Positions 1-64,000 of a stretch of 64,000 nucleotides of DNA are shown piece after piece. The stretch is taken from assembly GCA_028285445.1 (NCBI GenBank), contig JANQPQ010000012.1, forward strand, positions 1-64,000. Direction: 5' to 3'. The position numbers and the translations under genes were made by a program. The number at the start of each line of letters is the position of its first letter. Within the stretch, counting starts at the first letter, position 1. A model generated the notes under the pieces. The model saw nothing but the letters and a program-made list of their open reading frames with translations, was not told the origin of the DNA and made no database searches. The DNA comes from Cyclobacteriaceae bacterium. GTDB taxonomy: Bacteria; Bacteroidota; Bacteroidia; Cytophagales; Cyclobacteriaceae.

Positions 1-1037
1 ACGCAAAGCAATCAGCTATGTACTACCAGGCTGCTTTGGGATTTGAACTTGTCGCTTACCTCGGACCTGAAACGGGACACCGCGACAGGGCCTCGTACAT
101 GTTACACCAAGGTAAGATCAGGTTTGTTCTCACCTCTGCTATGAACAGAGACTCACACATCGCAAAGCACGTATTGGAGCATGGTGATGGTGTGAAAGTA
201 TTGGCCTTGTGGGTAGATGATGCTGAGAAGTCTTACTATGAAACAATGCAAAGAGGTGCCCAGTCTGTTTCCGAACCTCAGGCCTTTTCTGATGAGCACG
301 GGGAGGTGACAATGGCATCTATACAGACTTATGGCGAGACCATTCATACTTTTGTCGATCGCAGTAAATACAACGGTCCATTTTTGCCAGGATTTACCGA
401 GAAATCAAGCACCTACCCGGTTAAGCCTATTGGTTTAAAGTATGTAGATCATTGCGTGGGCAATGTCGGGTGGGGCGAGATGAACAAATGGGTTGAGTTC
501 TATGAGAAGGTGATGGGCTTTAGCCTACTCATCACTTTTGATGATAAGGATATATCTACTGATTATACTGCACTGATGTCTAAAGTAGTTTCTAACGGTA
601 ATGGATATATCAAATTCCCAATTAATGAGCCAGCAGAGGGTAAAAAGAAATCTCAGATTGAGGAATACCTGGATTTCTACAATAGCGCTGGCGTGCAGCA
701 TATCGCAATTGCCACCGATGACATTTTAGATACCGTCTCAGAAATGCGACAACGGGGTGTGGAGTTTCTTGATGTTCCAAACACTTACTATGATGACTTA
801 TTGGATAGAGTTGGAGAAATTGATGAAGATTTAGAGCCACTCAAGAACCTTAACATCCTCGTAGATCGGGACGACGAAGGGTATCTTTTGCAAATATTTA
901 CTAAGCCCGTGCAAGATCGGCCAACCGTTTTCTTCGAAATAATCCAGCGTAAGGGAGCAAAATCGTTTGGCAAGGGTAACTTTAAGGCGTTGTTTGAGGC
1001 GATTGAAAGAGAGCAGGCACTAAGGGGCAATCTGTAG
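1..1037 (+). CDS. hppD: 4-hydroxyphenylpyruvate dioxygenase, 5' end cut by window edge
   Basis: Non-haem iron dioxygenase that converts 4-hydroxyphenylpyruvate to homogentisate in tyrosine breakdown; cytoplasmic. The two-domain glyoxalase/VOC layout is visible and the iron triad of the C-terminal half is intact: His in VDHCVG, His in VQHIAIA and Glu in VFFEIIQ (residues 145, 228 and 307 counted from the ATG at base 18). That ATG is internal: the same frame is open to the left edge and reads AKQSAMYYQAALGF, matching the family's N-terminal xNAKQAxxYYxxxxGF motif, so roughly the first 20-30 residues lie outside the window. It is followed after 29 bases by a phosphohexomutase gene on the same strand. 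Family assignment is secure. Confidence 0.95.
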   Translation, partial: AKQSAMYYQAALGFELVAYLGPETGHRDRASYMLHQGKIRFVLTSAMNRDSHIAKHVLEHGDGVKVLALWVDDAEKSYYETMQRGAQSVSEPQAFSDEHGEVTMASIQTYGETIHTFVDRSKYNGPFLPGFTEKSSTYPVKPIGLKYVDHCVGNVGWGEMNKWVEFYEKVMGFSLLITFDDKDISTDYTALMSKVVSNGNGYIKFPINEPAEGKKKSQIEEYLDFYNSAGVQHIAIATDDILDTVSEMRQRGVEFLDVPNTYYDDLLDRVGEIDEDLEPLKNLNILVDRDDEGYLLQIFTKPVQDRPTVFFEIIQRKGAKSFGKGNFKALFEAIEREQALRGNL

Positions 1038-1066
1038 AATTTACACTAAATCACTATTTACTATTA

Positions 1067-2782
1067 ATGGAAGCGAGAGCCAAGGCTGAAGAATGGCTTC
1101 AGTCTAAAATTGATGATGATTCCAGAAGTGAAATTGAGGCACTTCTCAACGATGCGGATTCATCAAAGCTAACTGAGGCCTTCTATAAGGATCTTGAATT
1201 TGGAACCGGCGGCCTGCGAGGAATCATGGGAGTGGGTTCTAACAGAATGAATAAGTACACCGTAGGCATGGCTACCCAGGGCCTTTGCAATTACCTTAAG
1301 AAAGAGAAACCAAATAGGCAGCTTTCAGTAGCCATCGCTTACGACAGCAGGAACAACAGCTCTTACTTTGCTGAATGTGTGGCTTCAGTTTTTTCGGGAA
1401 ACGGAACGAAGGTGTTTCTTTTTGATAGCCTCCGACCGACACCCGAACTATCTTTCGCAATTCGACATCTCAAATGTGATTCCGGGGTTGTTCTTACTGC
1501 CTCCCACAATCCCAAAGAATATAACGGTTACAAGGCCTACTGGGATGATGGATCCCAACTTATTGCGCCACATGACAAAAACGTTATTGATGAAGTCAAG
1601 TTAATCACCGGTATCGATGAAGTTATTTGGGAACCGAACCAGGATTTAGTTGAATACGTGGGCCAGGAAATTGATGAGGCATACATTTCGGAGGTATTGA
1701 ATCAATCTTTGACCAAACCTGATAGTCGAGAAGATTTATCTGTTTTGTACTCCCCTATCCATGGAACTGGATACAAAATGGTTCCAAAGGCCTTGAAAGA
1801 AGCTGGATTCACACGGGTAGAAGTTCTGCAAAGCCAATCGACACCTGATGGGAACTTCCCCACAGTGGTGTATCCTAACCCAGAGGAAAAAGAAGCGCTT
1901 AGCCTGGCTTTGAACCGCGCTGAGGGGATTGGTGCTGAGTTAGTAATGGCCACCGATCCGGATGCTGATCGTGTGGGCATTGCCGTGAGGAATCTTGATG
2001 GGCAGTTTGAGCTGCTTAATGGCAACCAAACTGCTGCTTTGCTTATGCACTATCTATTAAAAAGACGCCAAGCCAATGGCTCATCGCCTGCAGATGCTTA
2101 TATCGCTAAGACTATAGTCACCACCGATCTTATTGAGCATATGTGCTCAAATTTTGACGTTAATTGCTACAATACCCTAACCGGCTTCAAGTACATTGCC
2201 CAGGTTATTCGAGAAAAGAGTGGAGAAGAGCACTTCCTGGCTGGTTGTGAAGAAAGCTATGGCTACATGATTGGTGATTTTGTAAGAGATAAGGACGCTG
2301 TAACCGCTTCTTTCCTCATCGCCGAGTTGGCTGCCGAGGCAAAAGATCGGGGATCATCAGTTTACGAAGAGCTTATTGACATTTATTTAACCTACGGCTA
2401 CTACCTCGAAGATCTGGTCTCAATTACGCGCACAGGTAAAGATGGTATTGAAGAGATCGGTACCATGATGCATGGCTACCGAACTACACCGCCCGCATCA
2501 ATAGCCAATTCCAAGGTTATCAAAATTATTGATTACCTGGAGCAAACAGACAGGGATTTGATTTCAGGCACTACCTCCGAGGTGCTATTGCCAAAATCTA
2601 ATGTGTTGCAATTTTTAACCGAAGACGGAAGCAAGATATCCATGCGACCCTCAGGCACTGAACCTAAAATCAAATTTTATTTTAGCGTAAACGCTCCCCT
2701 TTCCGGAAGAGCAGAACTAGATGCAGTTTCCAATCAGCTAAAAGAAAGAATCACTGACATTAAAAGAGATCTTGATTTGTAA
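1067..2782 (+). CDS. phospho-sugar mutase (phosphoglucomutase/phosphomannomutase, PgcA-like)
   Basis: Alpha-D-phosphohexomutase of 571 residues that would interconvert sugar 1- and 6-phosphates, most likely glucose, in the cytoplasm. All four family signatures are present: the catalytic phosphoserine loop TASHNPKEYNG (Ser about residue 146), the Mg2+ loop DPDADRVG (about 297), the sugar-binding GCEESYGY segment, and the phosphate-binding loop RPSGTEPKIKFY near residue 527. Length and N-terminal extension resemble the long PgcA-type enzymes of Firmicutes and Bacteroidota rather than the ~460-residue ManB/GlmM forms. The ATG follows the hppD stop by 29 bases. Substrate preference between glucose and mannose cannot be read from sequence. 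Confidence 0.93.
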   Translation: MEARAKAEEWLQSKIDDDSRSEIEALLNDADSSKLTEAFYKDLEFGTGGLRGIMGVGSNRMNKYTVGMATQGLCNYLKKEKPNRQLSVAIAYDSRNNSSYFAECVASVFSGNGTKVFLFDSLRPTPELSFAIRHLKCDSGVVLTASHNPKEYNGYKAYWDDGSQLIAPHDKNVIDEVKLITGIDEVIWEPNQDLVEYVGQEIDEAYISEVLNQSLTKPDSREDLSVLYSPIHGTGYKMVPKALKEAGFTRVEVLQSQSTPDGNFPTVVYPNPEEKEALSLALNRAEGIGAELVMATDPDADRVGIAVRNLDGQFELLNGNQTAALLMHYLLKRRQANGSSPADAYIAKTIVTTDLIEHMCSNFDVNCYNTLTGFKYIAQVIREKSGEEHFLAGCEESYGYMIGDFVRDKDAVTASFLIAELAAEAKDRGSSVYEELIDIYLTYGYYLEDLVSITRTGKDGIEEIGTMMHGYRTTPPASIANSKVIKIIDYLEQTDRDLISGTTSEVLLPKSNVLQFLTEDGSKISMRPSGTEPKIKFYFSVNAPLSGRAELDAVSNQLKERITDIKRDLDL

Positions 2783-2797
2783 ATTAAATCACTGAAT

Positions 2798-3250
2798 ATG
2801 AGAGCTATGCTTACTTCATTGTCAGAAATATTCCTTAGAGATTTGGATGCCCTTGCGAAAGAAATTCAGGCCTACCAAGATGAAGATAAAATATGGATAG
2901 TTCCTCCGGGCGTTCTCAATTCCGGTGGTAATTTAGCTCTTCACATTTGCGGAAACCTAAGGCACTTTGTTGGTTCAGTACTAGGAGACACAGGGTATAT
3001 CCGAGATAGGGATGCAGAGTTCAATGATAGTAATGTGCCCGTAAGTGAAATAATAAACAACATTTCAGAAACCAAGATGGCCATAGCCAATACCCTGGAA
3101 AAGCTCACTGACTCTGATTTGGGCAATAACTTCCCTGTGGAAATGTGGGGTAGAACCATTACTACTGGCTTTATGCTTACTCATCTCAGTGCCCATCTAA
3201 GTTGGCATCTAGGGCAGATAAACTATCATCGCAGGATGCTTGACAATTGA
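2798..3250 (+). CDS. DinB-like four-helix metal-binding protein (DUF1572-type)
   Basis: A 150-residue cytoplasmic protein of the DinB/YfiT superfamily. The expected metal-ligand histidines can be seen: one in LALHICGNLRH on the second helix and a cluster HLSAHLSWHLGQINYHRR at the C-terminus. In related families this fold binds Zn or Ni and serves in thiol-dependent transferases or in proteins of unknown role; no specific reaction can be assigned. It starts 15 bases after the mutase gene and ends 10 bases before murB, so it probably shares their transcript. A second in-frame ATG at 2807 is an equally possible start. Confidence 0.8.
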   Translation: MRAMLTSLSEIFLRDLDALAKEIQAYQDEDKIWIVPPGVLNSGGNLALHICGNLRHFVGSVLGDTGYIRDRDAEFNDSNVPVSEIINNISETKMAIANTLEKLTDSDLGNNFPVEMWGRTITTGFMLTHLSAHLSWHLGQINYHRRMLDN

Positions 3251-3260
3251 CTAAAGAACC

Positions 3261-4277
3261 TTGGTAACTATTCAGGAAAACTTTTCGCTCGCTTCATATA
3301 ACACATTCGGTGTAACAGCTAAGGCCAGCTACTTCGCAAAGATTACAGATACTAAATCCCTGGATGAATTAACAACGAGCCAGGAGTTGTTTGGCAAAAC
3401 AACCTTGGTATTGGGGGGTGGCAGTAATCTGCTTTTCACAAAAGACTTTGACGGCCTGGTATTACATTCTGCAATTGAAGGCAAGGAAGTTATTGGAGAG
3501 AATGATGATCACTACTTCGTGAAAGTTGGATCAGGTGAAAACTGGCACAACTTTGTAATGTACTGCTTAGAGCACAACTACGGTGGCGTTGAAAACCTCT
3601 CCCTAATCCCCGGTAGTGTGGGGGCCGCCCCCATTCAGAATATTGGTGCTTACGGTGTTGAACTGAAAGAAGTTTTTCACTCCCTGGATGCTTATAACCT
3701 TGAGCGTCAATCAGTAGAAGTTTTTGGGAAAGAAGAATGCAAATTCGGCTACAGAGACAGCATATTTAAACAAGAATACAAAGGCAAATACCTAATCACC
3801 TCAGTCACCCTTAAGCTTACGAAAAAGCATGAACTCAACACCAGTTATGGTGCAATCAGCTCAACCTTGAATGAAATGGGTATCGATAATCCCACAATCA
3901 AATCCGTAAGTGATGCCGTTATTGCGATAAGGCAAAGTAAGTTGCCTAATCCTCGCGAGGTGGGCAATGCCGGTAGTTTCTTTAAAAATCCTGTTATCGA
4001 CAAAATAGATTTCGAAGGCTTGCGGGCTGAATTTCCTACCGTCCCTGGTTATGAAACCGCATTCAACGCAATGAAGGTACCAGCGGCTTGGTTAATTGAG
4101 AAAGCCGGCTGGAAAGGCTTCAAGAAAGGAAAAGTAGGCACTTACGAGAAGCAACCACTGGTAATCGTAAACCACGGCACGAACGGTATTGAAGTTTGGG
4201 AACTGGCCCAGGAAATCAGAGATTCGGTTGAAAAAATGTTTGGGATAACCCTGGTACCTGAGGTTACAGTACTCTAA
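3261..4277 (+). CDS. murB: UDP-N-acetylenolpyruvoylglucosamine reductase (MurB), TTG start
   Basis: FAD- and NADPH-dependent reductase that makes UDP-N-acetylmuramic acid, the second committed step of peptidoglycan precursor synthesis. The 338-residue protein is the E. coli-like type I form: FAD-binding VLGGGSNLLF, then ENLSLIPGSVGAAPIQNIGAYGVE, the Arg-containing FGYRDSIFK, the catalytic Ser in GNAGSFFKNPV (about residue 237) and the catalytic Glu in the C-terminal LVPEVTVL. No ATG lies at the N-terminus; reading begins at TTG 10 bases after the preceding stop, and the sequence VTIQENFSLASYNTFGV matches the usual N-terminus, so TTG is taken as the real start. Last gene of the run of four + strand genes. 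Confidence 0.95.
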   Translation: MVTIQENFSLASYNTFGVTAKASYFAKITDTKSLDELTTSQELFGKTTLVLGGGSNLLFTKDFDGLVLHSAIEGKEVIGENDDHYFVKVGSGENWHNFVMYCLEHNYGGVENLSLIPGSVGAAPIQNIGAYGVELKEVFHSLDAYNLERQSVEVFGKEECKFGYRDSIFKQEYKGKYLITSVTLKLTKKHELNTSYGAISSTLNEMGIDNPTIKSVSDAVIAIRQSKLPNPREVGNAGSFFKNPVIDKIDFEGLRAEFPTVPGYETAFNAMKVPAAWLIEKAGWKGFKKGKVGTYEKQPLVIVNHGTNGIEVWELAQEIRDSVEKMFGITLVPEVTVL

Positions 4278-4442
4278 CTAGCGGTCAATACATTGATCCC
4301 AGTTGACGTTACCAGGGGCGCAGGTAATAGTCTTAGGTGCTGAAAACGACCAGAATATCAGGCCAGTCATAAGTACAATTACACTAAATAGAACTTTCAG
4401 GTAATAGAGAATCCTCCTTCCGAGGAAATAAGTGGTTTTCAT
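4278..4442 (-). CDS. small single-pass membrane protein, 54 residues
   Basis: A short reading frame with ATG at 4442 and stop at 4278 that occupies most of the space between murB and the dCMP deaminase gene. The peptide has a basic N-terminus (KTTYFLGRRILYYLK), one hydrophobic segment of about 20 residues (VLFSVIVLMTGLIFW) and a short tail with two cysteines (ITCAPGN and DQCIDR), so it would sit in the inner membrane with the cysteine tail probably in the periplasm. It starts 31 bases after the deaminase stop on the same strand and converges on murB with no gap. I do not recognise the family. The regular membrane-protein composition argues for a real gene, but there is no Shine-Dalgarno sequence to support it. 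Confidence 0.55.
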   Translation of the reverse strand: MKTTYFLGRRILYYLKVLFSVIVLMTGLIFWSFSAPKTITCAPGNVNWDQCIDR

Positions 4443-4473
4443 TAGGCTAGTAAGGAGTGGTGGTTTAAGAAAA

Positions 4474-4962
4474 TTAAATCATATGTGTTACATTTTCCAG
4501 TTTTCCAGCATATTTATAAGTTTCGATTCCAAACCTATTCAGAAACTCCACTCCCTCTTCAGTGCCAATCCCTTTGTATTCAGCGTAAGAGTTTAGGTAA
4601 ACTACTTTCTTGATGCCCGTACTGTAGACAATTCTGGCACAAGCGAGACAGGGTGCCAGGGTTACGTATAAGGTTGACCCTTCCACCGAAGTGTTATTCT
4701 TAACTGCATACAGAATTGCATTCTGTTCAGCGTGTATAGCCAACGAACAGCTGCCCTTGGAGTCACGGGCACATCCTTCCTCGGGCCATTCTTCATCGCA
4801 ATTATGAGTACCTGCCGGTGGGCCATTATAACCTATCGAGATAATGCGGGTATCTTTTGTCAAAACCGCACCCACATGTCGCCTTATGCAGTGTGATCGC
4901 TTAGCAAGATTTACCGCAAGCTCCATGAAAATATCATCGAAGTCTGGTCGCTTCGTATCCAT
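4474..4962 (-). CDS. deoxycytidylate (dCMP) deaminase, ComEB-type
   Basis: Zinc-dependent deaminase that converts dCMP to dUMP for dTTP synthesis; 162 residues, cytoplasmic. The zinc site is complete: HAEQNAI with His77 and the proton-shuttling Glu79, and PCLACAR with Cys105 and Cys108. The N-terminal region CIRRHVGAV and SIGYNGPPAGTHNC is typical of the dCMP branch rather than of cytidine or tRNA adenosine deaminases. It is divergent from the DUF2911 gene across a short spacer and is followed by a 54-residue membrane peptide on the same strand. Confidence 0.92.
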   Translation of the reverse strand: MDTKRPDFDDIFMELAVNLAKRSHCIRRHVGAVLTKDTRIISIGYNGPPAGTHNCDEEWPEEGCARDSKGSCSLAIHAEQNAILYAVKNNTSVEGSTLYVTLAPCLACARIVYSTGIKKVVYLNSYAEYKGIGTEEGVEFLNRFGIETYKYAGKLENVTHMI

Positions 4963-4969
4963 CAGCTAT

Positions 4970-4977
4970 TATATTTG
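4970..4977 (+). promoter_or_regulatory. candidate -7 promoter element TATATTTG for the DUF2911 gene
   Basis: TATATTTG fits the Bacteroidota -7 consensus TAnnTTTG exactly. It lies just outside the divergent dCMP deaminase start and predicts transcription from about base 4984, which is upstream of the ATG at 5011 but downstream of the alternative TTG at 4975. No convincing -33 TTTG is present 19 bases upstream. Confidence 0.45.
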
Positions 4978-5010
4978 AGAGGGTTTAAAAATAGCAAGAC
5001 CCGCTGGCTT

Positions 5011-5553
5011 ATGAAATCTGCCCTCAGGTTATTTTCGCTAATCATAATATTAAGCACTGGCCACGAATGTCTCGCACAGCAGCCACTGCCACCAAGGTCT
5101 ATTCCGCTGGATATGGAATCCATTAGATGGTACGACACCTACATGAAAATCACCTACTCGAGGCCCCATAAGAACGGAAGGAAAATTTTTGGTGACCTGG
5201 TTCCTTACGGAGAGGTTTGGCAAATTGGCGCAAACGAATCCACTGAGGTGATGGTAACCAAGGATATCCTGGTTGGCGGTGATACACTTGCCGCAGGGGC
5301 CTATACCATGCTAGCCATTCCTGAAGCCAGCCAATGGACAATGATCTTGAATAGTGAAGTAGGCCAATGGGGTTCATACAAGTATAATCCAGAGTTTGAT
5401 GTCATGAGACTGATTGCAACTGTAAAGACCACCGAAGAGACCTGGGAACCTCTCACCATCCGCTTTGATAAAAAAAGCGTGTCAGAGACCACCCTGACCA
5501 TACTCTGGGATAATTCTTCTGTTTCATTGCCCATAGCTTTTCTGGATCATTAG
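5011..5553 (+). CDS. secreted DUF2911 family protein
   Basis: A 180-residue exported protein of the DUF2911 family, whose function is not established. From the ATG at 5011 the N-terminus is a clean signal peptide (MKSALRLFSLIIILSTG, then cleavage after CLAQ). The mature part carries the family core: ITYSRPHKNGRKIFG, the VPYGEVWQIGANE segment, and the LAAGAYTMLAIP stretch. An upstream TTG at 4975 also keeps the frame open but would put a basic 12-residue extension in front of the signal peptide and lies inside the candidate promoter, so 5011 is preferred. A stand-alone gene between the divergent dCMP deaminase gene and the AraC-type regulator. Confidence 0.85.
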   Translation: MKSALRLFSLIIILSTGHECLAQQPLPPRSIPLDMESIRWYDTYMKITYSRPHKNGRKIFGDLVPYGEVWQIGANESTEVMVTKDILVGGDTLAAGAYTMLAIPEASQWTMILNSEVGQWGSYKYNPEFDVMRLIATVKTTEETWEPLTIRFDKKSVSETTLTILWDNSSVSLPIAFLDH

Positions 5554-5609
5554 TCCGGCAACCGGTTAGCAAGTGCACCCATAAAGCTAATTTATCCGTA
5601 ACTTTAGTT

Positions 5610-6752
5610 ATGCAGGAAGTTTCCTTTGACAACTGGACTATCCTTTTTGCAGTAGTGGCTATTCATGGGTTTGTCCTCTCCTATTTTATTCTTTCTAACC
5701 GGAATGGCAATACTGCAGCTAATAGATTGTTAGGGATACTCATGATTGTGTATTCGGTCACAATTTTATACTATGTTGGCTATTGGACAAGAGTTAACCA
5801 GCACCTACCCAGGTTTGTAGCAGTTATATTCAATACCATCTACCTTCTGGGCCCCATCCTTTTTCTTTATTTCAAGGCCTTTACAAAGAAGTCATTAACC
5901 AAACTGGATTTGATCCATTTGGCTCCTTTTGCCTTAATAGTATTGCTGGAGCTACCACTCTACTTTGTAAGTAGGGACAATTCATTGATGGCTAGTTACC
6001 TGGCATTTTACTATGGTGATATATTTGCCACCACCAGAGTTTTGCTTCAGTGCGCTCTTAACGTTGGTTATGCCATTCTACTTTATAAAAAATCAGCGGC
6101 GTGGGCTCAAAGCACTACTCAGGCTGGATTTATGAAGAAATTAGCCTTGCTATTCTGGGGTTATGCCATTTCCCTTTGTGGTTACTATGCAATGGTAATA
6201 ACAGGTACACTCAAATTAGAGTACGATTACATGGTGTGTTTCGCTATGTCGTTTTTTGTTTATTATGTTGGATATAGTGGATATACCGTGCCCCAATTGG
6301 TGGGTCTACAAACAAATGGAAATGGAAATGGCACTAAATACGAAAAGTCCGGCCTAACAGAATCTGCAGCCAAGCACTTGGCTGAGAAATTGGTGGCCTA
6401 TATGGAGCGGGAAAAGCCTCACATTTCTAATGACTTAAAGTTGCAGGAACTAGCCCAGGGAATGGCGATCAGTACACATCATCTTTCGCAGGTCATTAAT
6501 GAACAGCTAGATCAAAGTTATAGTGACTTTATCAATTCTTACAGGGTAATGGAGGCTCAGAGGTTATTGAGAAACTCTGATGCACTCGACATGAAGATAA
6601 TCCACATTGCCTACGAAGTTGGGTTTAACAACAAGACTTCCTTCAACAGTACATTTAAGAAACATACGGGAATGTCTCCTTCTCAGTATCGGCAGCGATA
6701 TGAATTTGGCATGCCATCAACGAGTGCCACTGAACGGAAAGTCTACAGCTAA
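5610..6752 (+). CDS. membrane-anchored AraC-family transcriptional regulator
   Basis: A 380-residue protein in two parts. Residues about 10-225 contain some seven hydrophobic segments (for example ILFAVVAIHGFVLSYFIL and LLGILMIVYSVTILYYV), predicting a multi-pass inner-membrane sensor. After a Gly/Asn-rich linker, residues about 265-365 form an AraC-type double helix-turn-helix: DLKLQELAQGMAISTHHLSQVIN and then IIHIAYEVGFNNKTSFNSTFKKHTGMSPSQYRQRY. This 7TM-AraC layout is common in Bacteroidota; the ligand and targets are unknown. It converges on the anti-sigma gene with a gap of 3 bases, so the two are not co-transcribed. Neighbours give no strong hint about its regulon. Confidence 0.88.
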   Translation: MQEVSFDNWTILFAVVAIHGFVLSYFILSNRNGNTAANRLLGILMIVYSVTILYYVGYWTRVNQHLPRFVAVIFNTIYLLGPILFLYFKAFTKKSLTKLDLIHLAPFALIVLLELPLYFVSRDNSLMASYLAFYYGDIFATTRVLLQCALNVGYAILLYKKSAAWAQSTTQAGFMKKLALLFWGYAISLCGYYAMVITGTLKLEYDYMVCFAMSFFVYYVGYSGYTVPQLVGLQTNGNGNGTKYEKSGLTESAAKHLAEKLVAYMEREKPHISNDLKLQELAQGMAISTHHLSQVINEQLDQSYSDFINSYRVMEAQRLLRNSDALDMKIIHIAYEVGFNNKTSFNSTFKKHTGMSPSQYRQRYEFGMPSTSATERKVYS

Positions 6753-6755
6753 TTG

Positions 6756-7229
6756 CTAATTTAGCCTTTCCCTGAACCTCTTCCTTAACAGCCTGTCAAG
6801 CCCGAGTAGCCCCAAGACACCAAGAAGAACCAGCAGTAGGTTGATTATAATGGCCTGCAAATTCTTTCTTGTAACAAAATCTGTAAGGACCTGGGAACCG
6901 GAGGCATCTACCTCGAAAAACAAATAGAAAGAACAGCCTACAACTAGCAGGGAGCTGGCCAATAGCAAATAGCGAAAGGTGGGGAATTTGAGGGGCTTGA
7001 GGGTGAGGACTGCCAGATCTTGTAATGCCTCAACCACATTGGTGGAAAATCGCATTGAAGGCACTTCGTGCTCAAGCTGTTGTAATTCCTGGTGCGCCTT
7101 AAGGCACTCTTTGTAAAGGCCTTCACACTCTTTACATTTCCCAATGTGTGACTCAACATGAACAACTTCTTCAGCCTTGGCCTCTCCCGTTATGTATGAC
7201 CATATCTGTTCCTCTGCTAAATGTACCAT
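6756..7229 (-). CDS. zinc-finger anti-sigma factor (zf-HC2) with two membrane segments
   Basis: A 157-residue partner for the ECF sigma factor encoded directly upstream. The N-terminus carries the anti-sigma zinc motif H-x3-C-x2-C (VESHIGKCKECEG, about residues 25-39) that binds and holds the sigma factor in the cytoplasm. Two hydrophobic stretches follow (YLLLASSLLVVGCSFYLFF and AIIINLLLVLLGVLGLLGL), so a loop of about 25 residues is exposed in the periplasm. The start lies 4 bases after the sigma stop, the classical sigma/anti-sigma operon arrangement. The release signal is unknown. Confidence 0.88.
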   Translation of the reverse strand: MVHLAEEQIWSYITGEAKAEEVVHVESHIGKCKECEGLYKECLKAHQELQQLEHEVPSMRFSTNVVEALQDLAVLTLKPLKFPTFRYLLLASSLLVVGCSFYLFFEVDASGSQVLTDFVTRKNLQAIIINLLLVLLGVLGLLGLDRLLRKRFRERLN

Positions 7230-7233
7230 GCTC

Positions 7234-7788
7234 CTAAAAATCTTGGTTCACAAATGATTTTAATCTTTCCTTAATCGTTTTTCTACCTCTCATTAATTTA
7301 ACCTTCACATTACTTATTGACAAGCCCGTTATATTGGCGATCTCCTTGACCGGCAAATCATCAATATAAAACAAACTCAATACGGTTGCGTCTGTCGCTC
7401 CCATACTGTTTAGAACACTAGCGACTATAGCCTGCTTATCTCTGCTAATAGCCAAAGTCTCTGGATTGTTATTATCCGGCAAATCAACGTCCTCCAACTG
7501 TCCACTATGCTCAAGCAAATTCTTCTTTCGCTTAAGATCTATGGCAGTTGTATAAGCAATTTTCATCAACCATCCTCCAATTTTTCCTGGGACTTGCAAT
7601 GCGCCGAGCTTCCTAAAAGCCTTCAAAAAACTATCCTGTGCTGCCTCTTCAGCAATATTCCTTTCTTTGAGTACGCGCATGCAAACGGTAAAAACTGCAT
7701 TCTGGTACTTCTCCACTAATGCCCGGGCAGCTGAGGGTGATTGATTCTTTAAATACTGCTGAATGTGTTCGTGGTCCTCAGCCATCAT
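7234..7788 (-). CDS. ECF-type RNA polymerase sigma factor
   Basis: A group IV sigma factor of about 184 residues. Region 2 (ALVEKYQNAVFTVCMRVLKE, then AEEAAQDSFLKAFRKL and the DNA-melting segment WLMKIAYTTAIDLKRKK) and region 4 (LSLFYIDDLPVKEIANITGL and NVKVKLMRGRKTIKERL) are clear. The frame stays open to 7917, but that longer form would run through two promoters and into the divergent gene, so the adjacent ATGs at 7788 and 7785 are taken as the start. An ECF-type promoter at 7793-7821 would place the RNA start within a base or two of the ATG at 7785, suggesting a leaderless or nearly leaderless message. It is coupled to the zf-HC2 anti-sigma gene and probably controls its own promoter plus the divergent one. 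Confidence 0.9.
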   Translation of the reverse strand: MMAEDHEHIQQYLKNQSPSAARALVEKYQNAVFTVCMRVLKERNIAEEAAQDSFLKAFRKLGALQVPGKIGGWLMKIAYTTAIDLKRKKNLLEHSGQLEDVDLPDNNNPETLAISRDKQAIVASVLNSMGATDATVLSLFYIDDLPVKEIANITGLSISNVKVKLMRGRKTIKERLKSFVNQDF

Positions 7789-7792
7789 TAAA

Positions 7793-7821
7793 ATGACGAG
7801 AAAACAACCCCTGTAGGTTAC
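7793..7821 (-). promoter_or_regulatory. ECF-type promoter of the sigma/anti-sigma operon
   Basis: Read on the minus strand: GTAACC, a 17-base spacer and CGTCAT. AAC in the -35 region and CGTC in the -10 region are the standard ECF sigma signature. The -10 element ends only a few bases before the sigma gene's start codons. It is the mirror image of the promoter at 7844-7872. Confidence 0.75.
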
Positions 7822-7843
7822 AAAAGAAATTTTACTCGAAGTT

Positions 7844-7872
7844 GTAACCAGTTGGGAGTTAGCTCTCGTCAT
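7844..7872 (+). promoter_or_regulatory. ECF-type promoter of the divergent membrane protein and hydrolase genes
   Basis: GTAACC at 7844-7849, a 17-base spacer, and CGTCAT at 7867-7872. Both hexamers and the spacer length are identical to those of the opposing promoter at 7793-7821, which points to one sigma factor driving both. The start of transcription would be about base 7879, leaving a leader of about 17 bases before the ATG at 7896. Confidence 0.75.
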
Positions 7873-7895
7873 CTCAATAAACAGGACAAGAGCAT

Positions 7896-8231
7896 ATGAA
7901 TAAATTAGTATTTCCACTCATTCTACTTATAGCCGTTATACTGGTCGTTTCCATCATTTACATACTTGCAACAACGAAGCATAGGGAAAAAATGGCCATG
8001 ATTGAAAAGGGCCTGGAATCCTCACCATTTGAAAAAAGAAAATACTATCTGGATACGCTGCGATTCGGAATGATGGCGATGGGTGTTGGTCTTGGATTCG
8101 GACTAGCCTTCACAATTGACCTGGCATTCTTCTGGGATCTTAGACAAACCGAAGCTATTTACCCAGCTTGTATCATTACGCTGGGCGGCTTTAGCCTGGT
8201 ACTTTTTTACAAACTATTTCATAAAGACTAA
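7896..8231 (+). CDS. small inner-membrane protein (DUF6249-like)
   Basis: A 111-residue protein with three hydrophobic segments: an N-terminal helix (LVFPLILLIAVILVVSIIYIL), a Gly/Met-rich one (GMMAMGVGLGFGLAFTIDLAFF) and a C-terminal one (YPACIITLGGFSLVLFYKLF). Between the first two is a conserved-looking cytoplasmic segment HREKMAMIEKGLESS, typical of small Bacteroidota membrane proteins found beside ECF sigma factors. No catalytic motif is present and the function is unknown. It is transcribed from an ECF-type promoter facing the sigma gene and is followed after 3 bases by the serine hydrolase gene, so both are probable members of the sigma factor's regulon. Confidence 0.75.
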   Translation: MNKLVFPLILLIAVILVVSIIYILATTKHREKMAMIEKGLESSPFEKRKYYLDTLRFGMMAMGVGLGFGLAFTIDLAFFWDLRQTEAIYPACIITLGGFSLVLFYKLFHKD

Positions 8232-8234
8232 AAC

Positions 8235-9602
8235 ATGCAAATCAATAAGATACCTTTCTACAAACTCATTATTTCTGGCTTGTTTATAGCCACACTAGGA
8301 CGTGGCTACTCCCAGGATTTCCCTGGCAAAAAATGGATGCAGTATGTTGATCCGTCTGAGGCTGGTTTTTCATCAGAAAACCTGCAATTAGCCAAGCAAC
8401 AATTTGAAAGTACAGCAGGCGAGTCTGTTTTGGTAATATACAAGGGCAAGGTGCTTGTTTCCTGGGGAGATAATACCCGACGGCTCATGTTGCATTCTGT
8501 TAGAAAAAGCTTGATGAGCGCATTGATTGGCAAACATCAGGAACAGATTGATCTGGATGCGACACTAGAGGTTTTGGGAATTGACGATAAGCAGCCCCTG
8601 AGTAAAAGCGAGAAGCAAGCCACAGTGAGGAATCTGATCACCGCCCGTTCAGGGGTATATCACCCCTCGGCTTATTCCCCAAGAGGAATGGAAGCCAATC
8701 TCCCAGAAAGGGGAAGTCATAAACCTGGGGAGTTTTGGTATTACAACAACTGGGATTTCAATGTTCTGCTCACTATTTACGAGCAGCAAACCAACAGCAG
8801 CTTCTTTGAGGATTTCGAGTCGGAAATTGCCCAGCCACTTCAAATGGAAGATTTTAGGCAGCTCGATACTTATTACCGCAATGAGCCAGATAAGTCAGAG
8901 CACCCAGCCTATTTGTTCAAAATGTCAGCGCGAGATCTCGCGCGGTTTGGATTGCTCTACCTGAATCAGGGTAAATGGAATGGTAAACAGCTAGTGCCCA
9001 AATCATGGGTAAAGGAAAGCACAAAGGTTTACACTAAAGATCTTAGAGATTTTGATGGCAAAGGGGCTTATGCCTACTTATGGTGGGTATCTGATAAGCT
9101 GGATACTGAGATGTATTATGCCAGTGGCGTGGGAGGGCAACGTATTGGAGTTCTTCCTGAAGAGGATTTGGTTATTGTACATCGCACAGACACTTATGTC
9201 AATAAGAATGTAAGCGAAGAAGACATTACCGCTTTGATAAAGCAGATTCTTGCTGCTAAGGTATCCCGCGCTTCTAGGAATCCTAAGCTTCAGGAGTTCA
9301 ATCCTTTATTTGAAAAACCGGTGACTACAAAAGTCGCAGCCAGTGAATTGAAAAAATACCAAGGGGATTACTTTCATCGATTCCTGGGAAAAATGACCAT
9401 AACAGTCAAAAATGATCACCTTTTTATGGAAAATGGTGTCGGTTATTTCAATATATATCCTTTAGGAGACAATCGGTTTTATCCTGAAGATATACGAACA
9501 CCAGTGAAGTTTGAACCGGCACCTAGTGAGGACTTAAAGCAGAAGATAGTACCCGATTTCAATCGGGTTCGTGAAATCGAATCAATTACCTTTTACTATT
9601 GA
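8235..9602 (+). CDS. periplasmic serine hydrolase, class C beta-lactamase-like
   Basis: A 455-residue exported protein of the serine beta-lactamase-like/penicillin-binding fold. A signal peptide (KLIISGLFIATLGRGYSQ) is followed by the nucleophile motif SVRK (S-x-x-K), the YYNN tyrosine motif (Y-x-N), and a late GVGGQ segment in place of the K-T-G strand, as in esterase-type members. The last 120 residues form a separate beta-rich domain (LKKYQGDYFHRFLGKMTITVKNDHLFMEN), like those attached to many DUF-type hydrolases. Reaction is unknown: carboxylesterase, D-aminopeptidase or transpeptidase-like activities are possible; antibiotic resistance should not be assumed. Its 3' end overlaps that of the convergent SDR gene by 7 bases. 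Confidence 0.88.
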   Translation: MQINKIPFYKLIISGLFIATLGRGYSQDFPGKKWMQYVDPSEAGFSSENLQLAKQQFESTAGESVLVIYKGKVLVSWGDNTRRLMLHSVRKSLMSALIGKHQEQIDLDATLEVLGIDDKQPLSKSEKQATVRNLITARSGVYHPSAYSPRGMEANLPERGSHKPGEFWYYNNWDFNVLLTIYEQQTNSSFFEDFESEIAQPLQMEDFRQLDTYYRNEPDKSEHPAYLFKMSARDLARFGLLYLNQGKWNGKQLVPKSWVKESTKVYTKDLRDFDGKGAYAYLWWVSDKLDTEMYYASGVGGQRIGVLPEEDLVIVHRTDTYVNKNVSEEDITALIKQILAAKVSRASRNPKLQEFNPLFEKPVTTKVAASELKKYQGDYFHRFLGKMTITVKNDHLFMENGVGYFNIYPLGDNRFYPEDIRTPVKFEPAPSEDLKQKIVPDFNRVREIESITFYY

Positions 9603-10300
9603 ATATCGCCAAGCTGAGGTCTGATAAGAATCTCTTCTACCACTGATTGGGGAGATAAGGAGTAAGCTGAATAGACGGCCTCAGCAACATCTTCCGGCTT
9701 CATAAATCGCTCAGGGGGAATTTCAGCCCCCTCCCAACTAGCAGTGAGAGTGGCCCCTGGTAAAACAGATGTTACTCTCACTCCATATTCCTTCATCTCC
9801 TCGCGCAACACCTTAGTCATGCCATAAAGTGCATACTTAGAGATGCAATAACTACCTCCGTTTACATATGGGGTGATGCTTGCCGTTGAGCCAATCGTAA
9901 ATATATGCCCACTCTTCCTTGCCATCATGCCTCCTACCACTGCCCTGGTTATGTCATAAGCACTATATAGATTGGTTGAAATCATGCTATGTAGCACTCC
10001 GTCTTGCTCATTATGGATCTGGCCCGGAATAAATACTCCTGTGTTGTTCACCAGCACATCCACTTCAGGTAAATCCGTAAGCCATTGCGCTACCTTCTTC
10101 CTATCTTGATCGACAGAAAGATCTGCTGGTTTGTATTCAAGAGCAACACCGTACGAATTTTGCAATTCCTGTTGCAATGCCTGTAGATCATTCTCATTTC
10201 GGGCGCAGGTAAAAAGATCAAAACCTTCGCCAGCGAAACGCTCTAAAATAGCCCTGCCAATACCTTTTGTTCCTCCAGTTACAACGCAACTTTTAGCCAT
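9596..10300 (-). CDS. short-chain dehydrogenase/reductase (SDR)
   Basis: A 234-residue classical SDR, cytoplasmic NAD(P)-dependent oxidoreductase. The cofactor-binding TGGTKGIG is at the N-terminus, the structural NNTG (for NNAG) near residue 86, and the catalytic pair in YCISK after the Ser-containing IGSTAS segment. An Arg follows the first glycine-rich strand (CARNENDL), which favours NADPH. Length and C-terminus resemble the SDR group often annotated as short-chain ketoreductases; substrate cannot be inferred. Convergent with, and overlapping by 7 bases, the serine hydrolase gene; divergent from the MlaE-like gene. Confidence 0.9.
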   Translation of the reverse strand: MAKSCVVTGGTKGIGRAILERFAGEGFDLFTCARNENDLQALQQELQNSYGVALEYKPADLSVDQDRKKVAQWLTDLPEVDVLVNNTGVFIPGQIHNEQDGVLHSMISTNLYSAYDITRAVVGGMMARKSGHIFTIGSTASITPYVNGGSYCISKYALYGMTKVLREEMKEYGVRVTSVLPGATLTASWEGAEIPPERFMKPEDVAEAVYSAYSLSPQSVVEEILIRPQLGDIQ

Positions 10301-10320
10301 AAATCCTTTTTCTCTTTTAA

Positions 10321-10351
10321 TTTGTTAAGTACCGCAATCCCTTTATCTTGG
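10321..10351 (+). promoter_or_regulatory. housekeeping-type promoter of the MlaE/MlaF-like operon
   Basis: TTTG at 10321-10324, a 19-base spacer and TATCTTGG at 10344-10351, one mismatch from the Bacteroidota -7 consensus TAnnTTTG. Predicted RNA start about 10358, 13 bases before the ATG. Confidence 0.6.
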
Positions 10352-10370
10352 TAATAAAGGTAAGGTTTTT

Positions 10371-11114
10371 ATGATTCTGTTACTTCGAGCGATAGGTAGG
10401 TATTTCATCTTTGCCGGTTCCCTCTTCACCAATATGGAATCATTCAGAACCTACTTCAAGTTGGTTATCGATGAGGCAATACTCATCGGCTACAATTCCA
10501 TTTTTCTCGTTTCCATCGTTTCTATATTTATCGGCGCGGTAACCGCGATACAAACGGCCTACAACCTGGTAAGTCCTTTAATTGCAGATTATGTAATCTC
10601 ACTGGTAGTAAGAGATATGAGTATACTGGAATTGGCACCAACAATAATTGCGGTGGTATTTGCCGGCAAGGTTGGCTCAAGCATAGCAAGTGGCCTTGGC
10701 ACCATGAGAATCACTGAGCAAATTGACGCGCTGGAAGTTATGGGTATCAATTCTGTATCGTACTTGGTGTTGCCAAAAATCATTGGAACAATTATCACCT
10801 TTCCGTTGCTAGTAATCCTAGCAGCCTTTCTATCCATTTGGGGAGGATACATCGCTGGAGTATTCACCGAAGTAATTACTCCTCAGGAATATATCTACGG
10901 GATTAGGGCTGAGTTTAATGAGTTCACGGTAACTTTTGCTTTGATTAAGGCCTTTGCTTTCGCCATTATCGTTTCTTCAATTTCAGCTTTTAAAGGTTTT
11001 TATACTGAAGGTGGCGCATTGGAAGTAGGTAAAGCCAGCACATCAGCGGTTACAAACAGTGTAATCGCCATTCTCTTAGCAGATTACCTTTTAGCCCAAC
11101 TGTTACTAAACTGA
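10371..11114 (+). CDS. MlaE-family ABC transporter permease
   Basis: A 247-residue inner-membrane permease of the MlaE (DUF140) family, which with an MlaF-type ATPase moves phospholipids or other lipids between the inner and outer membranes. The family's hydrophobic segments are present along with the conserved stretches TAIQTAYNLV, VFAGKVGSSIASGLGTMRITEQIDALEVMGI and SAFKGFYTEGGALEVGKASTSAVTNS. The stop codon overlaps the start of the ATPase gene by one base (TGATG), so the two are translationally coupled. The usual third component, an MCE (MlaD) lipid-binding protein, is not next to them and must be encoded elsewhere if it exists. Confidence 0.92.
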   Translation: MILLLRAIGRYFIFAGSLFTNMESFRTYFKLVIDEAILIGYNSIFLVSIVSIFIGAVTAIQTAYNLVSPLIADYVISLVVRDMSILELAPTIIAVVFAGKVGSSIASGLGTMRITEQIDALEVMGINSVSYLVLPKIIGTIITFPLLVILAAFLSIWGGYIAGVFTEVITPQEYIYGIRAEFNEFTVTFALIKAFAFAIIVSSISAFKGFYTEGGALEVGKASTSAVTNSVIAILLADYLLAQLLLN

Positions 11115-11875
11115 TGATTGAGATAAACAATATTCGCAAATCATTTGATGGTAATCCCGTTCTTTCCGGGGTAAGTGGGAAGTTTGAACAGGGCCAAACC
11201 AATATGATTATTGGAGCCAGCGGAACCGGCAAAAGTGTCTTGATCAAATGTATAGTAGGACTGGTTACACCAGATGATGGCAACGTCTATTTCAGTGGAA
11301 GGGACTTCACGAAATCTAACAGAAACGAAAAAACCGAAATACGCCGAGAGATAGGATTTCTTTTCCAGGGAGGTGCATTATTTGACTCGAAGAACGTAGA
11401 AGCTAACGTAAAATTCCCATTGGATATCCTGACAAAAATGCCCGAAAGTGAAAAGCTGGACAGGGTAAATTCAGTACTAAGTAGAGTCGGCTTAGAAAAT
11501 GTGAACAAAAAAATGCCTTCCGAAATAAGTGGTGGAATGAAAAAGAGGGTTGGCATCGCCAGGGCAATTGTAAACAATTCGCAATACCTGTTTTGCGACG
11601 AGCCCAACTCCGGTCTGGATCCACAGACTTCCATCCGTATCGATAACCTAATCCAGGAAATCACCAAAGAACTCAACATTACCACCATAGTTGTTTCTCA
11701 CGATATGAACAGCGTAATGGAAATTGGCGAACACGTGATGTTTCTTTACAAAGGCCACAAAGTCTGGGAAGGTACTAATGAGACCATCTCAGAAACTGAT
11801 GTTCAAGAACTTAACGATTTTCTGTTCTCCAACAAATTAATGAGGACCCTCAGGCAAGCTCAAAACGGTGAGTAA
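11114..11875 (+). CDS. MlaF-like ABC transporter ATP-binding protein
   Basis: A 253-residue ABC ATPase that energises the permease encoded immediately upstream. Walker A GASGTGKSVLIK, the signature ISGGMKKRVGIARAI and Walker B YLFCDEPNSGLDP are all intact, followed by the switch histidine in VVSHDMNS. The NSGLDP form of the Walker B extension and the KSVLIK Walker A are typical of MlaF-like importers/exporters of lipids. It starts on the last base of the permease stop codon and ends 3 bases before the convergent large barrel gene. Confidence 0.92.
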   Translation: MIEINNIRKSFDGNPVLSGVSGKFEQGQTNMIIGASGTGKSVLIKCIVGLVTPDDGNVYFSGRDFTKSNRNEKTEIRREIGFLFQGGALFDSKNVEANVKFPLDILTKMPESEKLDRVNSVLSRVGLENVNKKMPSEISGGMKKRVGIARAIVNNSQYLFCDEPNSGLDPQTSIRIDNLIQEITKELNITTIVVSHDMNSVMEIGEHVMFLYKGHKVWEGTNETISETDVQELNDFLFSNKLMRTLRQAQNGE

Positions 11876-11877
11876 AG

Positions 11878-14800
11878 CTAAAATAAGGCGCTAACTTGCA
11901 CACGCCCAATGTGGATTACATCCAATGCTGGTGACTTTCGTCCTTCATATGTCAAGTTTATTTGCAGCCCGGCTAGCAGCTTCTTTTGATAGTTTAGGCT
12001 CCAGGTGAGGTTTGTACCTGGCCGCAAAGCTTCAAGTAACTCATATCCCAAGGGGGTATTTTCTGTGCCTGTAAAGTCAATATTCACTAATCTAAACTGC
12101 GCATTCAGATTGCTTGCATTGGCTTTGTTTACCCTGACTTCTACAGCAATTTCATTAAATGTAGCTTGCTCTGGATTCAGCTCCGAGCTGATATTCTTCT
12201 TTCTTATATATTCGTAATTCGTGGAAAACCGCATCGACTTATTAGGTTGCCAGGCTATTTCGGGCCGGAAGGTGTAGGCGCTTATAGTATAGTTTCGGCC
12301 ATCTAGAAAGTCTGATCCGGATTGTGTTTGTTCCCTGGAGGTTTCCAGTTTTAAGTTATAAAAACGACTAAGGTTAGATCTAACCCCGATGTTGTATGTA
12401 CTAAGCGTACGTTGATCAAAGCCAGCGGTCAAAAACTGCTTTCGGTTCCGTCTCACCAATCCCCAGTTTAAGCCGAATTTTGGATTTGATCTGTTATAGA
12501 AAAAAGTTGTCCGGAAGGTCTCATTGAGTGAAACCAGATCTTCATCAGCAATATTTATAAAGAAGGGTGCGAGCCGGGCCGCGAAGTCATTGTCAGTAAT
12601 TTTATGGTTTACATTCCAGTTGGTATTGTTTGAGAGTCTTGAAAGAAAGCTCAGCATCCCACCCCTCGACTTCCACCTTGTTGGAAAAATCACCGAAAGT
12701 CTGTAATTCAATCTATTATCAAAGGCTGTTATGAATTCGTTGGTTGGAGTAAAAACCCTTATATACGTTTTCTCCTCTGGATTGATAGCTTCGAAAAACT
12801 CATTCAAATCCTGGACCCCATCGTCGTTTAGATCTCTCCAGGTATGTGTCCCCTGTCCTACCGGAACCAGTAAGTACACGAATTCCCGCCGTAATTCCCT
12901 CCCATTGGACACGCTGTATGTTAGTTCATTCCTTACAACCTTGTCCCACAAGCTACCTCTCCAATCCACCCGAGAGGAAACAGTCTCTTCGTTTCTATTT
13001 ACCGGTTGATTCAAATTCTCAAGGTTACGATAAATAAAAACTAATTGCAGTTGTTGGCTCTTGCTGATTTCCGTATTTAACGCCACACTAAGAGTATTGG
13101 AGTTCGTTTCATCCCTCAGCGCCCCTTCAAAGGGTATTCTATCCTTACGCCAGGCGTAGTCAATTTGAAGTTGGCTTTTCACATTATCATCGGTCCGAAG
13201 AAAGAATGCATGTGATTCAAAATTCATCGCACTTGCAATAACGGAATCAGCCGCTATTGACTTGATGCGGTTGCGGTCTATCTCATAACGGTATCCCGGT
13301 ATAATTGAACCGAGCTTGTATCCTAGTTCACCTCTAAATCTTTTCCAACTGGAGTTGTTGCCTGTAAAATCTGTATTAAGATCAAAGTAAGAGGTGTTAA
13401 CTGAAAGTTGACCAAACCTTTTCCTAAAATTGGCAACATGTTGAAATCCGTCTATTTCATCTCCCCTGTTCCGGCCCGTAATATTGTAACCCATCACATT
13501 CGCCTCGTCCTGCTTTAGCTCGATAAACGCCTGGTAGATGTGATCGTTAAAACGGGGCGATGTATTTCCTTGGATGAAAGACCAGTCTCTATCAAACTCT
13601 ATGTAGCGAAATCTGTCAATGGCGTTGAAGTCCTTATTTACAAACTCAAAATCCAATCCGGCTGTTAACTCAAATTCGGTGAAGATCTTCCGACCAGCAC
13701 TTATTACTTTCGACTTTACCGCGTAGCCGTCATTATTATTGTCATCAAGAGGTGAGTATAGGTTTAAATCTCGGTTTGATATCCCAAATTCCGCTGAAAC
13801 CGTTTCGTAAGCTGATAATTTTGCAGATGTACCAGCAGTTATTAATCGTCTCATATCAGGAGCAGGCAACATCCTTTGTGGTTCAAATCGTCCTTGCATT
13901 ACGCCCCCAACTGGTGACACCCACCGATAAACTCTGCCATTTGCTACCGTCTGCTCCAAAACATAGTTGCCACTTCCCTCTCCCAAATCTGTAAAAGATG
14001 CCGTAAAACGAGCACTATCAGGGTTTTGAGAAAAGACAAGGATTGACTGCGTGCTTCCATCTAAATCAACAGTATCTATTTGTTTATAGAGTAGGAGTTC
14101 TTGAATGAACCCGGTGCTGTCAATACTCGAAACCAAAGCTCCGTTATTTGCATCGCCAGCCGTACTAAGGGCCAGTTGACCCTGTTGGTCCAAATCAAAT
14201 AGTAGCGGCCGATTACGGTTATCCTTCTCCTGGTAGAAACTGAGGAAGAAATCTACGCTCTTTGTAAGTTGTTGGCTGTGATTAGCTGCGATAATTGATC
14301 GGCTATAGTCCCTGTCTGAAAACTCGTAATCAATCCTAACTCGCGAAAATCTAGTGATCAAAACACGGTTTGTAAAAGTAATCTCACCAAGATTGTAATC
14401 TATAACATAGTCTTGGTTGAAGCCTCGTTGCAAAAGCTGGCCGTCCAAAAACACCTTTTCAGAGTTTGCTAATATTATTACCAGGCTTTCGTTGTTAGGG
14501 CCAGGGATTTTATATGGGCCCAAAACACCTTCGCTAATATCGAGGACTATTGAAGCAAATCTGCCCTTAGCCACAGATAACCCTAAGGAAGTGTTGGCCG
14601 AAAGTGAATCCCCCAGAGTATAATTGGTTTCTATTATACCACCTTGTACATTTTTAAGGTAGCGGAGGAAGTATCCATGTTGTTGCGTTAGTCTGAGATC
14701 GCCACCAGTCAGTGCAAGGTTATCGTTATAAATCTTTAGAAAAACATTGTCGAATTCCTGCAGTTGCTGGGTATTACCATCAGGCTGAAAAGGCACATTT

Positions 14801-15324
14801 TGGTCTGTTATCGACGCAAGTATATTTAGATCGTCTGTGAGTTTCCCACTTAGGTTAAGATTTAGGGTAGAGTTTACAAATACGTCTTGGTTGTTACCCA
14901 GTGAAATTGAACGGCTGATGCTTCCACTCTTTAGCAAGCCATCCGATGAGAATAATTCTTCTCTTTGTAATTGAAAACTCTTAGCCGGGAGTTCCTTAAA
15001 AAGCGCCGAAGAGTCATAATCCTCCAAAGTACGTAGCTGATACTTTTCTGTAAAATTTATGGGGAACACGCGGTAGCAAACCTTCAAGGAGTCAATATTG
15101 CCGGCATTCTTAATTGTAGCCTTGCCGCCGGTTAGGTCGTATTGGATGGTAGCGTTAGAATTGTTGCCTTCAATATTAATCGATTTAGAATCTACAGTTA
15201 GGGAATCAAGAACGAATGGCTTCTCAAACGTTTTTACCCACTTGCAACGTAAATTATTTTCTTGCGAGTATGCTGAAGTTACTCCTATTGTACAAATAAC
15301 CAGGAAAAGCTGTTTCCAATGCAT
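11878..15324 (-). CDS. large predicted outer-membrane beta-barrel protein, function unknown
   Basis: An 1148-residue exported protein. After a signal peptide (QLFLVICTIGVTSAYSQ) comes a soluble region of about 140 residues, then long alternation of short polar and aromatic beta strands to the end, including an LNLNLSGKL-type strand and GDLRLTQQ, ending with a terminal aromatic (VSALF) as in outer-membrane barrels. A segment DLNDDGVQDLNEFFEA looks like a Ca2+-binding loop. Themes such as EGVLGPYKI and repeated strand-turn units recall large Bacteroidota surface barrels like SprA, but I see no firm family match. Its ATG overlaps the stop codon of the upstream sensor kinase gene by one base (TAATG). 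Exact function is unknown. Confidence 0.75.
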   Translation of the reverse strand: MHWKQLFLVICTIGVTSAYSQENNLRCKWVKTFEKPFVLDSLTVDSKSINIEGNNSNATIQYDLTGGKATIKNAGNIDSLKVCYRVFPINFTEKYQLRTLEDYDSSALFKELPAKSFQLQREELFSSDGLLKSGSISRSISLGNNQDVFVNSTLNLNLSGKLTDDLNILASITDQNVPFQPDGNTQQLQEFDNVFLKIYNDNLALTGGDLRLTQQHGYFLRYLKNVQGGIIETNYTLGDSLSANTSLGLSVAKGRFASIVLDISEGVLGPYKIPGPNNESLVIILANSEKVFLDGQLLQRGFNQDYVIDYNLGEITFTNRVLITRFSRVRIDYEFSDRDYSRSIIAANHSQQLTKSVDFFLSFYQEKDNRNRPLLFDLDQQGQLALSTAGDANNGALVSSIDSTGFIQELLLYKQIDTVDLDGSTQSILVFSQNPDSARFTASFTDLGEGSGNYVLEQTVANGRVYRWVSPVGGVMQGRFEPQRMLPAPDMRRLITAGTSAKLSAYETVSAEFGISNRDLNLYSPLDDNNNDGYAVKSKVISAGRKIFTEFELTAGLDFEFVNKDFNAIDRFRYIEFDRDWSFIQGNTSPRFNDHIYQAFIELKQDEANVMGYNITGRNRGDEIDGFQHVANFRKRFGQLSVNTSYFDLNTDFTGNNSSWKRFRGELGYKLGSIIPGYRYEIDRNRIKSIAADSVIASAMNFESHAFFLRTDDNVKSQLQIDYAWRKDRIPFEGALRDETNSNTLSVALNTEISKSQQLQLVFIYRNLENLNQPVNRNEETVSSRVDWRGSLWDKVVRNELTYSVSNGRELRREFVYLLVPVGQGTHTWRDLNDDGVQDLNEFFEAINPEEKTYIRVFTPTNEFITAFDNRLNYRLSVIFPTRWKSRGGMLSFLSRLSNNTNWNVNHKITDNDFAARLAPFFINIADEDLVSLNETFRTTFFYNRSNPKFGLNWGLVRRNRKQFLTAGFDQRTLSTYNIGVRSNLSRFYNLKLETSREQTQSGSDFLDGRNYTISAYTFRPEIAWQPNKSMRFSTNYEYIRKKNISSELNPEQATFNEIAVEVRVNKANASNLNAQFRLVNIDFTGTENTPLGYELLEALRPGTNLTWSLNYQKKLLAGLQINLTYEGRKSPALDVIHIGRVQVSALF

Positions 15325-18300
15325 TAATCTGCAATTGGTAGCTCAATAAAGAACGTTGTACCCTTCTTGGTGCCATTTTCGAACCAGATGCGGCCGCCGG
15401 CATGCTCAACTCCGTGTTTGGCAATTGCCAATCCGATTCCTGAGCCACTTTTCTTAGTACTGAAATTAGGTACGAATACCTTGTCTCTTATCTCATCGGG
15501 AATTCCTTGCCCATTATCCGACACACTAATCAAAACTCTTTCGCTATCAGTAACTTTAATTTTGATGGCTACCAGGGCCGACTGACCCGCCTGCGCCGAT
15601 TGAAGTGAATTGATAATAATATTCGACAGTATCCTGCCCATCAGTTGTTCATCACCCATTACATAAATCGGTCGTTTATAGTTCTGGAGAGTTACACTTG
15701 CATTGTCCTGATTGCTGTGTAGTTCAAAGGTGTTCTTTACCAGGGTGGTCAGCTCAAACCTTTCATTAGCAGGAATTGGCATTTTCGCAAAAGCACTGAA
15801 AGAAGTGGCAATATCGCTTAAAGTCTCTATTTGATATAGCAGTGTATTAATGGGTTTTTCTACGGAATGATAGTCTCCGTTTGAGCCCTTCAGCGACCGC
15901 TCCAGGTGTTGGAGGGTGAGCTTCATTGGGGTTAGCGGATTCTTTATCTCATGCGCTACCTGTTGCGCCATCTCGCGCCACGCAGTTTCCTTCTCGCTTT
16001 GCGCTAATGCCTTCTTACTCTTCTCAAGATTTACAAGCATCCGGTTGTACTCCCCCACCATCATACCAATTTCATCGTCCGATTTCCAAACTAGCGGCTC
16101 ATTATACTCAGAAAGTGATGTCTTCCGAATTTTGTGTGTAATCACTTGCAAGGGAAGGGTCAATCTTTTCGAAGCTAAATAGCTGATTATTAGAAAGATT
16201 AGGAAAATAAATGTGAAAATATTCATGATATTGGAGAGCACTTCAATTTGCTGTCTTTCCAATATATACTCCGAATCGAAAAATGGTATACTTAATATTC
16301 CAATTAGTAAACCATGGTCAAAAGACTTAACCCCTACATAGGTAGAGTTATATCTAAGAGAACCGACGGATTCCTTGAGGATAATTCTACTATTTCCGTT
16401 GTCTTTGATATTAACAAAAACCTGTGGGTTGATGTACTCCGACAATATGCCTTTTTCATAAATCGCTGGTTGACTAGTTGCAATTAGCTTGCCCCGGATA
16501 TTGAAGAGATTTACATCTGTATTAGCATTCTGTGCAATTGCGGCCAGATTGTTCGAGAGCTCTTCTCCATCGATATTTAGCTTATTGTAATCGTCCAGGT
16601 CAGAAATAATGTTCTTGGATAAGTTTTCAGCCTTGTCGTAGTAGTCATTATTCAATTCCCTTTTGAATGAAGAATTGATAAGACTCAGGGTGGTGATACT
16701 TACAACAAAAAGCGGAAGCACAAAGGCGAAGTTCAGGTAGAGCTGAATTCTGGTAGCATACTTAAGGTTTATTCGGCTAAATCCATTGTAAATCGAATAG
16801 ACACCAATTAAGGCAAGAATTATCACCACCAGAATCAAAAATAGGAACGAGAAATTAGAAATGATATCAATGATTGGATATTGAGGTGATGAAATAACGA
16901 TAATGCGATTATCTTGGTCCACTACTCCCAGATGTTGAAAACCCCGGGAATAAATTCCCGTTTCCAGCAGAGTTTCGTTTTCCAGAATATCCTTATCGAA
17001 GTCAGTGTAATAGTTAAAACTGCCAGAATTGTAAGTAATCTCGGAACCTGAGAAAACCGCATAGCTGTATTCTATATCTCGGTATGGTCTGAAGTATCTG
17101 CTGTCTACCAGCAGTTCAGGGTAAACTGAACTGGGTATAACCTTCTTCAAACTCAAATCCAGAATTATATAACCTACAGTATTATCATACCTCTCAATGT
17201 CCAAAAAATACAAGTAACGCTTTGTCACGTCAGCACCAATCCTATTTACAAAATAGAGGTTGGAGAAGTCAGTAGCATATTGGTCTAATGCAAAACGGCC
17301 CTTAATTTGGTCAAAAGTCCCAATGGTACTCTCGGCTTGAAACGGAATGCCGCCAGCATTATATAGATAAATCTGGACATCATACTTGTCGAAATAGCTA
17401 CCTAGGTAAACTCTTCTGATCTTCTTGGCCACTGTAGCCTTGGAGAGGAAGGGGCTGTAAATACGGCTAGTAATAAGAGGATCGTCCTTTATGCTTCTGG
17501 CGGCCTCAGACAAAAGGAGTTCTGCGAGGTTGTCGTTTTCTACCAGGAACTGACTGGCAAACCTGGCCTTATTATTAAACTTATTCTGTTGCTCAAATAC
17601 ATATATTGAATAAGCACCAACTGTAGCGCTAACTAACGCGCTAATAAACAGATATAGAAACGCAAGATATCTTAACTGGATAAGGAATCTGGGTAGCTTC
17701 AGGAAGTATAGAATAAAGAAGTAGGCCAGATTTACTATAATGACAAACACGAACGGAAAACCGGAGAGATAACTTATCAGGATAAACACCAACCCACCCA
17801 AAGAATAACTAAGTATTAAATTGTAAACTGATCGGTCATGCAACTTCGTAACTATCCTAAATGCGACGTGATAGAAGAGAAAGAATATTACACTATTAAT
17901 CAGGAAGATTAGATAGAAGATAATTTTTGTAACTGGAAACTGAAGATTAGTAGTGATATCAACTGACCATTGAGCGCTACTGTAGATAGTCTTAAATATT
18001 GAGTAATGGTACAGTAAGGCAAGAAAACCAGCTACCACTAATGCCACCGAAAATATTAGCCGGGCCGGGGTGGACATACTTAGCAACTTCGTAGAAATGG
18101 AAGAGCGGTGGTAGTTTCTGAATAGATACCAGGCCAAGGCAAGAATAAGAAGGGTGTTGAGAAATAAATCCCCAATGGAGGCATTTATGTCCGAAGAGGC
18201 AAACAATCGTGAGTCGAATAGTAACCAATTGGTGTATTCATTGGGAAACTCCAGCAGTATCATTGCTCCACGAATCACGATTAGCGACAATCCCAAAACA

Positions 18301-19013
18301 ACAAACCCTAACTCGATTCTACTTGTGTTTGCCAGCACGTTCACCCAAATAGCCAGTAATACGAGTAGAATGGTGAGCCCTACCAGAAATGAAGCCACGG
18401 CGGTATATTGTAACCCCTTATTATAAACAGTGTTCTGAATATCAGATCTAACCGTAAACAGATACTTTCCATTGAGGTGAACCTCTTCACCCAGTTGAGG
18501 CAGTGGGCCAATGGCTATATCCGTAAATTCAAAAACATCTTCATTGAGAGAAGGCGATAGGTACTTATTAGTGATTCCCGGGTCTTGAGAAAGTGTGATG
18601 AAGGCATAGATCTCAAAGGGATCCGCTTCCGTTACAACATCCCATTTCCGCACTATGTATTTCCCATGATCAAGAGAAACAAATCTTATTGAATCGTTTG
18701 ATGAAATACTGGTATAGTCTGGTACAAATCGGTAGTCCGACCAATAAAAAAGACGACTCCTCTTGTACACGTAGAAAGGATACTTTGCAGGAAGATTGAG
18801 ATCGCCAAACTCCACCCGTGGGTTCTGCTGAATCTCATCAACTACTGCCTGCATTTGGATCTCAGTTATTGTAAGCTCCCTTTCCAGCTTACGTTTTATG
18901 TCTAACACATTAGCCTCCAAGCTATAATCCTCAGACATGAAGAATAGCTTGATGATGGCACTGCCCAGTATTAGCAGAACTGCAAATACAACTATCAGCG
19001 AGCGAATATTCAT
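15324..19013 (-). CDS. very large membrane sensor histidine kinase (NtrY-like kinase core)
   Basis: A 1229-residue protein. The C-terminus is a complete histidine kinase: HAMP-like linker (SDDEIGMMVGEYNRML), phosphoacceptor His1021 in VAHEIKNPLTPMK, N box NIIINSLQSAQ, G1 DNGQGIP and G2 GSGIGLAIAKHG. The HEIKNPLTP box followed by QHLERS resembles NtrY-type kinases. The N-terminal half is unusual: one membrane helix, a periplasmic region to about residue 200, a block of roughly eight membrane helices to about 480, a second extracytoplasmic domain, further helices near 735-790, and a third periplasmic segment before the last helix near 930. No response regulator gene is adjacent. It is translationally coupled to the downstream barrel gene, suggesting both act on the same envelope process. 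Confidence 0.9.
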   Translation of the reverse strand: MNIRSLIVVFAVLLILGSAIIKLFFMSEDYSLEANVLDIKRKLERELTITEIQMQAVVDEIQQNPRVEFGDLNLPAKYPFYVYKRSRLFYWSDYRFVPDYTSISSNDSIRFVSLDHGKYIVRKWDVVTEADPFEIYAFITLSQDPGITNKYLSPSLNEDVFEFTDIAIGPLPQLGEEVHLNGKYLFTVRSDIQNTVYNKGLQYTAVASFLVGLTILLVLLAIWVNVLANTSRIELGFVVLGLSLIVIRGAMILLEFPNEYTNWLLFDSRLFASSDINASIGDLFLNTLLILALAWYLFRNYHRSSISTKLLSMSTPARLIFSVALVVAGFLALLYHYSIFKTIYSSAQWSVDITTNLQFPVTKIIFYLIFLINSVIFFLFYHVAFRIVTKLHDRSVYNLILSYSLGGLVFILISYLSGFPFVFVIIVNLAYFFILYFLKLPRFLIQLRYLAFLYLFISALVSATVGAYSIYVFEQQNKFNNKARFASQFLVENDNLAELLLSEAARSIKDDPLITSRIYSPFLSKATVAKKIRRVYLGSYFDKYDVQIYLYNAGGIPFQAESTIGTFDQIKGRFALDQYATDFSNLYFVNRIGADVTKRYLYFLDIERYDNTVGYIILDLSLKKVIPSSVYPELLVDSRYFRPYRDIEYSYAVFSGSEITYNSGSFNYYTDFDKDILENETLLETGIYSRGFQHLGVVDQDNRIIVISSPQYPIIDIISNFSFLFLILVVIILALIGVYSIYNGFSRINLKYATRIQLYLNFAFVLPLFVVSITTLSLINSSFKRELNNDYYDKAENLSKNIISDLDDYNKLNIDGEELSNNLAAIAQNANTDVNLFNIRGKLIATSQPAIYEKGILSEYINPQVFVNIKDNGNSRIILKESVGSLRYNSTYVGVKSFDHGLLIGILSIPFFDSEYILERQQIEVLSNIMNIFTFIFLIFLIISYLASKRLTLPLQVITHKIRKTSLSEYNEPLVWKSDDEIGMMVGEYNRMLVNLEKSKKALAQSEKETAWREMAQQVAHEIKNPLTPMKLTLQHLERSLKGSNGDYHSVEKPINTLLYQIETLSDIATSFSAFAKMPIPANERFELTTLVKNTFELHSNQDNASVTLQNYKRPIYVMGDEQLMGRILSNIIINSLQSAQAGQSALVAIKIKVTDSERVLISVSDNGQGIPDEIRDKVFVPNFSTKKSGSGIGLAIAKHGVEHAGGRIWFENGTKKGTTFFIELPIAD

Positions 19014-19107
19014 TTCTATTATACCCTGCTCATTAGGTTGTTCATCACTAATGGACTGTTCAAGGTAAGTGGTATTAAGTTATAGCAAATTTCTTGCTAG
19101 TGGGGCT

Positions 19108-19368
19108 TTATTTCTTCTGCAAGCGGAGGAAAAGAGATCTGCTATTGGACCCTCTGCTGTTTTTGTACCATAAGAGTCCAATAATAAACACCATGAGGTA
19201 TGGCATAACAAATAGATATAGAATCCCGGCATTAACCCCAGCCGCAACAGTGGCCTCACCGTTACTTACGTTGTTCTCTAGCGTACTTCTGCACATAGCA
19301 CATTGGGCCCAAGATTGTGCTGACACAACCAAAGTCAAAATCATCAGCGCTATTATTCTCCTAAACAT
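19108..19368 (-). CDS. small exported CxxC membrane protein beside the oxidase genes
   Basis: An 86-residue protein with a signal peptide or N-terminal helix (IIALMILTLVVSAQSWAQ), a CAMC motif directly after the predicted cleavage point, a short polar region, and a second hydrophobic helix (ILYLFVMPYLMVFIIGLLWY). CAMCRSTLENN at the mature N-terminus is a recurring pattern of Bacteroidota genes next to cytochrome oxidase assembly genes. The two cysteines could bind a metal or carry out thiol exchange in the periplasm; this is inference. It lies downstream of the SCO-like and DUF420 genes on the same strand. A 111-residue reading frame on the opposite strand covers the same bases but has no coding character. 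Confidence 0.7.
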   Translation of the reverse strand: MFRRIIALMILTLVVSAQSWAQCAMCRSTLENNVSNGEATVAAGVNAGILYLFVMPYLMVFIIGLLWYKNSRGSNSRSLFLRLQKK

Positions 19369-19446
19369 GCTTTTGCTCTTCTACCTCTACAAATTTAACA
19401 AAAACGAAGGATTTAATGTTTTAATTTGAAGGGAGGTGGTAAATAT

Positions 19447-19974
19447 CTAGTAGTAAGGGCTAATTAATAAATATACCAAAACGCCAGAAATTGAAACATA
19501 AAGCCAGATTGGAAAGGCATATTTCACCACTTTACGGTGTTTTTCAACCTTATCAGAAAGACCATAGTATAAAGCCAGTAAAACGAAAGGTACCACTATC
19601 GCGGCCAGTATAATGTGAGAAATCAGTAAGGAGTAGTAAATTCTCCTTATAGGCCCCTCCCCACCAAAGGTTGTGGATTCAGCTTGGGAGTGGTACGTTA
19701 CATAAGAAATGAGGAAAAGGGTACCTAGTGAAAATGCAGAAATCATAGCCCTCCTATGCCACTCAATTTTTCCTTTTTTCACGAAATATAGCCCGGCCAG
19801 TAGCAACAATGACGTTAGGGAATTTATGAACGCATTTAGCTTCGGCAATGCGGTAATCCAGGAGCCAGCCTCTTGATTAGATTTTGGCAAGAATATCAAT
19901 ACCGCAACAAGCAATGGTACCAAAACGGAAACTACGATAATTCCAATTGTTACGTTCCTGCCCTTTTTCATCAA
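19447..19974 (-). CDS. DUF420 membrane protein, CtaM-like oxidase assembly factor
   Basis: A 175-residue inner-membrane protein with five predicted helices. It belongs to the DUF420 family, whose Gram-positive member CtaM (YozB) is needed to make active haem-copper oxidase. The family's conserved histidines are visible: WHRRAM, TYHSQAEST, SHIILA and KHRKV, probably placed near the membrane surface where they could handle haem or copper. It overlaps the upstream SCO-like gene by 4 bases, so both are probably translated together. Its place beside the oxidase operon agrees with a role in oxidase maturation. Confidence 0.85.
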   Translation of the reverse strand: MMKKGRNVTIGIIVVSVLVPLLVAVLIFLPKSNQEAGSWITALPKLNAFINSLTSLLLLAGLYFVKKGKIEWHRRAMISAFSLGTLFLISYVTYHSQAESTTFGGEGPIRRIYYSLLISHIILAAIVVPFVLLALYYGLSDKVEKHRKVVKYAFPIWLYVSISGVLVYLLISPYY

Positions 19975-20597
19975 TTCCTAATAATATTTATTTCCATAAT
20001 AAGCCGATCAATTTCATCTCGCGATTCATCATAAAATCCTCTCACCTGATTATCATAATCAATTAGCACCAGTGAATGCCCGGTCTCAAGTGCATTGCCA
20101 TTTTCCAACTCACCTGCTAGCGGTAGAAGCAGGGTACATGCGGAAAGTTTAGACAATGTCTCACTTGTTACTTTCAGTGTATATACCTGAGGTGAATTTG
20201 CTTTGCGAGATACGTTGTTAAGAATTTTGGCACTACCATCGAAGGGTAATTCCGTAACAATAAAAATGTCTAAGTCAGAAGAGTTTACAAAGTCCTCTAT
20301 TACACGCCTCACTTGATTTTGTACCTCCGCCTGATCTGATTTAGTTGCCACCAACACCGCTACCTTAATCGACTTTCTTATGGTTACTCCATCACCAGTG
20401 TATCCGCTGGCATCAGTTAAGAAAGCTTTGAAATCATCTGGATAAGCTGTATTGCAATCATTAAACAATTCGGGGTAATTGTCTTTTTTGTAAATAGGAA
20501 CTTCATACTCGTTACTGCCGAAAATCTTTAGGAATGCAAAGATGAGGCCTGGCAGGGCCAGAACTGTTACCAAGATTATAGGCTTCAGTATCTTCAT
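19971..20597 (-). CDS. SCO1/SenC-like protein lacking the CxxxC copper motif
   Basis: A 208-residue protein with an N-terminal membrane anchor (IILVTVLALPGLIFAFLKIFG) and a periplasmic thioredoxin-like domain. Position and ends fit the SCO family: the N-terminal NEYEVPIYKK, and near the C-terminus GHSLVLIDYDNQVRGFYD followed by EIDRLIMEIN, which align with the conserved His-containing end of SCO proteins. The copper-binding C-x3-C expected after the first beta strand is absent; at that place it reads VAVLVATKSDQAEV. Two cysteines occur elsewhere (NDCNTA and SACTLL) but not in the motif spacing. It therefore probably cannot load CuA in the usual way and may be a chaperone or scaffold relic. 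Overlaps the DUF420 gene by 4 bases. Confidence 0.72.
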   Translation of the reverse strand: MKILKPIILVTVLALPGLIFAFLKIFGSNEYEVPIYKKDNYPELFNDCNTAYPDDFKAFLTDASGYTGDGVTIRKSIKVAVLVATKSDQAEVQNQVRRVIEDFVNSSDLDIFIVTELPFDGSAKILNNVSRKANSPQVYTLKVTSETLSKLSACTLLLPLAGELENGNALETGHSLVLIDYDNQVRGFYDESRDEIDRLIMEINIIRN

Positions 20598-20607
20598 TTC
20601 AATTTTT

Positions 20608-20641
20608 CCAAAAAAAAGTCAGGCCCAACAGACCTGACTTT
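20608..20641 (-). terminator. Rho-independent terminator after the oxidase subunit IV gene
   Basis: A perfect 9-bp stem (AAAGTCAGG / CCTGACTTT) with a 9-base loop; on the minus strand it is followed by a run of seven T. It separates the act/cox genes upstream from the SCO-like and DUF420 genes downstream and may end or attenuate the long respiratory transcript. Confidence 0.8.
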
Positions 20642-20663
20642 GAAAATGTCTTTGTTTGAGTGG

Positions 20664-20996
20664 CTATCTGACGGCAAAAATTGACCCTCCTTCATAGATC
20701 AGCGCAACAAGAAGCCAAACCACGAATAACATTGGAATCAAAATGGACCAAATTAAACTCTTCACCTCATGCTTTAGGTGCATGAATTCGCCCACTATGT
20801 AGAATGCTTTTACTATAGTCATGATGATGAAGGTAGAAGTCTTAAATACTCCTGCGCCCACTACAAAAGCCACCAGGAACTCGAGTGCCGTAACAGCACC
20901 CAAAATCAAAGCAACCCTCCAAATCCTATTTATTTTTTCCTTATCGGGCGGCTGAACTACAACTTCATTCCTTTCATCGGTATTCATATCTGTCAA
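20664..20996 (-). CDS. cytochrome c oxidase subunit IV (prokaryotic type)
   Basis: A 110-residue protein with a charged cytoplasmic N-terminus and three membrane helices (VALILGAVTALEFLVAF, STFIIMTIVKAFYIVGEFMHLKHE, LIWSILIPMLFVVWLLVALIY). The helix 2 sequence with KAFYIVGEFMHLKHE is typical of the small bacterial subunit IV that stabilises haem-copper oxidases. It is the last gene before a terminator in the act/cox block and begins 10 bases after the subunit III stop. Confidence 0.85.
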   Translation of the reverse strand: MTDMNTDERNEVVVQPPDKEKINRIWRVALILGAVTALEFLVAFVVGAGVFKTSTFIIMTIVKAFYIVGEFMHLKHEVKSLIWSILIPMLFVVWLLVALIYEGGSIFAVR

Positions 20997-21005
20997 ATGT
21001 TTAAA

Positions 21006-21782
21006 TCAAATTAAGTAAAAGAAAGTAAACACAAAAACCCATACCAAGTCTACAAAGTGCCAGTACAGTCCTACCTTCTCCACCATTTCATAGTGACCAC
21101 GTCGGTCGTATACTCCTGTAACAGTATTGTAAAAAATCAAAAAGTTAAGGAGCACCCCACTAAATACGTGGGTTCCGTGAAAGCCTGTAATAAAGAAGAA
21201 CAAAGCTGCGAAATCAGGTGGTCCATATTCATTGGCGGTCAATCCCGCCCCCATCACACTTACAGTTTCCCAGACACCCTTCTCACCGTTAAATACTTTC
21301 ATAAGAGTTTCTCCACCAGAACCATTTATGAAGTGCGTCCATTCCCACGCCTGGCAACCTAGAAAGGTCAGACCGCCAACGATAGTCCAAAGCATCCATT
21401 TTTCTACGTTCTTGCGGTCCATTCTATGGCCTGCTTCAACGGCTAATACCATCGTAACACTACTCAGAATGAGAATAAATGTCATTATGCCAACAAAAAC
21501 CAAGGGCAACGGAACTCCATGCAAAAATGGGACAGCCTCAAATACCTTTTCTGGTATTGGCCAATATTCAGTAGAAAATGTAAATGCGTCGGGGCTGCCT
21601 TCATACCCCGGGTGACTATATCTAATCAAACCATAGGTAATGAGCAACCCTGAAAATGTAAAGGCATCGGAAAGTAGGAAAAACCACATCATCAGCTTTC
21701 CGTAGCTAGCCTTAAATGGCGATTGACCACCGTCCCATATGCTTTTTCCAGGATTATTTACTGCCGTTGCGGTTGTTGACAT
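21006..21782 (-). CDS. ctaE: cytochrome c oxidase subunit III (long form)
   Basis: A 258-residue inner-membrane subunit III of the aa3-type oxidase with about seven helices. Family features include GKLMMWFFLLSDAFTFSG, the WEWTHFI segment, FFFITGFHGTHVFSGVLLN and the C-terminal VGLYWHFVDLVWVFVFTFFYLI. A hydrophilic insertion of about 40 residues sits between helices 4 and 5. Lies between the shorter subunit III copy and subunit IV. Subunit III binds lipids and maintains proton uptake in this enzyme family. Confidence 0.92.
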   Translation of the reverse strand: MSTTATAVNNPGKSIWDGGQSPFKASYGKLMMWFFLLSDAFTFSGLLITYGLIRYSHPGYEGSPDAFTFSTEYWPIPEKVFEAVPFLHGVPLPLVFVGIMTFILILSSVTMVLAVEAGHRMDRKNVEKWMLWTIVGGLTFLGCQAWEWTHFINGSGGETLMKVFNGEKGVWETVSVMGAGLTANEYGPPDFAALFFFITGFHGTHVFSGVLLNFLIFYNTVTGVYDRRGHYEMVEKVGLYWHFVDLVWVFVFTFFYLI

Positions 21783-21794
21783 AAGAAGGTCGAA

Positions 21795-22376
21795 TTAATG
21801 ATTCAATAATAAAAAGATAAATAGATATAGCCAAAGGCCTCCAAGGAAATGCCAGTAAGTAGTGCACATCTCGATTCTTACCATGCTTCTTGAATGTATC
21901 TTGTACTGCCAGGCTGCTGCCAGTATAATTCCAACGAAAATAAGGCCACTTATCAGGTGCAAGCCATGCATACCAGTGAGAATATAGATAAAAGACGATG
22001 AGGGCTTACCAACAAAATGCGCCTGCTGATCGACCAACTGCCCCCATGCTTGCCATTGCAGCGCTAGAAACACAAGTCCTAATAATAAGGTTATTATCAG
22101 CCCCATTTTCAGCTGCGGTATGCTGTCCTTCTTCGCTGAAATCTTACTCCAATGCATAGAAACACTACTCAGCATAATGACCAGTGAACTTACCCACAGT
22201 ACCTGGGGTATTTCTATTAGTTGCCAATCCCCACTTGCTTTCTTTACAATATAAGCGCTGGTCCACGCCGCGAACAACATAACTATACTCACCATGAATA
22301 GCCACAATGCGAACTTTTTCGGATGCATTGAAAGCGTCTTCTTGGGCTCTTCTACTATATGAATATCATTTACCAT
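21795..22376 (-). CDS. second cytochrome c oxidase subunit III-like protein (short form)
   Basis: A 193-residue, five-helix protein of the subunit III family, distinct from the 258-residue one encoded 12 bases downstream. It shows SGDWQLIEIPQVLWVSSLVIMLSS, LTGMHGLHLISGLIF and the C-terminal CTTYWHFLGGLWLYLFIFLLL. A pair of subunit III genes, one short and one long, is common in Bacteroidota oxidase operons; whether both occupy one complex is not known from sequence. Starts 1 base after the ctaB stop. Confidence 0.88.
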   Translation of the reverse strand: MVNDIHIVEEPKKTLSMHPKKFALWLFMVSIVMLFAAWTSAYIVKKASGDWQLIEIPQVLWVSSLVIMLSSVSMHWSKISAKKDSIPQLKMGLIITLLLGLVFLALQWQAWGQLVDQQAHFVGKPSSSFIYILTGMHGLHLISGLIFVGIILAAAWQYKIHSRSMVRIEMCTTYWHFLGGLWLYLFIFLLLNH

Positions 22377-22377
22377 T

Positions 22378-23280
22378 TTAGAGCTTATCTAATATAAAAG
22401 CCACTTGAATTATAGGTAAGTATAGAAAGGAACCATACATAATCCTAAGTGCTGATTTTCGTGAGCCATCCTTCATCAGATAGAAGGTTTGGGCCAGGAA
22501 AAGCACCCCACACACTACCGCAATGAAAGCCGAGTTGATTCCGGTCAATCCAAATTTAGCGGGTAGTAAGCTTATGGGAATTAGGAATAAAGTATAGATC
22601 ATTATTTGAAAAGCGGTATTCAGGTCCTTTTTGCCTCCTGAAGGAAGAAGCTTGAAGCCTGCCTTTTTGTAATCGTCATCTGCCACCCAAGCTATAGCCC
22701 AAAAATGTGGAAACTGCCAAATAAACTGGATGCCAAAGATTATTAAGGCCTCATAGCTGATTACGCCAGCCGCCGCTACCCATCCAAGTAACGGGGGGAG
22801 TGCACCCGGGATCGCCCCAACAAAAACTGCTATAGGACCAACCCTTTTAAGTGGTGTGTAAACAAAGGCGTAAAGGAGCAAAGATAGTATTGAGAGGGCA
22901 GCAGTCAGACCGTTTGTAAATTGAATCAACAACAAGATGCCGACCGTACCTGCGACTATGGCAATAGTCCAAGCTTCATTTCTTGTGAGCCTTTGGGTAG
23001 GTATTGGCCTTTTCATGGTCCTATCCATTAAGGCATCATATTTTCGCTCCAAAATTTGATTGATGGCCACGGCGCTCCCAGATACCAAAAAGCCTCCAAT
23101 TGATAGCATGGTGAAGATCAACCAGTCAAAAGTACCGGTGGTCCCCAACAGAAACCCAAATCCAGATGAAAATGCAACCAGCATTGATAACCTCGGCTTC
23201 AAAAGCTGCCAAGCTCCAAACACTTTGGCATTTACTTCTACGGATGAATTTTGGGTAGTATGGTGTGACAATTCACTCAC
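22378..23280 (-). CDS. ctaB: protoheme IX farnesyltransferase (haem O synthase)
   Basis: A 300-residue UbiA-family prenyltransferase that adds farnesyl to haem B, giving haem O, the precursor of haem A for the aa3 oxidase. About nine membrane helices. The first polyprenyl-binding motif NQILERKYDALMDRTMKRPIP and the second Asp-containing motif AWVADDDYKKAGFKLLP are intact. Sits between the subunit I and subunit III genes. The next enzyme, haem A synthase (CtaA), is not in the window. Confidence 0.94.
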   Translation of the reverse strand: MSELSHHTTQNSSVEVNAKVFGAWQLLKPRLSMLVAFSSGFGFLLGTTGTFDWLIFTMLSIGGFLVSGSAVAINQILERKYDALMDRTMKRPIPTQRLTRNEAWTIAIVAGTVGILLLIQFTNGLTAALSILSLLLYAFVYTPLKRVGPIAVFVGAIPGALPPLLGWVAAAGVISYEALIIFGIQFIWQFPHFWAIAWVADDDYKKAGFKLLPSGGKKDLNTAFQIMIYTLFLIPISLLPAKFGLTGINSAFIAVVCGVLFLAQTFYLMKDGSRKSALRIMYGSFLYLPIIQVAFILDKL

Positions 23281-23301
23281 GAATTACAAGCTTCTTCTTA
23301 A

Positions 23302-25188
23302 CTACTCCTCTGTCCCCTGGTCACTCACTCTAATAGCATCGCCGTCCTGCGTCTCTATCCTAACCAAATCATTTTCATGAGGTAAGTTCGATTCTGGCGT
23401 TTCGGAGTAAGGTATATGCTGAGGAATAAAGTCCTCTTCCGCCCCGGGCTTACTATAGTCATATGGCCACCTGTACACTGTTGGAATTTCGCCAGGCCAG
23501 TTTCCATGTCCTGGGTTTCGTGGCGTTGTCCACTCCAACGTGTTTGACTTCCATGGGTTAGCTGAGGCCTTTCTACCTCGGAAAATGCAATAGAAAAAGT
23601 TGAATAAGAAAATAAACTGAGCTGCAAGAGTTATGATCGCAGCGACACTAATCAAGGCATTTAAGTCTGCAAAAGAGTTAAATGCATCGAAGTTTGTGAA
23701 TGAATAGTATCTACGAGGGAAGCCGGCCATACCAATGTAGTGCATTGGGAAAAACACCATATACACACCTATGAATGTTAGCCAGAAATGGAGATAGCCC
23801 AACCTTCTGTCCATCATTCTTCCAAACATTTTTGGGAACCAGTGGTATATACCCGCTAGCATACCAAAAAATGATGCACTACCCATCACTATATGGAAGT
23901 GCGCCACTACGAAATAGGTATCATGTAGCTGAATATCAATTGCCGCATTTCCCAGGTGAATACCTGTAAGTCCACCTGATATGAAAAATGACACCAACCC
24001 AATGGAAAACAACATAGCTGGTGTAAACACCAGGTTCCCTCGCCACAAGGTTGTTAAATAGTTGAAGACCTTAACTGCAGACGGTACGGCAATGATCAGC
24101 GTAAGCAGCATGAATATTGAACCAAGGAATGGATTCATTCCGGTTACAAACATGTGATGCGCCCAAACTATAAATGAAAGTATTGCAATACCGAGAAGCG
24201 ATCCAATCATCGCGCGGTACCCAAAGATTGGTTTTCTTGAATTGGTCGATATTATCTCAGAGGTTATGCCTAAAGCGGGCAGAAGTACAATATACACTTC
24301 AGGGTGCCCCAGGAACCAGAAGAGGTGTTGAAATAGAACTGGGCTTCCTCCGGAGTTGGGCAAAGCCTCACCTCCGATATATATGTCACTCAGGTAAAAG
24401 CTTGTTCCGAAACTACGATCGAAAATTAGTAGCAAAGCCGCTGCAAACAGCACTGGAAATGACAGCAAACCAATAACAGCGGTAAGGAAAAATGCCCAGA
24501 TAGTTAGTGGCAATTTTGAGAAAGACATTCCCTTAGTCCGAAGGTTGATTACTGTGGTAACATAATTGATACCTCCAAGTAGTGTCGATATTATAAAAAG
24601 AGCCATTGACACCAGCCATAACGTCATTCCTAACCCTGACCCAGACATTGCCTGTGGCAATGCACTTAGTGGTGGGTAAATTACCCAGCCACCAGAAGCT
24701 GGACCGGTAGAAAGAAATAACGATGTAAACATGACCGCACTGGAGGCAAAGAAAAACCAATAGGACAGCATATTCATAAAGCCAGAGGCCATGTCTCTGG
24801 CTCCAACTTGCAGTGGTATCAAGAAATTACTGAAAGTACCACTAAGACCTGCTGTTAGCACAAAGAATACCATAATGGTACCATGCATGGTTACCAAAGC
24901 CAGATAAAACTCAGTATCCAATTTGCCAGCATCGGTCAACCACCCTCCCAGTATGGGCCGCAGCCATTCCAAGCTCATGTCAGGAAACCCCAACTGCAAC
25001 CGAAAAAGGACTGACATTAGTCCTCCGAGAAGTGCCCAGAAAATACCGGTGATTAGGAACTGCTTGGCAATTGTCTTGTGATCCTCACTAAATACGTATT
25101 TCGTCCAAAAATTTTGATCATGATGGTCATGTTCATGATCATCATGATGCTGTAATCCTTCGTCGACGTGAATATCTGCTGTAGCCAT
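23302..25188 (-). CDS. ctaD: cytochrome c oxidase subunit I
   Basis: A 628-residue catalytic subunit of the A-type haem-copper oxidase. All metal ligands are visible: low-spin haem His in MHGTIMVFF and in FHIVMG, CuB His in GHPEVY and the HH pair in WAHHMFVTG, and the high-spin haem His in HDTYFVVAHFH. The Tyr of HPEVY forms the cross-linked His-Tyr and the Glu makes this an A1-type D-channel enzyme. About twelve helices plus a His-rich N-terminus (HHDDHEHDHHDQ) that could bind copper or zinc. A C-terminal acidic tail of about 60 residues is hydrophilic. Follows the CoxB gene by 20 bases. Confidence 0.96.
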   Translation of the reverse strand: MATADIHVDEGLQHHDDHEHDHHDQNFWTKYVFSEDHKTIAKQFLITGIFWALLGGLMSVLFRLQLGFPDMSLEWLRPILGGWLTDAGKLDTEFYLALVTMHGTIMVFFVLTAGLSGTFSNFLIPLQVGARDMASGFMNMLSYWFFFASSAVMFTSLFLSTGPASGGWVIYPPLSALPQAMSGSGLGMTLWLVSMALFIISTLLGGINYVTTVINLRTKGMSFSKLPLTIWAFFLTAVIGLLSFPVLFAAALLLIFDRSFGTSFYLSDIYIGGEALPNSGGSPVLFQHLFWFLGHPEVYIVLLPALGITSEIISTNSRKPIFGYRAMIGSLLGIAILSFIVWAHHMFVTGMNPFLGSIFMLLTLIIAVPSAVKVFNYLTTLWRGNLVFTPAMLFSIGLVSFFISGGLTGIHLGNAAIDIQLHDTYFVVAHFHIVMGSASFFGMLAGIYHWFPKMFGRMMDRRLGYLHFWLTFIGVYMVFFPMHYIGMAGFPRRYYSFTNFDAFNSFADLNALISVAAIITLAAQFIFLFNFFYCIFRGRKASANPWKSNTLEWTTPRNPGHGNWPGEIPTVYRWPYDYSKPGAEEDFIPQHIPYSETPESNLPHENDLVRIETQDGDAIRVSDQGTEE

Positions 25189-25208
25189 AATTATTCTTTA
25201 TGTCATCC

Positions 25209-26294
25209 CTACATGGATGAATCAGGTTCTTCTGATTTGTCTTGTTCTGTATTGGTTGGTGCTGACTCCAGGCCAGACTTTATCATTGCCACTTCTTGGA
25301 GATTCTGTGAAACATACTTTAGCAACCCTGGGTCTTTCTGTATCATTGATTCCTGCTTGGCCTTCCACTCATTGTACTCAGCTTCCTCAACCACTATCAC
25401 CATCATCCTCATTGAGAAATGACCGTTACCGCATATCTCTGTACACGCCAGCTCATAGTTGAATTCTGCGTTACCAGTTTCCTGCCGCATTTGCTCAGTT
25501 GTTTTGGTTGGCTTAAACCAAAACGTGGTAGGCATGCCAGGCACAGCATCCATTTTTTGTCTAAAATGGGGAAGATAGACGCTATGAAGTACGTCTCTAG
25601 CTCGAATTTGAAATTTTACATTCTTGTTAACCGGGAGATATATCTGCCCAGCGCTGAAATCATCAAATGAATTTTGGTCACTAAAATCTACACCCATGGG
25701 GTTGTCATCCATAGTAAGACGATAATCAAACCCGCCCATCTTATTGTCCTTTCCGGGGTAACGCACCTTCCAGGCAAACTGGTGGCCCATAATCTCTACC
25801 ACTTCTGAATCCTCCGGGGCAGTATCAGTGATATCACTCCATACCATCAAACCAGATGTGACTAAGCCAGCAAGTACGATGGCGGGAACAACTGTCCAAG
25901 CTATTTCTAGCTTATGATTGTCGGGGTAAAAGTGCGCCTTTCGGTCGTCCCTGTACTGGTACCTCAGTGGGAAAGTAAAAAGCAGAAACTGCGTGATAAA
26001 AAACACAACACCCGTAACTGCGGTAGTTATCCAAAACAGTCTGTCAGTGACTACGCCATGCTCAGAGGCTACTGGTAAATTATAAGAATCGAAATGAGCG
26101 TATGAATACCAAACAAAAAGTCCACCGAAAACCAGCAAGAACACTAGAAACAAAACAGCATTCACCTGATTACTGCCACTAACGAGTTGCTTATCCGATC
26201 CCTTGATAATGCCCACGATCCGGCCAATGCGAAATAGCATAAATATGATAACCAGAAGGAGAACAACACCGATGGTAATAATTATTTCAAACAT
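25209..26294 (-). CDS. ctaC: cytochrome c oxidase subunit II (CuA protein)
   Basis: A 361-residue subunit II with three predicted N-terminal helices and a periplasmic cupredoxin domain. The CuA site is complete: His in VLHSVYLPH, and CTEICGNGHFSM giving the two Cys, the His and the Met. There is no CxxCH, so unlike caa3 enzymes no cytochrome c domain is fused; electrons presumably come from the ActA/ActE haems encoded upstream. The C-terminal 40 residues are acidic and low in complexity. Lies between the ActF and subunit I genes. Confidence 0.95.
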   Translation of the reverse strand: MFEIIITIGVVLLLVIIFMLFRIGRIVGIIKGSDKQLVSGSNQVNAVLFLVFLLVFGGLFVWYSYAHFDSYNLPVASEHGVVTDRLFWITTAVTGVVFFITQFLLFTFPLRYQYRDDRKAHFYPDNHKLEIAWTVVPAIVLAGLVTSGLMVWSDITDTAPEDSEVVEIMGHQFAWKVRYPGKDNKMGGFDYRLTMDDNPMGVDFSDQNSFDDFSAGQIYLPVNKNVKFQIRARDVLHSVYLPHFRQKMDAVPGMPTTFWFKPTKTTEQMRQETGNAEFNYELACTEICGNGHFSMRMMVIVVEEAEYNEWKAKQESMIQKDPGLLKYVSQNLQEVAMIKSGLESAPTNTEQDKSEEPDSSM

Positions 26295-26364
26295 TTTATT
26301 TCTATTTGGTATTGTTGGGTACGGTACACTCTAACTACAACCGATCCGCCATTTTGTTTTGTTT

Positions 26365-27717
26365 CTAAATGTGATGATGCAAACTCTCATTCAACATGGG
26401 GTGATTTTTTGCTATCAATGGAGCCTTAGCCAAGTTTGTCAGCGCCACATATAAGAAGCCAGCACCGAAAACCAGAGCCATGCCAATTTCTAAGAATCCA
26501 AACCCACCATCATGCTGCATGGTTCCAGGGGTAATCATTAGGTAGAAATCGAACCAGTGTCCTATCACTATCATACCACAAATCAATTTCAAGAACCTCG
26601 TGTGTCGTTTAGCATCTCGGGTCATCAAAATCAGGAATGGCAACACAAAGTTGATTATCAAGTTGAAGTAGAATACCCAGGAGTAGTTGCTACTATTGAT
26701 TCTTTCAATGAAATAAATAGTCTCTTCAGGAATATTAGCATAGTAAATCAGCAGGAATTGGCCGAACCATATGTAGGTCCAAAAAATTGTGAAAGCCCAG
26801 ACAAATTTTCCGAGATCGTGAAGATGATTGGAGTCTACTATAGATAGCAGACCTTTCTCCTTCAGCGCCAGCACAATTAGCGTTATCATTGACAGGCCAG
26901 CCACCCACCAACTTGCAAAAACGTACCAGCCGAACATGGTACTGAACCAGTGCGTGTCTATTGACATCACCCAGTCCCAAGCCGATGTAGAAGATGTAAC
27001 AGCAAATATTATCAGGAAGATAGCCGATAGGCTTCTCATTTTGTACCAATGTTGATTCCCTCCTTCAATATCCTCCTTAAGGGAATGCTTCCTCATCATC
27101 ATAAAGAACCAATACCAAAGGGCAAAATAGAGTACCATTCTCAGTACATAGAAAAAAGGAAATCCGGGGTTTTCGGTAAGGGGCCAGAAGAAATAGGCCC
27201 TTTTTCCACTTATTATTGAGTCATACTTTTCCCCTCCCTCAACATACAGATCCGTGTGTGTCCAGTGGAAAATATCCCCGCCGGCTACAAAGAACATTAC
27301 CAGCGTGAGAACACCACCTATGGGCAACCAATAACCGAAAGCCTCAGGAATTCTTTTTATCCCTGCTGACCATCCGGCTTGTGCGGCATATTGTATGGCA
27401 ACGAAGAAAACTCCTATTATCGCTATTCCGATAAAATAAACATTGTTGATCCAGATGTTAACATATAGCCTTTTGAGCCAAGTTGGGCTACCATGCCCGC
27501 CTTCTTCACTGGCGGCTGATGCAAATTCAGCATCAGCACTTGCCAGAGCTCTATCAGAAACGACGTTGACACCGTGTCCCCCGTCCTCGGCTCCATGTCC
27601 TCCGCCTGCCATAGCCATAACAATGCCGACAATTACTAACACCACTCCAATTATGGCGGTGATAGCCAAGCGTTTCTTTGCCTCGGGGCTAAAAGTATAT
27701 TGTTCCTCTATCGACAT
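26365..27717 (-). CDS. actF: alternative complex III subunit ActF (NrfD-like membrane protein)
   Basis: A 450-residue inner-membrane protein of the NrfD/PsrC-like family, related to ActC but lacking its main quinone-site role. About ten helices; recognisable stretches are NIWINNVYFIGIAIIGVFFVAIQYAAQAGWS, the FHWTHTDLY loop, and TSSTSAWDWVMSIDTHWFSTMFGWYVFASWW. The N-terminus has a Gly/His-rich loop (GGGHGAEDGGHG). It begins 3 bases after the ActE stop and ends 70 bases before the subunit II gene, which links complex III to its oxidase. Annotated in many genomes as quinol:cytochrome c oxidoreductase quinone-binding subunit 2. Confidence 0.93.
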   Translation of the reverse strand: MSIEEQYTFSPEAKKRLAITAIIGVVLVIVGIVMAMAGGGHGAEDGGHGVNVVSDRALASADAEFASAASEEGGHGSPTWLKRLYVNIWINNVYFIGIAIIGVFFVAIQYAAQAGWSAGIKRIPEAFGYWLPIGGVLTLVMFFVAGGDIFHWTHTDLYVEGGEKYDSIISGKRAYFFWPLTENPGFPFFYVLRMVLYFALWYWFFMMMRKHSLKEDIEGGNQHWYKMRSLSAIFLIIFAVTSSTSAWDWVMSIDTHWFSTMFGWYVFASWWVAGLSMITLIVLALKEKGLLSIVDSNHLHDLGKFVWAFTIFWTYIWFGQFLLIYYANIPEETIYFIERINSSNYSWVFYFNLIINFVLPFLILMTRDAKRHTRFLKLICGMIVIGHWFDFYLMITPGTMQHDGGFGFLEIGMALVFGAGFLYVALTNLAKAPLIAKNHPMLNESLHHHI

Positions 27718-27720
27718 TTG

Positions 27721-28350
27721 TTATTGTTTTTGTAGCGTTTGTACGTATCGAACTATTTTCCACCTCTCTTCAGGGCTCAACTGCGAGGCATGTGCTCCCA
27801 TTCTACCCTTACCAACTGTGATCACATGATAGATGTGTCCTTCAGAAACATCCTTTAGTGCAGCCGAATTGTAAACCGGAACTCCCCCAAATGCTTGCCC
27901 AACGGCTCCATCTCCTTGCCCGGTATCGCCATGACAATGTGTACAAAAGCGAGTGTAAAGCAACTTACCAGCATCTACTATTTCTTGGGTATTACCAATT
28001 GGGCTCTTAACGTTCGCAGCCGCGTAGGCTAAGCTGTCTTTTGGAATTCTATATGGCAAATCGCCATTCTTACTGCGACGGACCGTATTAGCTGGTGGCA
28101 CCCGCATATTCATTTCATTGGGATTATTGGGATTTGAGCTGTAGTACTCTCCCAAACCATCATCCAACGAACTAACCCAGTTACCGGCGTCTTTATCCTT
28201 AATTTGCTTCAGTGGCTCGTAGGCTACTGAGTGATACATGTTTGGCGCATACTCCTTGCCAGGATCATCTTTTCCTGCGGAGCATGAAACAAGAACAGCT
28301 CCCACAATAATGAGAATTAGCCTGTTTGTTGTTGTCTTCATTTGAAACAT
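27721..28350 (-). CDS. actE: alternative complex III subunit ActE, monohaem cytochrome c lipoprotein
   Basis: A 209-residue periplasmic lipoprotein. Signal peptide and lipobox LVSCSAG give an acylated Cys about residue 24, and a single haem site CTHCH lies near residue 138 with the sixth ligand Met in KGRMGAHASQLSPEERW. It would pass electrons from the ActA haems to the oxidase. The frame opens with ATG 10 bases after the ActD stop; a second ATG three codons later (MKTTTNR) is an equally good start. Situated between ActD and ActF as in known ACIII operons. Confidence 0.92.
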   Translation of the reverse strand: MFQMKTTTNRLILIIVGAVLVSCSAGKDDPGKEYAPNMYHSVAYEPLKQIKDKDAGNWVSSLDDGLGEYYSSNPNNPNEMNMRVPPANTVRRSKNGDLPYRIPKDSLAYAAANVKSPIGNTQEIVDAGKLLYTRFCTHCHGDTGQGDGAVGQAFGGVPVYNSAALKDVSEGHIYHVITVGKGRMGAHASQLSPEERWKIVRYVQTLQKQ

Positions 28351-28359
28351 ATATCTCTT

Positions 28360-28890
28360 TTAGTCAAAGTTCTTTTCATTTACCTCTTCTGCGCCGGCCT
28401 CAGATAAAATTCCATTAAGCTGATCTTTTGAGAAGCTGGTATTCTTAGCGAGATCAATCGCCATCACATGCTTGTCGTCCGTAGTTCTGATATCAAATAG
28501 CCTCGGCTTTTTGTATGGCTTAAGATCACTAACGATCATAAATGTTCCGACCATTCCCAACGCTGCAAGTAATACTGTTAATTCAAAAGTTACAGGAATG
28601 AAGGGTGGTAATGATGTGAAATTTTTTCCCCCGATAATCATTGGCCAATCTACACCGAGCATCCAAAACATCATGGTTAGGGCGAGGGTAGTACCAGTCA
28701 TTCCAAACATGAAGGCTGCAATAGGAAGCCTAGACATCTTATATCCAAGCGCTGTATCCAATCCATGAATAGGAAAAGGAGTATATACTTCGTGAATTTT
28801 GACTCCGGCGTCCCTTATCTTTTTCACGGCCCCAAGAAGGACGTCCTCATCATCGAAAATACCTACTACGAAATTCTTATCAGCTTCCAT
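28360..28890 (-). CDS. actD: alternative complex III subunit ActD (DUF3341)
   Basis: A 176-residue protein with a cytoplasmic N-terminal domain (FVVGIFDDEDVLLGAVKKIRDAG, then VYTPFPIHGLD) and two membrane helices (AAFMFGMTGTTLALTMMFWML and PFIPVTFELTVLLAALGMVGTFM), followed by a short C-terminal tail. This is the DUF3341 layout of ActD, a structural part of the complex without cofactors. One base separates it from the ActC gene. Confidence 0.92.
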   Translation of the reverse strand: MEADKNFVVGIFDDEDVLLGAVKKIRDAGVKIHEVYTPFPIHGLDTALGYKMSRLPIAAFMFGMTGTTLALTMMFWMLGVDWPMIIGGKNFTSLPPFIPVTFELTVLLAALGMVGTFMIVSDLKPYKKPRLFDIRTTDDKHVMAIDLAKNTSFSKDQLNGILSEAGAEEVNEKNFD

Positions 28891-28891
28891 A

Positions 28892-30307
28892 TTATTCAGC
28901 GGTATTAATTTCTGAAGTACTAGGCTGTGCTGGTTCTGCAGCTACCTTAGATTTTTCAGAGGTTGACTTAATTATACTTTTTATTTCTGCCATGTTAATT
29001 ACCGGGAAGAACTTGGCAAACAACAGGAAGGCAGTAAAGAAAAATCCGAACGAGAATAGGTATACACCCACGTCATACTTAGTTGGGTAGAACATTGCCC
29101 AGCTAGATGGAAGATAGTCTCGATGCAGCGAAGTAACGATAATTACAAAACGTTCGAACCACATCCCAATATTGACAATGATTGAAAGGATAAATGTGGC
29201 CACAATACTTCTTCTGATTTTCTTGATCCAGAACAGTTGAGGCGAAATAACATTACAGGTCATCATGGTCCAGTAAGCCCACCAATAAGGTCCCGTGGCT
29301 CTATTCAGGAAGGCATATTGCTCAGCCTCCACTCCAGAGTACCAGGAAATAAACAATTCTGTGATATATGCTATTCCTACAATAGACCCGGTGATGATGA
29401 TGATAATGTTCATCAACTCTATGTGCTCAATTGTAACGTAGTCTTCTAACTTGAACATGGCTCTTGTAACCAACATTAAAGTTAGTACCATAGCAAACCC
29501 TGAGAATATCGCCCCAGCGACAAAATATGGTGGAAAAATCGTTGTGTGCCACCCTGGTATTACCGAGGTAGCAAAGTCCATTGATACAATAGTATGCACA
29601 GAAAGAACCAGGGGTGTTGCTAAACCGGCGAGAACGAGGGAAACTGATTCGTAACGAGACCATGTTTTTGCGGCCCCATCCCAACCGAAACTCAACGCTC
29701 CATATATCATCTTAGAAACCTTGTTCTTTGCACGATCTCTGATTGTGGCAAAATCAGGGATCAATCCCAAATACCAGAAAACAAGTGAAACGGTAAAATA
29801 TGTGCTAATGGCAAACACATCCCATAACAGGGGCGAGTTGAAGTTCACCCAAAGTGATCCAAAAGTATTGGGAAGTGGTAGTGCCCAATAAAATCCTAAC
29901 CAAAGTCGGCCCATATGCAGACCAGGAAACATAGCCGCACAGATAACCGCAAAAATTGTCATCGCCTCTGCTGCTCTGTTAATTGACATCCTCCATTTCT
30001 GACGGAATAACAGCAAGATCGCAGAGATAAGCGTTCCGGCGTGGCCAATACCAACCCACCACACGAAGTTTGTGATATCCCAAGCCCAGCCAACGGTCTT
30101 GTTTAGACCCCATACACCAATCCCTTCCCACACCAACATAAATACTGCGTAGCCACCGAGGCCTAACGCGCCAAGGGAAATGGCCATTCCCAGCATCCAC
30201 GATTTGGTTGGAGGCCCCTCTACTTGTCGGCAAATGTCTTCAGTAACATCAGCGACAGTCTTTCCACTGGTGACTAGAGGTTCTCTTACTGGTGAAACTA
30301 CTTGCAT
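28892..30307 (-). CDS. actC: alternative complex III subunit ActC (NrfD-like, quinol-binding)
   Basis: A 471-residue polytopic inner-membrane protein of the NrfD family with about ten helices. It carries the family segments ITNFVWWVGIGHAGTLISAIL, GLHMGRLWLGFYWALP and WHTTIFPPYFVAGAIFSG. In ACIII, ActC with ActB forms the quinol oxidation site on the periplasmic side. The last 30 residues are hydrophilic. It starts 26 bases after the ActB stop and ends one base before the ActD start. Confidence 0.94.
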   Translation of the reverse strand: MQVVSPVREPLVTSGKTVADVTEDICRQVEGPPTKSWMLGMAISLGALGLGGYAVFMLVWEGIGVWGLNKTVGWAWDITNFVWWVGIGHAGTLISAILLLFRQKWRMSINRAAEAMTIFAVICAAMFPGLHMGRLWLGFYWALPLPNTFGSLWVNFNSPLLWDVFAISTYFTVSLVFWYLGLIPDFATIRDRAKNKVSKMIYGALSFGWDGAAKTWSRYESVSLVLAGLATPLVLSVHTIVSMDFATSVIPGWHTTIFPPYFVAGAIFSGFAMVLTLMLVTRAMFKLEDYVTIEHIELMNIIIIITGSIVGIAYITELFISWYSGVEAEQYAFLNRATGPYWWAYWTMMTCNVISPQLFWIKKIRRSIVATFILSIIVNIGMWFERFVIIVTSLHRDYLPSSWAMFYPTKYDVGVYLFSFGFFFTAFLLFAKFFPVINMAEIKSIIKSTSEKSKVAAEPAQPSTSEINTAE

Positions 30308-30333
30308 ATATAGTTCAATGTTTTAAATGTTCT

Positions 30334-33300
30334 CTATGCTTTATCCTTATTGCGGATCTTAGTCATATAATAAATATTCGGGCTTACGCCAACCTCCTCA
30401 AGAACAAAGTATGCCCTCTCATTTTGAGGTTCTCTCTTACCCTCGTCCTCAGCTTTGAAATCCAATAGTCTTGAGATTTCAGAATTAGCATCAAGCATAT
30501 CACCAAATGTTATAGCATTGGTTGGGCAAGATTGCGCGCAGGCTGTGGTGATTTCGCCATCCTTCGGTCTTTGACCATTTTTCTTGGCTTCAAGCTTACC
30601 TGCCTGGATTCGTTGCACACACAGCGAGCATTTTTCCATAACTCCCCTTGAGCGAACAACCACGTCAGGATTTAACACCATTTTACCGAGGTCAGTATTC
30701 ATCGCAGTATTGAAGTCAGCAAACTGCTTGTTATCGTGGTATTTGAACCAGTTAAATCTTCTAACCTTATAAGGGCAGTTGTTAGCACAGTAGCGTGTTC
30801 CGATGCAACGATTGTATGCCATTTGATTAAGGCCCTCTGTGCTGTGCGTAGTTGCAGCTACCGGGCATACAGTTTCACAAGGAGCATTATTACAATGCTG
30901 ACACATCATCGGCTGGAAAGTGACCTCAGGATTAGCTTCAGGGTTTTCCTTATCTCTCATGCTCTCAGCATCATCACTGCTGCTATAATAGCGGTCAATT
31001 CTTAACCAATGCATCTCCCTTCTCATCAGCACCTCATCTTTTCCAACAACAGGGATATTATTCTCAACGTTACAGGCAACCAGACAGGCTGAACACCCGG
31101 TACAGGAGTTCATATCTACAGCCATACCCCAGTGGTGATTGTCATACTTGTGACCTTTCCAAAGACTGAGATTGAGGGGTTTTTCAGAATGATCTTCCTT
31201 AGACCAGGTTGATATCTTTGGTTTGTGATGTCTTTCCCAGTTTGGCTTCTGATATTCTGATAATACATCTTCCTGAACAACAAAACCTCTATCCATGTAG
31301 GTTTGATGGGTCTGAGTTCTGGCAATACGGTAGCTTTCCTCTGTTTTAGTGGCAGTTACTCCTGTCACATTAAAGCTTTGCGTACCATTGAGAGTGGTAA
31401 TTGCCGGATATGCATTAACGCCCAGATTGTTACCAACCTTTCCGGCCTTTGTTCTACCAAATCCAATAGAGAGGCCAATTGTTCCCTCAGCTTGGCCTGG
31501 TTGAATCACAGCAGGAGCCTTCATGGTGGTTCCATTGACGGAAATATCCACCATCGATGTGCTATCCTCACCCATTTCGATTCCCATTTCGGTTGCATCG
31601 GTCTGGGACAATGTCACATAGTTGTCCCAAGTTACTTTAGTAACAGGGTCTGGCAATTCATGAACGAGTGGGTTATTGGCAAAGGAGCCCGTTCCCACTC
31701 CTACCTTTTGGTAGATTGCCAATTCAAGGCCACTTCCTCCCTTGTAATTACTACTAATGCTTTGTTCAACGGCACCAAAATCAGCGCTAAAAGTATAACC
31801 CCCACCAGATGCGGCATCGGATGCTGACATTTCCATCACGCCATCATGAACAGCTTTATCCCAAAATATCTGGAAGTCCAACTCTGAATTTTGGTTATCA
31901 AAGAACCTGGTTTTCCAGCTATTTTGTAGGTAGGTATAATAATCTGTGGTATTATTTCCAGCCCAGGTCAATAAAGTACTTTGAGCTTGCCTGGTGTCAA
32001 ATAATGGTGCTATCGTTGGCTGAGCCAGGCTATAATTTCCAGCCTTAGGCTCCGCATCATTCCATGATTCCAGGTAGTGGTTATCTGGTGCGATGTAGTC
32101 TGCCAGGCTTGCAGTTTCATCTGCTCTGTCGTTGGTGCTGATCTTTACTCCAACCTTAGATAAATTCTGAGATAGCTCTCCTCCTCTGGCGTGGTCATAC
32201 ACAGGGTTGCAGTTATAGAATACTACAGCTCCGATTCCACCGCCCTTTACGTCATCAATAAATTGATTCATTGCCTCGTCATTTCCTTTTCGGAAATTAA
32301 CTGGCTTGGAGAGGTCTATTGTTGTTCCGTAATTGCCTAACAGGTCGTTGATGGCATTCACCAATATCTGTACAGCTGGATCATTCGAACCAGAAACTAC
32401 CAGTGAACTGCCGCGATTATTCCATAAGTCATCTGCGGCTTTCTTAAGGTGTGCATTATCCCAGTTGCTTAGGCTTGTCGCCGCCGCTCCTGCTTTGCCT
32501 GCAATAAGATTGTATAGTGTTGCAACAGCAGAACCCTGCTGAGATGGCTTAACCTTAATTCTATAGTCGGCGTTGGCCCCTGTAAGAGACATGTTAGACT
32601 CAACATGGTAATGTCGAGACATGGATTTTTGCTTAGGACCTACTTTTCTATTCTGAGAATATTGATGGGAGAATTCCAGCGGAGAAATCCAAGTGCCAAG
32701 AAAATCTGCATCAAATCCAACGATTACCTGTGCTTTGCCGAAGTCGTATGAAGGAATTACGGCTGAGCCAAAAGATGTCTCATTGGCTTTTGCAATACCG
32801 TACGCAGATTGCTGATCGTATACAACATGTTCGGTATTGGGGAAGGTTGCTTTGAAAACTTCGATGGCATCAAGTGTGGTGGGACTGAGTATGGTATTGC
32901 TAACAATCCGAATCTGTCCGCCAGCACCAGCCACTTCATTTAGCTTTGCGATAACTTCCTGGTCTAATTCTGCCCAGCTCTTATCAGTTCCTCCGGCTTG
33001 AGGACCTCTTAGTCTTTCTTCATCATATAGAGACAAAACTGACGCCTGAACCTGGGCATTAGTTCCGCCATAAGTAACTTTTGAAAGTTCGTTGCCCTCT
33101 ATCTTGATCGGCCTTCCCTCCCTGGTCTTTACCAATACACTGCAGTAATCTCCACCATTTAGATATGTGGAAGCATAGTAGTTGGCTATTCCGGGGTCAA
33201 CATCAACTGGTTTATTGAGGTACGGTATGGCCTTTCTAACAGGAGCCTCACATGCGGCAAGGCTTGCCGCGGCAACGCTAAAGCCCATCATTTTAAGGAA

Positions 33301-33453
33301 ATCTCTACGCTCCCATCCGCTGTGTCCTTCTTCCTCACTCTTGCTAATTCGTGGTAGGTCGGCAGGAAATTCTTTGCCCTTATTTTTCAGGTAAGAAGGG
33401 TCGTTATTTAACTCTTCTAATCCTTTCCAATACCTTTTGTTATTGTCTTTCAT
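30334..33453 (-). CDS. actB: alternative complex III subunit ActB (iron-sulfur and molybdopterin-like domains)
   Basis: A 1039-residue periplasmic subunit. The N-terminus has a Tat-type motif (ERRDFLKMMGF, Arg49-Arg50) running into SLAAC, so the Cys at 68 could be lipidated. Residues about 90-740 resemble a molybdopterin oxidoreductase, which in this family carries no cofactor. The C-terminal 256 residues hold 15 cysteines in four groups: CTGCSACLVAC from 784, CQHCNNAPCETVC, the three-Cys CIGTRYCANNC, and CSLC with CAQSC. This fits three [4Fe-4S] and one [3Fe-4S] cluster, as described for ActB. Lies between ActA and ActC. Confidence 0.95.
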   Translation of the reverse strand: MKDNNKRYWKGLEELNNDPSYLKNKGKEFPADLPRISKSEEEGHSGWERRDFLKMMGFSVAAASLAACEAPVRKAIPYLNKPVDVDPGIANYYASTYLNGGDYCSVLVKTREGRPIKIEGNELSKVTYGGTNAQVQASVLSLYDEERLRGPQAGGTDKSWAELDQEVIAKLNEVAGAGGQIRIVSNTILSPTTLDAIEVFKATFPNTEHVVYDQQSAYGIAKANETSFGSAVIPSYDFGKAQVIVGFDADFLGTWISPLEFSHQYSQNRKVGPKQKSMSRHYHVESNMSLTGANADYRIKVKPSQQGSAVATLYNLIAGKAGAAATSLSNWDNAHLKKAADDLWNNRGSSLVVSGSNDPAVQILVNAINDLLGNYGTTIDLSKPVNFRKGNDEAMNQFIDDVKGGGIGAVVFYNCNPVYDHARGGELSQNLSKVGVKISTNDRADETASLADYIAPDNHYLESWNDAEPKAGNYSLAQPTIAPLFDTRQAQSTLLTWAGNNTTDYYTYLQNSWKTRFFDNQNSELDFQIFWDKAVHDGVMEMSASDAASGGGYTFSADFGAVEQSISSNYKGGSGLELAIYQKVGVGTGSFANNPLVHELPDPVTKVTWDNYVTLSQTDATEMGIEMGEDSTSMVDISVNGTTMKAPAVIQPGQAEGTIGLSIGFGRTKAGKVGNNLGVNAYPAITTLNGTQSFNVTGVTATKTEESYRIARTQTHQTYMDRGFVVQEDVLSEYQKPNWERHHKPKISTWSKEDHSEKPLNLSLWKGHKYDNHHWGMAVDMNSCTGCSACLVACNVENNIPVVGKDEVLMRREMHWLRIDRYYSSSDDAESMRDKENPEANPEVTFQPMMCQHCNNAPCETVCPVAATTHSTEGLNQMAYNRCIGTRYCANNCPYKVRRFNWFKYHDNKQFADFNTAMNTDLGKMVLNPDVVVRSRGVMEKCSLCVQRIQAGKLEAKKNGQRPKDGEITTACAQSCPTNAITFGDMLDANSEISRLLDFKAEDEGKREPQNERAYFVLEEVGVSPNIYYMTKIRNKDKA

Positions 33454-33478
33454 ATAGTTTTCGCAGGCAAATGATCGG

Positions 33479-34729
33479 TTAATAATGGCACTTAGAGCAT
33501 TCCAGCCCTCCGATATCTTCCACTTTCATGGGCTCCTTACTTTGCTCCTTATGGAGTTCCACTAGCTTATCATAGTAGGCATTGCCCTGTGTATTAATAT
33601 CAGTTTTGCGATGACAGTCGATGCACCAACCCATAGTTAGGTTGCTATGCTGCCTTACAACGTCCATTTCTTCTATTGGCCCATGGCAGGTTTGGCATTC
33701 AATGTTACCAACCTCAACATGTTGCGCATGATTGAAGTAGGCCAGATCCGGCAGATTATGGACCCTGACCCATTCTATTGGCGCATTGTTATCAACCGCG
33801 GCAAATATTTTCTTGATCTCAGGAGAATCCTTTAGAATTCCATCGTTAGGGTTATGGCAATTCATACAAATATTAGGTGAAGGAATATTGGCGTTTTTAC
33901 TCTTCCTTACTCCGGTATGGCAATAGTTGCAGTCTATTTGGAAGTCGCCGGCATGTATCTTATGAGAGAATGCTATTGGTTGTGTCGGAGCATATCCCTC
34001 CTGTACTCCTATATTGTAAGCACCATCAATAACAGTCTTCAGAACGATGGCCATAAAAATAAAAGCCAGTACACCAATGGTTGCTTTGTTCTTAAGGAGT
34101 GCCTCGAAATTGAAGGGGGATGCTAGTATTTCTTTGTCATCCTCATCAAGCTCTTTCTGATTCAGGTAACGCTGCAGAACAGTTACGATCAGCATTAAAA
34201 CGATGAGAATGAGGATGAGGACAATAACAAGTCCTACCAGTATAGCATTAAGGTAACCGGTTGAGATACCCGCTCCTGAAGTATTAGGATCGTTAGGGTC
34301 ACCAACAACCACTGCTTCTGGTTCTTTTTCGGCCTCGGCTTTTACATATGAAATTATTGAAACAATCTGCTCATCGTCAAAGAAGTCGAAGGCGGTCATC
34401 TCCAACTTATTGTACTCCTCATAAAGCGCGACCAAATAAGGATCTCCAGACTGAATCTCCTTGCTCGAGTTTTTTACGAAAGCTATAATCTGCGGTAGTG
34501 TCCTTCTATCATACACCCCCTCCAAAGCAGGGCCGATATATCTCTCCTTTACTTTATGACAAGAGGCACAGTTCTGACGGAATAAGGAAGCTCCGGCATC
34601 AATAACTGCCTGGTCGGTGGAAAGACTGTCCGTTCCTTGAGCTGACACAGATGCCAGCGAGAGGAAGAAAACGAGGGGAAGGACGGTTAGGTTTTTGGTA
34701 AGTTTGGCAGCTAATTGCTTAATAGACAT
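33479..34729 (-). CDS. actA: alternative complex III subunit ActA, multihaem cytochrome c with extra N-terminal haem domain
   Basis: A 416-residue protein, first gene of the act block. A signal peptide (VLPLVFFLSLASVSAQ) is followed by a monohaem cytochrome c domain (CASCH near residue 54), a membrane helix of about 25 residues near 165-190, a second near 215-235, and a C-terminal class III-type domain with five haem sites: CNYCH, CMNCH, CQTCH, CIDCH and CSKCH, the last only one residue from the C-terminus. Six CxxCH in total; the well-studied ActA proteins are described as pentahaem. It receives electrons from ActB and hands them towards ActE and the oxidase. A good promoter precedes it at 34771-34801. 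Confidence 0.92.
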   Translation of the reverse strand: MSIKQLAAKLTKNLTVLPLVFFLSLASVSAQGTDSLSTDQAVIDAGASLFRQNCASCHKVKERYIGPALEGVYDRRTLPQIIAFVKNSSKEIQSGDPYLVALYEEYNKLEMTAFDFFDDEQIVSIISYVKAEAEKEPEAVVVGDPNDPNTSGAGISTGYLNAILVGLVIVLILILIVLMLIVTVLQRYLNQKELDEDDKEILASPFNFEALLKNKATIGVLAFIFMAIVLKTVIDGAYNIGVQEGYAPTQPIAFSHKIHAGDFQIDCNYCHTGVRKSKNANIPSPNICMNCHNPNDGILKDSPEIKKIFAAVDNNAPIEWVRVHNLPDLAYFNHAQHVEVGNIECQTCHGPIEEMDVVRQHSNLTMGWCIDCHRKTDINTQGNAYYDKLVELHKEQSKEPMKVEDIGGLECSKCHY

Positions 34730-34770
34730 CTGCGTTATTCTATTAGTTTAGGTTGAGCTTTAAGTCCTCA

Positions 34771-34801
34771 CAAATCTACTACTCGAGTTATATTTTTCAA
34801 A
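34771..34801 (-). promoter_or_regulatory. housekeeping-type promoter of the act/cox operon
   Basis: On the minus strand: TTTG, 19-base spacer, TAGATTTG. Both boxes and the spacing match the Bacteroidota consensus TTTG-N19-TAnnTTTG. RNA would start near 34764, leaving a leader of about 35 bases before the ActA ATG. Confidence 0.75.
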
Positions 34802-34984
34802 TTTATTTCAACTTTTTAAAAATGGGGATGATTAGGGTGTAGCCGATGAAGAGTAATGTTGAAAAAATCCTCTCAAATATTGAACAAAGGAGGTTTTTAA
34901 CGCTAGTAACTACCGCCCTCAACCTGGTGACCAGGCCTGGTAACTAGCTTGGAAATCGAAGTGCAGGCTTGGGTATAAAATAAG
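34802..34984. other. non-coding stretch between the act promoter and tRNA-Cys
   Basis: About 180 bases, the core of a 300-base gap (34730-35029), with no credible gene. A reading frame of 33 codons starting at 34848 has no family character, and the longer minus-strand frame here is a translation through the tRNA. A short perfect inverted repeat, CCTGG-TGA-CCAGG, lies at 34922-34934 without a following T run. Nothing else stands out. Confidence 0.5.
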
Positions 34985-35010
34985 AAAGACCAACTGTTAA
35001 TTGGTCTGTT
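34985..35010 (-). terminator. terminator of the tRNA-Cys gene
   Basis: A 7-bp stem AGACCAA / TTGGTCT with a 7-base loop at 34988-35008; on the minus strand it is followed by TTCTTATTTT. It begins about 20 bases after the tRNA 3' end. Confidence 0.65.
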
Positions 35011-35029
35011 TAAGATGTGAAACTTTGTG

Positions 35030-35100
35030 AGGCGCTGAGCGGATTCGAACCGCTGTAAAAGGTTTTGCAGACCTCTGCCTAGCCACTCGGCCACAGCGCC
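35030..35100 (-). tRNA. tRNA-Cys (anticodon GCA)
   Basis: On the minus strand a cloverleaf can be drawn: acceptor GGCGCTG / CAGCGCC, D arm with GCCGAGTGGCTAGGC, anticodon stem AGGT/ACCT around loop CTGCAAA giving anticodon GCA, and T arm AGCGG-TTCGAAT-CCGCT. The discriminator base is U, the identity element of tRNA-Cys. CCA is not encoded; the next bases are CAC. A terminator-like hairpin follows at 34988-35008. Confidence 0.95.
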
Positions 35101-35109
35101 TAATATTGC

Positions 35110-35117
35110 CAAAGCTA
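35110..35117 (-). promoter_or_regulatory. candidate -7 promoter element for tRNA-Cys
   Basis: TAGCTTTG on the minus strand matches TAnnTTTG, 9 bases before the tRNA 5' end. No TTTG is found at the expected distance upstream, so support is partial. Confidence 0.45.
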
Positions 35118-35150
35118 AATAAATTATGCCTGGCATTTGACGCCAAGTAT

Positions 35151-35183
35151 AATAAAAAAGAAGGTGACCGTAGTCACCTTCTT
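35151..35183 (-). terminator. terminator of rpsA
   Basis: An 11-bp stem AAGAAGGTGAC / GTCACCTTCTT with a 4-base loop, followed on the minus strand by a T-rich run. It starts 7 bases after the rpsA stop codon. Confidence 0.85.
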
Positions 35184-35189
35184 AAAGAG

Positions 35190-37670
35190 TTACTTGTCTT
35201 CTTTCTCCTCGTCTTCGGCCGGGGCTTCCTCTTCAGTTGCTTCTTCAGCAACTTCTTCCACCTGCTCATCGCTGTCCTTCGCCTCTTCCGTTTCAGATTG
35301 CTCCTCAGCTGTGGCTTCCGGAGCTTCCTCCTCCACTTTGTCTTCCACGACTTCCTCTACTTCTTCAGCCTTTGGCTCCTCAGCCTTTGCTTCGGCCTTA
35401 GCCTTTTTGGGCTTTTCCTCCTTCACCTCCTCAACAGCTTCTTCGCCGGGGCCACCTTCCATCTTACTCTTCAGTTCAGTCAACGCTGACAGATCACCCA
35501 GCGTTGATTTCTCAGCTTCTTGGTTGATCTTATCGATGGTGCTCCTCTTTGAAGCGGGTTTCTTCTTAGGCTTAGCTGCCTCCTCCTTAAAAGTATTGGT
35601 GTGAGAAAGCAGTATTCTTCTATCATCCTTGGAGAACTCCATAACTTTGAAGTCGATATTTTCACCGGCTTCTACAGTGGTGCCATCTTCTTTCTGCAAA
35701 TTTCTGGTTACGCAGAATCCTTCAATACCATAAGGTAATTCAAGGGTAGCACCCTTATCCATCACCTCAAGCACGGTGCACTTGTGTACCGTTCCTGGTG
35801 CGAAGAAATCTTCAAAGGCCTCCCATGGATTCTCTTCAAGTTGCTTGTGTCCGAGTGCCAGTCTTCTATTGTCGATATCTAACTCCAACACCTTAACTTC
35901 CAGCTCCTCTCCTACCTTCACAAACTCAGATGGGTGCTTGATCTTCTTAGTCCAGGACAAATCCGATACGTGAACCAACCCGTCGATACCTTCTTCTAAC
36001 TCTATGAATAGCCCAAAATTGGTTAGGTTTCTTACCACACCTTTGTGTGTTGTACCTACCCCGTATTTGGTTAGCACATCCTGCTTGGTCCAGGGATCAT
36101 CTGTGAGTTGCTTGATTCCTAATGACATCTTACGCTCTTCACGATCGATTGTAAGTACTACGGCCTCGAGCTCATCGCCTACTTGCATGAAATCCTGTGG
36201 GTTTCTCAGGTGCTGTGACCACGACATTTCTGAGACGTGGATTAAGCCTTCCACGCCAGGAGCCAACTCCAGGAATGCGCCATAATCTGCAACATTCACG
36301 ATCTTGCCTTTCACCTTAGACTCAACATCAACTTCTTTCTCAAGTGAATCCCATGGATGAGCTGTTAGTTGCTTCATGCCAAGAGAGATCCTTTTCTTAT
36401 CCTCATCGAAGTCAAGTACAACAACCTTAACAGTCTCATCGAGGTTAAGAACTTCTTCGGGATGATTAATTCTACCCCAGGAAATATCAGTGATGTGCAA
36501 CAGACCATCAACTCCACCAAGATCGATGAATACACCGAAATTGGTCATATTCTTAATAACACCTTCAAGTACCTGACCTTTCTCAAGGTTGTTGAGAATC
36601 TCAGCTTTCTGAGCTTCAAGGTCTTTCTCAATAAGTACTTTGTGCGAGACAACAACGTTGTCGTTAGTGTAGTTGATCTTAACCACTTTCACTTCCATCT
36701 TCTTCTCCACAAAAACGTCGAAGTCCCTGATTGGCTTAACATCGATTTGCGAACCCGGAAGGAAAGCCTCTATACCATATATGTCAACGATCAAACCACC
36801 TTTGGTTCTTCGCTTAACAAAGCCTTCTATTACCTTGTCGTTGTCACTGGCATCTTGAATCATCTCCCAGGCCTTAACGATCTTCGCTTTTCTTCGCGAC
36901 AATACCAATTGTCCGTAGGCGTCTTCATGCTCTTCTACATATACCTCTACCTCATCGCCAATTTTCAGGTCGGGTGTATCTCGAAATTCCGAAGCTGCTA
37001 CCAAACCGTCTGATTTGAATCCGATATTAAGGATAACATCGCGGTCGTTGATATCAACAACAGTTCCTTTGATCACTTCTTTTTCAACAACAACACCCAG
37101 CGATTCAGAGTAAAGCTTTTCCAGCTCTTCCTTTTCCTGATCGGTATAGGTATCTCCAAAACCCTTAGATTGAAGGTCTTCCCAATCAAAATCTTCAGGC
37201 TCTTTCGTTTCCTTTTTCTTCGGAGTTGCTTTCTCCTTAACTTCCGCCACAGGTTCTTCCTCCTTGGCCACTTCCGATTCTTCTTCTGTGGTCTCTGATT
37301 CAGCCACTGGCTCCACAGTTTCGGTTTCGGCCTCAGCCTCAACTTCCTCGGCGGATTCTTCCGTAGCGGGAGCTTCTTCTTCCGCTGTCACTTCTTCTTG
37401 AGTTTCCTCTACTGGTTCTGAACTTTCGGCTTCATCTTTTGCTGATTCCTCTTCTGCTGCAGGCTCTTCCGGAGCTATATCTTCAGTGGTCTCAGTTTGT
37501 GTAGTTTCTCCTTCTGCTTCGGCGGTTTCTTCTGTAGCTTCCCCCACAGGTTCAATTTCGTCAGTTGGAGTTTCAGCGGTGTCCTGGGTTTCTACCGTTT
37601 CTACCGTTTCTTCAGTTTGTTCAGAAACGTTTTCAACACCTGCTTCTTGATTTTCTTCTTTCTTAGACAT
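35190..37670 (-). CDS. rpsA: 30S ribosomal protein S1 with long acidic N- and C-terminal extensions
   Basis: An 826-residue S1, far longer than the 550-600 residues usual for six-domain S1. Six S1/OB repeats run from about 198 to 705, for example IKGTVVDINDRDVILNIGFKSDG, VLEGVIKNMTNFGVFIDLGGVDGLLH and VKGKIVNVADYGAFLELAPGVEGLIH. They bind mRNA and deliver it to the 30S platform. The first 150 residues are almost only Glu, Thr, Ala, Val and Ser, and the last 88 are mostly Glu, Ala, Lys and Val; both look disordered and strongly negative. A short Lys patch (KEKATPKKKETK) joins the N-terminal tail to the first domain. The frame contains no later ATG that would remove the tail and keep domain 1 cleanly. 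Followed by a strong terminator. Confidence 0.95.
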   Translation of the reverse strand: MSKKEENQEAGVENVSEQTEETVETVETQDTAETPTDEIEPVGEATEETAEAEGETTQTETTEDIAPEEPAAEEESAKDEAESSEPVEETQEEVTAEEEAPATEESAEEVEAEAETETVEPVAESETTEEESEVAKEEEPVAEVKEKATPKKKETKEPEDFDWEDLQSKGFGDTYTDQEKEELEKLYSESLGVVVEKEVIKGTVVDINDRDVILNIGFKSDGLVAASEFRDTPDLKIGDEVEVYVEEHEDAYGQLVLSRRKAKIVKAWEMIQDASDNDKVIEGFVKRRTKGGLIVDIYGIEAFLPGSQIDVKPIRDFDVFVEKKMEVKVVKINYTNDNVVVSHKVLIEKDLEAQKAEILNNLEKGQVLEGVIKNMTNFGVFIDLGGVDGLLHITDISWGRINHPEEVLNLDETVKVVVLDFDEDKKRISLGMKQLTAHPWDSLEKEVDVESKVKGKIVNVADYGAFLELAPGVEGLIHVSEMSWSQHLRNPQDFMQVGDELEAVVLTIDREERKMSLGIKQLTDDPWTKQDVLTKYGVGTTHKGVVRNLTNFGLFIELEEGIDGLVHVSDLSWTKKIKHPSEFVKVGEELEVKVLELDIDNRRLALGHKQLEENPWEAFEDFFAPGTVHKCTVLEVMDKGATLELPYGIEGFCVTRNLQKEDGTTVEAGENIDFKVMEFSKDDRRILLSHTNTFKEEAAKPKKKPASKRSTIDKINQEAEKSTLGDLSALTELKSKMEGGPGEEAVEEVKEEKPKKAKAEAKAEEPKAEEVEEVVEDKVEEEAPEATAEEQSETEEAKDSDEQVEEVAEEATEEEAPAEDEEKEDK

Positions 37671-37763
37671 TTAGTTTACCTAGTTCTTTTACATCCCCAG
37701 GTAAGGGATATTTGTTTGACAATTCTCCAGGTTAAGGGAGACCCGCTCATTCGAAACGGACTG

Positions 37764-37771
37764 CAAAAGTA
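37764..37771 (-). promoter_or_regulatory. candidate -7 promoter element of rpsA
   Basis: TACTTTTG on the minus strand is an exact TAnnTTTG match and predicts an RNA leader of about 85 bases. No -33 TTTG lies 19 bases upstream. The leader has GGAG-rich and CCCTTA-containing stretches but no clear stable hairpin. Confidence 0.45.
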
Positions 37772-37824
37772 CTTAATTTTTGAATTTTTGAGGGGATACG
37801 AATAAAATATTTCCCTTTCATCGG

Positions 37825-37854
37825 GAAAAAGAAAAGGCCCTCGCGAAAGGGCCT
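37825..37854 (-). terminator. terminator after the TolC-like gene
   Basis: A 7-bp GC-rich stem AGGCCCT / AGGGCCT with a 6-base loop at 37835-37854, followed on the minus strand by TTTTCTTTTT. It lies about 35 bases after the channel gene stop. Confidence 0.85.
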
Positions 37855-37888
37855 CTAAGATATATAGCGACAACTTAATTTCTTATAA

Positions 37889-39217
37889 CTACGGAATATC
37901 TTCCACTCTTAAAGTGCCGACTGCAAAATCAAGCAGGAGCTTTTGGAATAACATGGTATACCTTGCCTGAGCATAGTCGGTTTGTGCCTGGATATAATTA
38001 TCGCTGGCAGTAGTGTATTGTACAAAATCAGTTATTTGTAGCTGGTAGCGTTCCTCCTCGAAACCAAATGAGACTTCAGCCGCATCAAGCTGAGCTTTAG
38101 TCGCATCAAAGTTTGTAATGGCATCTCGATAGTTCTCATAAGCCCTCAGCACATCGCTTTTCACCTGCACTTTCAGGTTATCTTCGGTGAGTTTAGAATT
38201 TTCATAGTTGATCTTAGCCTGAACGAATTGAGTGCGATTCTGAAAGCTGGTGAAGATGGGAATATTCATCGATACACCGTATTGAGTCCTACGGTTGTCA
38301 GTCATTTGATCACCAAAGCTGGGAACAGATGCATTACTATACCTCGAATTTATTCTACCAAACGCTCCAATTGATGGGATTTGAGTCGCCCTGGCTATGG
38401 CCTGGCCCCTTTTTGCAGCGGTAACTTCCTTCTGTGCGCTTAAATAGTCACCACGGTTAGTAAGAGCCGAGGTTGTAAGTTCATTGATATCCAGAGACTC
38501 GAACCCAGTGTTTTCGACAGACCATGCTGGCTCAATTACATCGAATTGCTCGGTAGGGTCTAACAATAACGTTTGGGCCAATGTTGTCTTATTGTTTCTT
38601 AATGCAATTTCAGCCCTAATCTTTTGCAGTCTCGCTGTAGCTACCTGCCCCTCCTGGTTGAAGAGATCAACCTTTGCCATGCTACCGGCCTTTACCTGCT
38701 CCTCAATTTGTTCATAGGTCTTTTCTTGAGTCACCAGGTTCTGGCTCCTTATTTTCAGAATTTCAGCGCTCAACAATACCTGCAAGTATTGATTCGCTAC
38801 CTGGCTCATTACAGTTTGCCGGCTTCGGTTTACCAGATGGGTCTGTGATTCCAGCCGGGCATTGGCCTGTCGTAAGGTATTATAATTTGTTAAGCCATTG
38901 AATATGGTAAGATTCGCATCAACACTTCCGAAGAAGTTATTGGTTTCGGCATCATTAACCACCCTAGCTTCTTGCTCGATAAACTGATTGCCCTGTGTTT
39001 TCCATGCCTGGGCAGAAGCCGACAAAGTTGGGGCAAACCTGGCCATGCTAGAGAGCTTTTGGGCCTGCGTAACATACTGCTGATTCTCTTGCTGTTTAAT
39101 AGTTACATTGTTGTCCAATGCAATCTTAACGGCATCTTGAAAAGTTAATACCTGCTCCTGCGCGGTAACCGAGATAACGGCAAGGGACAACGTAAATGCG
39201 AAGGCGATTTTTTTCAT
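37889..39217 (-). CDS. TolC-family outer-membrane efflux channel
   Basis: A 442-residue outer-membrane factor. A signal peptide (IAFAFTLSLAVISVTAQ) is followed by two outer-membrane efflux repeats with long amphipathic helices; typical segments are LTFQDAVKIALDNNVTIKQQ at the start and YRDAITNFDATKAQLDAAEVSFGFEEERYQ near the end, plus two short strand regions for the barrel. It would form a trimeric channel through the outer membrane for an envelope ABC system. The ABC ATPase gene is directly upstream with a 17-base gap and a terminator follows, so the two form a transcription unit. No membrane-fusion (HlyD-type) gene is adjacent. Confidence 0.92.
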   Translation of the reverse strand: MKKIAFAFTLSLAVISVTAQEQVLTFQDAVKIALDNNVTIKQQENQQYVTQAQKLSSMARFAPTLSASAQAWKTQGNQFIEQEARVVNDAETNNFFGSVDANLTIFNGLTNYNTLRQANARLESQTHLVNRSRQTVMSQVANQYLQVLLSAEILKIRSQNLVTQEKTYEQIEEQVKAGSMAKVDLFNQEGQVATARLQKIRAEIALRNNKTTLAQTLLLDPTEQFDVIEPAWSVENTGFESLDINELTTSALTNRGDYLSAQKEVTAAKRGQAIARATQIPSIGAFGRINSRYSNASVPSFGDQMTDNRRTQYGVSMNIPIFTSFQNRTQFVQAKINYENSKLTEDNLKVQVKSDVLRAYENYRDAITNFDATKAQLDAAEVSFGFEEERYQLQITDFVQYTTASDNYIQAQTDYAQARYTMLFQKLLLDFAVGTLRVEDIP

Positions 39218-39234
39218 TGCTTTACTTTCTTTTC

Positions 39235-39939
39235 TTATTCTACCGATGGTACTGACATTCCTTCAGTTTGCACATCTTCCTCAACCTGACCATCAACTAA
39301 TTTGACTATACGCTGACCATATTGAGCATTTTTCTCAGAGTGTGTAACCTGAATAATGGTCATGTTCTCTTCTTCATTTAATTTTTTGAAGATGTCCATA
39401 ATCTGCTCACCTTGTTCGGAATGAAGGTTTCCGGTTGGTTCATCCGCCAGCAATAGCTTTGGTTGTCCAATAATGGCGCGAGCTACACCTACCAACTGTT
39501 GCTGGCCTCCGGAAAGTTGTTCTGGAAAAAGGTCTTTCTTGGCAACCATTTGAAACCGGTCAAGCATCTCAGCTACCATACTTTTCCGCTTCGATGCTTT
39601 CACCCCTTTGTACAACAAGGGAGTCTCTATGTTTTCATAAACGGTAAGTTCATCAATCAAATGATAGGCCTGGAATATGAATCCTATGTAGTGCTTGTGT
39701 AACTCCGACTTCTTTCTCTCCTTTAATTTGTGTACTTGCTCTCCAAAAAAGTAGTATTCACCGTCAGAGGGCTCATCAAGCATTCCAATAATATTGAGTA
39801 AGGTAGATTTGCCTGCTCCACTCGGTCCCATAATTGTGAGAAATTCTCCTTCTTGAATGGTAAGATCAATACCCTTCAGGATGAAGGTGCGCTGGAACCT
39901 GGAATCGACATATTTATCCAGATCTTTTAATTCTATCAT
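39235..39939 (-). CDS. MacB/LolD-type ABC transporter ATP-binding protein
   Basis: A 234-residue ABC ATPase from the ATG at 39939 ([19 protein letters not shown]). Walker [12 protein letters not shown], signature [15 protein letters not shown], Walker [12 protein letters not shown] and the switch His in VTHSEK are intact. The frame is open further upstream to 40128, but that part has the composition of non-coding DNA and covers a palindromic regulatory region, so it is excluded. The protein would energise MacB/FtsX-type permeases; none is adjacent on this strand, but five are encoded elsewhere in the window. It is co-directional with the TolC-like gene 17 bases downstream. In the usual MacAB-TolC scheme the ATPase powers export through the channel without spanning transport. 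Confidence 0.9.
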
Positions 39940-39976
39940 TTGTGAAATTTTCTTAGTTCGAACTGTGAGCCAAGTT

Positions 39977-39994
39977 AGCCAAGAAACATGCCAA
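39977..39994 (-). promoter_or_regulatory. weak sigma-54-like promoter candidate for the ATPase-TolC operon
   Basis: On the minus strand the bases read TTGGCATGTTTCTTGGCT. The -24 part (TGGCA) is good; the -12 part has TTGG where TTGC is expected, or a GC one base too far away. It lies 38 bases before the ATG, with palindromes 40-130 bases further upstream as enhancer sites would be. Confidence 0.3.
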
Positions 39995-40033
39995 TAACCA
40001 AATCGGCTAAAATTGGCCAAAAAAGGCCTATCT

Positions 40034-40122
40034 GACTCGTATTCGGCATTTCGCTCCGTCCGAATACGGAGAATGGTGTCCGATATCAGACAGTAAAAAT
40101 TTCTTCCGTCCGCGTTCCAAAA
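40034..40122. promoter_or_regulatory. array of three to four related palindromes upstream of the ATPase-TolC operon
   Basis: Two good copies of a 16-base palindrome of the form TGTCCG-N4-CRGACA are visible: CGTCCGAATACGGAGA at 40057-40072 and TGTCCGATATCAGACA at 40077-40092, starting 20 bases apart. A core copy CGTATTCGG at 40038-40046 pairs perfectly with CCGAATACG at 40060-40068, and a degraded half (CGTCCGCGTTCC) lies at 40107-40118. Arrays with spacings of two to three helical turns are typical of activator or response-regulator sites. They lie 95-180 bases upstream of the ATPase ATG and just upstream of the VOC gene. Confidence 0.55.
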
Positions 40123-40176
40123 GCACACTTATTTCAAATTCATACTTTCAGGTGAAGGGCGATTGCGGCAAGGCTT

Positions 40177-40184
40177 TACCTTTG
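40177..40184 (+). promoter_or_regulatory. candidate -7 promoter element of the VOC gene
   Basis: TACCTTTG is an exact TAnnTTTG match, 19 bases before the ATG at 40204. No -33 TTTG is seen at the standard distance. Confidence 0.45.
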
Positions 40185-40203
40185 GGAGACAAACAGATAA
40201 TCT

Positions 40204-40563
40204 ATGGAACTAGGACACTTCTCACTAAGTCTTAATGTTAAGGACATTACTGCCTCTAAATCGTTTTATCAGGCTATGGGTTTTATTGAAATCGATGGCA
40301 GCGCTAACAATCAAGATTATGAACTTCCGGCTGGTCAGGATTGGGCCATTATGAAAAATGAAGGCACAGTAATCGGGCTATTCCAGGGAATGTTTGAAAG
40401 TAACATTCTTACATTCCATCCAAAAGATGCCAGATCGATTCAGAAAAGCCTGAAAGAATCTGGAATTGGAATTAAGGTAGAAGCAGACGAATCTGAAACT
40501 GGGCCAGCTTATGTTATGCTAACTGATCCAGATGGAAATGAGATCATGTTCGACCAACCTTAA
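40204..40563 (+). CDS. VOC (glyoxalase/bleomycin resistance) family protein
   Basis: A 119-residue cytoplasmic protein with one pair of beta-alpha-beta-beta-beta modules. Visible features are the N-terminal HFSLSLNVKDITASKSFYQAMGF and the C-terminal AYVMLTDPDGNEIMFDQ, the latter carrying the usual acidic metal ligand. A metal-binding His is present near the N-terminus (GHFSLSL). The family ranges from glyoxalases to dioxygenases and binding proteins; the substrate cannot be told. It ends one base before the convergent permease gene. Confidence 0.85.
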   Translation: MELGHFSLSLNVKDITASKSFYQAMGFIEIDGSANNQDYELPAGQDWAIMKNEGTVIGLFQGMFESNILTFHPKDARSIQKSLKESGIGIKVEADESETGPAYVMLTDPDGNEIMFDQP

Positions 40564-40564
40564 G

Positions 40565-42964
40565 CTACTCGTATCGAAGTGAGTGTGCCGGACTAATTAG
40601 AGCAGCCTTGATCGACTGGAAGCTAACTGTTATCAAGGCGATAATCAACGTGACAACTGCCGCTAGCAGGAAGATCCATATCTCAATTCCGATTCTAAAG
40701 GCAAATGTCTGCAGCCATTGATTCATCAGCAGCCAGACGATTGGTACGGCTATTAAATTAGCTATCAAAATCAATTTGACATACTCCTTAGACACCAAAA
40801 CAAAAATGGCTGGCACAGATGAACCTAAGGCTTTTCTAATACCAATTTCTTTTGTTCTTCTCGAAGCCGAAAATGACGCCAAGCCAAACAATCCCAAACA
40901 AGCAACGAAAATGGCCAGCAATGAGAAGAAGCTAAACACCTGACCAAACTGCTTTTCGGAGTTGTACTGCTCGTCAAAAAATGAGTCAAGGAAAAAATAA
41001 TCATAGGGGTTTCCCGGGAAAAACTGTCTATACTTCTCTCCAATAAAAGCCAAAGTTTGCCCGAGATTATCTGTTGATAACTTCACTGAGTAATAACTAC
41101 TAGCCGTTGGTCTTAGGAGGAAAGCAGTTTGGTCAAAATCTTTCATTAATCCCTCCTGATGATAATTCGCAATTACACCAACCACCTCAAGTGTGTCTCC
41201 ACCAATTACTGCTCTATCTCCGATAGCCTCTTCAGGTGAATCAAAACCGAGAAGTTTAACCGCTTTCTCGTTCAAAATAACACTGGACTGATCGGCTGTA
41301 AATTCCCTGGAATATCCTCTACCCGCCACAAGTCGATGTTGGTATGCGTCGATGAAGTCGTAGTCGATTCCGACCTTATACATTATAACAGATTGCTGTG
41401 TTGAGCCAAGCTTTCGGGAGCCATTGGTCCAGTAAATCAGGTTGCCAGGGATCTCTGTTGAAACGGCAGCCACCTCAATGCCAGGATGTTTGGCAAGCTC
41501 ATTCTTGAAGGTACCCAGGTCGTCAGCGTAGAGCGAATCGTTGGCAATTACACCGGGGCCATTAATCACCACCATTTGGTCTATATCTATTCCTAAATCC
41601 TGGTTCTGCATATAACTCAGTTGCTGCCTTACTATCAAGGTCCCGGCTATCAGCCCTACAGAGGCCACAAATTGTATCATTACCAGCACCTTTCTTAAAT
41701 CGAACCTGGACCGGCCACTACTGGTGGCTCCTTTAAGAACAACTGCAGGTTTGTATGAAGACAAAACGAATGCCGGGTATAAGCCAGACAAGAAGGCGCC
41801 GGCAACCAGCAAGCCGCCTAACGACAGCCAGAAATTGAGATTATTTATGATGTCAAGCTCCAGGCCTTTATTGGCCAATTGATTAAAGAGCGGTAAGGCT
41901 ATAAACAGTAGTAGCAACCCTAAAATGGCAGCAATTATATTCAGTAATACGGACTCAATGATAAACTGCCTGATCAGCTGTTTCTTTACTGCGCCAATGG
42001 CTTTTCTGATCCCGACTTCTTTGGCTCTCTCCAAGGCCCTGGCAGTACTGAGGTTTATGTAATTCACCCAGGCAATAACCAGGATAAAGAACGCAATAAG
42101 CATAAGGAAATAGACACTTCTACCGTTACCATTTACCCTGGCTTCTTGTATTAGATCAGAATAAAGGTGAATATCTTCCAGTGGTTGCAAAACGAACTTC
42201 ATTCGATTGCTGGCATTTTCTCCACCTTGCTTTTCTATATATGCTGGAAACTTAGCCTCCAGGTTATTTACACTAGCGCCGGGCTGAAGCTCGAGGTATG
42301 TATAGAAATCGTACCATCCCCAGGCGTCATCGAACCCCTGGCCCCACTGGTTAATGAGGGTGACATAGGATAATAGGAAATTAAATTTAAGGTGGGAATG
42401 CTCAGGTGACTTTATCACACCCGTAATTTCATATTCTTCCTGATTACCGAATTTTATATTCTTGCCAATAGGGTCTTCATCACCAAAGTACTTTTTAGCT
42501 GCCTCTACGGAGACCACTGCGGTGTTTGGCTCTTTCAAGGCTGTGGTAATATCTCCAGACACTAGCTCATAGGAAAAGAGATCTAGGAAATTCTGGTCAG
42601 CCTGGAAGAGGTAATCCTCTTTGATGCTAACCTCGCCATATCTAACCACCCCACCACCATAGCGAAGAAACAGCCGCGAATAGTTTACTACCTCTGGGAA
42701 TTCCTCTACCATGGTGGGTCCTACCCTGGGAAATGCTGTTGCACACTTAAACTGCAGGGCGCCATCGCTGTAAGAATCATACTCTACTCTATAAATATTG
42801 CTAGAGTTCTCATGAAATTGATCGTAGCTTAATTCATGGTCTACATATTGCAGAATTAGCAAACTGGCAGCAATTCCAATGGAAAGACCGGTGATATTAA
42901 GTAGAGTAAATCCCTTTTGGCGCAGAATATTTCGAAATGCAACTTTTAGGTAGTTTTTGAGCAT
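40565..42964 (-). CDS. MacB/FtsX-type ABC transporter permease (paralogue 1)
   Basis: A 799-residue inner-membrane permease. It has a helix near residue 20-40 (GFTLLNITGLSIGIAASLLIL), a periplasmic MacB-type domain to about 275, an FtsX helix block from about 280 to 400 (LMLIAFFILVIAWVNYINLSTARALERAKEVGIRKAIGA), a second periplasmic domain, and a closing FtsX block (SLLAIFVACLGLFGLASFSASRRTKEIGIRKALGSS) that ends SPAHSLRYE. This duplicated layout is specific to long Bacteroidota permeases, which act as mechanotransmitters for envelope export rather than as classical channels. No ATPase is adjacent; it is divergent from the CarH-like regulator and converges on the VOC gene. Confidence 0.93.
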   Translation of the reverse strand: MLKNYLKVAFRNILRQKGFTLLNITGLSIGIAASLLILQYVDHELSYDQFHENSSNIYRVEYDSYSDGALQFKCATAFPRVGPTMVEEFPEVVNYSRLFLRYGGGVVRYGEVSIKEDYLFQADQNFLDLFSYELVSGDITTALKEPNTAVVSVEAAKKYFGDEDPIGKNIKFGNQEEYEITGVIKSPEHSHLKFNFLLSYVTLINQWGQGFDDAWGWYDFYTYLELQPGASVNNLEAKFPAYIEKQGGENASNRMKFVLQPLEDIHLYSDLIQEARVNGNGRSVYFLMLIAFFILVIAWVNYINLSTARALERAKEVGIRKAIGAVKKQLIRQFIIESVLLNIIAAILGLLLLFIALPLFNQLANKGLELDIINNLNFWLSLGGLLVAGAFLSGLYPAFVLSSYKPAVVLKGATSSGRSRFDLRKVLVMIQFVASVGLIAGTLIVRQQLSYMQNQDLGIDIDQMVVINGPGVIANDSLYADDLGTFKNELAKHPGIEVAAVSTEIPGNLIYWTNGSRKLGSTQQSVIMYKVGIDYDFIDAYQHRLVAGRGYSREFTADQSSVILNEKAVKLLGFDSPEEAIGDRAVIGGDTLEVVGVIANYHQEGLMKDFDQTAFLLRPTASSYYSVKLSTDNLGQTLAFIGEKYRQFFPGNPYDYFFLDSFFDEQYNSEKQFGQVFSFFSLLAIFVACLGLFGLASFSASRRTKEIGIRKALGSSVPAIFVLVSKEYVKLILIANLIAVPIVWLLMNQWLQTFAFRIGIEIWIFLLAAVVTLIIALITVSFQSIKAALISPAHSLRYE

Positions 42965-43158
42965 AATAATTGGTTTTGCTTACTAATACGTTGGCGGCAG
43001 CAAATAGGTCATTTGTTTTGCCATTAATCAAGCTACTACCGAGGAATAGCGCTATCTTAACGATGAAATGAGATCAATACCTTCTGAAGTAGATTTTTCG
43101 CAGATTTATTGAAACAATGCTAACGCCTGATTGTTACTAATTCAAAGAATTAATTGTA

Positions 43159-44028
43159 ATGGGAACATATTCCATAAAAGATCTCGAGACTCTTTCTGGC
43201 ATTAAAGCTCACACCCTGAGGATATGGGAGAAGAGACATGGAATTATTACCCCAGAACGAACAACCACTAACATACGCTTCTATAGCGATCACGACCTGA
43301 AGAAGATACTTTGTGTTGCGCTACTCAACAGTCACGGGCTGAAAATTTCCAAAATTGTGGGCATGTCGGTCGACGAGCTGAATGAGAAGGTCATGGAGAT
43401 TGCTCATTATGCCGTGGGCAATGAGGGTCATCTGAATCAGCTGGTTATTGGTATGCTCGACCTGGATGAACAAAAATTCAACAAGATTATTAACGATTAT
43501 TCTCTGGAGCGGGGATTTGAAAGCACCATACTGGACTTGATATATCCTTTCCTGGAAAAGATCGGAGTGCTTTGGCAAACCAACAATATTCAGCCTGCGC
43601 ACGAGCATTTCATATCTTGCTTAATCAGGCAGAAAATTATCTCCGCAATAAACGCCATAGACACTCCAAAAACCGCGGAAGTTGATTTCTTACTATATCT
43701 TCCTGAAAATGAAATGCATGAATTGGGGCTGCTGTTTTACAACTACCTCGTAAGGAATGCAGGTTATTCCTCACTTTACCTCGGTCAGTCAGTTCCTTAC
43801 AATGACCTCAGGGCTGTTTTTAGAACCCGGCCATTCAAAAAGATTGTAACCTCTTTCGTGTCGCCAACTTCCAGGGAAGATCTATCAACCTACCTTGAAA
43901 ACCTCAAGAAGGACTTTCCATCGTGCGATATTCTGGTTTCTGGCTACCAGATCCAACACTACGGGTTTACCAACGACGCCAACCTCACAACCTTCAAGAC
44001 AGCTAAGGATTTAAGAGCTCTTATCTAG
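43159..44028 (+). CDS. MerR-family regulator with CarH-like cobalamin-binding domain
   Basis: A 289-residue regulator. Residues 1-70 form a MerR winged helix (YSIKDLETLSGIKAHTLRIWEKRHGI). Residues 75-160 form the helical cap with the CarH hallmark W-x9-EH (Trp139, Glu149, His150), and the rest is a B12-binding Rossmann domain with E-x-H-x-x-G (Glu185, His187, Gly190), the lower axial ligand motif. In CarH, adenosylcobalamin makes a DNA-binding tetramer that light breaks, freeing carotenoid genes. Two differences: the residue after Trp139 is Gln, where Thermus CarH has the light-state ligand His132, and the usual GG near the C-terminus reads SGY. Cobalamin use is therefore likely but not certain. 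It precedes the carotenoid operon and its twin operator. Confidence 0.9.
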   Translation: MGTYSIKDLETLSGIKAHTLRIWEKRHGIITPERTTTNIRFYSDHDLKKILCVALLNSHGLKISKIVGMSVDELNEKVMEIAHYAVGNEGHLNQLVIGMLDLDEQKFNKIINDYSLERGFESTILDLIYPFLEKIGVLWQTNNIQPAHEHFISCLIRQKIISAINAIDTPKTAEVDFLLYLPENEMHELGLLFYNYLVRNAGYSSLYLGQSVPYNDLRAVFRTRPFKKIVTSFVSPTSREDLSTYLENLKKDFPSCDILVSGYQIQHYGFTNDANLTTFKTAKDLRALI

Positions 44029-44062
44029 TTTGTTCAATAATTTTTAATTTTTATTAAACAAA
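44029..44062. promoter_or_regulatory. inverted-repeat operator, copy 1 of 2, likely for the CarH-like regulator
   Basis: TTTGTTCAA at 44029-44037 and TTAAACAAA at 44054-44062, separated by 16 bases; with the flanks the arms extend to 12 bases (TTTGTTCAATAA / TTATTAAACAAA, one mismatch). It starts right after the regulator's stop codon. The second copy has the same arms and spacer and starts exactly 63 bases later. Confidence 0.7.
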
Positions 44063-44091
44063 GTGATCAACTATTCGTTTATATCTAAAAT

Positions 44092-44125
44092 TTTGTTTAA
44101 CTTTACTATATAAACATTAAACAAA
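44092..44125. promoter_or_regulatory. inverted-repeat operator, copy 2 of 2, abutting the sigma gene start
   Basis: TTTGTTTAA at 44092-44100 and TTAAACAAA at 44117-44125 with a 16-base spacer. The arms are perfect inverted repeats. The right arm ends on the base before the TTG start codon of the sigma gene, so bound protein would block both the promoter region and the translation start. Copies 1 and 2 lie six helical turns apart, on the same face of DNA. Confidence 0.72.
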
Positions 44126-44626
44126 TTGAACACACTAACTTTCTCTAATCAACTTGTAGAAATGACCGACACGCTGCGGTTGTTCACTAAGAGGTTCACT
44201 AATAACGATGAAGAGTCTAGAGATTTAGTGCAGGACACAATTCTCAAGGCGCTTACCTATCGTCACCGATTCATGGATAATACAAACCTGAAAGGTTGGC
44301 TCTATACTATTATGAGAAATATCTTCATCAATAATTACAGAAGGAAGAAGCGGACCTCCGAAGTTCATGATAATACAGAATCACAGTATTACCTTAATGT
44401 TGCCGATGATGTTACCTCCAATTTTCCGGTGCGCAGCCTGGAATTCAAGGAATTGACGGAGATTGTTGAAAGTACAAAAGAAGAATTCCTTAGGCCATTC
44501 CAAATGTATGTTGACGGATACCACTATCACGAAATAGCTGAGGAACTTGGCATACCCCTGGGAACGGTGAAAACCCGGATATTCTATGCGAGGAAGGATA
44601 TAAAGAAGAAGATAAAAAATAACTAA
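44126..44626 (+). CDS. ECF-type RNA polymerase sigma factor of the carotenoid operon
   Basis: A 166-residue sigma factor with region 2 (LFTKRFTNNDEESRDLVQDTILKAL, then LKGWLYTIMRNIFINNYRRKKR) and region 4 (MYVDGYHYHEIAEELGIPLGTVKTRIFYARKDIKKKI). It starts at TTG, immediately after an operator arm; the residues NTLTFSNQLVEMTDTLR look like the N-terminus common to this group, so TTG is preferred over an ATG 12 codons later (44162). No anti-sigma gene is adjacent: control is presumably transcriptional, by the CarH-like protein upstream. It is followed by crtI after 8 bases and would be the first gene of the carotenoid/photolyase operon. Confidence 0.88.
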   Translation: MNTLTFSNQLVEMTDTLRLFTKRFTNNDEESRDLVQDTILKALTYRHRFMDNTNLKGWLYTIMRNIFINNYRRKKRTSEVHDNTESQYYLNVADDVTSNFPVRSLEFKELTEIVESTKEEFLRPFQMYVDGYHYHEIAEELGIPLGTVKTRIFYARKDIKKKIKNN

Positions 44627-44634
44627 TTTTCCAT

Positions 44635-46131
44635 ATGTCACGGAAAGTCGCAGTTATTGGGGGAGGTTTTGCCGGGTTATCTGCGGCGAGCCACCTTGCA
44701 AAAGCTGGCTGTTCCGTTACATTACTTGAAAAAAATAGCACCCTTGGAGGAAGAGCGCGTAAGTTCGAAACCCAAGGGTTTACTTTTGATATGGGCCCTA
44801 GTTGGTATTGGATGCCTGATGTTTTTCAAAAGTACTTCGAGTCCTTTGGTAGCTCTCCAGCAGACCACTACGATCTGATTCGGCTTGATCCCTCCTACCG
44901 TATATTCTTTTCGAAGGAAGAAATTATAGATATACCTGCTGGCTACGAAGAACTTCTGGAATTATTTGAAAACTTAGAATCTGGCGCTGCCGGGAAGTTG
45001 GAGAAGTTTCTCAAGGAGGCCGAGATAAAATATAAAGTAGGAATACAGGATCTGGTTTACAAGCCAGGGTTGTCATTGGCAGAATACCTTGATCATAGGG
45101 TAATCAGCGGAGTTTTTAACCTACACCTTTTCCAGGATGTTGCCAGCTATGTAAGAAGGCACTTCAAGCACCCAAGCCTGGTACAAATGCTTGAGTTTCC
45201 AGTTCTGTTCCTGGGAGCAATGCCCTCCGAAACGCCCGCGCTTTACACCCTTATGAACTACGCCGACATCAAACTAGGAACCTGGTATCCGCAAGGTGGC
45301 ATGAACAACATTATTAAGGGCATGGAGTCGGTAGCCAAATCATTAGGCGTAGAATTTCTACTTAACTCGGAAATCTCTGCGATCGAAGTAATTAATGATA
45401 CCGCAGTTTCTGTGGAAAGGCAGGGAGAGAAATTGCAAATAGATGCGGCCATTGCTGCTGCGGATTATCATCATGTGGAAACAAGTCTTCTGCCGGAAGG
45501 ATATCGAAACTACAGTGAGCGATATTGGCAATCCAGGGTTATGGCTCCCAGCAGTTTGATCTTTTACCTGGGAATAGACAAAAAATTGCAGGGTCTTCTT
45601 CACCACAACCTGTTTTTCGACCAGTCATTTTCAAAGCATGCTGAAGAGATTTACAAAAATCCTCAATGGCCAAGCAACCCTCTCTTCTATGTTTGTTGTC
45701 CTTCAATTACAGACGATAGTGTGGCGCCGGCAAATTGTGAAAATTTATTCATTCTAATACCAGTGGCTCCTGGTTTAGAGGATAGTAAAGAGATTAGAGA
45801 TCAATACTTCCAACTCGTTATGGAAAGACTGGAATCCTTAACAGGCCAAAGTATTAAAGAGCATATCCTGGTGGAGAAAAGCTATGCCCACAAGAATTTC
45901 ATTGAAGACTACCATTCATTTAAGGGCAATGCTTATGGATTAGCAAATACTTTAAAACAAACTGCTATCTTGAAGCCAAGTCTGAAAAACAAAAGGGTAA
46001 GTAATTTGTTCTATGCAGGTCAACTAACAGTTCCTGGCCCTGGAGTTCCACCATCCATAATTTCAGGTGAAGTGGCCGCAAAACAGTTATTGAAAACTCA
46101 AAACAAAACATGGAATGAAATCACTGTTTGA
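44635..46131 (+). CDS. crtI: phytoene desaturase
   Basis: A 498-residue FAD-dependent desaturase that converts phytoene to lycopene at the membrane. The dinucleotide-binding motif GGGFAGLSAASHLAKAG is at the N-terminus, followed by LLEKNSTLGGRARKFE; the bacterial-type C-terminal motif is present in FYAGQLTVPGPGVPPSIISGEVAAKQLL. Length is that of CrtI. It overlaps crtB by 17 bases. Product lycopene is the substrate for the CrtYcd cyclase encoded further along. Confidence 0.95.
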   Translation: MSRKVAVIGGGFAGLSAASHLAKAGCSVTLLEKNSTLGGRARKFETQGFTFDMGPSWYWMPDVFQKYFESFGSSPADHYDLIRLDPSYRIFFSKEEIIDIPAGYEELLELFENLESGAAGKLEKFLKEAEIKYKVGIQDLVYKPGLSLAEYLDHRVISGVFNLHLFQDVASYVRRHFKHPSLVQMLEFPVLFLGAMPSETPALYTLMNYADIKLGTWYPQGGMNNIIKGMESVAKSLGVEFLLNSEISAIEVINDTAVSVERQGEKLQIDAAIAAADYHHVETSLLPEGYRNYSERYWQSRVMAPSSLIFYLGIDKKLQGLLHHNLFFDQSFSKHAEEIYKNPQWPSNPLFYVCCPSITDDSVAPANCENLFILIPVAPGLEDSKEIRDQYFQLVMERLESLTGQSIKEHILVEKSYAHKNFIEDYHSFKGNAYGLANTLKQTAILKPSLKNKRVSNLFYAGQLTVPGPGVPPSIISGEVAAKQLLKTQNKTWNEITV

Positions 46132-46954
46132 TGAGGTTGCCATCAAATGTAGTCGCCTAACCACGCGATCTTACAGCACATCATTTTCACTGGGTATTCA
46201 GCTCCTGGGCAAAGAGCTGAGAGACCCTGTCTATGCAATCTATGGGTTTGTAAGATTTGCTGACGAAATTGTAGATACTTTCCACGATTACAATAAGGAA
46301 GAGCTGCTCACTAAATTCAAATCTGATACCTACGAGGCTATCGAATCTGGTATCAGCTTAAATCCTATTTTGAATAGCTTTCAGCATGCCGTTAATCGCT
46401 ATAATATTGATCACGACCTTATTGAAACTTTCCTAAAAAGCATGGAGATGGACCTGCTGCAGGTTGAATATGACCAGGAGAGGTTTGAGGAATACATCCT
46501 CGGGTCAGCCGAGGTTGTTGGCCTCATGTGCCTCAAAGTATTCACCGGAGGAGATGAAGAGCAGTACCGTCAGCTACAACCATATGCTATGGCTTTAGGC
46601 TCTGCGTTTCAAAAGGTTAACTTCTTACGCGATGTAAAGAACGACCTGGAGTATTTGGGTAGATCGTACTTCCCGGGAGTGAACCTTGAGTCGTTGGATG
46701 AGCAAACCAAATCAGAGATTGAGCAAGACATTGAAAAAGATTTTAATAAGGCATTAATAGGTATAAAAAAACTTCCCCAAACTTCTCAATTTGGCGTTTA
46801 CATTGCCTACGTTTATTACTACGCCCTTTTCAAGAAAATTCAGGCAACTCCTTCCCGTAGCATTCTTAAGCAAAGAATCAGGATTCCAAACAATAAGAAA
46901 TATGGGATGCTGGTTGGCTCATACTTGCGTTATAGATTAAACCTGATCCGCTAA
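46115..46954 (+). CDS. crtB: phytoene synthase
   Basis: A 279-residue squalene/phytoene synthase that joins two geranylgeranyl diphosphates to phytoene. Both Asp-rich motifs for Mg-diphosphate are visible: FADEIVDTFHDY near residue 49 and FLRDVKNDLEYLGRSYFP near residue 170. The start lies inside the end of crtI (17-base overlap) and the stop shares one base with the idi ATG, so translation of all three is coupled. The supply enzyme CrtE is not in the window. Confidence 0.94.
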   Translation: MKSLFDEVAIKCSRLTTRSYSTSFSLGIQLLGKELRDPVYAIYGFVRFADEIVDTFHDYNKEELLTKFKSDTYEAIESGISLNPILNSFQHAVNRYNIDHDLIETFLKSMEMDLLQVEYDQERFEEYILGSAEVVGLMCLKVFTGGDEEQYRQLQPYAMALGSAFQKVNFLRDVKNDLEYLGRSYFPGVNLESLDEQTKSEIEQDIEKDFNKALIGIKKLPQTSQFGVYIAYVYYYALFKKIQATPSRSILKQRIRIPNNKKYGMLVGSYLRYRLNLIR

Positions 46955-47478
46955 TGGAAGAAGTCGTATTAGTTGACAATCATGACAATGCCATTGGTTT
47001 CATGGAAAAAATGGAGGCCCACAGAGAAGGCGTATTGCACAGAGCTTTCTCGGTTTTCCTTTTCAATGACAACGCTGAGCTGCTGTTGCAAAAAAGGGCT
47101 GAGGACAAATACCATTCAGGCGGGCTTTGGACAAATACTTGCTGCAGCCATCCCAGACCTGACGAAGCTGTACTAAGTGCCGCTACCCGCAGGTTGATGG
47201 AGGAAATGGGAATCATTTGTGAACTTACTCCTGCCTTCACTTTTACCTACAAATCACAGTTCGAAAATGGCTTGATTGAACATGAACTCGATCATGTTCT
47301 TATCGGTGAATTCAATGGCGAACCCAGTTTGAATCGCGAAGAAGCCACGGACTGGCGATATGTCTCCTTATCAGACCTGGCCCAGGAATTAGAAAACAAC
47401 AGCAGCAAATACACCGCTTGGCTAAAGATCGCTTTCCCAAAACTGCAAAAATTCCTCGCTGATAACCCCTCCAATTGA
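46954..47478 (+). CDS. idi: isopentenyl-diphosphate delta-isomerase, type 1
   Basis: A 174-residue Nudix-type isomerase converting IPP to DMAPP. The zinc-binding catalytic Cys in NTCCSHPRPDE, the Nudix-like AATRRLMEEMG, and the second acidic site in EHELDHVLIGEF are visible. Placement within a carotenoid operon balances the C5 units for GGPP formation. Its ATG overlaps the crtB stop by one base and its stop overlaps the photolyase TTG. Confidence 0.93.
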   Translation: MEEVVLVDNHDNAIGFMEKMEAHREGVLHRAFSVFLFNDNAELLLQKRAEDKYHSGGLWTNTCCSHPRPDEAVLSAATRRLMEEMGIICELTPAFTFTYKSQFENGLIEHELDHVLIGEFNGEPSLNREEATDWRYVSLSDLAQELENNSSKYTAWLKIAFPKLQKFLADNPSN

Positions 47479-48794
47479 ATACCCTTAACGTTGCAGATGA
47501 CTTGAAGCAAAAGGTCCTCTTTTGGTTTAGACGAGACCTAAGAATTGAAGACAATACCGCGCTTTTTCATGCCCTAAGGGCCAATCCTGAAGTAGTCCCA
47601 CTATTCATATTCGATATTAACATCCTTTCCGAATTGCCAAAAGACGATCCCCGGGTAGGATTTATCTATGACACAGTGGTCTCCATTAAATCTCGGTTGG
47701 AAGAAATGGGCTCATCGCTTTTGATTTTGCATGGTGACCCAATCCAACTAATAAAATCTATGGTGCCAGTAGCCATTTACACCAATCGTGATTACGAGCC
47801 TTACGCAATTGAGAGAGATGAGCTAGTCAAACAGTTGCTGGAAGGGCAAGGTTCTGGCTTTCATACCTTTAAGGATCAGGTGGTGTTTGAAAAAAGCGAA
47901 ATAGTTAAAGACGACGGATCACCCTACACTATTTACACTCCGTATATGAGAAAATGGAAGAATGAGTTGGCCAATCAGGACACAAATTCCTTCAGCGTTG
48001 CCCCTATGTATTCGAACCTACTCAAATGCAAACCTCTTCCCTACCCTTCTTTAGGTGAAATTGGTTTTGAGTCGTCCCAGATCGCAATTCCCCCACAAAC
48101 TTTAGATAAAAGTATTGTTGACAACTATCATAATACACGAGATATACCGGCTATTGTGGGAACCAGCAAGCTGGGCTTGCACTTTAGGTTCGGTACAGTT
48201 AGTATCAGGGAATTGGTAAGGGTTGCCATCAAGATGAATGAAACCTGGCTCAATGAATTGATCTGGAGGGAATTCTTTATGATGATCCTGTGGCATTTTC
48301 CGGAAGTGGTAACTAATACCTTTAAGCCTCAATACAACGACTTGCCATGGCATAATAACGACCAACATTTCAAACTTTGGTGTGAAGGAAAAACTGGCTA
48401 TCCGTTAGTAGATGCGGGTATGCGGGAATTGAATGCCACCGGCTTTATGCACAACCGTGTTCGGATGGTCACCGCCAGCTTCCTATGCAAGCACCTCCTA
48501 ATTGATTGGCGGTGGGGTGAGGCCTATTTCGCCGCCAAACTTTTGGATTACGAGCTTGCCTCTAATAATGGCAATTGGCAATGGGCTGCTGGCACAGGAT
48601 GCGACGCAGCGCCTTATTTCCGAGTCTTCAATCCTACACGACAGCAAGAAAGGTTCGATCCTGATTTCACCTACATAAAGAAATGGGTAGCAGAGTTTAA
48701 CTCTCCCAGCTACCCGCAGCCTCTGGTAAATCATGATGAAGCCAGGAAACGAGCTATTGACTTTTACAAACAGCATTTGCCCTCAAACAATTAG
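47475..48794 (+). CDS. cryptochrome/DNA photolyase family protein (class I photolyase-like)
   Basis: A 439-residue flavoprotein. The N-terminal photolyase domain opens FWFRRDLRIEDN; the FAD domain carries WRWGEAYFAAKLLDYELASNNG and WQWAAGTGCDAAPYFRVFNP, with the Asn and tryptophans used in FAD binding and electron transfer. Length and these motifs fit CPD photolyase of class I, which repairs UV dimers with blue light; a cryptochrome role is possible. Two TTG codons could start it: 47475 (overlapping the idi stop) and 47502, the latter giving KQKVLFWFRRDLR, closer to usual N-termini. Part of the light-controlled operon. Confidence 0.92.
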   Translation: MNTLNVADDLKQKVLFWFRRDLRIEDNTALFHALRANPEVVPLFIFDINILSELPKDDPRVGFIYDTVVSIKSRLEEMGSSLLILHGDPIQLIKSMVPVAIYTNRDYEPYAIERDELVKQLLEGQGSGFHTFKDQVVFEKSEIVKDDGSPYTIYTPYMRKWKNELANQDTNSFSVAPMYSNLLKCKPLPYPSLGEIGFESSQIAIPPQTLDKSIVDNYHNTRDIPAIVGTSKLGLHFRFGTVSIRELVRVAIKMNETWLNELIWREFFMMILWHFPEVVTNTFKPQYNDLPWHNNDQHFKLWCEGKTGYPLVDAGMRELNATGFMHNRVRMVTASFLCKHLLIDWRWGEAYFAAKLLDYELASNNGNWQWAAGTGCDAAPYFRVFNPTRQQERFDPDFTYIKKWVAEFNSPSYPQPLVNHDEARKRAIDFYKQHLPSNN

Positions 48795-48831
48795 ACCTTG
48801 TGGCTGTTATTTTGAAACAGAAGGAGTAATT

Positions 48832-49311
48832 ATGAAGACCTATATCCTGGAAAGAGAACAACTATTGCCAATTTCAGTGGATGAGGCCTGGGATTTCTTC
48901 TCTTCTCCAAAGAATTTGAGTAAGATAACTCCTGACTACATGGGCTTCGAGATTAAGTCTGAACTTCCACCAAGAATGTATTCGGGGCTTAAGGTAGCAT
49001 ATACCGTAAAGCCATTGTTGGGCTTGCCGATGAGATGGGTGAGTGAGATTGATGAAGTGGACGAACCAAAGTACTTTGTCGATAGGCAATTGAAAGGGCC
49101 CTACAAGCTCTGGGTACACCAGCACTTTATAGAAGAAACAAGTAAGGGTGTAAAAGTTTCTGACAGGGTGGAATATGCACTTCCCCTGGGAATTTTGGGT
49201 CAAATTGCACATTGGCTTTTTGTCAAGCGTCAGCTAAATGGTATCTTTGACTATCGTAAGAAGGTATTGTCAAAATTGTTTAGTGACAAGCCAAGCTTGC
49301 AAGTGGCATGA
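48832..49311 (+). CDS. SRPBCC-family ligand-binding-like protein
   Basis: A 159-residue START/Bet v1-like (SRPBCC) protein with the pattern ILEREQLLPISVDEAWDFFSSPKNLSKITP at its N-terminus and the C-terminal amphipathic helix LFVKRQLNGIFDYRKKVLSKLF. The fold encloses a hydrophobic pocket that could hold a carotenoid or an isoprenoid; the reaction is unknown. The ATG at 48832 is preceded by AAGGAG, a rare Shine-Dalgarno-like sequence here, and is preferred over a start at 48733 that lies inside the photolyase gene. It overlaps crtZ by 4 bases (ATGA). Confidence 0.85.
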   Translation: MKTYILEREQLLPISVDEAWDFFSSPKNLSKITPDYMGFEIKSELPPRMYSGLKVAYTVKPLLGLPMRWVSEIDEVDEPKYFVDRQLKGPYKLWVHQHFIEETSKGVKVSDRVEYALPLGILGQIAHWLFVKRQLNGIFDYRKKVLSKLFSDKPSLQVA

Positions 49312-49769
49312 GTACCTTAATAAATATTTTGCTGGTTACCGGCACCTTCTTTTTCATGGAGTTCATGGCCTGGTTTACACACAAATTTGTGATGCATGGT
49401 TTCCTGTGGATACTCCATCGTGATCATCACGTAAACGAGCCAGGGTTCTTTGAAAAGAACGACGCCTTCTTCCTAATCTTTGCCATCCCGAGCATTACAC
49501 TAATGGCTATCGGTATGAATACACTTGGATTTCCATTTTGGATTGGGTTGGGAATCTTGATTTATGGCTTAGCTTACTTCATGGTCCATGATATCTTTAT
49601 CCACCAACGATTCAAACTTTTTACTCGAAGTAATAACATCTATCTACGGGCCATAAGAAAAGCTCATAAGGTGCATCACAAGCACTTGGGTAAAGAAGAA
49701 GGTGAATGCTTTGGTATGCTGCTGGTACCCTGGAAGTACTTTAGGGAAGCGCTGGCTACCAAGAAGTAG
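49308..49769 (+). CDS. crtZ: beta-carotene 3-hydroxylase
   Basis: A 153-residue membrane di-iron hydroxylase that hydroxylates both rings of beta-carotene, giving zeaxanthin. The histidine-rich motifs of the family are present: HKFVMHG, HRDHH, HDIFIHQRF and HKVHHKH. Four predicted membrane segments. Begins with a 4-base overlap with the SRPBCC gene and ends 4 bases before the CrtYcd gene. Confidence 0.93.
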   Translation: MSTLINILLVTGTFFFMEFMAWFTHKFVMHGFLWILHRDHHVNEPGFFEKNDAFFLIFAIPSITLMAIGMNTLGFPFWIGLGILIYGLAYFMVHDIFIHQRFKLFTRSNNIYLRAIRKAHKVHHKHLGKEEGECFGMLLVPWKYFREALATKK

Positions 49770-49773
49770 CCTT

Positions 49774-50466
49774 ATGTATACCTACCTTCTTGTCAATCTA
49801 TTCACTATTATTATTCCCTTTGGTTATAGCTTTGACAGGCGCATTCGTTTTCATAAGCAATGGCGTCATCTATTCCCGGCCATGCTCATCAGTGGTGGTT
49901 TATTCATTGCTTGGGATGTCGCATTTACCAATTGGGGGGTTTGGGGGTTCAACGCACGCTACCTCCTGGGAATCGAAATTATCAATTTGCCCTTAGAGGA
50001 ATGGCTTTTCTTTATTGCTATCCCCTATGCATGTGTTTTCACCTATGAGGCCTTCAAGGTTCTGATTCCTCACGACTTGTTAGGCAAACAATCAAGGGTA
50101 ATAAGTTGGGTACTAATTCTTGGCCTTTCCATTATAGCGATATTTAACCTAGAAAAGGCGTATACTGCCACAACCTTTTTGCTGCTGAGCGCCTTCATAG
50201 CGTTCCTCGAAATAGTGGTAAAGCCAAAATATCTTGGGCGCTTTTACCTGGCTTACGGAGTTGTAATTCTCCCCTTCTTCATAGTTAACGGCATTCTTAC
50301 TGGATCCTGGATTGACGAGGAAGTAGTTTGGTATAATGACCTGGAAAATCTTGGAATTAGAATGGGAACAATACCTGTTGAGGACACATTTTACGGTATG
50401 CTATTAATCCTTCTCAATGTATTTCTGTTTGAATTACTGAGATCCAGGCAGAGGAAATCCTCCTAG
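49774..50466 (+). CDS. crtYcd: lycopene beta-cyclase, fused CrtYc-CrtYd type
   Basis: A 230-residue membrane protein with about seven helices that combines both halves of the heterodimeric lycopene cyclase. Each half has the catalytic acidic motif: NLPLEEWLFFIAIPYACVFT in the first and IPVEDTFYGMLLILLN in the second. It turns lycopene to beta-carotene. From the ATG at 49774 the protein begins MYTYLLVNLF, the usual N-terminus; a start at 49702 would lie inside crtZ. Last gene of the operon. Confidence 0.93.
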   Translation: MYTYLLVNLFTIIIPFGYSFDRRIRFHKQWRHLFPAMLISGGLFIAWDVAFTNWGVWGFNARYLLGIEIINLPLEEWLFFIAIPYACVFTYEAFKVLIPHDLLGKQSRVISWVLILGLSIIAIFNLEKAYTATTFLLLSAFIAFLEIVVKPKYLGRFYLAYGVVILPFFIVNGILTGSWIDEEVVWYNDLENLGIRMGTIPVEDTFYGMLLILLNVFLFELLRSRQRKSS

Positions 50467-50559
50467 TCACCATCCTCGGTTGTCATAGCCCTGAATCACC
50501 CCTTTATTATATAACTATTTAAAGATATTACATATCATTAAATAATATTTTCTTCATAA

Positions 50560-50590
50560 TTTGAATATTATCAATAAACTTTTAGCTTTG
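50560..50590 (+). promoter_or_regulatory. housekeeping-type promoter of the barrel-lipoprotein unit
   Basis: TTTG at 50560-50563, a 19-base spacer and TAGCTTTG at 50583-50590: exact match in both boxes and spacing to the Bacteroidota consensus. RNA would start near 50597. Confidence 0.8.
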
Positions 50591-50598
50591 CGAGCTAT

Positions 50599-50619
50599 AA
50601 GTAATATTAAATATTACTT
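50599..50619. repeat. perfect 21-base palindrome at the transcription start
   Basis: AAGTAATATT and AATATTACTT, separated by one A, form a perfect inverted repeat. It begins about two bases after the predicted RNA start and could be an operator or, in the transcript, a short AT-rich hairpin. A related AAAGTAAT follows at 50623-50630. Confidence 0.7.
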
Positions 50620-50675
50620 TTTAAAGTAATTATATTAATAACATTAGTAAGTCACTATTAAAAAGGATAGTATCT

Positions 50676-51437
50676 ATGAAGAACACGAAACTTCCAAGAC
50701 TACCTTTTCGACATCTACTTCGTTCTCTGGTACTGACTTCCTTTTGTCTCTCTTCGGTTTTGGCCCAAGATGACGGAGGTGATTCGGGAAAGTTAGCGGT
50801 TGGTGTCAAAACGGGGGTCAATTTTAACCAAATGGACAGCCATGCCCTTACGCTAGGTTTTACGGGTGGTGGTTATGCCAATTATGCTGTGCTGGACTTT
50901 CTTGATGTCCAGTTGGAACTGCTTTACAATCAGCAGGGCGGAACGCGGCAAGACTACTTCCAAAATTTTAGTCCCCTCGATGGGGATCTAATCGGAATTA
51001 GTTACTACCACCGCAGCGTAGAACTCCACAACCTTGAAATACCAGTTATTGCCCGAGCAACGTTGCCGGAGTTAGCTGGTGGTTCGGTAACACCTAAGGT
51101 GCTTTTTGGATTAGCCTACGGATTCACTTTAGGTGCTTTCGAGGTTAGCGACCAGTACTGGCATTTCAGGCAGAACAGCCCATCAACTCTGGTAGTACCG
51201 GTATCCAATCAACGTGAAAATGTAGGGGCCAACTATGAACAACATCAGTTTGGACTAATTGCCGGAATGGGTGTTGACTTCAACGTAGGAGATCGCACTC
51301 TGAGTACCGAAATCCGCTACAGAAGGGGCTTAAACGAAGTTAACATCATCAACTTCGTGATCCCTGAGCAGGGCGGGCAGCTCTATACATCCACGCTGAG
51401 TATCAACTTCGCATTGTCACTATTCAAATTTTTATAA
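50676..51437 (+). CDS. outer-membrane beta-barrel protein (PorT/OmpX-like fold)
   Basis: A 253-residue exported protein with signal peptide (SLVLTSFCLSSVLAQ) and a mature part of alternating beta strands beginning KLAVGVKTGVNFNQM, as in the Bacteroidota PorT-like/OMP_b-brl_2 barrels, and ending LYTSTLSINFALSLFKFL with a C-terminal aromatic-hydrophobic strand. Eight to ten strands can be estimated. Function unknown; it could be a receptor or attachment site for the surface lipoprotein encoded 35 bases downstream. Confidence 0.82.
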   Translation: MKNTKLPRLPFRHLLRSLVLTSFCLSSVLAQDDGGDSGKLAVGVKTGVNFNQMDSHALTLGFTGGGYANYAVLDFLDVQLELLYNQQGGTRQDYFQNFSPLDGDLIGISYYHRSVELHNLEIPVIARATLPELAGGSVTPKVLFGLAYGFTLGAFEVSDQYWHFRQNSPSTLVVPVSNQRENVGANYEQHQFGLIAGMGVDFNVGDRTLSTEIRYRRGLNEVNIINFVIPEQGGQLYTSTLSINFALSLFKFL

Positions 51438-51472
51438 GAAACAACTAGGTAAAATTAAAATTTTAGTAAATC

Positions 51473-53737
51473 ATGAAACTACGAAAACTAAGTTGGTTTA
51501 TGCTTGCCACTTTGGTGGGTTTCACCACCTTCATAGCTTGCCAGGATGAGTTCGATGAGATGGCTTTCCTGCAAGAACAAGCACGATTGGCCCAAGAAGC
51601 TGCCGATGCTGAACAGGCACGGAAAGACGCTGAGGCCGCTGCAAAAAAAGCAGCAAATGAAGAGCAAACCAGGCTCGGAGATCTTCTTAAATCGCTAACT
51701 TTTCAATTAGTACAACCCGACGGAACGGTGGTCCCAGGATTAAATGTTACTATTAGTACACTTGATGCTGATGGCAATCCAACAACCGCTACAATTGCTA
51801 CAGATGCCAATGGTAATGCCGTTTTTGGTGATGTTCCCATTGGGGGTGTTGCATTTGAAATCGACGATCCTAACGGTGTATTTCTTTCAGCCAAAGGTAT
51901 ACTAGACACGGAGAATGGAGCGACTAGAACTACCACCGATAGTGATGGCAACGTAATCGCAAAGCGCAGAAGTGAAGCAGTAACTCTTGATGTTTTCTCA
52001 TCGGCTGCAAGTGAACTTGGTACTATCAGCGGAAGATTAGAAGTTGAAACCAATGTTACAAATGAAACGCCAGAGATACCTCAAGATGTTGTAATTGTTG
52101 CTGACCTTTCCACAGCGGCTAGCAGCGCAAAATCAGATGGTGTCGATGTTAGGCTTTATGAAATTAATCAGGATAACATTAGTAGCGGCTATACTTACGA
52201 TAATGCCACTGGTGCTTTTAGCTTAAGTGTACCTGCTACTCAGGATGGTGTAACTGTAAATCTACTGTACCCAGAGTTGCAGTTAGACCAAACCATTGCT
52301 ATAGATGAAAGAAATGGAGTTAAAATTGATCCTGAATACGCAACTGTACCCACCTCATTTGGGCCAGATATTGACTCAGATGATATCAACTCGGTAACTG
52401 GAGTAAAAGCAGTCTTCCCAGCCCCTCCTGCAGCAGGACAGGGTTTCGGATTCACTTTCACTATTAAGCCCCGTGATCTTGGTGGATTTACGCAGACCAA
52501 TCTCTCTGGAGATTTTACCGCCAGCAACATTCGTTATCAAGTTACAAACCGTGGCGCTGGATATACCATTTCTCCTGACGTTGCTGTTACAGATGGCGGA
52601 GGAACAGGCGCCAAAATGGAAGCTGCTATTGAAGTAAGTGTTGCCAAAGTTGCCATTACTGATGGCGACGGCACCATTGACCCGGCGACTCTGGAAGAGA
52701 ACGACCAGGTTAGAGTTAGATTTGTAAGCATCGATGGTGATGGAAACGAAAGAATCAAAACATTCAATGAGGTCTTAACAGTTAATGCCAGTGGCGATAT
52801 TGACACTGATGACATAGACCTATCAGCGAGTAGTTTTGAGAAATTCGATACAGAGGAATTTGACAACCCTGGCACCTTCAATGGGTACGATATCGCAAGC
52901 CACACCATCAAATTTCACAACCAAACCAAAGGTGAAGATGTCACTAGCCAATTCGCTGGCAGTATTACTTTCGGAACTGACGGCCATGTTTCCGCTGTAA
53001 GAATGAACGACGCTGGTAATGAGGATTATACATCAGCTCCGACAATCACATTCACTGGTGGTAACGGTACTACGCAAGCTGTTATGAACGTGTTGGCTTT
53101 TGCAACTCTTCACAAAGTTGAGGTTGACAATTCGAACAACACCACAGAATACATGGTGGAGCCTGCGAGCATAGTAATTGAGCACACTTCCGCTAGCGGC
53201 GGGGAGACAACCTCAAATGAGTTTAGAGACAAGGACGCAGCTAACGCTGTTACGTTTTTAGGTTCCTTGACTGTTGAAAACGGAAACATAGTTTGGGAAG
53301 ATCCAACTCGTGAGCACTTTACAGAATTCTTCTCAACCACTACTCCGGAGGTTATTATTGAGGATAAAGACGTGGAAATTGCATCTGCAGATGTAGAATT
53401 AGATGACGGGGAAGTAACAGGCTTGGAGGATGTTGAGAATGGTGTAGGCTACAATGCTGAGTTCACAGTATCAATAGTACCTTCAGTTACCGGTGCTCCA
53501 GGTACCGGTGCTACCGTGCAATTGACAGGAGGCACGCTAAGTGCAACTAGTGGAGAGTTTACGTGGGACGGTGACTTTACAATTACCTCCAAAGGTTCAG
53601 GGTATGTAAGTAACCTAAACCAGATCACGAGTTCAGATTTCAGTGGTACGGCATCAGTAAGCATCAAGTCGGGAGAAGTTAGAAACATAGGACTAGTTTC
53701 CTACGGAACCGGGCAACGCAATCAGAACGTTGACTAA
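51473..53737 (+). CDS. large surface lipoprotein with coiled coil and repeated GxGY modules
   Basis: A 754-residue lipoprotein. The lipobox FIAC gives a lipidated Cys followed by QDEFDE, an acidic stretch like the Bacteroidota surface-export signal. A Glu/Ala/Lys coiled coil runs from about 32 to 66, then a carboxypeptidase-regulatory-like beta domain (VQPDGTVVPGLNVTISTLDADGN). Further on are repeated modules around GAGYTISP (about 359), EDYTSAPTITFTGG (about 515), GVGYNAEF (about 654) and GSGYVSN (about 707), each with a Gly/Thr-rich strand such as GGGTGAKMEA. Such modules occur in secreted adhesin-like proteins. Function unknown; the protein is probably displayed on the cell surface. Confidence 0.8.
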   Translation: MKLRKLSWFMLATLVGFTTFIACQDEFDEMAFLQEQARLAQEAADAEQARKDAEAAAKKAANEEQTRLGDLLKSLTFQLVQPDGTVVPGLNVTISTLDADGNPTTATIATDANGNAVFGDVPIGGVAFEIDDPNGVFLSAKGILDTENGATRTTTDSDGNVIAKRRSEAVTLDVFSSAASELGTISGRLEVETNVTNETPEIPQDVVIVADLSTAASSAKSDGVDVRLYEINQDNISSGYTYDNATGAFSLSVPATQDGVTVNLLYPELQLDQTIAIDERNGVKIDPEYATVPTSFGPDIDSDDINSVTGVKAVFPAPPAAGQGFGFTFTIKPRDLGGFTQTNLSGDFTASNIRYQVTNRGAGYTISPDVAVTDGGGTGAKMEAAIEVSVAKVAITDGDGTIDPATLEENDQVRVRFVSIDGDGNERIKTFNEVLTVNASGDIDTDDIDLSASSFEKFDTEEFDNPGTFNGYDIASHTIKFHNQTKGEDVTSQFAGSITFGTDGHVSAVRMNDAGNEDYTSAPTITFTGGNGTTQAVMNVLAFATLHKVEVDNSNNTTEYMVEPASIVIEHTSASGGETTSNEFRDKDAANAVTFLGSLTVENGNIVWEDPTREHFTEFFSTTTPEVIIEDKDVEIASADVELDDGEVTGLEDVENGVGYNAEFTVSIVPSVTGAPGTGATVQLTGGTLSATSGEFTWDGDFTITSKGSGYVSNLNQITSSDFSGTASVSIKSGEVRNIGLVSYGTGQRNQNVD

Positions 53738-53756
53738 TTATGCCACAGTAACATAT

Positions 53757-53787
53757 AAAAAAAGCCGCTCAGTGAGCGGCTTTTTTT
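53757..53787. terminator. bidirectional terminator between convergent genes
   Basis: A 7-bp GC-rich stem GCCGCTC / GAGCGGC, loop of three bases, flanked by seven A before and seven T after. It can stop transcription in both directions, from the lipoprotein gene (+) and from the permease gene (-). Confidence 0.92.
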
Positions 53788-53803
53788 ATATTCTTAAATA
53801 CAA

Positions 53804-56206
53804 TCATCCGACATTTCTTAGTGATTCAACCGGATTGACAACAGCCGCTTTTACGGACTGGTATACAACGGTGATTAAACCTAACAGGAAAACTACCAGG
53901 ACACTTATAATATATGTATCAAGCCCCAATACAATTCTATAAGCGAACTCCTGCAACCAGGTATTTAGTAGCCAATATGAAAATGGAGCAATTAAAGCAA
54001 ATCCCATGAGTATCAGCAACCCAAAGTCTTTGCCTAGCAGATAGACTATTCCCTTCACAGAAGCACCCAGCACTTTCCTAATTCCAATTTCCTTTGTTCT
54101 TTGTTCGGCAATGAATGCCGTGAGTCCCAACAACCCCATTGATCCAATTGCTATCGCGAGAAAACTAAAGGCAGACATAAGGAAACCAACGTTTTCTTCT
54201 GATTTATAAAGTCGTTCGAAGGACTCATCCAGAAAATCGTAGCTAAACGCTCGTTCGGGTTCTATTTTCTTCCATTCTTCTTCGATAGCGGCAATTGTAG
54301 AAGAGATGTTTGTGCTATTTATCTTCACAGCAGCCACCCACAGGTTAACCGGATTTTCAATCCAGCATGCCAGTGGTTCCACTTCTCGCTGTAAACCCTT
54401 GTAGTGGAAGTCCTGGATAACACCGACAATTTTTCCACGGGGGCGCTCCTGGCCACGAACAATAAAGTCCATACCAATCGGATCGGATATGCCGAACTCC
54501 TCCACAAACTTTTCATTTACTATATAGCCTGAATTCCCATCTGTTGGAAAATCCTGCGAAAAACTCCTCCCCTGCTCAATTTCAATTCCCAGCGTATTGA
54601 AATAGTCAAAGTCAACAAGTAGCGTATTAATATTTGTCCTAATTGGTTCACCATCGTTGGTGAATTCATAGCTGTAGTGGGAGTTCATTATGCCCGGTAT
54701 TCCATTTGCATGCGTAACACTAAGTATCTCAGACTGGTTGAGCAAGCTCTGCTTGAATTGAGAGAAATTCCTCCTCACATCTCCCGTTAAGGAAAATGTA
54801 ACCACCTGGTCCTTATCAAATCCCAGCTTTGAGTTTTTCATAAAAGTTAACTGCCGATGGGCCGTGATGGTACCAACTATCAAAAATGACGCTATGGCAA
54901 ACTGAAATACGGTAAGCACCTTGCGGATAATACTACTTCCGCCGTCTTTAGATTGAGGCTTTAATGCCGAGGATGGTCGGAAGGATGAAAGATAGAAAGC
55001 GGGGTAGCTTCCAGCTAGGATACCTGTTACGAGACCCGTAAAAAACATCCCCAGTATTAGGCCCACATTATCAACGTAGTTTATTGAGAAGCCCACTCCA
55101 AGAAATTCACTTAAATATGGCACAACTCCTTCCAAAATTATAATTGATAATAGAAAGGCGATCTGACTAATAAGGACACTCTCTCCAAGGAATTGTAAGA
55201 TTAGCTGCCTTCTGCCTGCCCCCATTACTTTACGCATACCTACTTCCTTTGACCGTCTTATAGCCCTGGCCGTAGCGAGGTTCATGAAATTCAAGCAAGC
55301 TATGAGCAAAATAAATATTGCAACGGCTGAGAATCCGTAAACGTAAGTAATGTCTCCAGTTGCAGTATCAGCACGAATACCTTGGGTGAAGTGAATTTCA
55401 GTGAGGGGTTGAAAGATGAGCTGGCTATTGGGATTAGGTTCCCGGCCTCTGGCTTCATCTAAGTAATCAGAAGCTCTAATTTCCAGATCCTCAATTTCCT
55501 TGCTATTTGGAATATAAAAGTAGGTAGAGTAATTCCAGGAATCTAGCTGTGTAAACAGGTCTTCCCTTGCTGCACCAAATGAACTTAGCAGTGGTCGCAT
55601 GGAAGAGAAAGAGGTGACATAGGAGAACTGCAAATGCGAGTTCTGTGGGGTATCTTCGAAGACACCGGTAATTTCAAAATCAAAGGCATTATTAAATCGG
55701 ATAGTCTTACCGACAGGGTCTTCTCCAGCAAAGCTTGTTTCGGCAATACTTTGTGAGATAACAATGTTCATAGGGCGTTTCAAGACTAATGCAGGATCTC
55801 CCGTCTTTAACTTAAATGAGAACATCTGGAAAAAAGTACTGTCTGCTAGCACAATGTTTTGATCTGGCATCTCTTTCTCCCCAAACTTTATCGAGTTACC
55901 TGACCCCCAATCCACAAATCGGCAACTTCTTTCAATCTCCCGGAACTGGTCTTCTAATAACGGCGCCAGGCCAGCAGGTGTCCAGGTTTGTCTCTGCTCT
56001 ACATTATTACTTATTCGCTGCGGAATTACACGGTAGATATCGTCTCTATTCTCGTGGAAATTCTCGTAACTTGTTTCGAAGGCCACATAAAGGAGAATTA
56101 TAAAACAACTAGCCAACCCTAGTCCTAAACCTAATATGTTAATAAGTGAATAGCCTTTGTAGCGAAACAGATTGCGAATAGCAATTCTCCAGTAGTTTTT
56201 GAGCAT
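53804..56206 (-). CDS. MacB/FtsX-type ABC transporter permease (paralogue 2)
   Basis: An 800-residue permease. N-terminal helix GYSLINILGLGLGLASCFIILLYV, MacB-type periplasmic domain (FETSYENFHENRDDIYRV), first FtsX block with NFMNLATARAIRRSKEVGMRKVMGAGRRQL, second periplasmic domain, and second FtsX block with GLTAFIAEQRTKEIGIRKVLGASVKG; C-terminus NPVESLRNVG, which departs from the usual LRxE ending. It is the last of four tandem minus-strand permease genes and ends at a bidirectional terminator. The ATPase for the set is probably the one at the right edge of the window. Confidence 0.93.
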   Translation of the reverse strand: MLKNYWRIAIRNLFRYKGYSLINILGLGLGLASCFIILLYVAFETSYENFHENRDDIYRVIPQRISNNVEQRQTWTPAGLAPLLEDQFREIERSCRFVDWGSGNSIKFGEKEMPDQNIVLADSTFFQMFSFKLKTGDPALVLKRPMNIVISQSIAETSFAGEDPVGKTIRFNNAFDFEITGVFEDTPQNSHLQFSYVTSFSSMRPLLSSFGAAREDLFTQLDSWNYSTYFYIPNSKEIEDLEIRASDYLDEARGREPNPNSQLIFQPLTEIHFTQGIRADTATGDITYVYGFSAVAIFILLIACLNFMNLATARAIRRSKEVGMRKVMGAGRRQLILQFLGESVLISQIAFLLSIIILEGVVPYLSEFLGVGFSINYVDNVGLILGMFFTGLVTGILAGSYPAFYLSSFRPSSALKPQSKDGGSSIIRKVLTVFQFAIASFLIVGTITAHRQLTFMKNSKLGFDKDQVVTFSLTGDVRRNFSQFKQSLLNQSEILSVTHANGIPGIMNSHYSYEFTNDGEPIRTNINTLLVDFDYFNTLGIEIEQGRSFSQDFPTDGNSGYIVNEKFVEEFGISDPIGMDFIVRGQERPRGKIVGVIQDFHYKGLQREVEPLACWIENPVNLWVAAVKINSTNISSTIAAIEEEWKKIEPERAFSYDFLDESFERLYKSEENVGFLMSAFSFLAIAIGSMGLLGLTAFIAEQRTKEIGIRKVLGASVKGIVYLLGKDFGLLILMGFALIAPFSYWLLNTWLQEFAYRIVLGLDTYIISVLVVFLLGLITVVYQSVKAAVVNPVESLRNVG

Positions 56207-56288
56207 GATAGATTAGTTGTTTTTCTAAGGATTGAAGAACTACGTAGAAGTTGCAGCTACCAAGGCATAATATTCTTAATGCGGTTAG

Positions 56289-58682
56289 CTACTCGTGGCG
56301 CAACGTATTAACCGGATTCGAGGTAGCAGCTTTAAAAGCATGGTAACTAACAGTGAGCCAGGCTATTAGAAAGCTGGCGATACCGGCAACTAACAACACA
56401 TCTGCCCCTACACCAACCTGATAAGCAAATTCCTGAAGCCATTGCTGCATGAAGTAGTAAGACAATGGCGCGGCCAGAACAAATGAAATAGCCACAAGTT
56501 TACCGAAGTCTCTTGACAAGAGGCTCACAACACCAAATACACTAGAGCCTAACACCTTCCTTACACTAATTTCCTTTGCTCGTTGCACAGCCGTATAAGA
56601 AGCCAAACCAAACAAGCCAAGGCAAGCGATGAGTATGGCTAAGAAGGCAAATATGCCGTAAATGCCTCCAACTTTTTGCTCAGCTTTGTAAAGCTCTCCA
56701 TATTCGTCATCAAGGAATTTGTATTCGAAAGGACGGTAAGGCACTAATTCTTTCCATTGGTTTTTCATAAAGCCTAAGGTCTCCCCTACGTTGTCGCCTG
56801 AAGTCTTCACTAATAGATAGTTAAACTGACCGGGCTCAAGAAAGAGCACCAAAGGACTGATGGCTCGATGCATTGACGCAAAGTGGAAATCCTTCATTAC
56901 ACCAGTAATAAAGCCATCTCTGCCGTTAAGTGATATTCGTTTACCTAGCGTTTGTTCCGGCTCGAGGCCCATATCTCGGGCCGTTGATTCGTTCACTATA
57001 AAAGAATGAGTTTCGCCCTCGGCGCTTGCAGGCGTGTAATCTGAGCCTGCCACAATTTCTATACCCAGGGTTTTAACAAATTCTATGTCAACTGCCAAGG
57101 CTTGCGTCTCAACAGATTCATTTTTTGGCATCCCTTCAACAGTGAATGAATATCCACCACGAACGCTAGTCGGCGTTTCGGAAGATGCGGTTACCACGTG
57201 AATATTCTGGTTGGCATTCAAAACGGACTTAAATGTCTCTAAACGCTGCACTATCTGCCGATCTAAGGGGATAGCAATCACATGGTCCTTATCATAACCC
57301 AACTTCTTATTCTGAATGAAGGCCAATTGCTTGAAAACCACCATTGTGGCTATTATCAAAAACATTGAAGCTCCAAATTGAATTGTGACTAGAATCTTCC
57401 TGAGCACGTTTCCCACGGCGGAAGTTTTGAAGCTACCTTTTAGCACCTTGGATGGGCTAAATCCGCTAATAACGATTGCAGGATATGCACCAGCCAATAA
57501 ACTAACCGTAATCCACAATGAGATCAGGCCAACGATAATTATGGGATTTGCTATGTAATCAATAGAGAGGTTTCTCTCAGTTAAGGCAGAGAATCCTGGC
57601 ATCAAAAATTCAACGAAAACAACTGCCAGCAGTAGAGCCACAAATGTAACGAGGCCTGATTCACCAATAAATTGGTAGAAAAGTTCCTTTTTCTTGGCTC
57701 CCAGCATCTTGCGCATACCTACTTCCTTAGCGCGATCAGATGCACGTGCTGTGGCCAGGTTCATATAATTAATGCAAGCTATTACCAGGATTAAGATCGC
57801 TATAGAGGAAAACAGCACCACGTAGATTATATCACTTGTGGGCTCAGGGCCACCTTGCGCTTCAGTACTTAGATAAATGTCAAAGAGATTTTCCAGACGC
57901 AAATCAATCCAAAAACCCCCAGCTCGCATATTCTCTCCCATTCGATCTTCCAAAAGCACAGACATCTTATCTTCCAGCTCCTGGGCTCCATCCTTGTTTT
58001 CTAGCAAAACATAAGTAAAGAAATTGGCCGATCCCCATTGCAGATTCTCAGATCTATACCAACCTAATGACGAGAAAGACCCTATCATATCGAAATGGAA
58101 GTGTGCATTATCTGGCACATCATTCACCACGGCCGTTACTTCATAATCGGTGGTATTGTTGAAAAGAAGAGTTTTGCCAACCACATCGGTACTGCCGAAA
58201 TATTTCTGTGCATAGGATTCCGTAAGAACTACCGTCTGAGGACGCACCAAGGATTTTTGTAAATCCCCTGCCAATGCTTGGAATGTGAAAACGTCGAAGA
58301 AGGCAGAATCTGCATAGTAAACACCTGGCTCCTGGTACACTTCTTCTCCGACCTTTACTATATACGGCCGAAACCTCCCTGGATTGTAGACCCTGACTGC
58401 ATGCTCTATTTCTGGAAACTCAGCCTGCAACGTCGGCGCAACTATATTCGGTGTTACTGCGATCTTTTCCTGGGTTCCTGAACCAAAGTCGGCATCCATA
58501 AACACCCGAAATACCCTGTCTCCTTTCTCATTGAAATTGTCGAAACTAAGTTCAAACTGAACATAGGTCATAATCAGCATACAACTAATAATGCCAACTG
58601 AGAGGCCAAATATGTTAATTGCCGAGTAAAGGGAGTGCTTGCGGATATTACGCAATGCTACTAGTAGGTAATTTCTTATCAT
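56289..58682 (-). CDS. MacB/FtsX-type ABC transporter permease (paralogue 3)
   Basis: A 797-residue permease, nearest in style to paralogues 1 and 2. Distinct segments: N-terminal HSLYSAINIFGLSVGIISCMLIMTYV, the periplasmic FELSFDNFNEKGDRVFRVF, first FtsX block with CINYMNLATARASDRAKEVGMRKMLGAKKKEL, and second block with GLFGLASYTAVQRAKEISVRKVLGSSVFG; C-terminus NPVNTLRHE. Separated by 82 bases from paralogue 2 and by 120 bases from paralogue 4, so it may have its own promoter. Confidence 0.93.
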   Translation of the reverse strand: MIRNYLLVALRNIRKHSLYSAINIFGLSVGIISCMLIMTYVQFELSFDNFNEKGDRVFRVFMDADFGSGTQEKIAVTPNIVAPTLQAEFPEIEHAVRVYNPGRFRPYIVKVGEEVYQEPGVYYADSAFFDVFTFQALAGDLQKSLVRPQTVVLTESYAQKYFGSTDVVGKTLLFNNTTDYEVTAVVNDVPDNAHFHFDMIGSFSSLGWYRSENLQWGSANFFTYVLLENKDGAQELEDKMSVLLEDRMGENMRAGGFWIDLRLENLFDIYLSTEAQGGPEPTSDIIYVVLFSSIAILILVIACINYMNLATARASDRAKEVGMRKMLGAKKKELFYQFIGESGLVTFVALLLAVVFVEFLMPGFSALTERNLSIDYIANPIIIVGLISLWITVSLLAGAYPAIVISGFSPSKVLKGSFKTSAVGNVLRKILVTIQFGASMFLIIATMVVFKQLAFIQNKKLGYDKDHVIAIPLDRQIVQRLETFKSVLNANQNIHVVTASSETPTSVRGGYSFTVEGMPKNESVETQALAVDIEFVKTLGIEIVAGSDYTPASAEGETHSFIVNESTARDMGLEPEQTLGKRISLNGRDGFITGVMKDFHFASMHRAISPLVLFLEPGQFNYLLVKTSGDNVGETLGFMKNQWKELVPYRPFEYKFLDDEYGELYKAEQKVGGIYGIFAFLAILIACLGLFGLASYTAVQRAKEISVRKVLGSSVFGVVSLLSRDFGKLVAISFVLAAPLSYYFMQQWLQEFAYQVGVGADVLLVAGIASFLIAWLTVSYHAFKAATSNPVNTLRHE

Positions 58683-58772
58683 GATGTTAGTATCAAGTTG
58701 ATGCTTAGACCACAGTCAGACATTTATGGTTTCAAACTAATCACAATTATAAGGAATGTAAGCAAAAAGTAA

Positions 58773-58798
58773 TGGCGGGGTTATGTAGACTCCTGCCA
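58773..58798 (-). terminator. possible terminator after permease paralogue 4
   Basis: An imperfect 7-bp hairpin (TGGCAGG / CCCGCCA on the minus strand, one mismatch) with TTACTTTTT following. It lies just after the stop codon of the 58803-61181 permease gene. Confidence 0.45.
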
Positions 58799-58802
58799 CG
58801 GC

Positions 58803-61181
58803 TTATTCGTCCCTTAGCGTATAAGCTGGGTTCGCCGTGGCGGCCCCATATATTTTAAAGCTGATGGTAATTCCTGATATCACAAACAATGTCAGCACAG
58901 AGAGTGCGATTACAACCACATTCATTTCCATATGATAAGTCCATATAGTACCCATAAGTAATCCTACGAGGAAAAAGCTTGCAGCTGCACCAAGTATGCT
59001 GGCAATACCAAGAATTATTACATACTGCTTATTCAGGTTTTTGGCTATGTTACCCACACTAGCACCTAATACCTTCCGAACTCCAATCTCCTTCATACGC
59101 TTAATAATATTTAGCGATACTAAGGAGAAAAGGCCAACTGCCGACAGTATAGTCGCAACCACACCAAGGAATATGAAAAGCTTCACAATATTGTTATTTA
59201 CTTCCAAAGCTTCCTGCATATCGATATTTAGGTATTCGCCGGTGTAAGTGCTATTTGGAAAAACCTCAGCCCATTTTTCTTTCATGTATTCATCCACCTC
59301 CTGGGCTGAGCCCTCGCGGGCCCGAACAGTCAGGAAATTGAAGTTATCTTCCGGTCCATATCTCAATAAGGAAGGCTCGAGTGGGGCCCATAGCGCATTT
59401 GTGTACAGGTTTTTTATCACTCCTACTACGAAAAGTTGAACAGTATCTCTCCAGATCAGTCTTTTACCGAGGGGATCGTCCCAACCAAACTCCTCGGCCA
59501 GAATCTCGGTGACAATTATTGATTCAGCACGATCAGTTTCTGAGTCCTTTATGAACTTCCTACCCTCTATCAAATCGATTTCCATGGTCTCCAAAAAGTT
59601 GTCACCTACTGTGTACATATCCACTTCCCTTTCAATCTCCTCAAATCTGATAGGGTCGTTTCTATGGAATTCCATGAGTTGGTGCTCTGAACCAGCTATG
59701 TTCATGATATCAGGGTTTCCCTCCAGTATATTCTTATAGACGTTGAATTCGCTTTTTCCTGACAAACTAACATGTAAAACATTATCACCTTCATACCCTA
59801 AATCCAGTGATTTCTGATAATTAGCATTTTGAACAAAGGCAACTCCGAAGATGATTCCTATAAGAGATATCAAGAACTGTCCGGCCAACAATATTTTGGT
59901 AAAAAGATTGGTGCCACCAAATTTGGTAGTACCCTTGAGGATACTGGTAGCCTCAAACTTAGAAATATAAAATGCCGGATACCCCCCGGCAATAATGCCA
60001 GTAAGAAACAACAGGCCAACCAGGAATAAGATTATGTTGAAGTTCTGTGTATAACTCAATTCGAGATCGATGAAATCCCACATCTGACTGTAGGCTGGTA
60101 CTAAAAACTCAGCAATAAGCAAACCAACGCCCAAGGCAAGCAAGCAAAGCAGTAGGTTCTCGCTAAGAAACTGGGCAATCAATTGCTTTCGTCTTCCGCC
60201 CATTACTTTACGTAATCCAATTTCCTTTAACCTTCTGCCTGACATGGCAATGCTGGTGTTGGTGAAATTAAAACATGCCAATAGCAATACCATTCCGGCC
60301 ATTATTAATGGAGCAATTACTGCCGCCGTCGGTAATCCTTCCCTTACGCCCCAGTTGGCAACATTTTCAGTTTCAGTTCTTACCGCCATGCCAACGAATG
60401 GATCCAGGTAGTAGCGCGTTACCTTGAAATCATCTCTGGAATTATTTTGAGGCGCCACATAGTCTTGCAATTGATCTGTAATTACTGAAAGTCTCCGTGG
60501 GTTGGATATCTCCACAAATGCTACCCCAAAATTCCTCCAGTCCTCCTGGTCGGCGGCGGGGTTTATTGTGAAGAAGTTCTCGTATGCGCTGACTGTTTCC
60601 AGGAACATAAAGCTGGAATTGGATGGCTTCTTTTTGAAAACTCCCGCTACAACGTATTCTTTCAAGCTACTATCCAGAACATGCGTTATCGGCTTGCCTA
60701 TCGGGTCTTCCTCATCAAAGTAATTGCGAGCCAACTCATCACTGATATAGATATTTGATGGATTTGCTAATCCATCAGTACTGCCTGCTACTATTTCAAA
60801 TGAAAAAATGTTAAAGAAGTCAGGGTCGACATAGGACATATTCTCAACGAAGAGCTCATCCTTAATCCGAAGATTGGCACCCGATGGAATCACTCTGACT
60901 ACCTTGTCTACATCAGAGATATTCTCTCGAATATTTGCACCCAACGGCCTTGGTACATAGCCATATTTTCTTGATCTACCCTGAAATTCTCTAATAAAGT
61001 TTACTCGATAAATCTTCTCCGCATTAACATGCTCCACATCGAACTTCTGATTGTACTCATAATTGAGATATGCCACAATGCAGCATGCTAAGGCAATACC
61101 CATTCCAACGATATTGATAAAAACGAAAGTCCTGTTCTTCCAAAGACTTCTCAGGATGATTTTCAGGTAATTCTTAATCAT
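58803..61181 (-). CDS. MacB/FtsX-type ABC transporter permease (paralogue 4)
   Basis: A 792-residue permease. Segments: FVFINIVGMGIALACCIVAYL, FDVEHVNAEKIYRVNFIREFQGRSRKYG, the first FtsX block with CFNFTNTSIAMSGRRLKEIGLRKVMGGRRKQ, and the second block with LVSLNIIKRMKEIGVRKVLGASVGN; C-terminus NPAYTLRDE. It closely resembles the next gene (paralogue 5) through its whole length, including the FTNTSIA and RRLKEIGLRK segments that the other three permeases lack, so the two come from a tandem duplication. Its start is 69 bases after the neighbour's stop. Confidence 0.94.
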   Translation of the reverse strand: MIKNYLKIILRSLWKNRTFVFINIVGMGIALACCIVAYLNYEYNQKFDVEHVNAEKIYRVNFIREFQGRSRKYGYVPRPLGANIRENISDVDKVVRVIPSGANLRIKDELFVENMSYVDPDFFNIFSFEIVAGSTDGLANPSNIYISDELARNYFDEEDPIGKPITHVLDSSLKEYVVAGVFKKKPSNSSFMFLETVSAYENFFTINPAADQEDWRNFGVAFVEISNPRRLSVITDQLQDYVAPQNNSRDDFKVTRYYLDPFVGMAVRTETENVANWGVREGLPTAAVIAPLIMAGMVLLLACFNFTNTSIAMSGRRLKEIGLRKVMGGRRKQLIAQFLSENLLLCLLALGVGLLIAEFLVPAYSQMWDFIDLELSYTQNFNIILFLVGLLFLTGIIAGGYPAFYISKFEATSILKGTTKFGGTNLFTKILLAGQFLISLIGIIFGVAFVQNANYQKSLDLGYEGDNVLHVSLSGKSEFNVYKNILEGNPDIMNIAGSEHQLMEFHRNDPIRFEEIEREVDMYTVGDNFLETMEIDLIEGRKFIKDSETDRAESIIVTEILAEEFGWDDPLGKRLIWRDTVQLFVVGVIKNLYTNALWAPLEPSLLRYGPEDNFNFLTVRAREGSAQEVDEYMKEKWAEVFPNSTYTGEYLNIDMQEALEVNNNIVKLFIFLGVVATILSAVGLFSLVSLNIIKRMKEIGVRKVLGASVGNIAKNLNKQYVIILGIASILGAAASFFLVGLLMGTIWTYHMEMNVVVIALSVLTLFVISGITISFKIYGAATANPAYTLRDE

Positions 61182-61250
61182 GATTAGGTGAATTTTGTTG
61201 TTTATTTAAAGCCAAAATTGTCTCAAGCGGCTAATAACAACGGGGGTTAT

Positions 61251-63626
61251 TTATTCATCTCGCAGTGTCTTAACCGGATTGGAAGATGCCGCTCCATAAA
61301 TCTTAAAACCTATGGTCACACCAGAAATTACTAACATCACCAATACAGATAGAACGAACGCTATCAGATTCATGTCGATATGATAAGCCCAAATGCTTGC
61401 CATCAGAGAATCAATCAAGAAGTTGGCTATTACAGACCCAATTACTCCTGCGATTAGAAGGATTACAATAAACTGCTTATTCAAGTTCTTTGCAATGTTG
61501 GCGATTGAGGCTCCTAACACTTTTCTGACTCCTATCTCTTTCATCCTTTTAATAATATTCAGCGATACCAAGGTAAATAGCCCAGATGCTGAAAGCACCG
61601 TTGCTACGATACCAAGAAAAAGGAATAGTTTTAGAATGTTTCGATTAACCAATGAAGCCTGCGCCAGTTGGTCATTGAGGTAACTTGCGTTATAAAGACG
61701 ATTAGGAAACATCTCCTTCCATTTTGCTTCCATTTCCTCATAGACATCAATTACCTTCTGCGCTGGTGCCTTTACAACCACAAATCTATAATCTTCCTCC
61801 TGGCCATATCTAATCATTACGGGCTCTACCGGATTCCAAAGCGCACTTGTGTAAACATTTTCGATGACTCCTACTACAAATAGTTGCACGGTGTCCATCC
61901 AGAGGATGCGCTTACCTATTGCATCTTCCCAGCCCATTTGCTTGACAAACTCCTTGGAAACCAGTACCGACTCTCTACGGTCGTTTTCAGAATCAACCCT
62001 GAAGGTTCTTCCCTCCACCAGTTTGATGCCCATAACATCCATGTATTCCTCATCGACATGCAGTATATCAGACTCTATCTCCACTTCCTCATATTTTAGG
62101 GGATCGTTCCTCATACTTGAGAACAACTGGAATTCAGAAGTTGCTACTCCGCTAATGTCTGGAATCTGGGAGACGAGATTCTTGTACGCTTGTACTTCAA
62201 GGTTACTATTGAGCCTTGCATAAACGACTTCATCTTTGTCAAATCCAAGATCAAAGTCCTCCTGATAGCTGGCATTTTGCACAAAAGCTACTGCGGAGAT
62301 AATCGCCAATATTGAGATAGCATATTGAAGGGTAAGTAGAACCCTGGTAAATCTGTTTGTTCCACCGAATTTTGTGGTTCCTTTTAAAATTGAGGTAGGC
62401 TCAAACTTACTGATATAAAATGCCGGGTAACTTCCCGCAATTAACCCAGTGGTAAGCAATAGCCCGACTAGGAAAAGGATAAAGTTGATATCCTCCGTGT
62501 AACTAAGGTTGAGGCTGATGAAATCCCACATTTGGCTGTACGCAGGCACCAGGAACTCTGAAACGATTAATCCTACGGCCAGTGCAAGCAGGCAAAGCAA
62601 GATGTTCTCACCTAGGAATTGAGCAATTAACTGCTTCCTCCGGCCACCCATTACTTTTCGCAAACCAATTTCTTTCAGCCTTCTACTGCTAATTGCAATT
62701 GAAGTATTGGTGAAATTGAAGCATGCAATAAGGAGAATCAAACCGGCCATTATACCCGGAGCAAATACTGCCGGTACCGGCAAGCTACTTCTAAACCAAT
62801 GGCCTCGCAATTCTTCGGCTTGAGATCGACTTGCCATACCCTCAAGAGGGTCGAGGTAATATCTGGTAAGTTTGAAATCTTCTCGTGAATTGTTCTGAGG
62901 CTCCACATACTGCTGCAATTGATCGGTAATTGCCTGCAATCGTGAAGGATCCTCTTCATAAATTAGCACCGTGTTCCATTGAGCCCAATTGTTCTCATCG
63001 AGGCTGGTATTGTCAAATAGATTGTCGAAGTTGGTTATGGCCTCAACAAAAAAGAAGCTGGAATTATCTGGTTTATTCTCAAATACACCAACGACGGTAT
63101 ATTCCTTTCTGGTGCTGTCTAAAATCTGGGTGATTGGTTTGCCCATCGGGTCCTCATCTCCAAAGTATTTAGTGGCCAGTTTTTGGCTGATGTAGATACT
63201 ACTCTTGTCAGAAAGTGATGTGGCCACTCCCGAAACCAATGGCATGGTAAAAACATCGAAGAAAGCAGGATCAACGTAGGTGATGTTACTACTAAACACT
63301 TCATCGCCAATCCTAAAGTTTCCACCATTGGGATTGTATCTTATCACTTCATCAATCTCGCCGATATTCTGCCTCAGGGCTTCTCCCAAAGGCATGGGAG
63401 TCATTCCGTACTTGGTGGTTCGGCCTTGAAACTCCCGTACAAAGTTTATGCGGTAGATTTTATCGGCTCTAAGCTGGTCCTGGTCAAAAGTGGCGGTGAA
63501 CTCGTAGTTGAGATAAGCAACTACGCAGCAAGCCAGGGCTACACCCATTCCGATAACATTAATAGACACAAAAAGCTTGTTTTTCAACAAGCTTCTTAGG
63601 GTAATCTTTAGATAGTTCTTGATCAT
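61251..63626 (-). CDS. MacB/FtsX-type ABC transporter permease (paralogue 5)
   Basis: A 791-residue permease, the sister of paralogue 4. Segments: FVSINVIGMGVALACCVVAYL, FDQDQLRADKIYRINFVREFQGRTTKYG, the first FtsX block with CFNFTNTSIAISSRRLKEIGLRKVMGGRRKQ, and the second with LVSLNIIKRMKEIGVRKVLGASIAN; C-terminus NPVKTLRDE. The periplasmic domains differ more than the membrane blocks, as expected if the copies recognise different partners. It is separated from the ATPase gene by a hairpin at 63727-63758. Confidence 0.94.
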   Translation of the reverse strand: MIKNYLKITLRSLLKNKLFVSINVIGMGVALACCVVAYLNYEFTATFDQDQLRADKIYRINFVREFQGRTTKYGMTPMPLGEALRQNIGEIDEVIRYNPNGGNFRIGDEVFSSNITYVDPAFFDVFTMPLVSGVATSLSDKSSIYISQKLATKYFGDEDPMGKPITQILDSTRKEYTVVGVFENKPDNSSFFFVEAITNFDNLFDNTSLDENNWAQWNTVLIYEEDPSRLQAITDQLQQYVEPQNNSREDFKLTRYYLDPLEGMASRSQAEELRGHWFRSSLPVPAVFAPGIMAGLILLIACFNFTNTSIAISSRRLKEIGLRKVMGGRRKQLIAQFLGENILLCLLALAVGLIVSEFLVPAYSQMWDFISLNLSYTEDINFILFLVGLLLTTGLIAGSYPAFYISKFEPTSILKGTTKFGGTNRFTRVLLTLQYAISILAIISAVAFVQNASYQEDFDLGFDKDEVVYARLNSNLEVQAYKNLVSQIPDISGVATSEFQLFSSMRNDPLKYEEVEIESDILHVDEEYMDVMGIKLVEGRTFRVDSENDRRESVLVSKEFVKQMGWEDAIGKRILWMDTVQLFVVGVIENVYTSALWNPVEPVMIRYGQEEDYRFVVVKAPAQKVIDVYEEMEAKWKEMFPNRLYNASYLNDQLAQASLVNRNILKLFLFLGIVATVLSASGLFTLVSLNIIKRMKEIGVRKVLGASIANIAKNLNKQFIVILLIAGVIGSVIANFLIDSLMASIWAYHIDMNLIAFVLSVLVMLVISGVTIGFKIYGAASSNPVKTLRDE

Positions 63627-63726
63627 GAGCAGGCAAGTAAATTGAGTTTTTGACCTTACTGACCTAATGACAACATAATGAGTAAAGTAGTTGCACGGGC
63701 ATGATCAAATGCAGCAAGGCATTTAG

Positions 63727-63758
63727 TAAGACGGTAGTTTACCCAGACTACCGTCTTA
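63727..63758 (-). terminator. long perfect hairpin between the ATPase and permease genes
   Basis: A perfect 12-bp stem TAAGACGGTAGT / ACTACCGTCTTA with an 8-base loop. On the minus strand no T run follows directly, so it may be a weak terminator, an RNA-processing or stabilising element below the ATPase gene. Confidence 0.6.
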
Positions 63759-63782
63759 CACTATTTTGAGTTTGTGAGTTGT

Positions 63783-64000
63783 TTATATGTGGAACTGCTC
63801 CTTGATGTTCTCAGTTACCACTTTACCATCAAACAAGTTGATGATTCTGTGAGCATAGTTAGCATCATAAGGAGAGTGAGTAACCATAACGATTGTGGTT
63901 CCCTCTTCATTCAACTGTGCAAGAAGCTTCATTACTTCTTCACCGTTTGTTGAATCCAGGTTACCAGTAGGCTCATCGGCCAAAATCAATTTTGGTCTTG
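63783..64000 (-). CDS. ABC transporter ATP-binding protein, 5' end cut by window edge
   Basis: C-terminal part of a MacB/LolD-type ATPase. Visible are [15 protein letters not shown] (Walker B and D-loop) and the switch histidine in VMVTHSPYDANYAHRI; the frame stays open to the last base, so the Walker A and signature region lie outside. The end resembles the ATPase at 39235-39939 (LFDGKVVTENI against [10 protein letters not shown]). It precedes the four tandem permease genes on the same strand and is their likely motor. Confidence 0.9.
   Translation of the reverse strand, partial: RPKLILADEPTGNLDSTNGEEVMKLLAQLNEEGTTIVMVTHSPYDANYAHRIINLFDGKVVTENIKEQFHI

What the first reader, a model, noticed from the sequence alone, without database searches (positions are those of the whole stretch)
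44029..44125. Two identical inverted repeats exactly 63 bp apart between a CarH-like regulator and its sigma gene
TTTGTTYAA-N16-TTAAACAAA occurs twice (44029-44062 and 44092-44125) with the same arms and the same 16-base spacer. The offset of 63 bp is six helical turns. Copy 2 ends on the base before the sigma gene's start codon. This looks like a cooperative operator for two oligomers of the MerR/CarH-like protein encoded directly upstream, which would repress the whole carotenoid and photolyase operon in the dark.
Basis: partly seen in the sequence, partly recalled or inferred. Interest (0 to 1): 0.85.

Follow-up and report, generated by a model that had tools for sequence, protein, structure and literature searches.

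The report
Paired operator for a B12 light sensor
Two matching mirror-image DNA sites lie beside a gene for a vitamin-B12 light-sensor-type repressor and in front of its pigment and DNA-repair genes; the same site recurs across many Bacteroidota in front of pigment, rhodopsin, photolyase-cofactor and related genes, so it looks like the DNA switch of a phylum-wide light response that I found no description of.

Summary
TTTGTTYAA-N16-TTRAACAAA occurs at 44029-44062 and 44092-44125, 63 bp apart; the 5.48-Mb genome has one other place within 2 mismatches, upstream of a fasciclin gene. The upstream gene is a CarH-type MerR/B12-binding protein (AlphaFold model matches Thermus CarH, Z 18.6; AdoCbl residues W139, E149, H150, H187 kept in 99-100% of 136 relatives).

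The motif is order-wide (289 hits versus 42 for the reversed pattern in genomes with the regulator). Motif hits across Bacteroidota lie upstream of the ECF sigma gene, crtI, the regulator itself, fasciclins, pterin-synthesis genes, rhodopsin and a beta-carotene dioxygenase. The pair is conserved, but 63 bp is only one preferred offset: offsets cluster near 35, 43.5, 54, 63 and 73 bp, about 10-bp steps. In many relatives the gene-proximal copy covers the -7 promoter box, which fits steric repression.

The operator is not the tandem 11-bp direct repeat described for CarH: half-sites are inverted, 25 bp centre to centre, though each contains CarH's TnnACA. I call it a new operator variant of the CarH/LitR system. 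Binding, B12 and light dependence are untested.

The parts
44029..44062 (.). Operator copy 1 (distal), TTTGTTCAA-N16-TTAAACAAA; starts on the base after the merR stop codon
   Evidence: equivalent upstream copy in many orthologous loci
44092..44125 (.). Operator copy 2 (proximal), TTTGTTTAA-N16-TTAAACAAA; ends on the base before the sigma gene's TTG start
   Evidence: same place in most merR-ecf loci
44088..44095 (+). Candidate -7 element AAATTTTG (one mismatch to TAnnTTTG), overlapping the left arm of copy 2 and 59 bp downstream of the start of copy 1
   Evidence: sequence; position rule in relatives; weak in the window itself
43159..44028 (+). CarH/LitR-type regulator: MerR DNA-binding domain plus B12-binding domain, 289 aa; proposed binder of the operators
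   Evidence: Pfam, phmmer to Thermus CarH/LitR, conserved W139/E149/H150/H187, model versus 5c8e Z 18.6
44126..44626 (+). ECF sigma factor, first gene of the proposed controlled operon
   Evidence: Pfam Sigma70_r2 and r4_2
44635..46131 (+). Phytoene desaturase-like amine oxidoreductase (crtI)
   Evidence: Pfam Amino_oxidase; crtI assignment by context
46115..46954 (+). Phytoene synthase (crtB)
   Evidence: Pfam SQS_PSY
46954..47478 (+). NUDIX protein, probable isopentenyl-diphosphate isomerase (idi)
   Evidence: Pfam NUDIX; idi assignment by context
47475..48794 (+). DNA photolyase/cryptochrome family protein
   Evidence: Pfam DNA_photolyase and FAD_binding_7
48832..49311 (+). SRPBCC-like protein (named by eye, no Pfam hit); relatives elsewhere directly follow the motif
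49308..49769 (+). Fatty-acid-hydroxylase family protein, probable beta-carotene hydroxylase (crtZ)
   Evidence: Pfam FA_hydroxylase
49702..50466 (+). Lycopene cyclase (crtY type); the ORF as listed starts at GTG 49702 and overlaps crtZ
   Evidence: Pfam Lycopene_cyc

Best explanation
The two inverted repeats are a paired operator for the CarH/LitR-type protein encoded directly upstream. In the dark the AdoCbl-loaded protein binds both copies on one face of the DNA and sits over the -33/-7 promoter region of the ECF sigma-carotenoid-photolyase operon, excluding RNA polymerase. Light breaks the AdoCbl Co-C bond, the oligomer comes apart, and the operon plus a third site (a fasciclin gene) are derepressed; the ECF factor may spread the response. 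Shown here: the motif, its conservation, pairing, preferred offsets, promoter overlap in relatives, regulon content, and the CarH-type fold and residues. Inferred: that this protein binds the motif, that it represses, and that B12 and light control it.
For: Own genome: three exact places within 2 mismatches, two of them here. Order: 289 hits versus 42 for the reversed pattern in 153 genomes with the regulator; 11 versus 2 in 41 genomes without it. Class: 97 of 296 genomes have exact hits while the reversed pattern almost never hits. Scan by motif alone: sites lead into ECF (17 loci), fasciclin (15), pterin synthase PTPS (14), CrtI (12), SRPBCC (6), MerR itself (6), rhodopsin (5), GTP cyclohydrolase I (4) and beta-carotene dioxygenase (4). 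Pairs: offsets cluster at 35, 43.5, 54, 63 and 73 bp. Promoter: TAnnTTTG at offset 16/17 of the gene-proximal copy 36 times sense versus 3 antisense, with TTG 21-24 bp upstream of it in 21 of 36. Spacer positions 12-13 and 21-23 are nearly GC-free, a symmetric constraint that was not selected for. Protein. Cobalamin adenosyltransferase in the genome.
Against: No binding, light or B12 experiment. The motif is not the published tandem 11-bp CarH repeat, and TnnACA is not enriched at 11-bp steps. The position of TtCarH H132 is Q140. The window's own -7 match has one mismatch and there is no clear -33 TTG. TetR_C_23 proteins have a similar distribution. Six genomes without a detected regulator carry the motif, five of them 75-84% complete. 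Loci are related by descent, so counts overstate independence.
Confidence: 0.77

Rival explanations
1. The repeats are bound by a different regulator, for example the TetR_C_23-type protein common in the same genomes, and the CarH-like gene is only a linked regulon member.
For: TetR_C_23 genes lie behind the motif in 5 loci; TetR_C_23 occurs in 142 of 194 genomes; all 5 genomes with TetR_C_23 but no detected regulator have the motif; TetR-type proteins often bind palindromes (own knowledge).
Against: 11 of 16 genomes with the CarH-like gene but no TetR_C_23 still have the motif, including near-complete ones (G006, G086, G140, G177, G185); four of the five TetR-only genomes are 75-84% complete. 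The motif adjoins merR far more often, on either side of it.
Confidence: 0.12
2. One CarH tetramer uses its four DNA-binding domains on the four half-sites of the pair, bending or looping the promoter, rather than two oligomers binding cooperatively. (A variant of the best explanation, not exclusive with its main claim.)
For: Four half-sites per pair; CarH forms tetramers with four DNA-binding domains (PMC9304148); offsets keep helical phase.
Against: Many regulon sites are single repeats, so two half-sites can suffice there; offsets range from 35 to 73 bp, which a rigid single tetramer would have difficulty spanning.
Confidence: 0.25
3. The ECF sigma factor, not the CarH-like protein, recognises the element as its own promoter.
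For: The element lies immediately upstream of the sigma gene.
Against: It is a symmetric palindrome; it precedes merR or crtI in loci without an adjacent ecf; it overlaps a housekeeping-type -33/-7 promoter rather than forming a directional one.
Confidence: 0.03
4. RNA hairpins or a terminator between merR and ecf.
For: Each repeat can fold into a weak hairpin.
Against: MFE only -3.5 to -3.6 kcal/mol per copy; z -1.2 for the whole stretch; no GC-rich stem; the motif precedes genes in several arrangements and overlaps promoter boxes.
Confidence: 0.02

Closest known systems
CarH of Thermus thermophilus and Bacillus megaterium (AdoCbl photoreceptor-repressor)
   Same: MerR domain plus B12-binding domain, Wx9EH and ExH residues, carotenoid target genes, operator overlapping the promoter, TnnACA in each half-site
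   Different: Known operators are three or four tandem 11-bp direct repeats (PMC9304148); here inverted half-sites 25 bp centre to centre, often as two phased pairs. TtCarH H132 is Q here.
Myxococcus xanthus CarA/CarH operator at PB
   Same: Two inverted repeats were described, bound cooperatively by two CarA dimers and overlapping the -35 element
   Different: Described within about 55 bp and now read as direct repeats; no separated pair at 44 or 63 bp; the ECF factor there (CarQ) belongs to a separate pathway with an anti-sigma.
Class II LitR of Pseudomonas mendocina (PmlR2)
   Same: LitR/CarH-family regulator controlling light-responsive genes (abstract)
   Different: It is an effector of a LOV photoreceptor; the protein here keeps the AdoCbl-binding residues.
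Light-induced carotenoid cluster of Chryseobacterium lacus
   Same: Bacteroidota crt genes induced by light (PMC7064467)
   Different: The authors found no car or lit operon and left the regulator open; this genome was not examined here.

Membership tests
CarH/LitR AdoCbl photoreceptor repressor | N-terminal MerR-type DNA-binding domain | tested here: met
   PF13411 E 4.9e-13
CarH/LitR AdoCbl photoreceptor repressor | C-terminal B12-binding fold (helical bundle plus Rossmann) | tested here: met
   PF02607; phmmer to LitR/CarH E about 1e-19; model versus 5c8e Z 18.6, rmsd 2.4, 197 aligned
CarH/LitR AdoCbl photoreceptor repressor | AdoCbl-contact residues equivalent to W131, E141, H142 and axial H177 | tested here: met
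   W139, E149, H150, H187 at 100/100/99/100% in 136 orthologs
CarH/LitR AdoCbl photoreceptor repressor | H132 of TtCarH (a Thermus feature, not a family requirement as far as I know) | tested here: not met
   Q140; Q in 62% of orthologs
CarH/LitR AdoCbl photoreceptor repressor | Binds AdoCbl, oligomerises in the dark, falls apart in light | not testable with these tools
   needs purified protein
CarH/LitR AdoCbl photoreceptor repressor | Gene linked to carotenoid genes | tested here: met
   linkage in the window and in relatives; control of those genes was not tested
CarH-type operator (tandem 11-bp direct repeats nnnnTnnACAn) | Three or more tandem TnnACA repeats at 11-bp steps | tested here: not met
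   window TnnACA at 44055, 44111, 44118, 44127 (+) and 44031, 44094, 44155 (-); no enrichment at 11 or 22 bp in 178 sites
CarH-type operator (tandem 11-bp direct repeats nnnnTnnACAn) | TnnACA in each half-site | tested here: met
   TAAACA-type right arm in 177 of 178 sites; both right arms in the window (44055, 44118) and, on the other strand, both left arms (44031, 44094)
CarH-type operator (tandem 11-bp direct repeats nnnnTnnACAn) | Overlaps promoter elements | tested here: inconclusive
   met in many relatives; in the window the -7 candidate has one mismatch

The most novel reading that the evidence does not exclude
A single AdoCbl-photoreceptor repressor family runs a Bacteroidota-wide light regulon (carotenoids, photolyase with its pterin cofactor, rhodopsin and retinal synthesis, fasciclins) through a clamp-like operator: the distal inverted repeat is held about 60 bp upstream of the -7 box and the proximal repeat slides over the promoter in whole helical turns, so the AdoCbl-assembled oligomer closes over RNA polymerase's site from one DNA face and light opens it.
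Probability: 0.35. Interest if true: 0.8.

Novelty: new variant of a known kind. Interest (0 to 1): 0.63.

Why it matters
CarH is the textbook B12 photoreceptor, but in the papers I could read its operator is known only from Thermus, Bacillus and myxobacteria. If the protein binds this motif, CarH-type DNA recognition also works on widely spaced inverted half-sites, and the motif becomes a ready marker for light-controlled genes across Bacteroidota. That bears on open questions in print: how rhodopsin expression is regulated in flavobacteria (PMC3587595 says further work is needed) and which regulator drives light-induced carotenoids in Chryseobacterium (PMC7064467).

Tried and rejected
Terminator or RNA structure: weak folds, rejected. 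ECF-promoter reading: the motif occurs without ecf. TetR_C_23 as binder: tested by co-occurrence, disfavoured but not excluded. A -7 box at offset -4 of the proximal copy: 32 sense versus 24 antisense, so mostly explained by the arm's own TTTG; I do not lean on it except where the distal copy is 62-64 bp away. Periodicity with each distinct offset counted once is only suggestive (p 0.03-0.05 at a fixed period, 0.12 when the period is scanned), so the strong all-loci value partly reflects shared descent. Rhodopsin upstream regions: 6 of 30 have the motif at <=2 mismatches, none for the reversed control, so rhodopsin control would be lineage-specific. Literature: searches for Bacteroidota CarH/LitR operators found nothing on this motif; subscription journals and preprints are not held.

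Full report
Observation. They differ in one arm base and in spacer sequence, share 16-bp spacers and lie 63 bp apart. Copy 1 begins right after the merR stop; copy 2 ends right before TTG 44126, which alignment with orthologous sigma factors supports as the start. In the whole 5.48-Mb genome only one other place matches within 2 mismatches; it lies upstream of a protein that by sequence is a two-domain fasciclin (its relatives behind the motif elsewhere carry PF02469).

The regulator. The 289-aa protein has a MerR domain and a B12-binding helical domain. Its nearest solved relatives are Thermus LitR/CarH, and an AlphaFold model (mean pLDDT 89) matches AdoCbl-bound CarH with Z 18.6 over 197 residues. 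The AdoCbl contacts W, E, H and the axial H are kept in 99-100% of 136 relatives, while TtCarH H132 is usually Q. The stretch around residues 32-42 (P-x-R-T-D-T-N-I-R-x-Y) is strongly conserved in these relatives and differs from TtCarH at the wing, as expected if one shared but non-Thermus operator is recognised. The genome encodes a cobalamin adenosyltransferase.

Conservation of the site. In 194 genomes of the order, 153 have the regulator at E<=1e-25. With <=1 mismatch, genomes with the regulator hold 289 motif hits against 42 for the reversed pattern; genomes without it hold 11 against 2. In the class, 97 of 296 genomes have an exact hit and the reversed pattern is almost absent. In merR-ecf-crtI loci the motif stands directly before ecf. 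In genus g19 it is degenerate, with a 17-bp spacer (the scan missed it in L140). Where merR is not next to crt, the motif is sometimes upstream of merR itself; many such merR loci show no nearby motif.

What else it controls. Genes starting within 400 bp fall into families: ECF 17 loci, fasciclin 15, 6-pyruvoyl-tetrahydropterin synthase 14, CrtI 12, SRPBCC 6, MerR 6, TetR_C_23 5, rhodopsin 5, flavin reductase-like 4, GTP cyclohydrolase I 4, beta-carotene dioxygenase 4. Some of these are divergent neighbours of one site. Five of the six stretches without a nearby gene start come from other phyla, as expected for chance hits. The content (pigment, photolyase and pterin cofactor, rhodopsin and retinal) reads as a light response; that label is inference.

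Architecture. With sites of <=1 mismatch as anchors and partners of <=3, 50 pairs were found against 8 in a reversed control, 7 of which lie at 28-30 bp. Offsets cluster at 35 (2), 43.5 (22), 54 (4), 63 (15) and 73 (3). Pooled periodicity near 10 bp is strong; counting each distinct offset once it is only suggestive. The window's 63 bp is shared with other genera and families. For 186 gene-proximal sites, TAnnTTTG starts at offset 16 or 17 in 36 cases sense and 3 antisense, and at offset 6 in 7 and 0; TTG lies 21-24 bp upstream of that box in 21 of 36. This matches the flavobacterial promoter consensus quoted in PMC3587595. In most loci with both features the distal repeat starts 56-62 bp upstream of the -7 box whatever the offset; there are exceptions (38-41 and 80-81). 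The window fits with 59 bp, but its box AAATTTTG has one mismatch. Spacer positions 12-13 and 21-23 have 2-4% GC against 11-44% elsewhere in the spacer, a roughly symmetric feature not used in selecting the sites.

Comparison. Known CarH operators are tandem 11-bp direct repeats nnnnTnnACAn overlapping -35 or -10 (PMC9304148); M. xanthus CarA binds about 55 bp cooperatively as two dimers (PMC8156234). Here each arm contains TnnACA, but the half-sites are inverted and 25 bp apart, with no 11-bp series. So the protein passes the CarH tests that could be run, while the operator fails the published operator definition: a new operator variant, not a new kind of system.

Limits. Nothing here shows binding, repression, B12 or light dependence. 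Loci are related by descent. TetR_C_23 remains a minor rival.

Noticed in passing
window 44074-44082: TTCGTTTAT between the two copies matches the left half-site at 7 of 9 positions, 45 bp after copy 1 starts, close to the 43-44 bp offset common in relatives; possibly a relic of the other arrangement.
   Followed up: partly
G000:C34:18263-18296 (L001 1501-1534): Third exact motif copy in the genome, about 26 bp upstream of a 308-aa fasciclin-like protein; fasciclin genes follow the motif in 15 loci of other species.
   Followed up: partly
L071 (G179:C132): A transposase-like ORF and a lipoprotein-like gene separate merR from ecf (by eye), yet the repeat stays directly before ecf.
   Followed up: no
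L051, L217: The motif lies 26-67 bp upstream of rhodopsin genes (L051 by eye, L217 by Pfam); 6 of 30 class-wide rhodopsin upstream regions carry the motif.
   Followed up: partly
L056, L061, L144: The motif lies before pterin-synthesis genes (PTPS, in L056 and L061 followed by folE by eye), perhaps supplying the photolyase/cryptochrome antenna cofactor.
   Followed up: partly
window 40565-42964 and 53804-56206: Two large FtsX/MacB-like permease ORFs on the minus strand flank the carotenoid cluster (by eye).
   Followed up: no
window 43159-44028, residue 140: Q at the position of TtCarH H132; the Bacteroidota proteins may use a different post-light state from Thermus CarH.
   Followed up: partly
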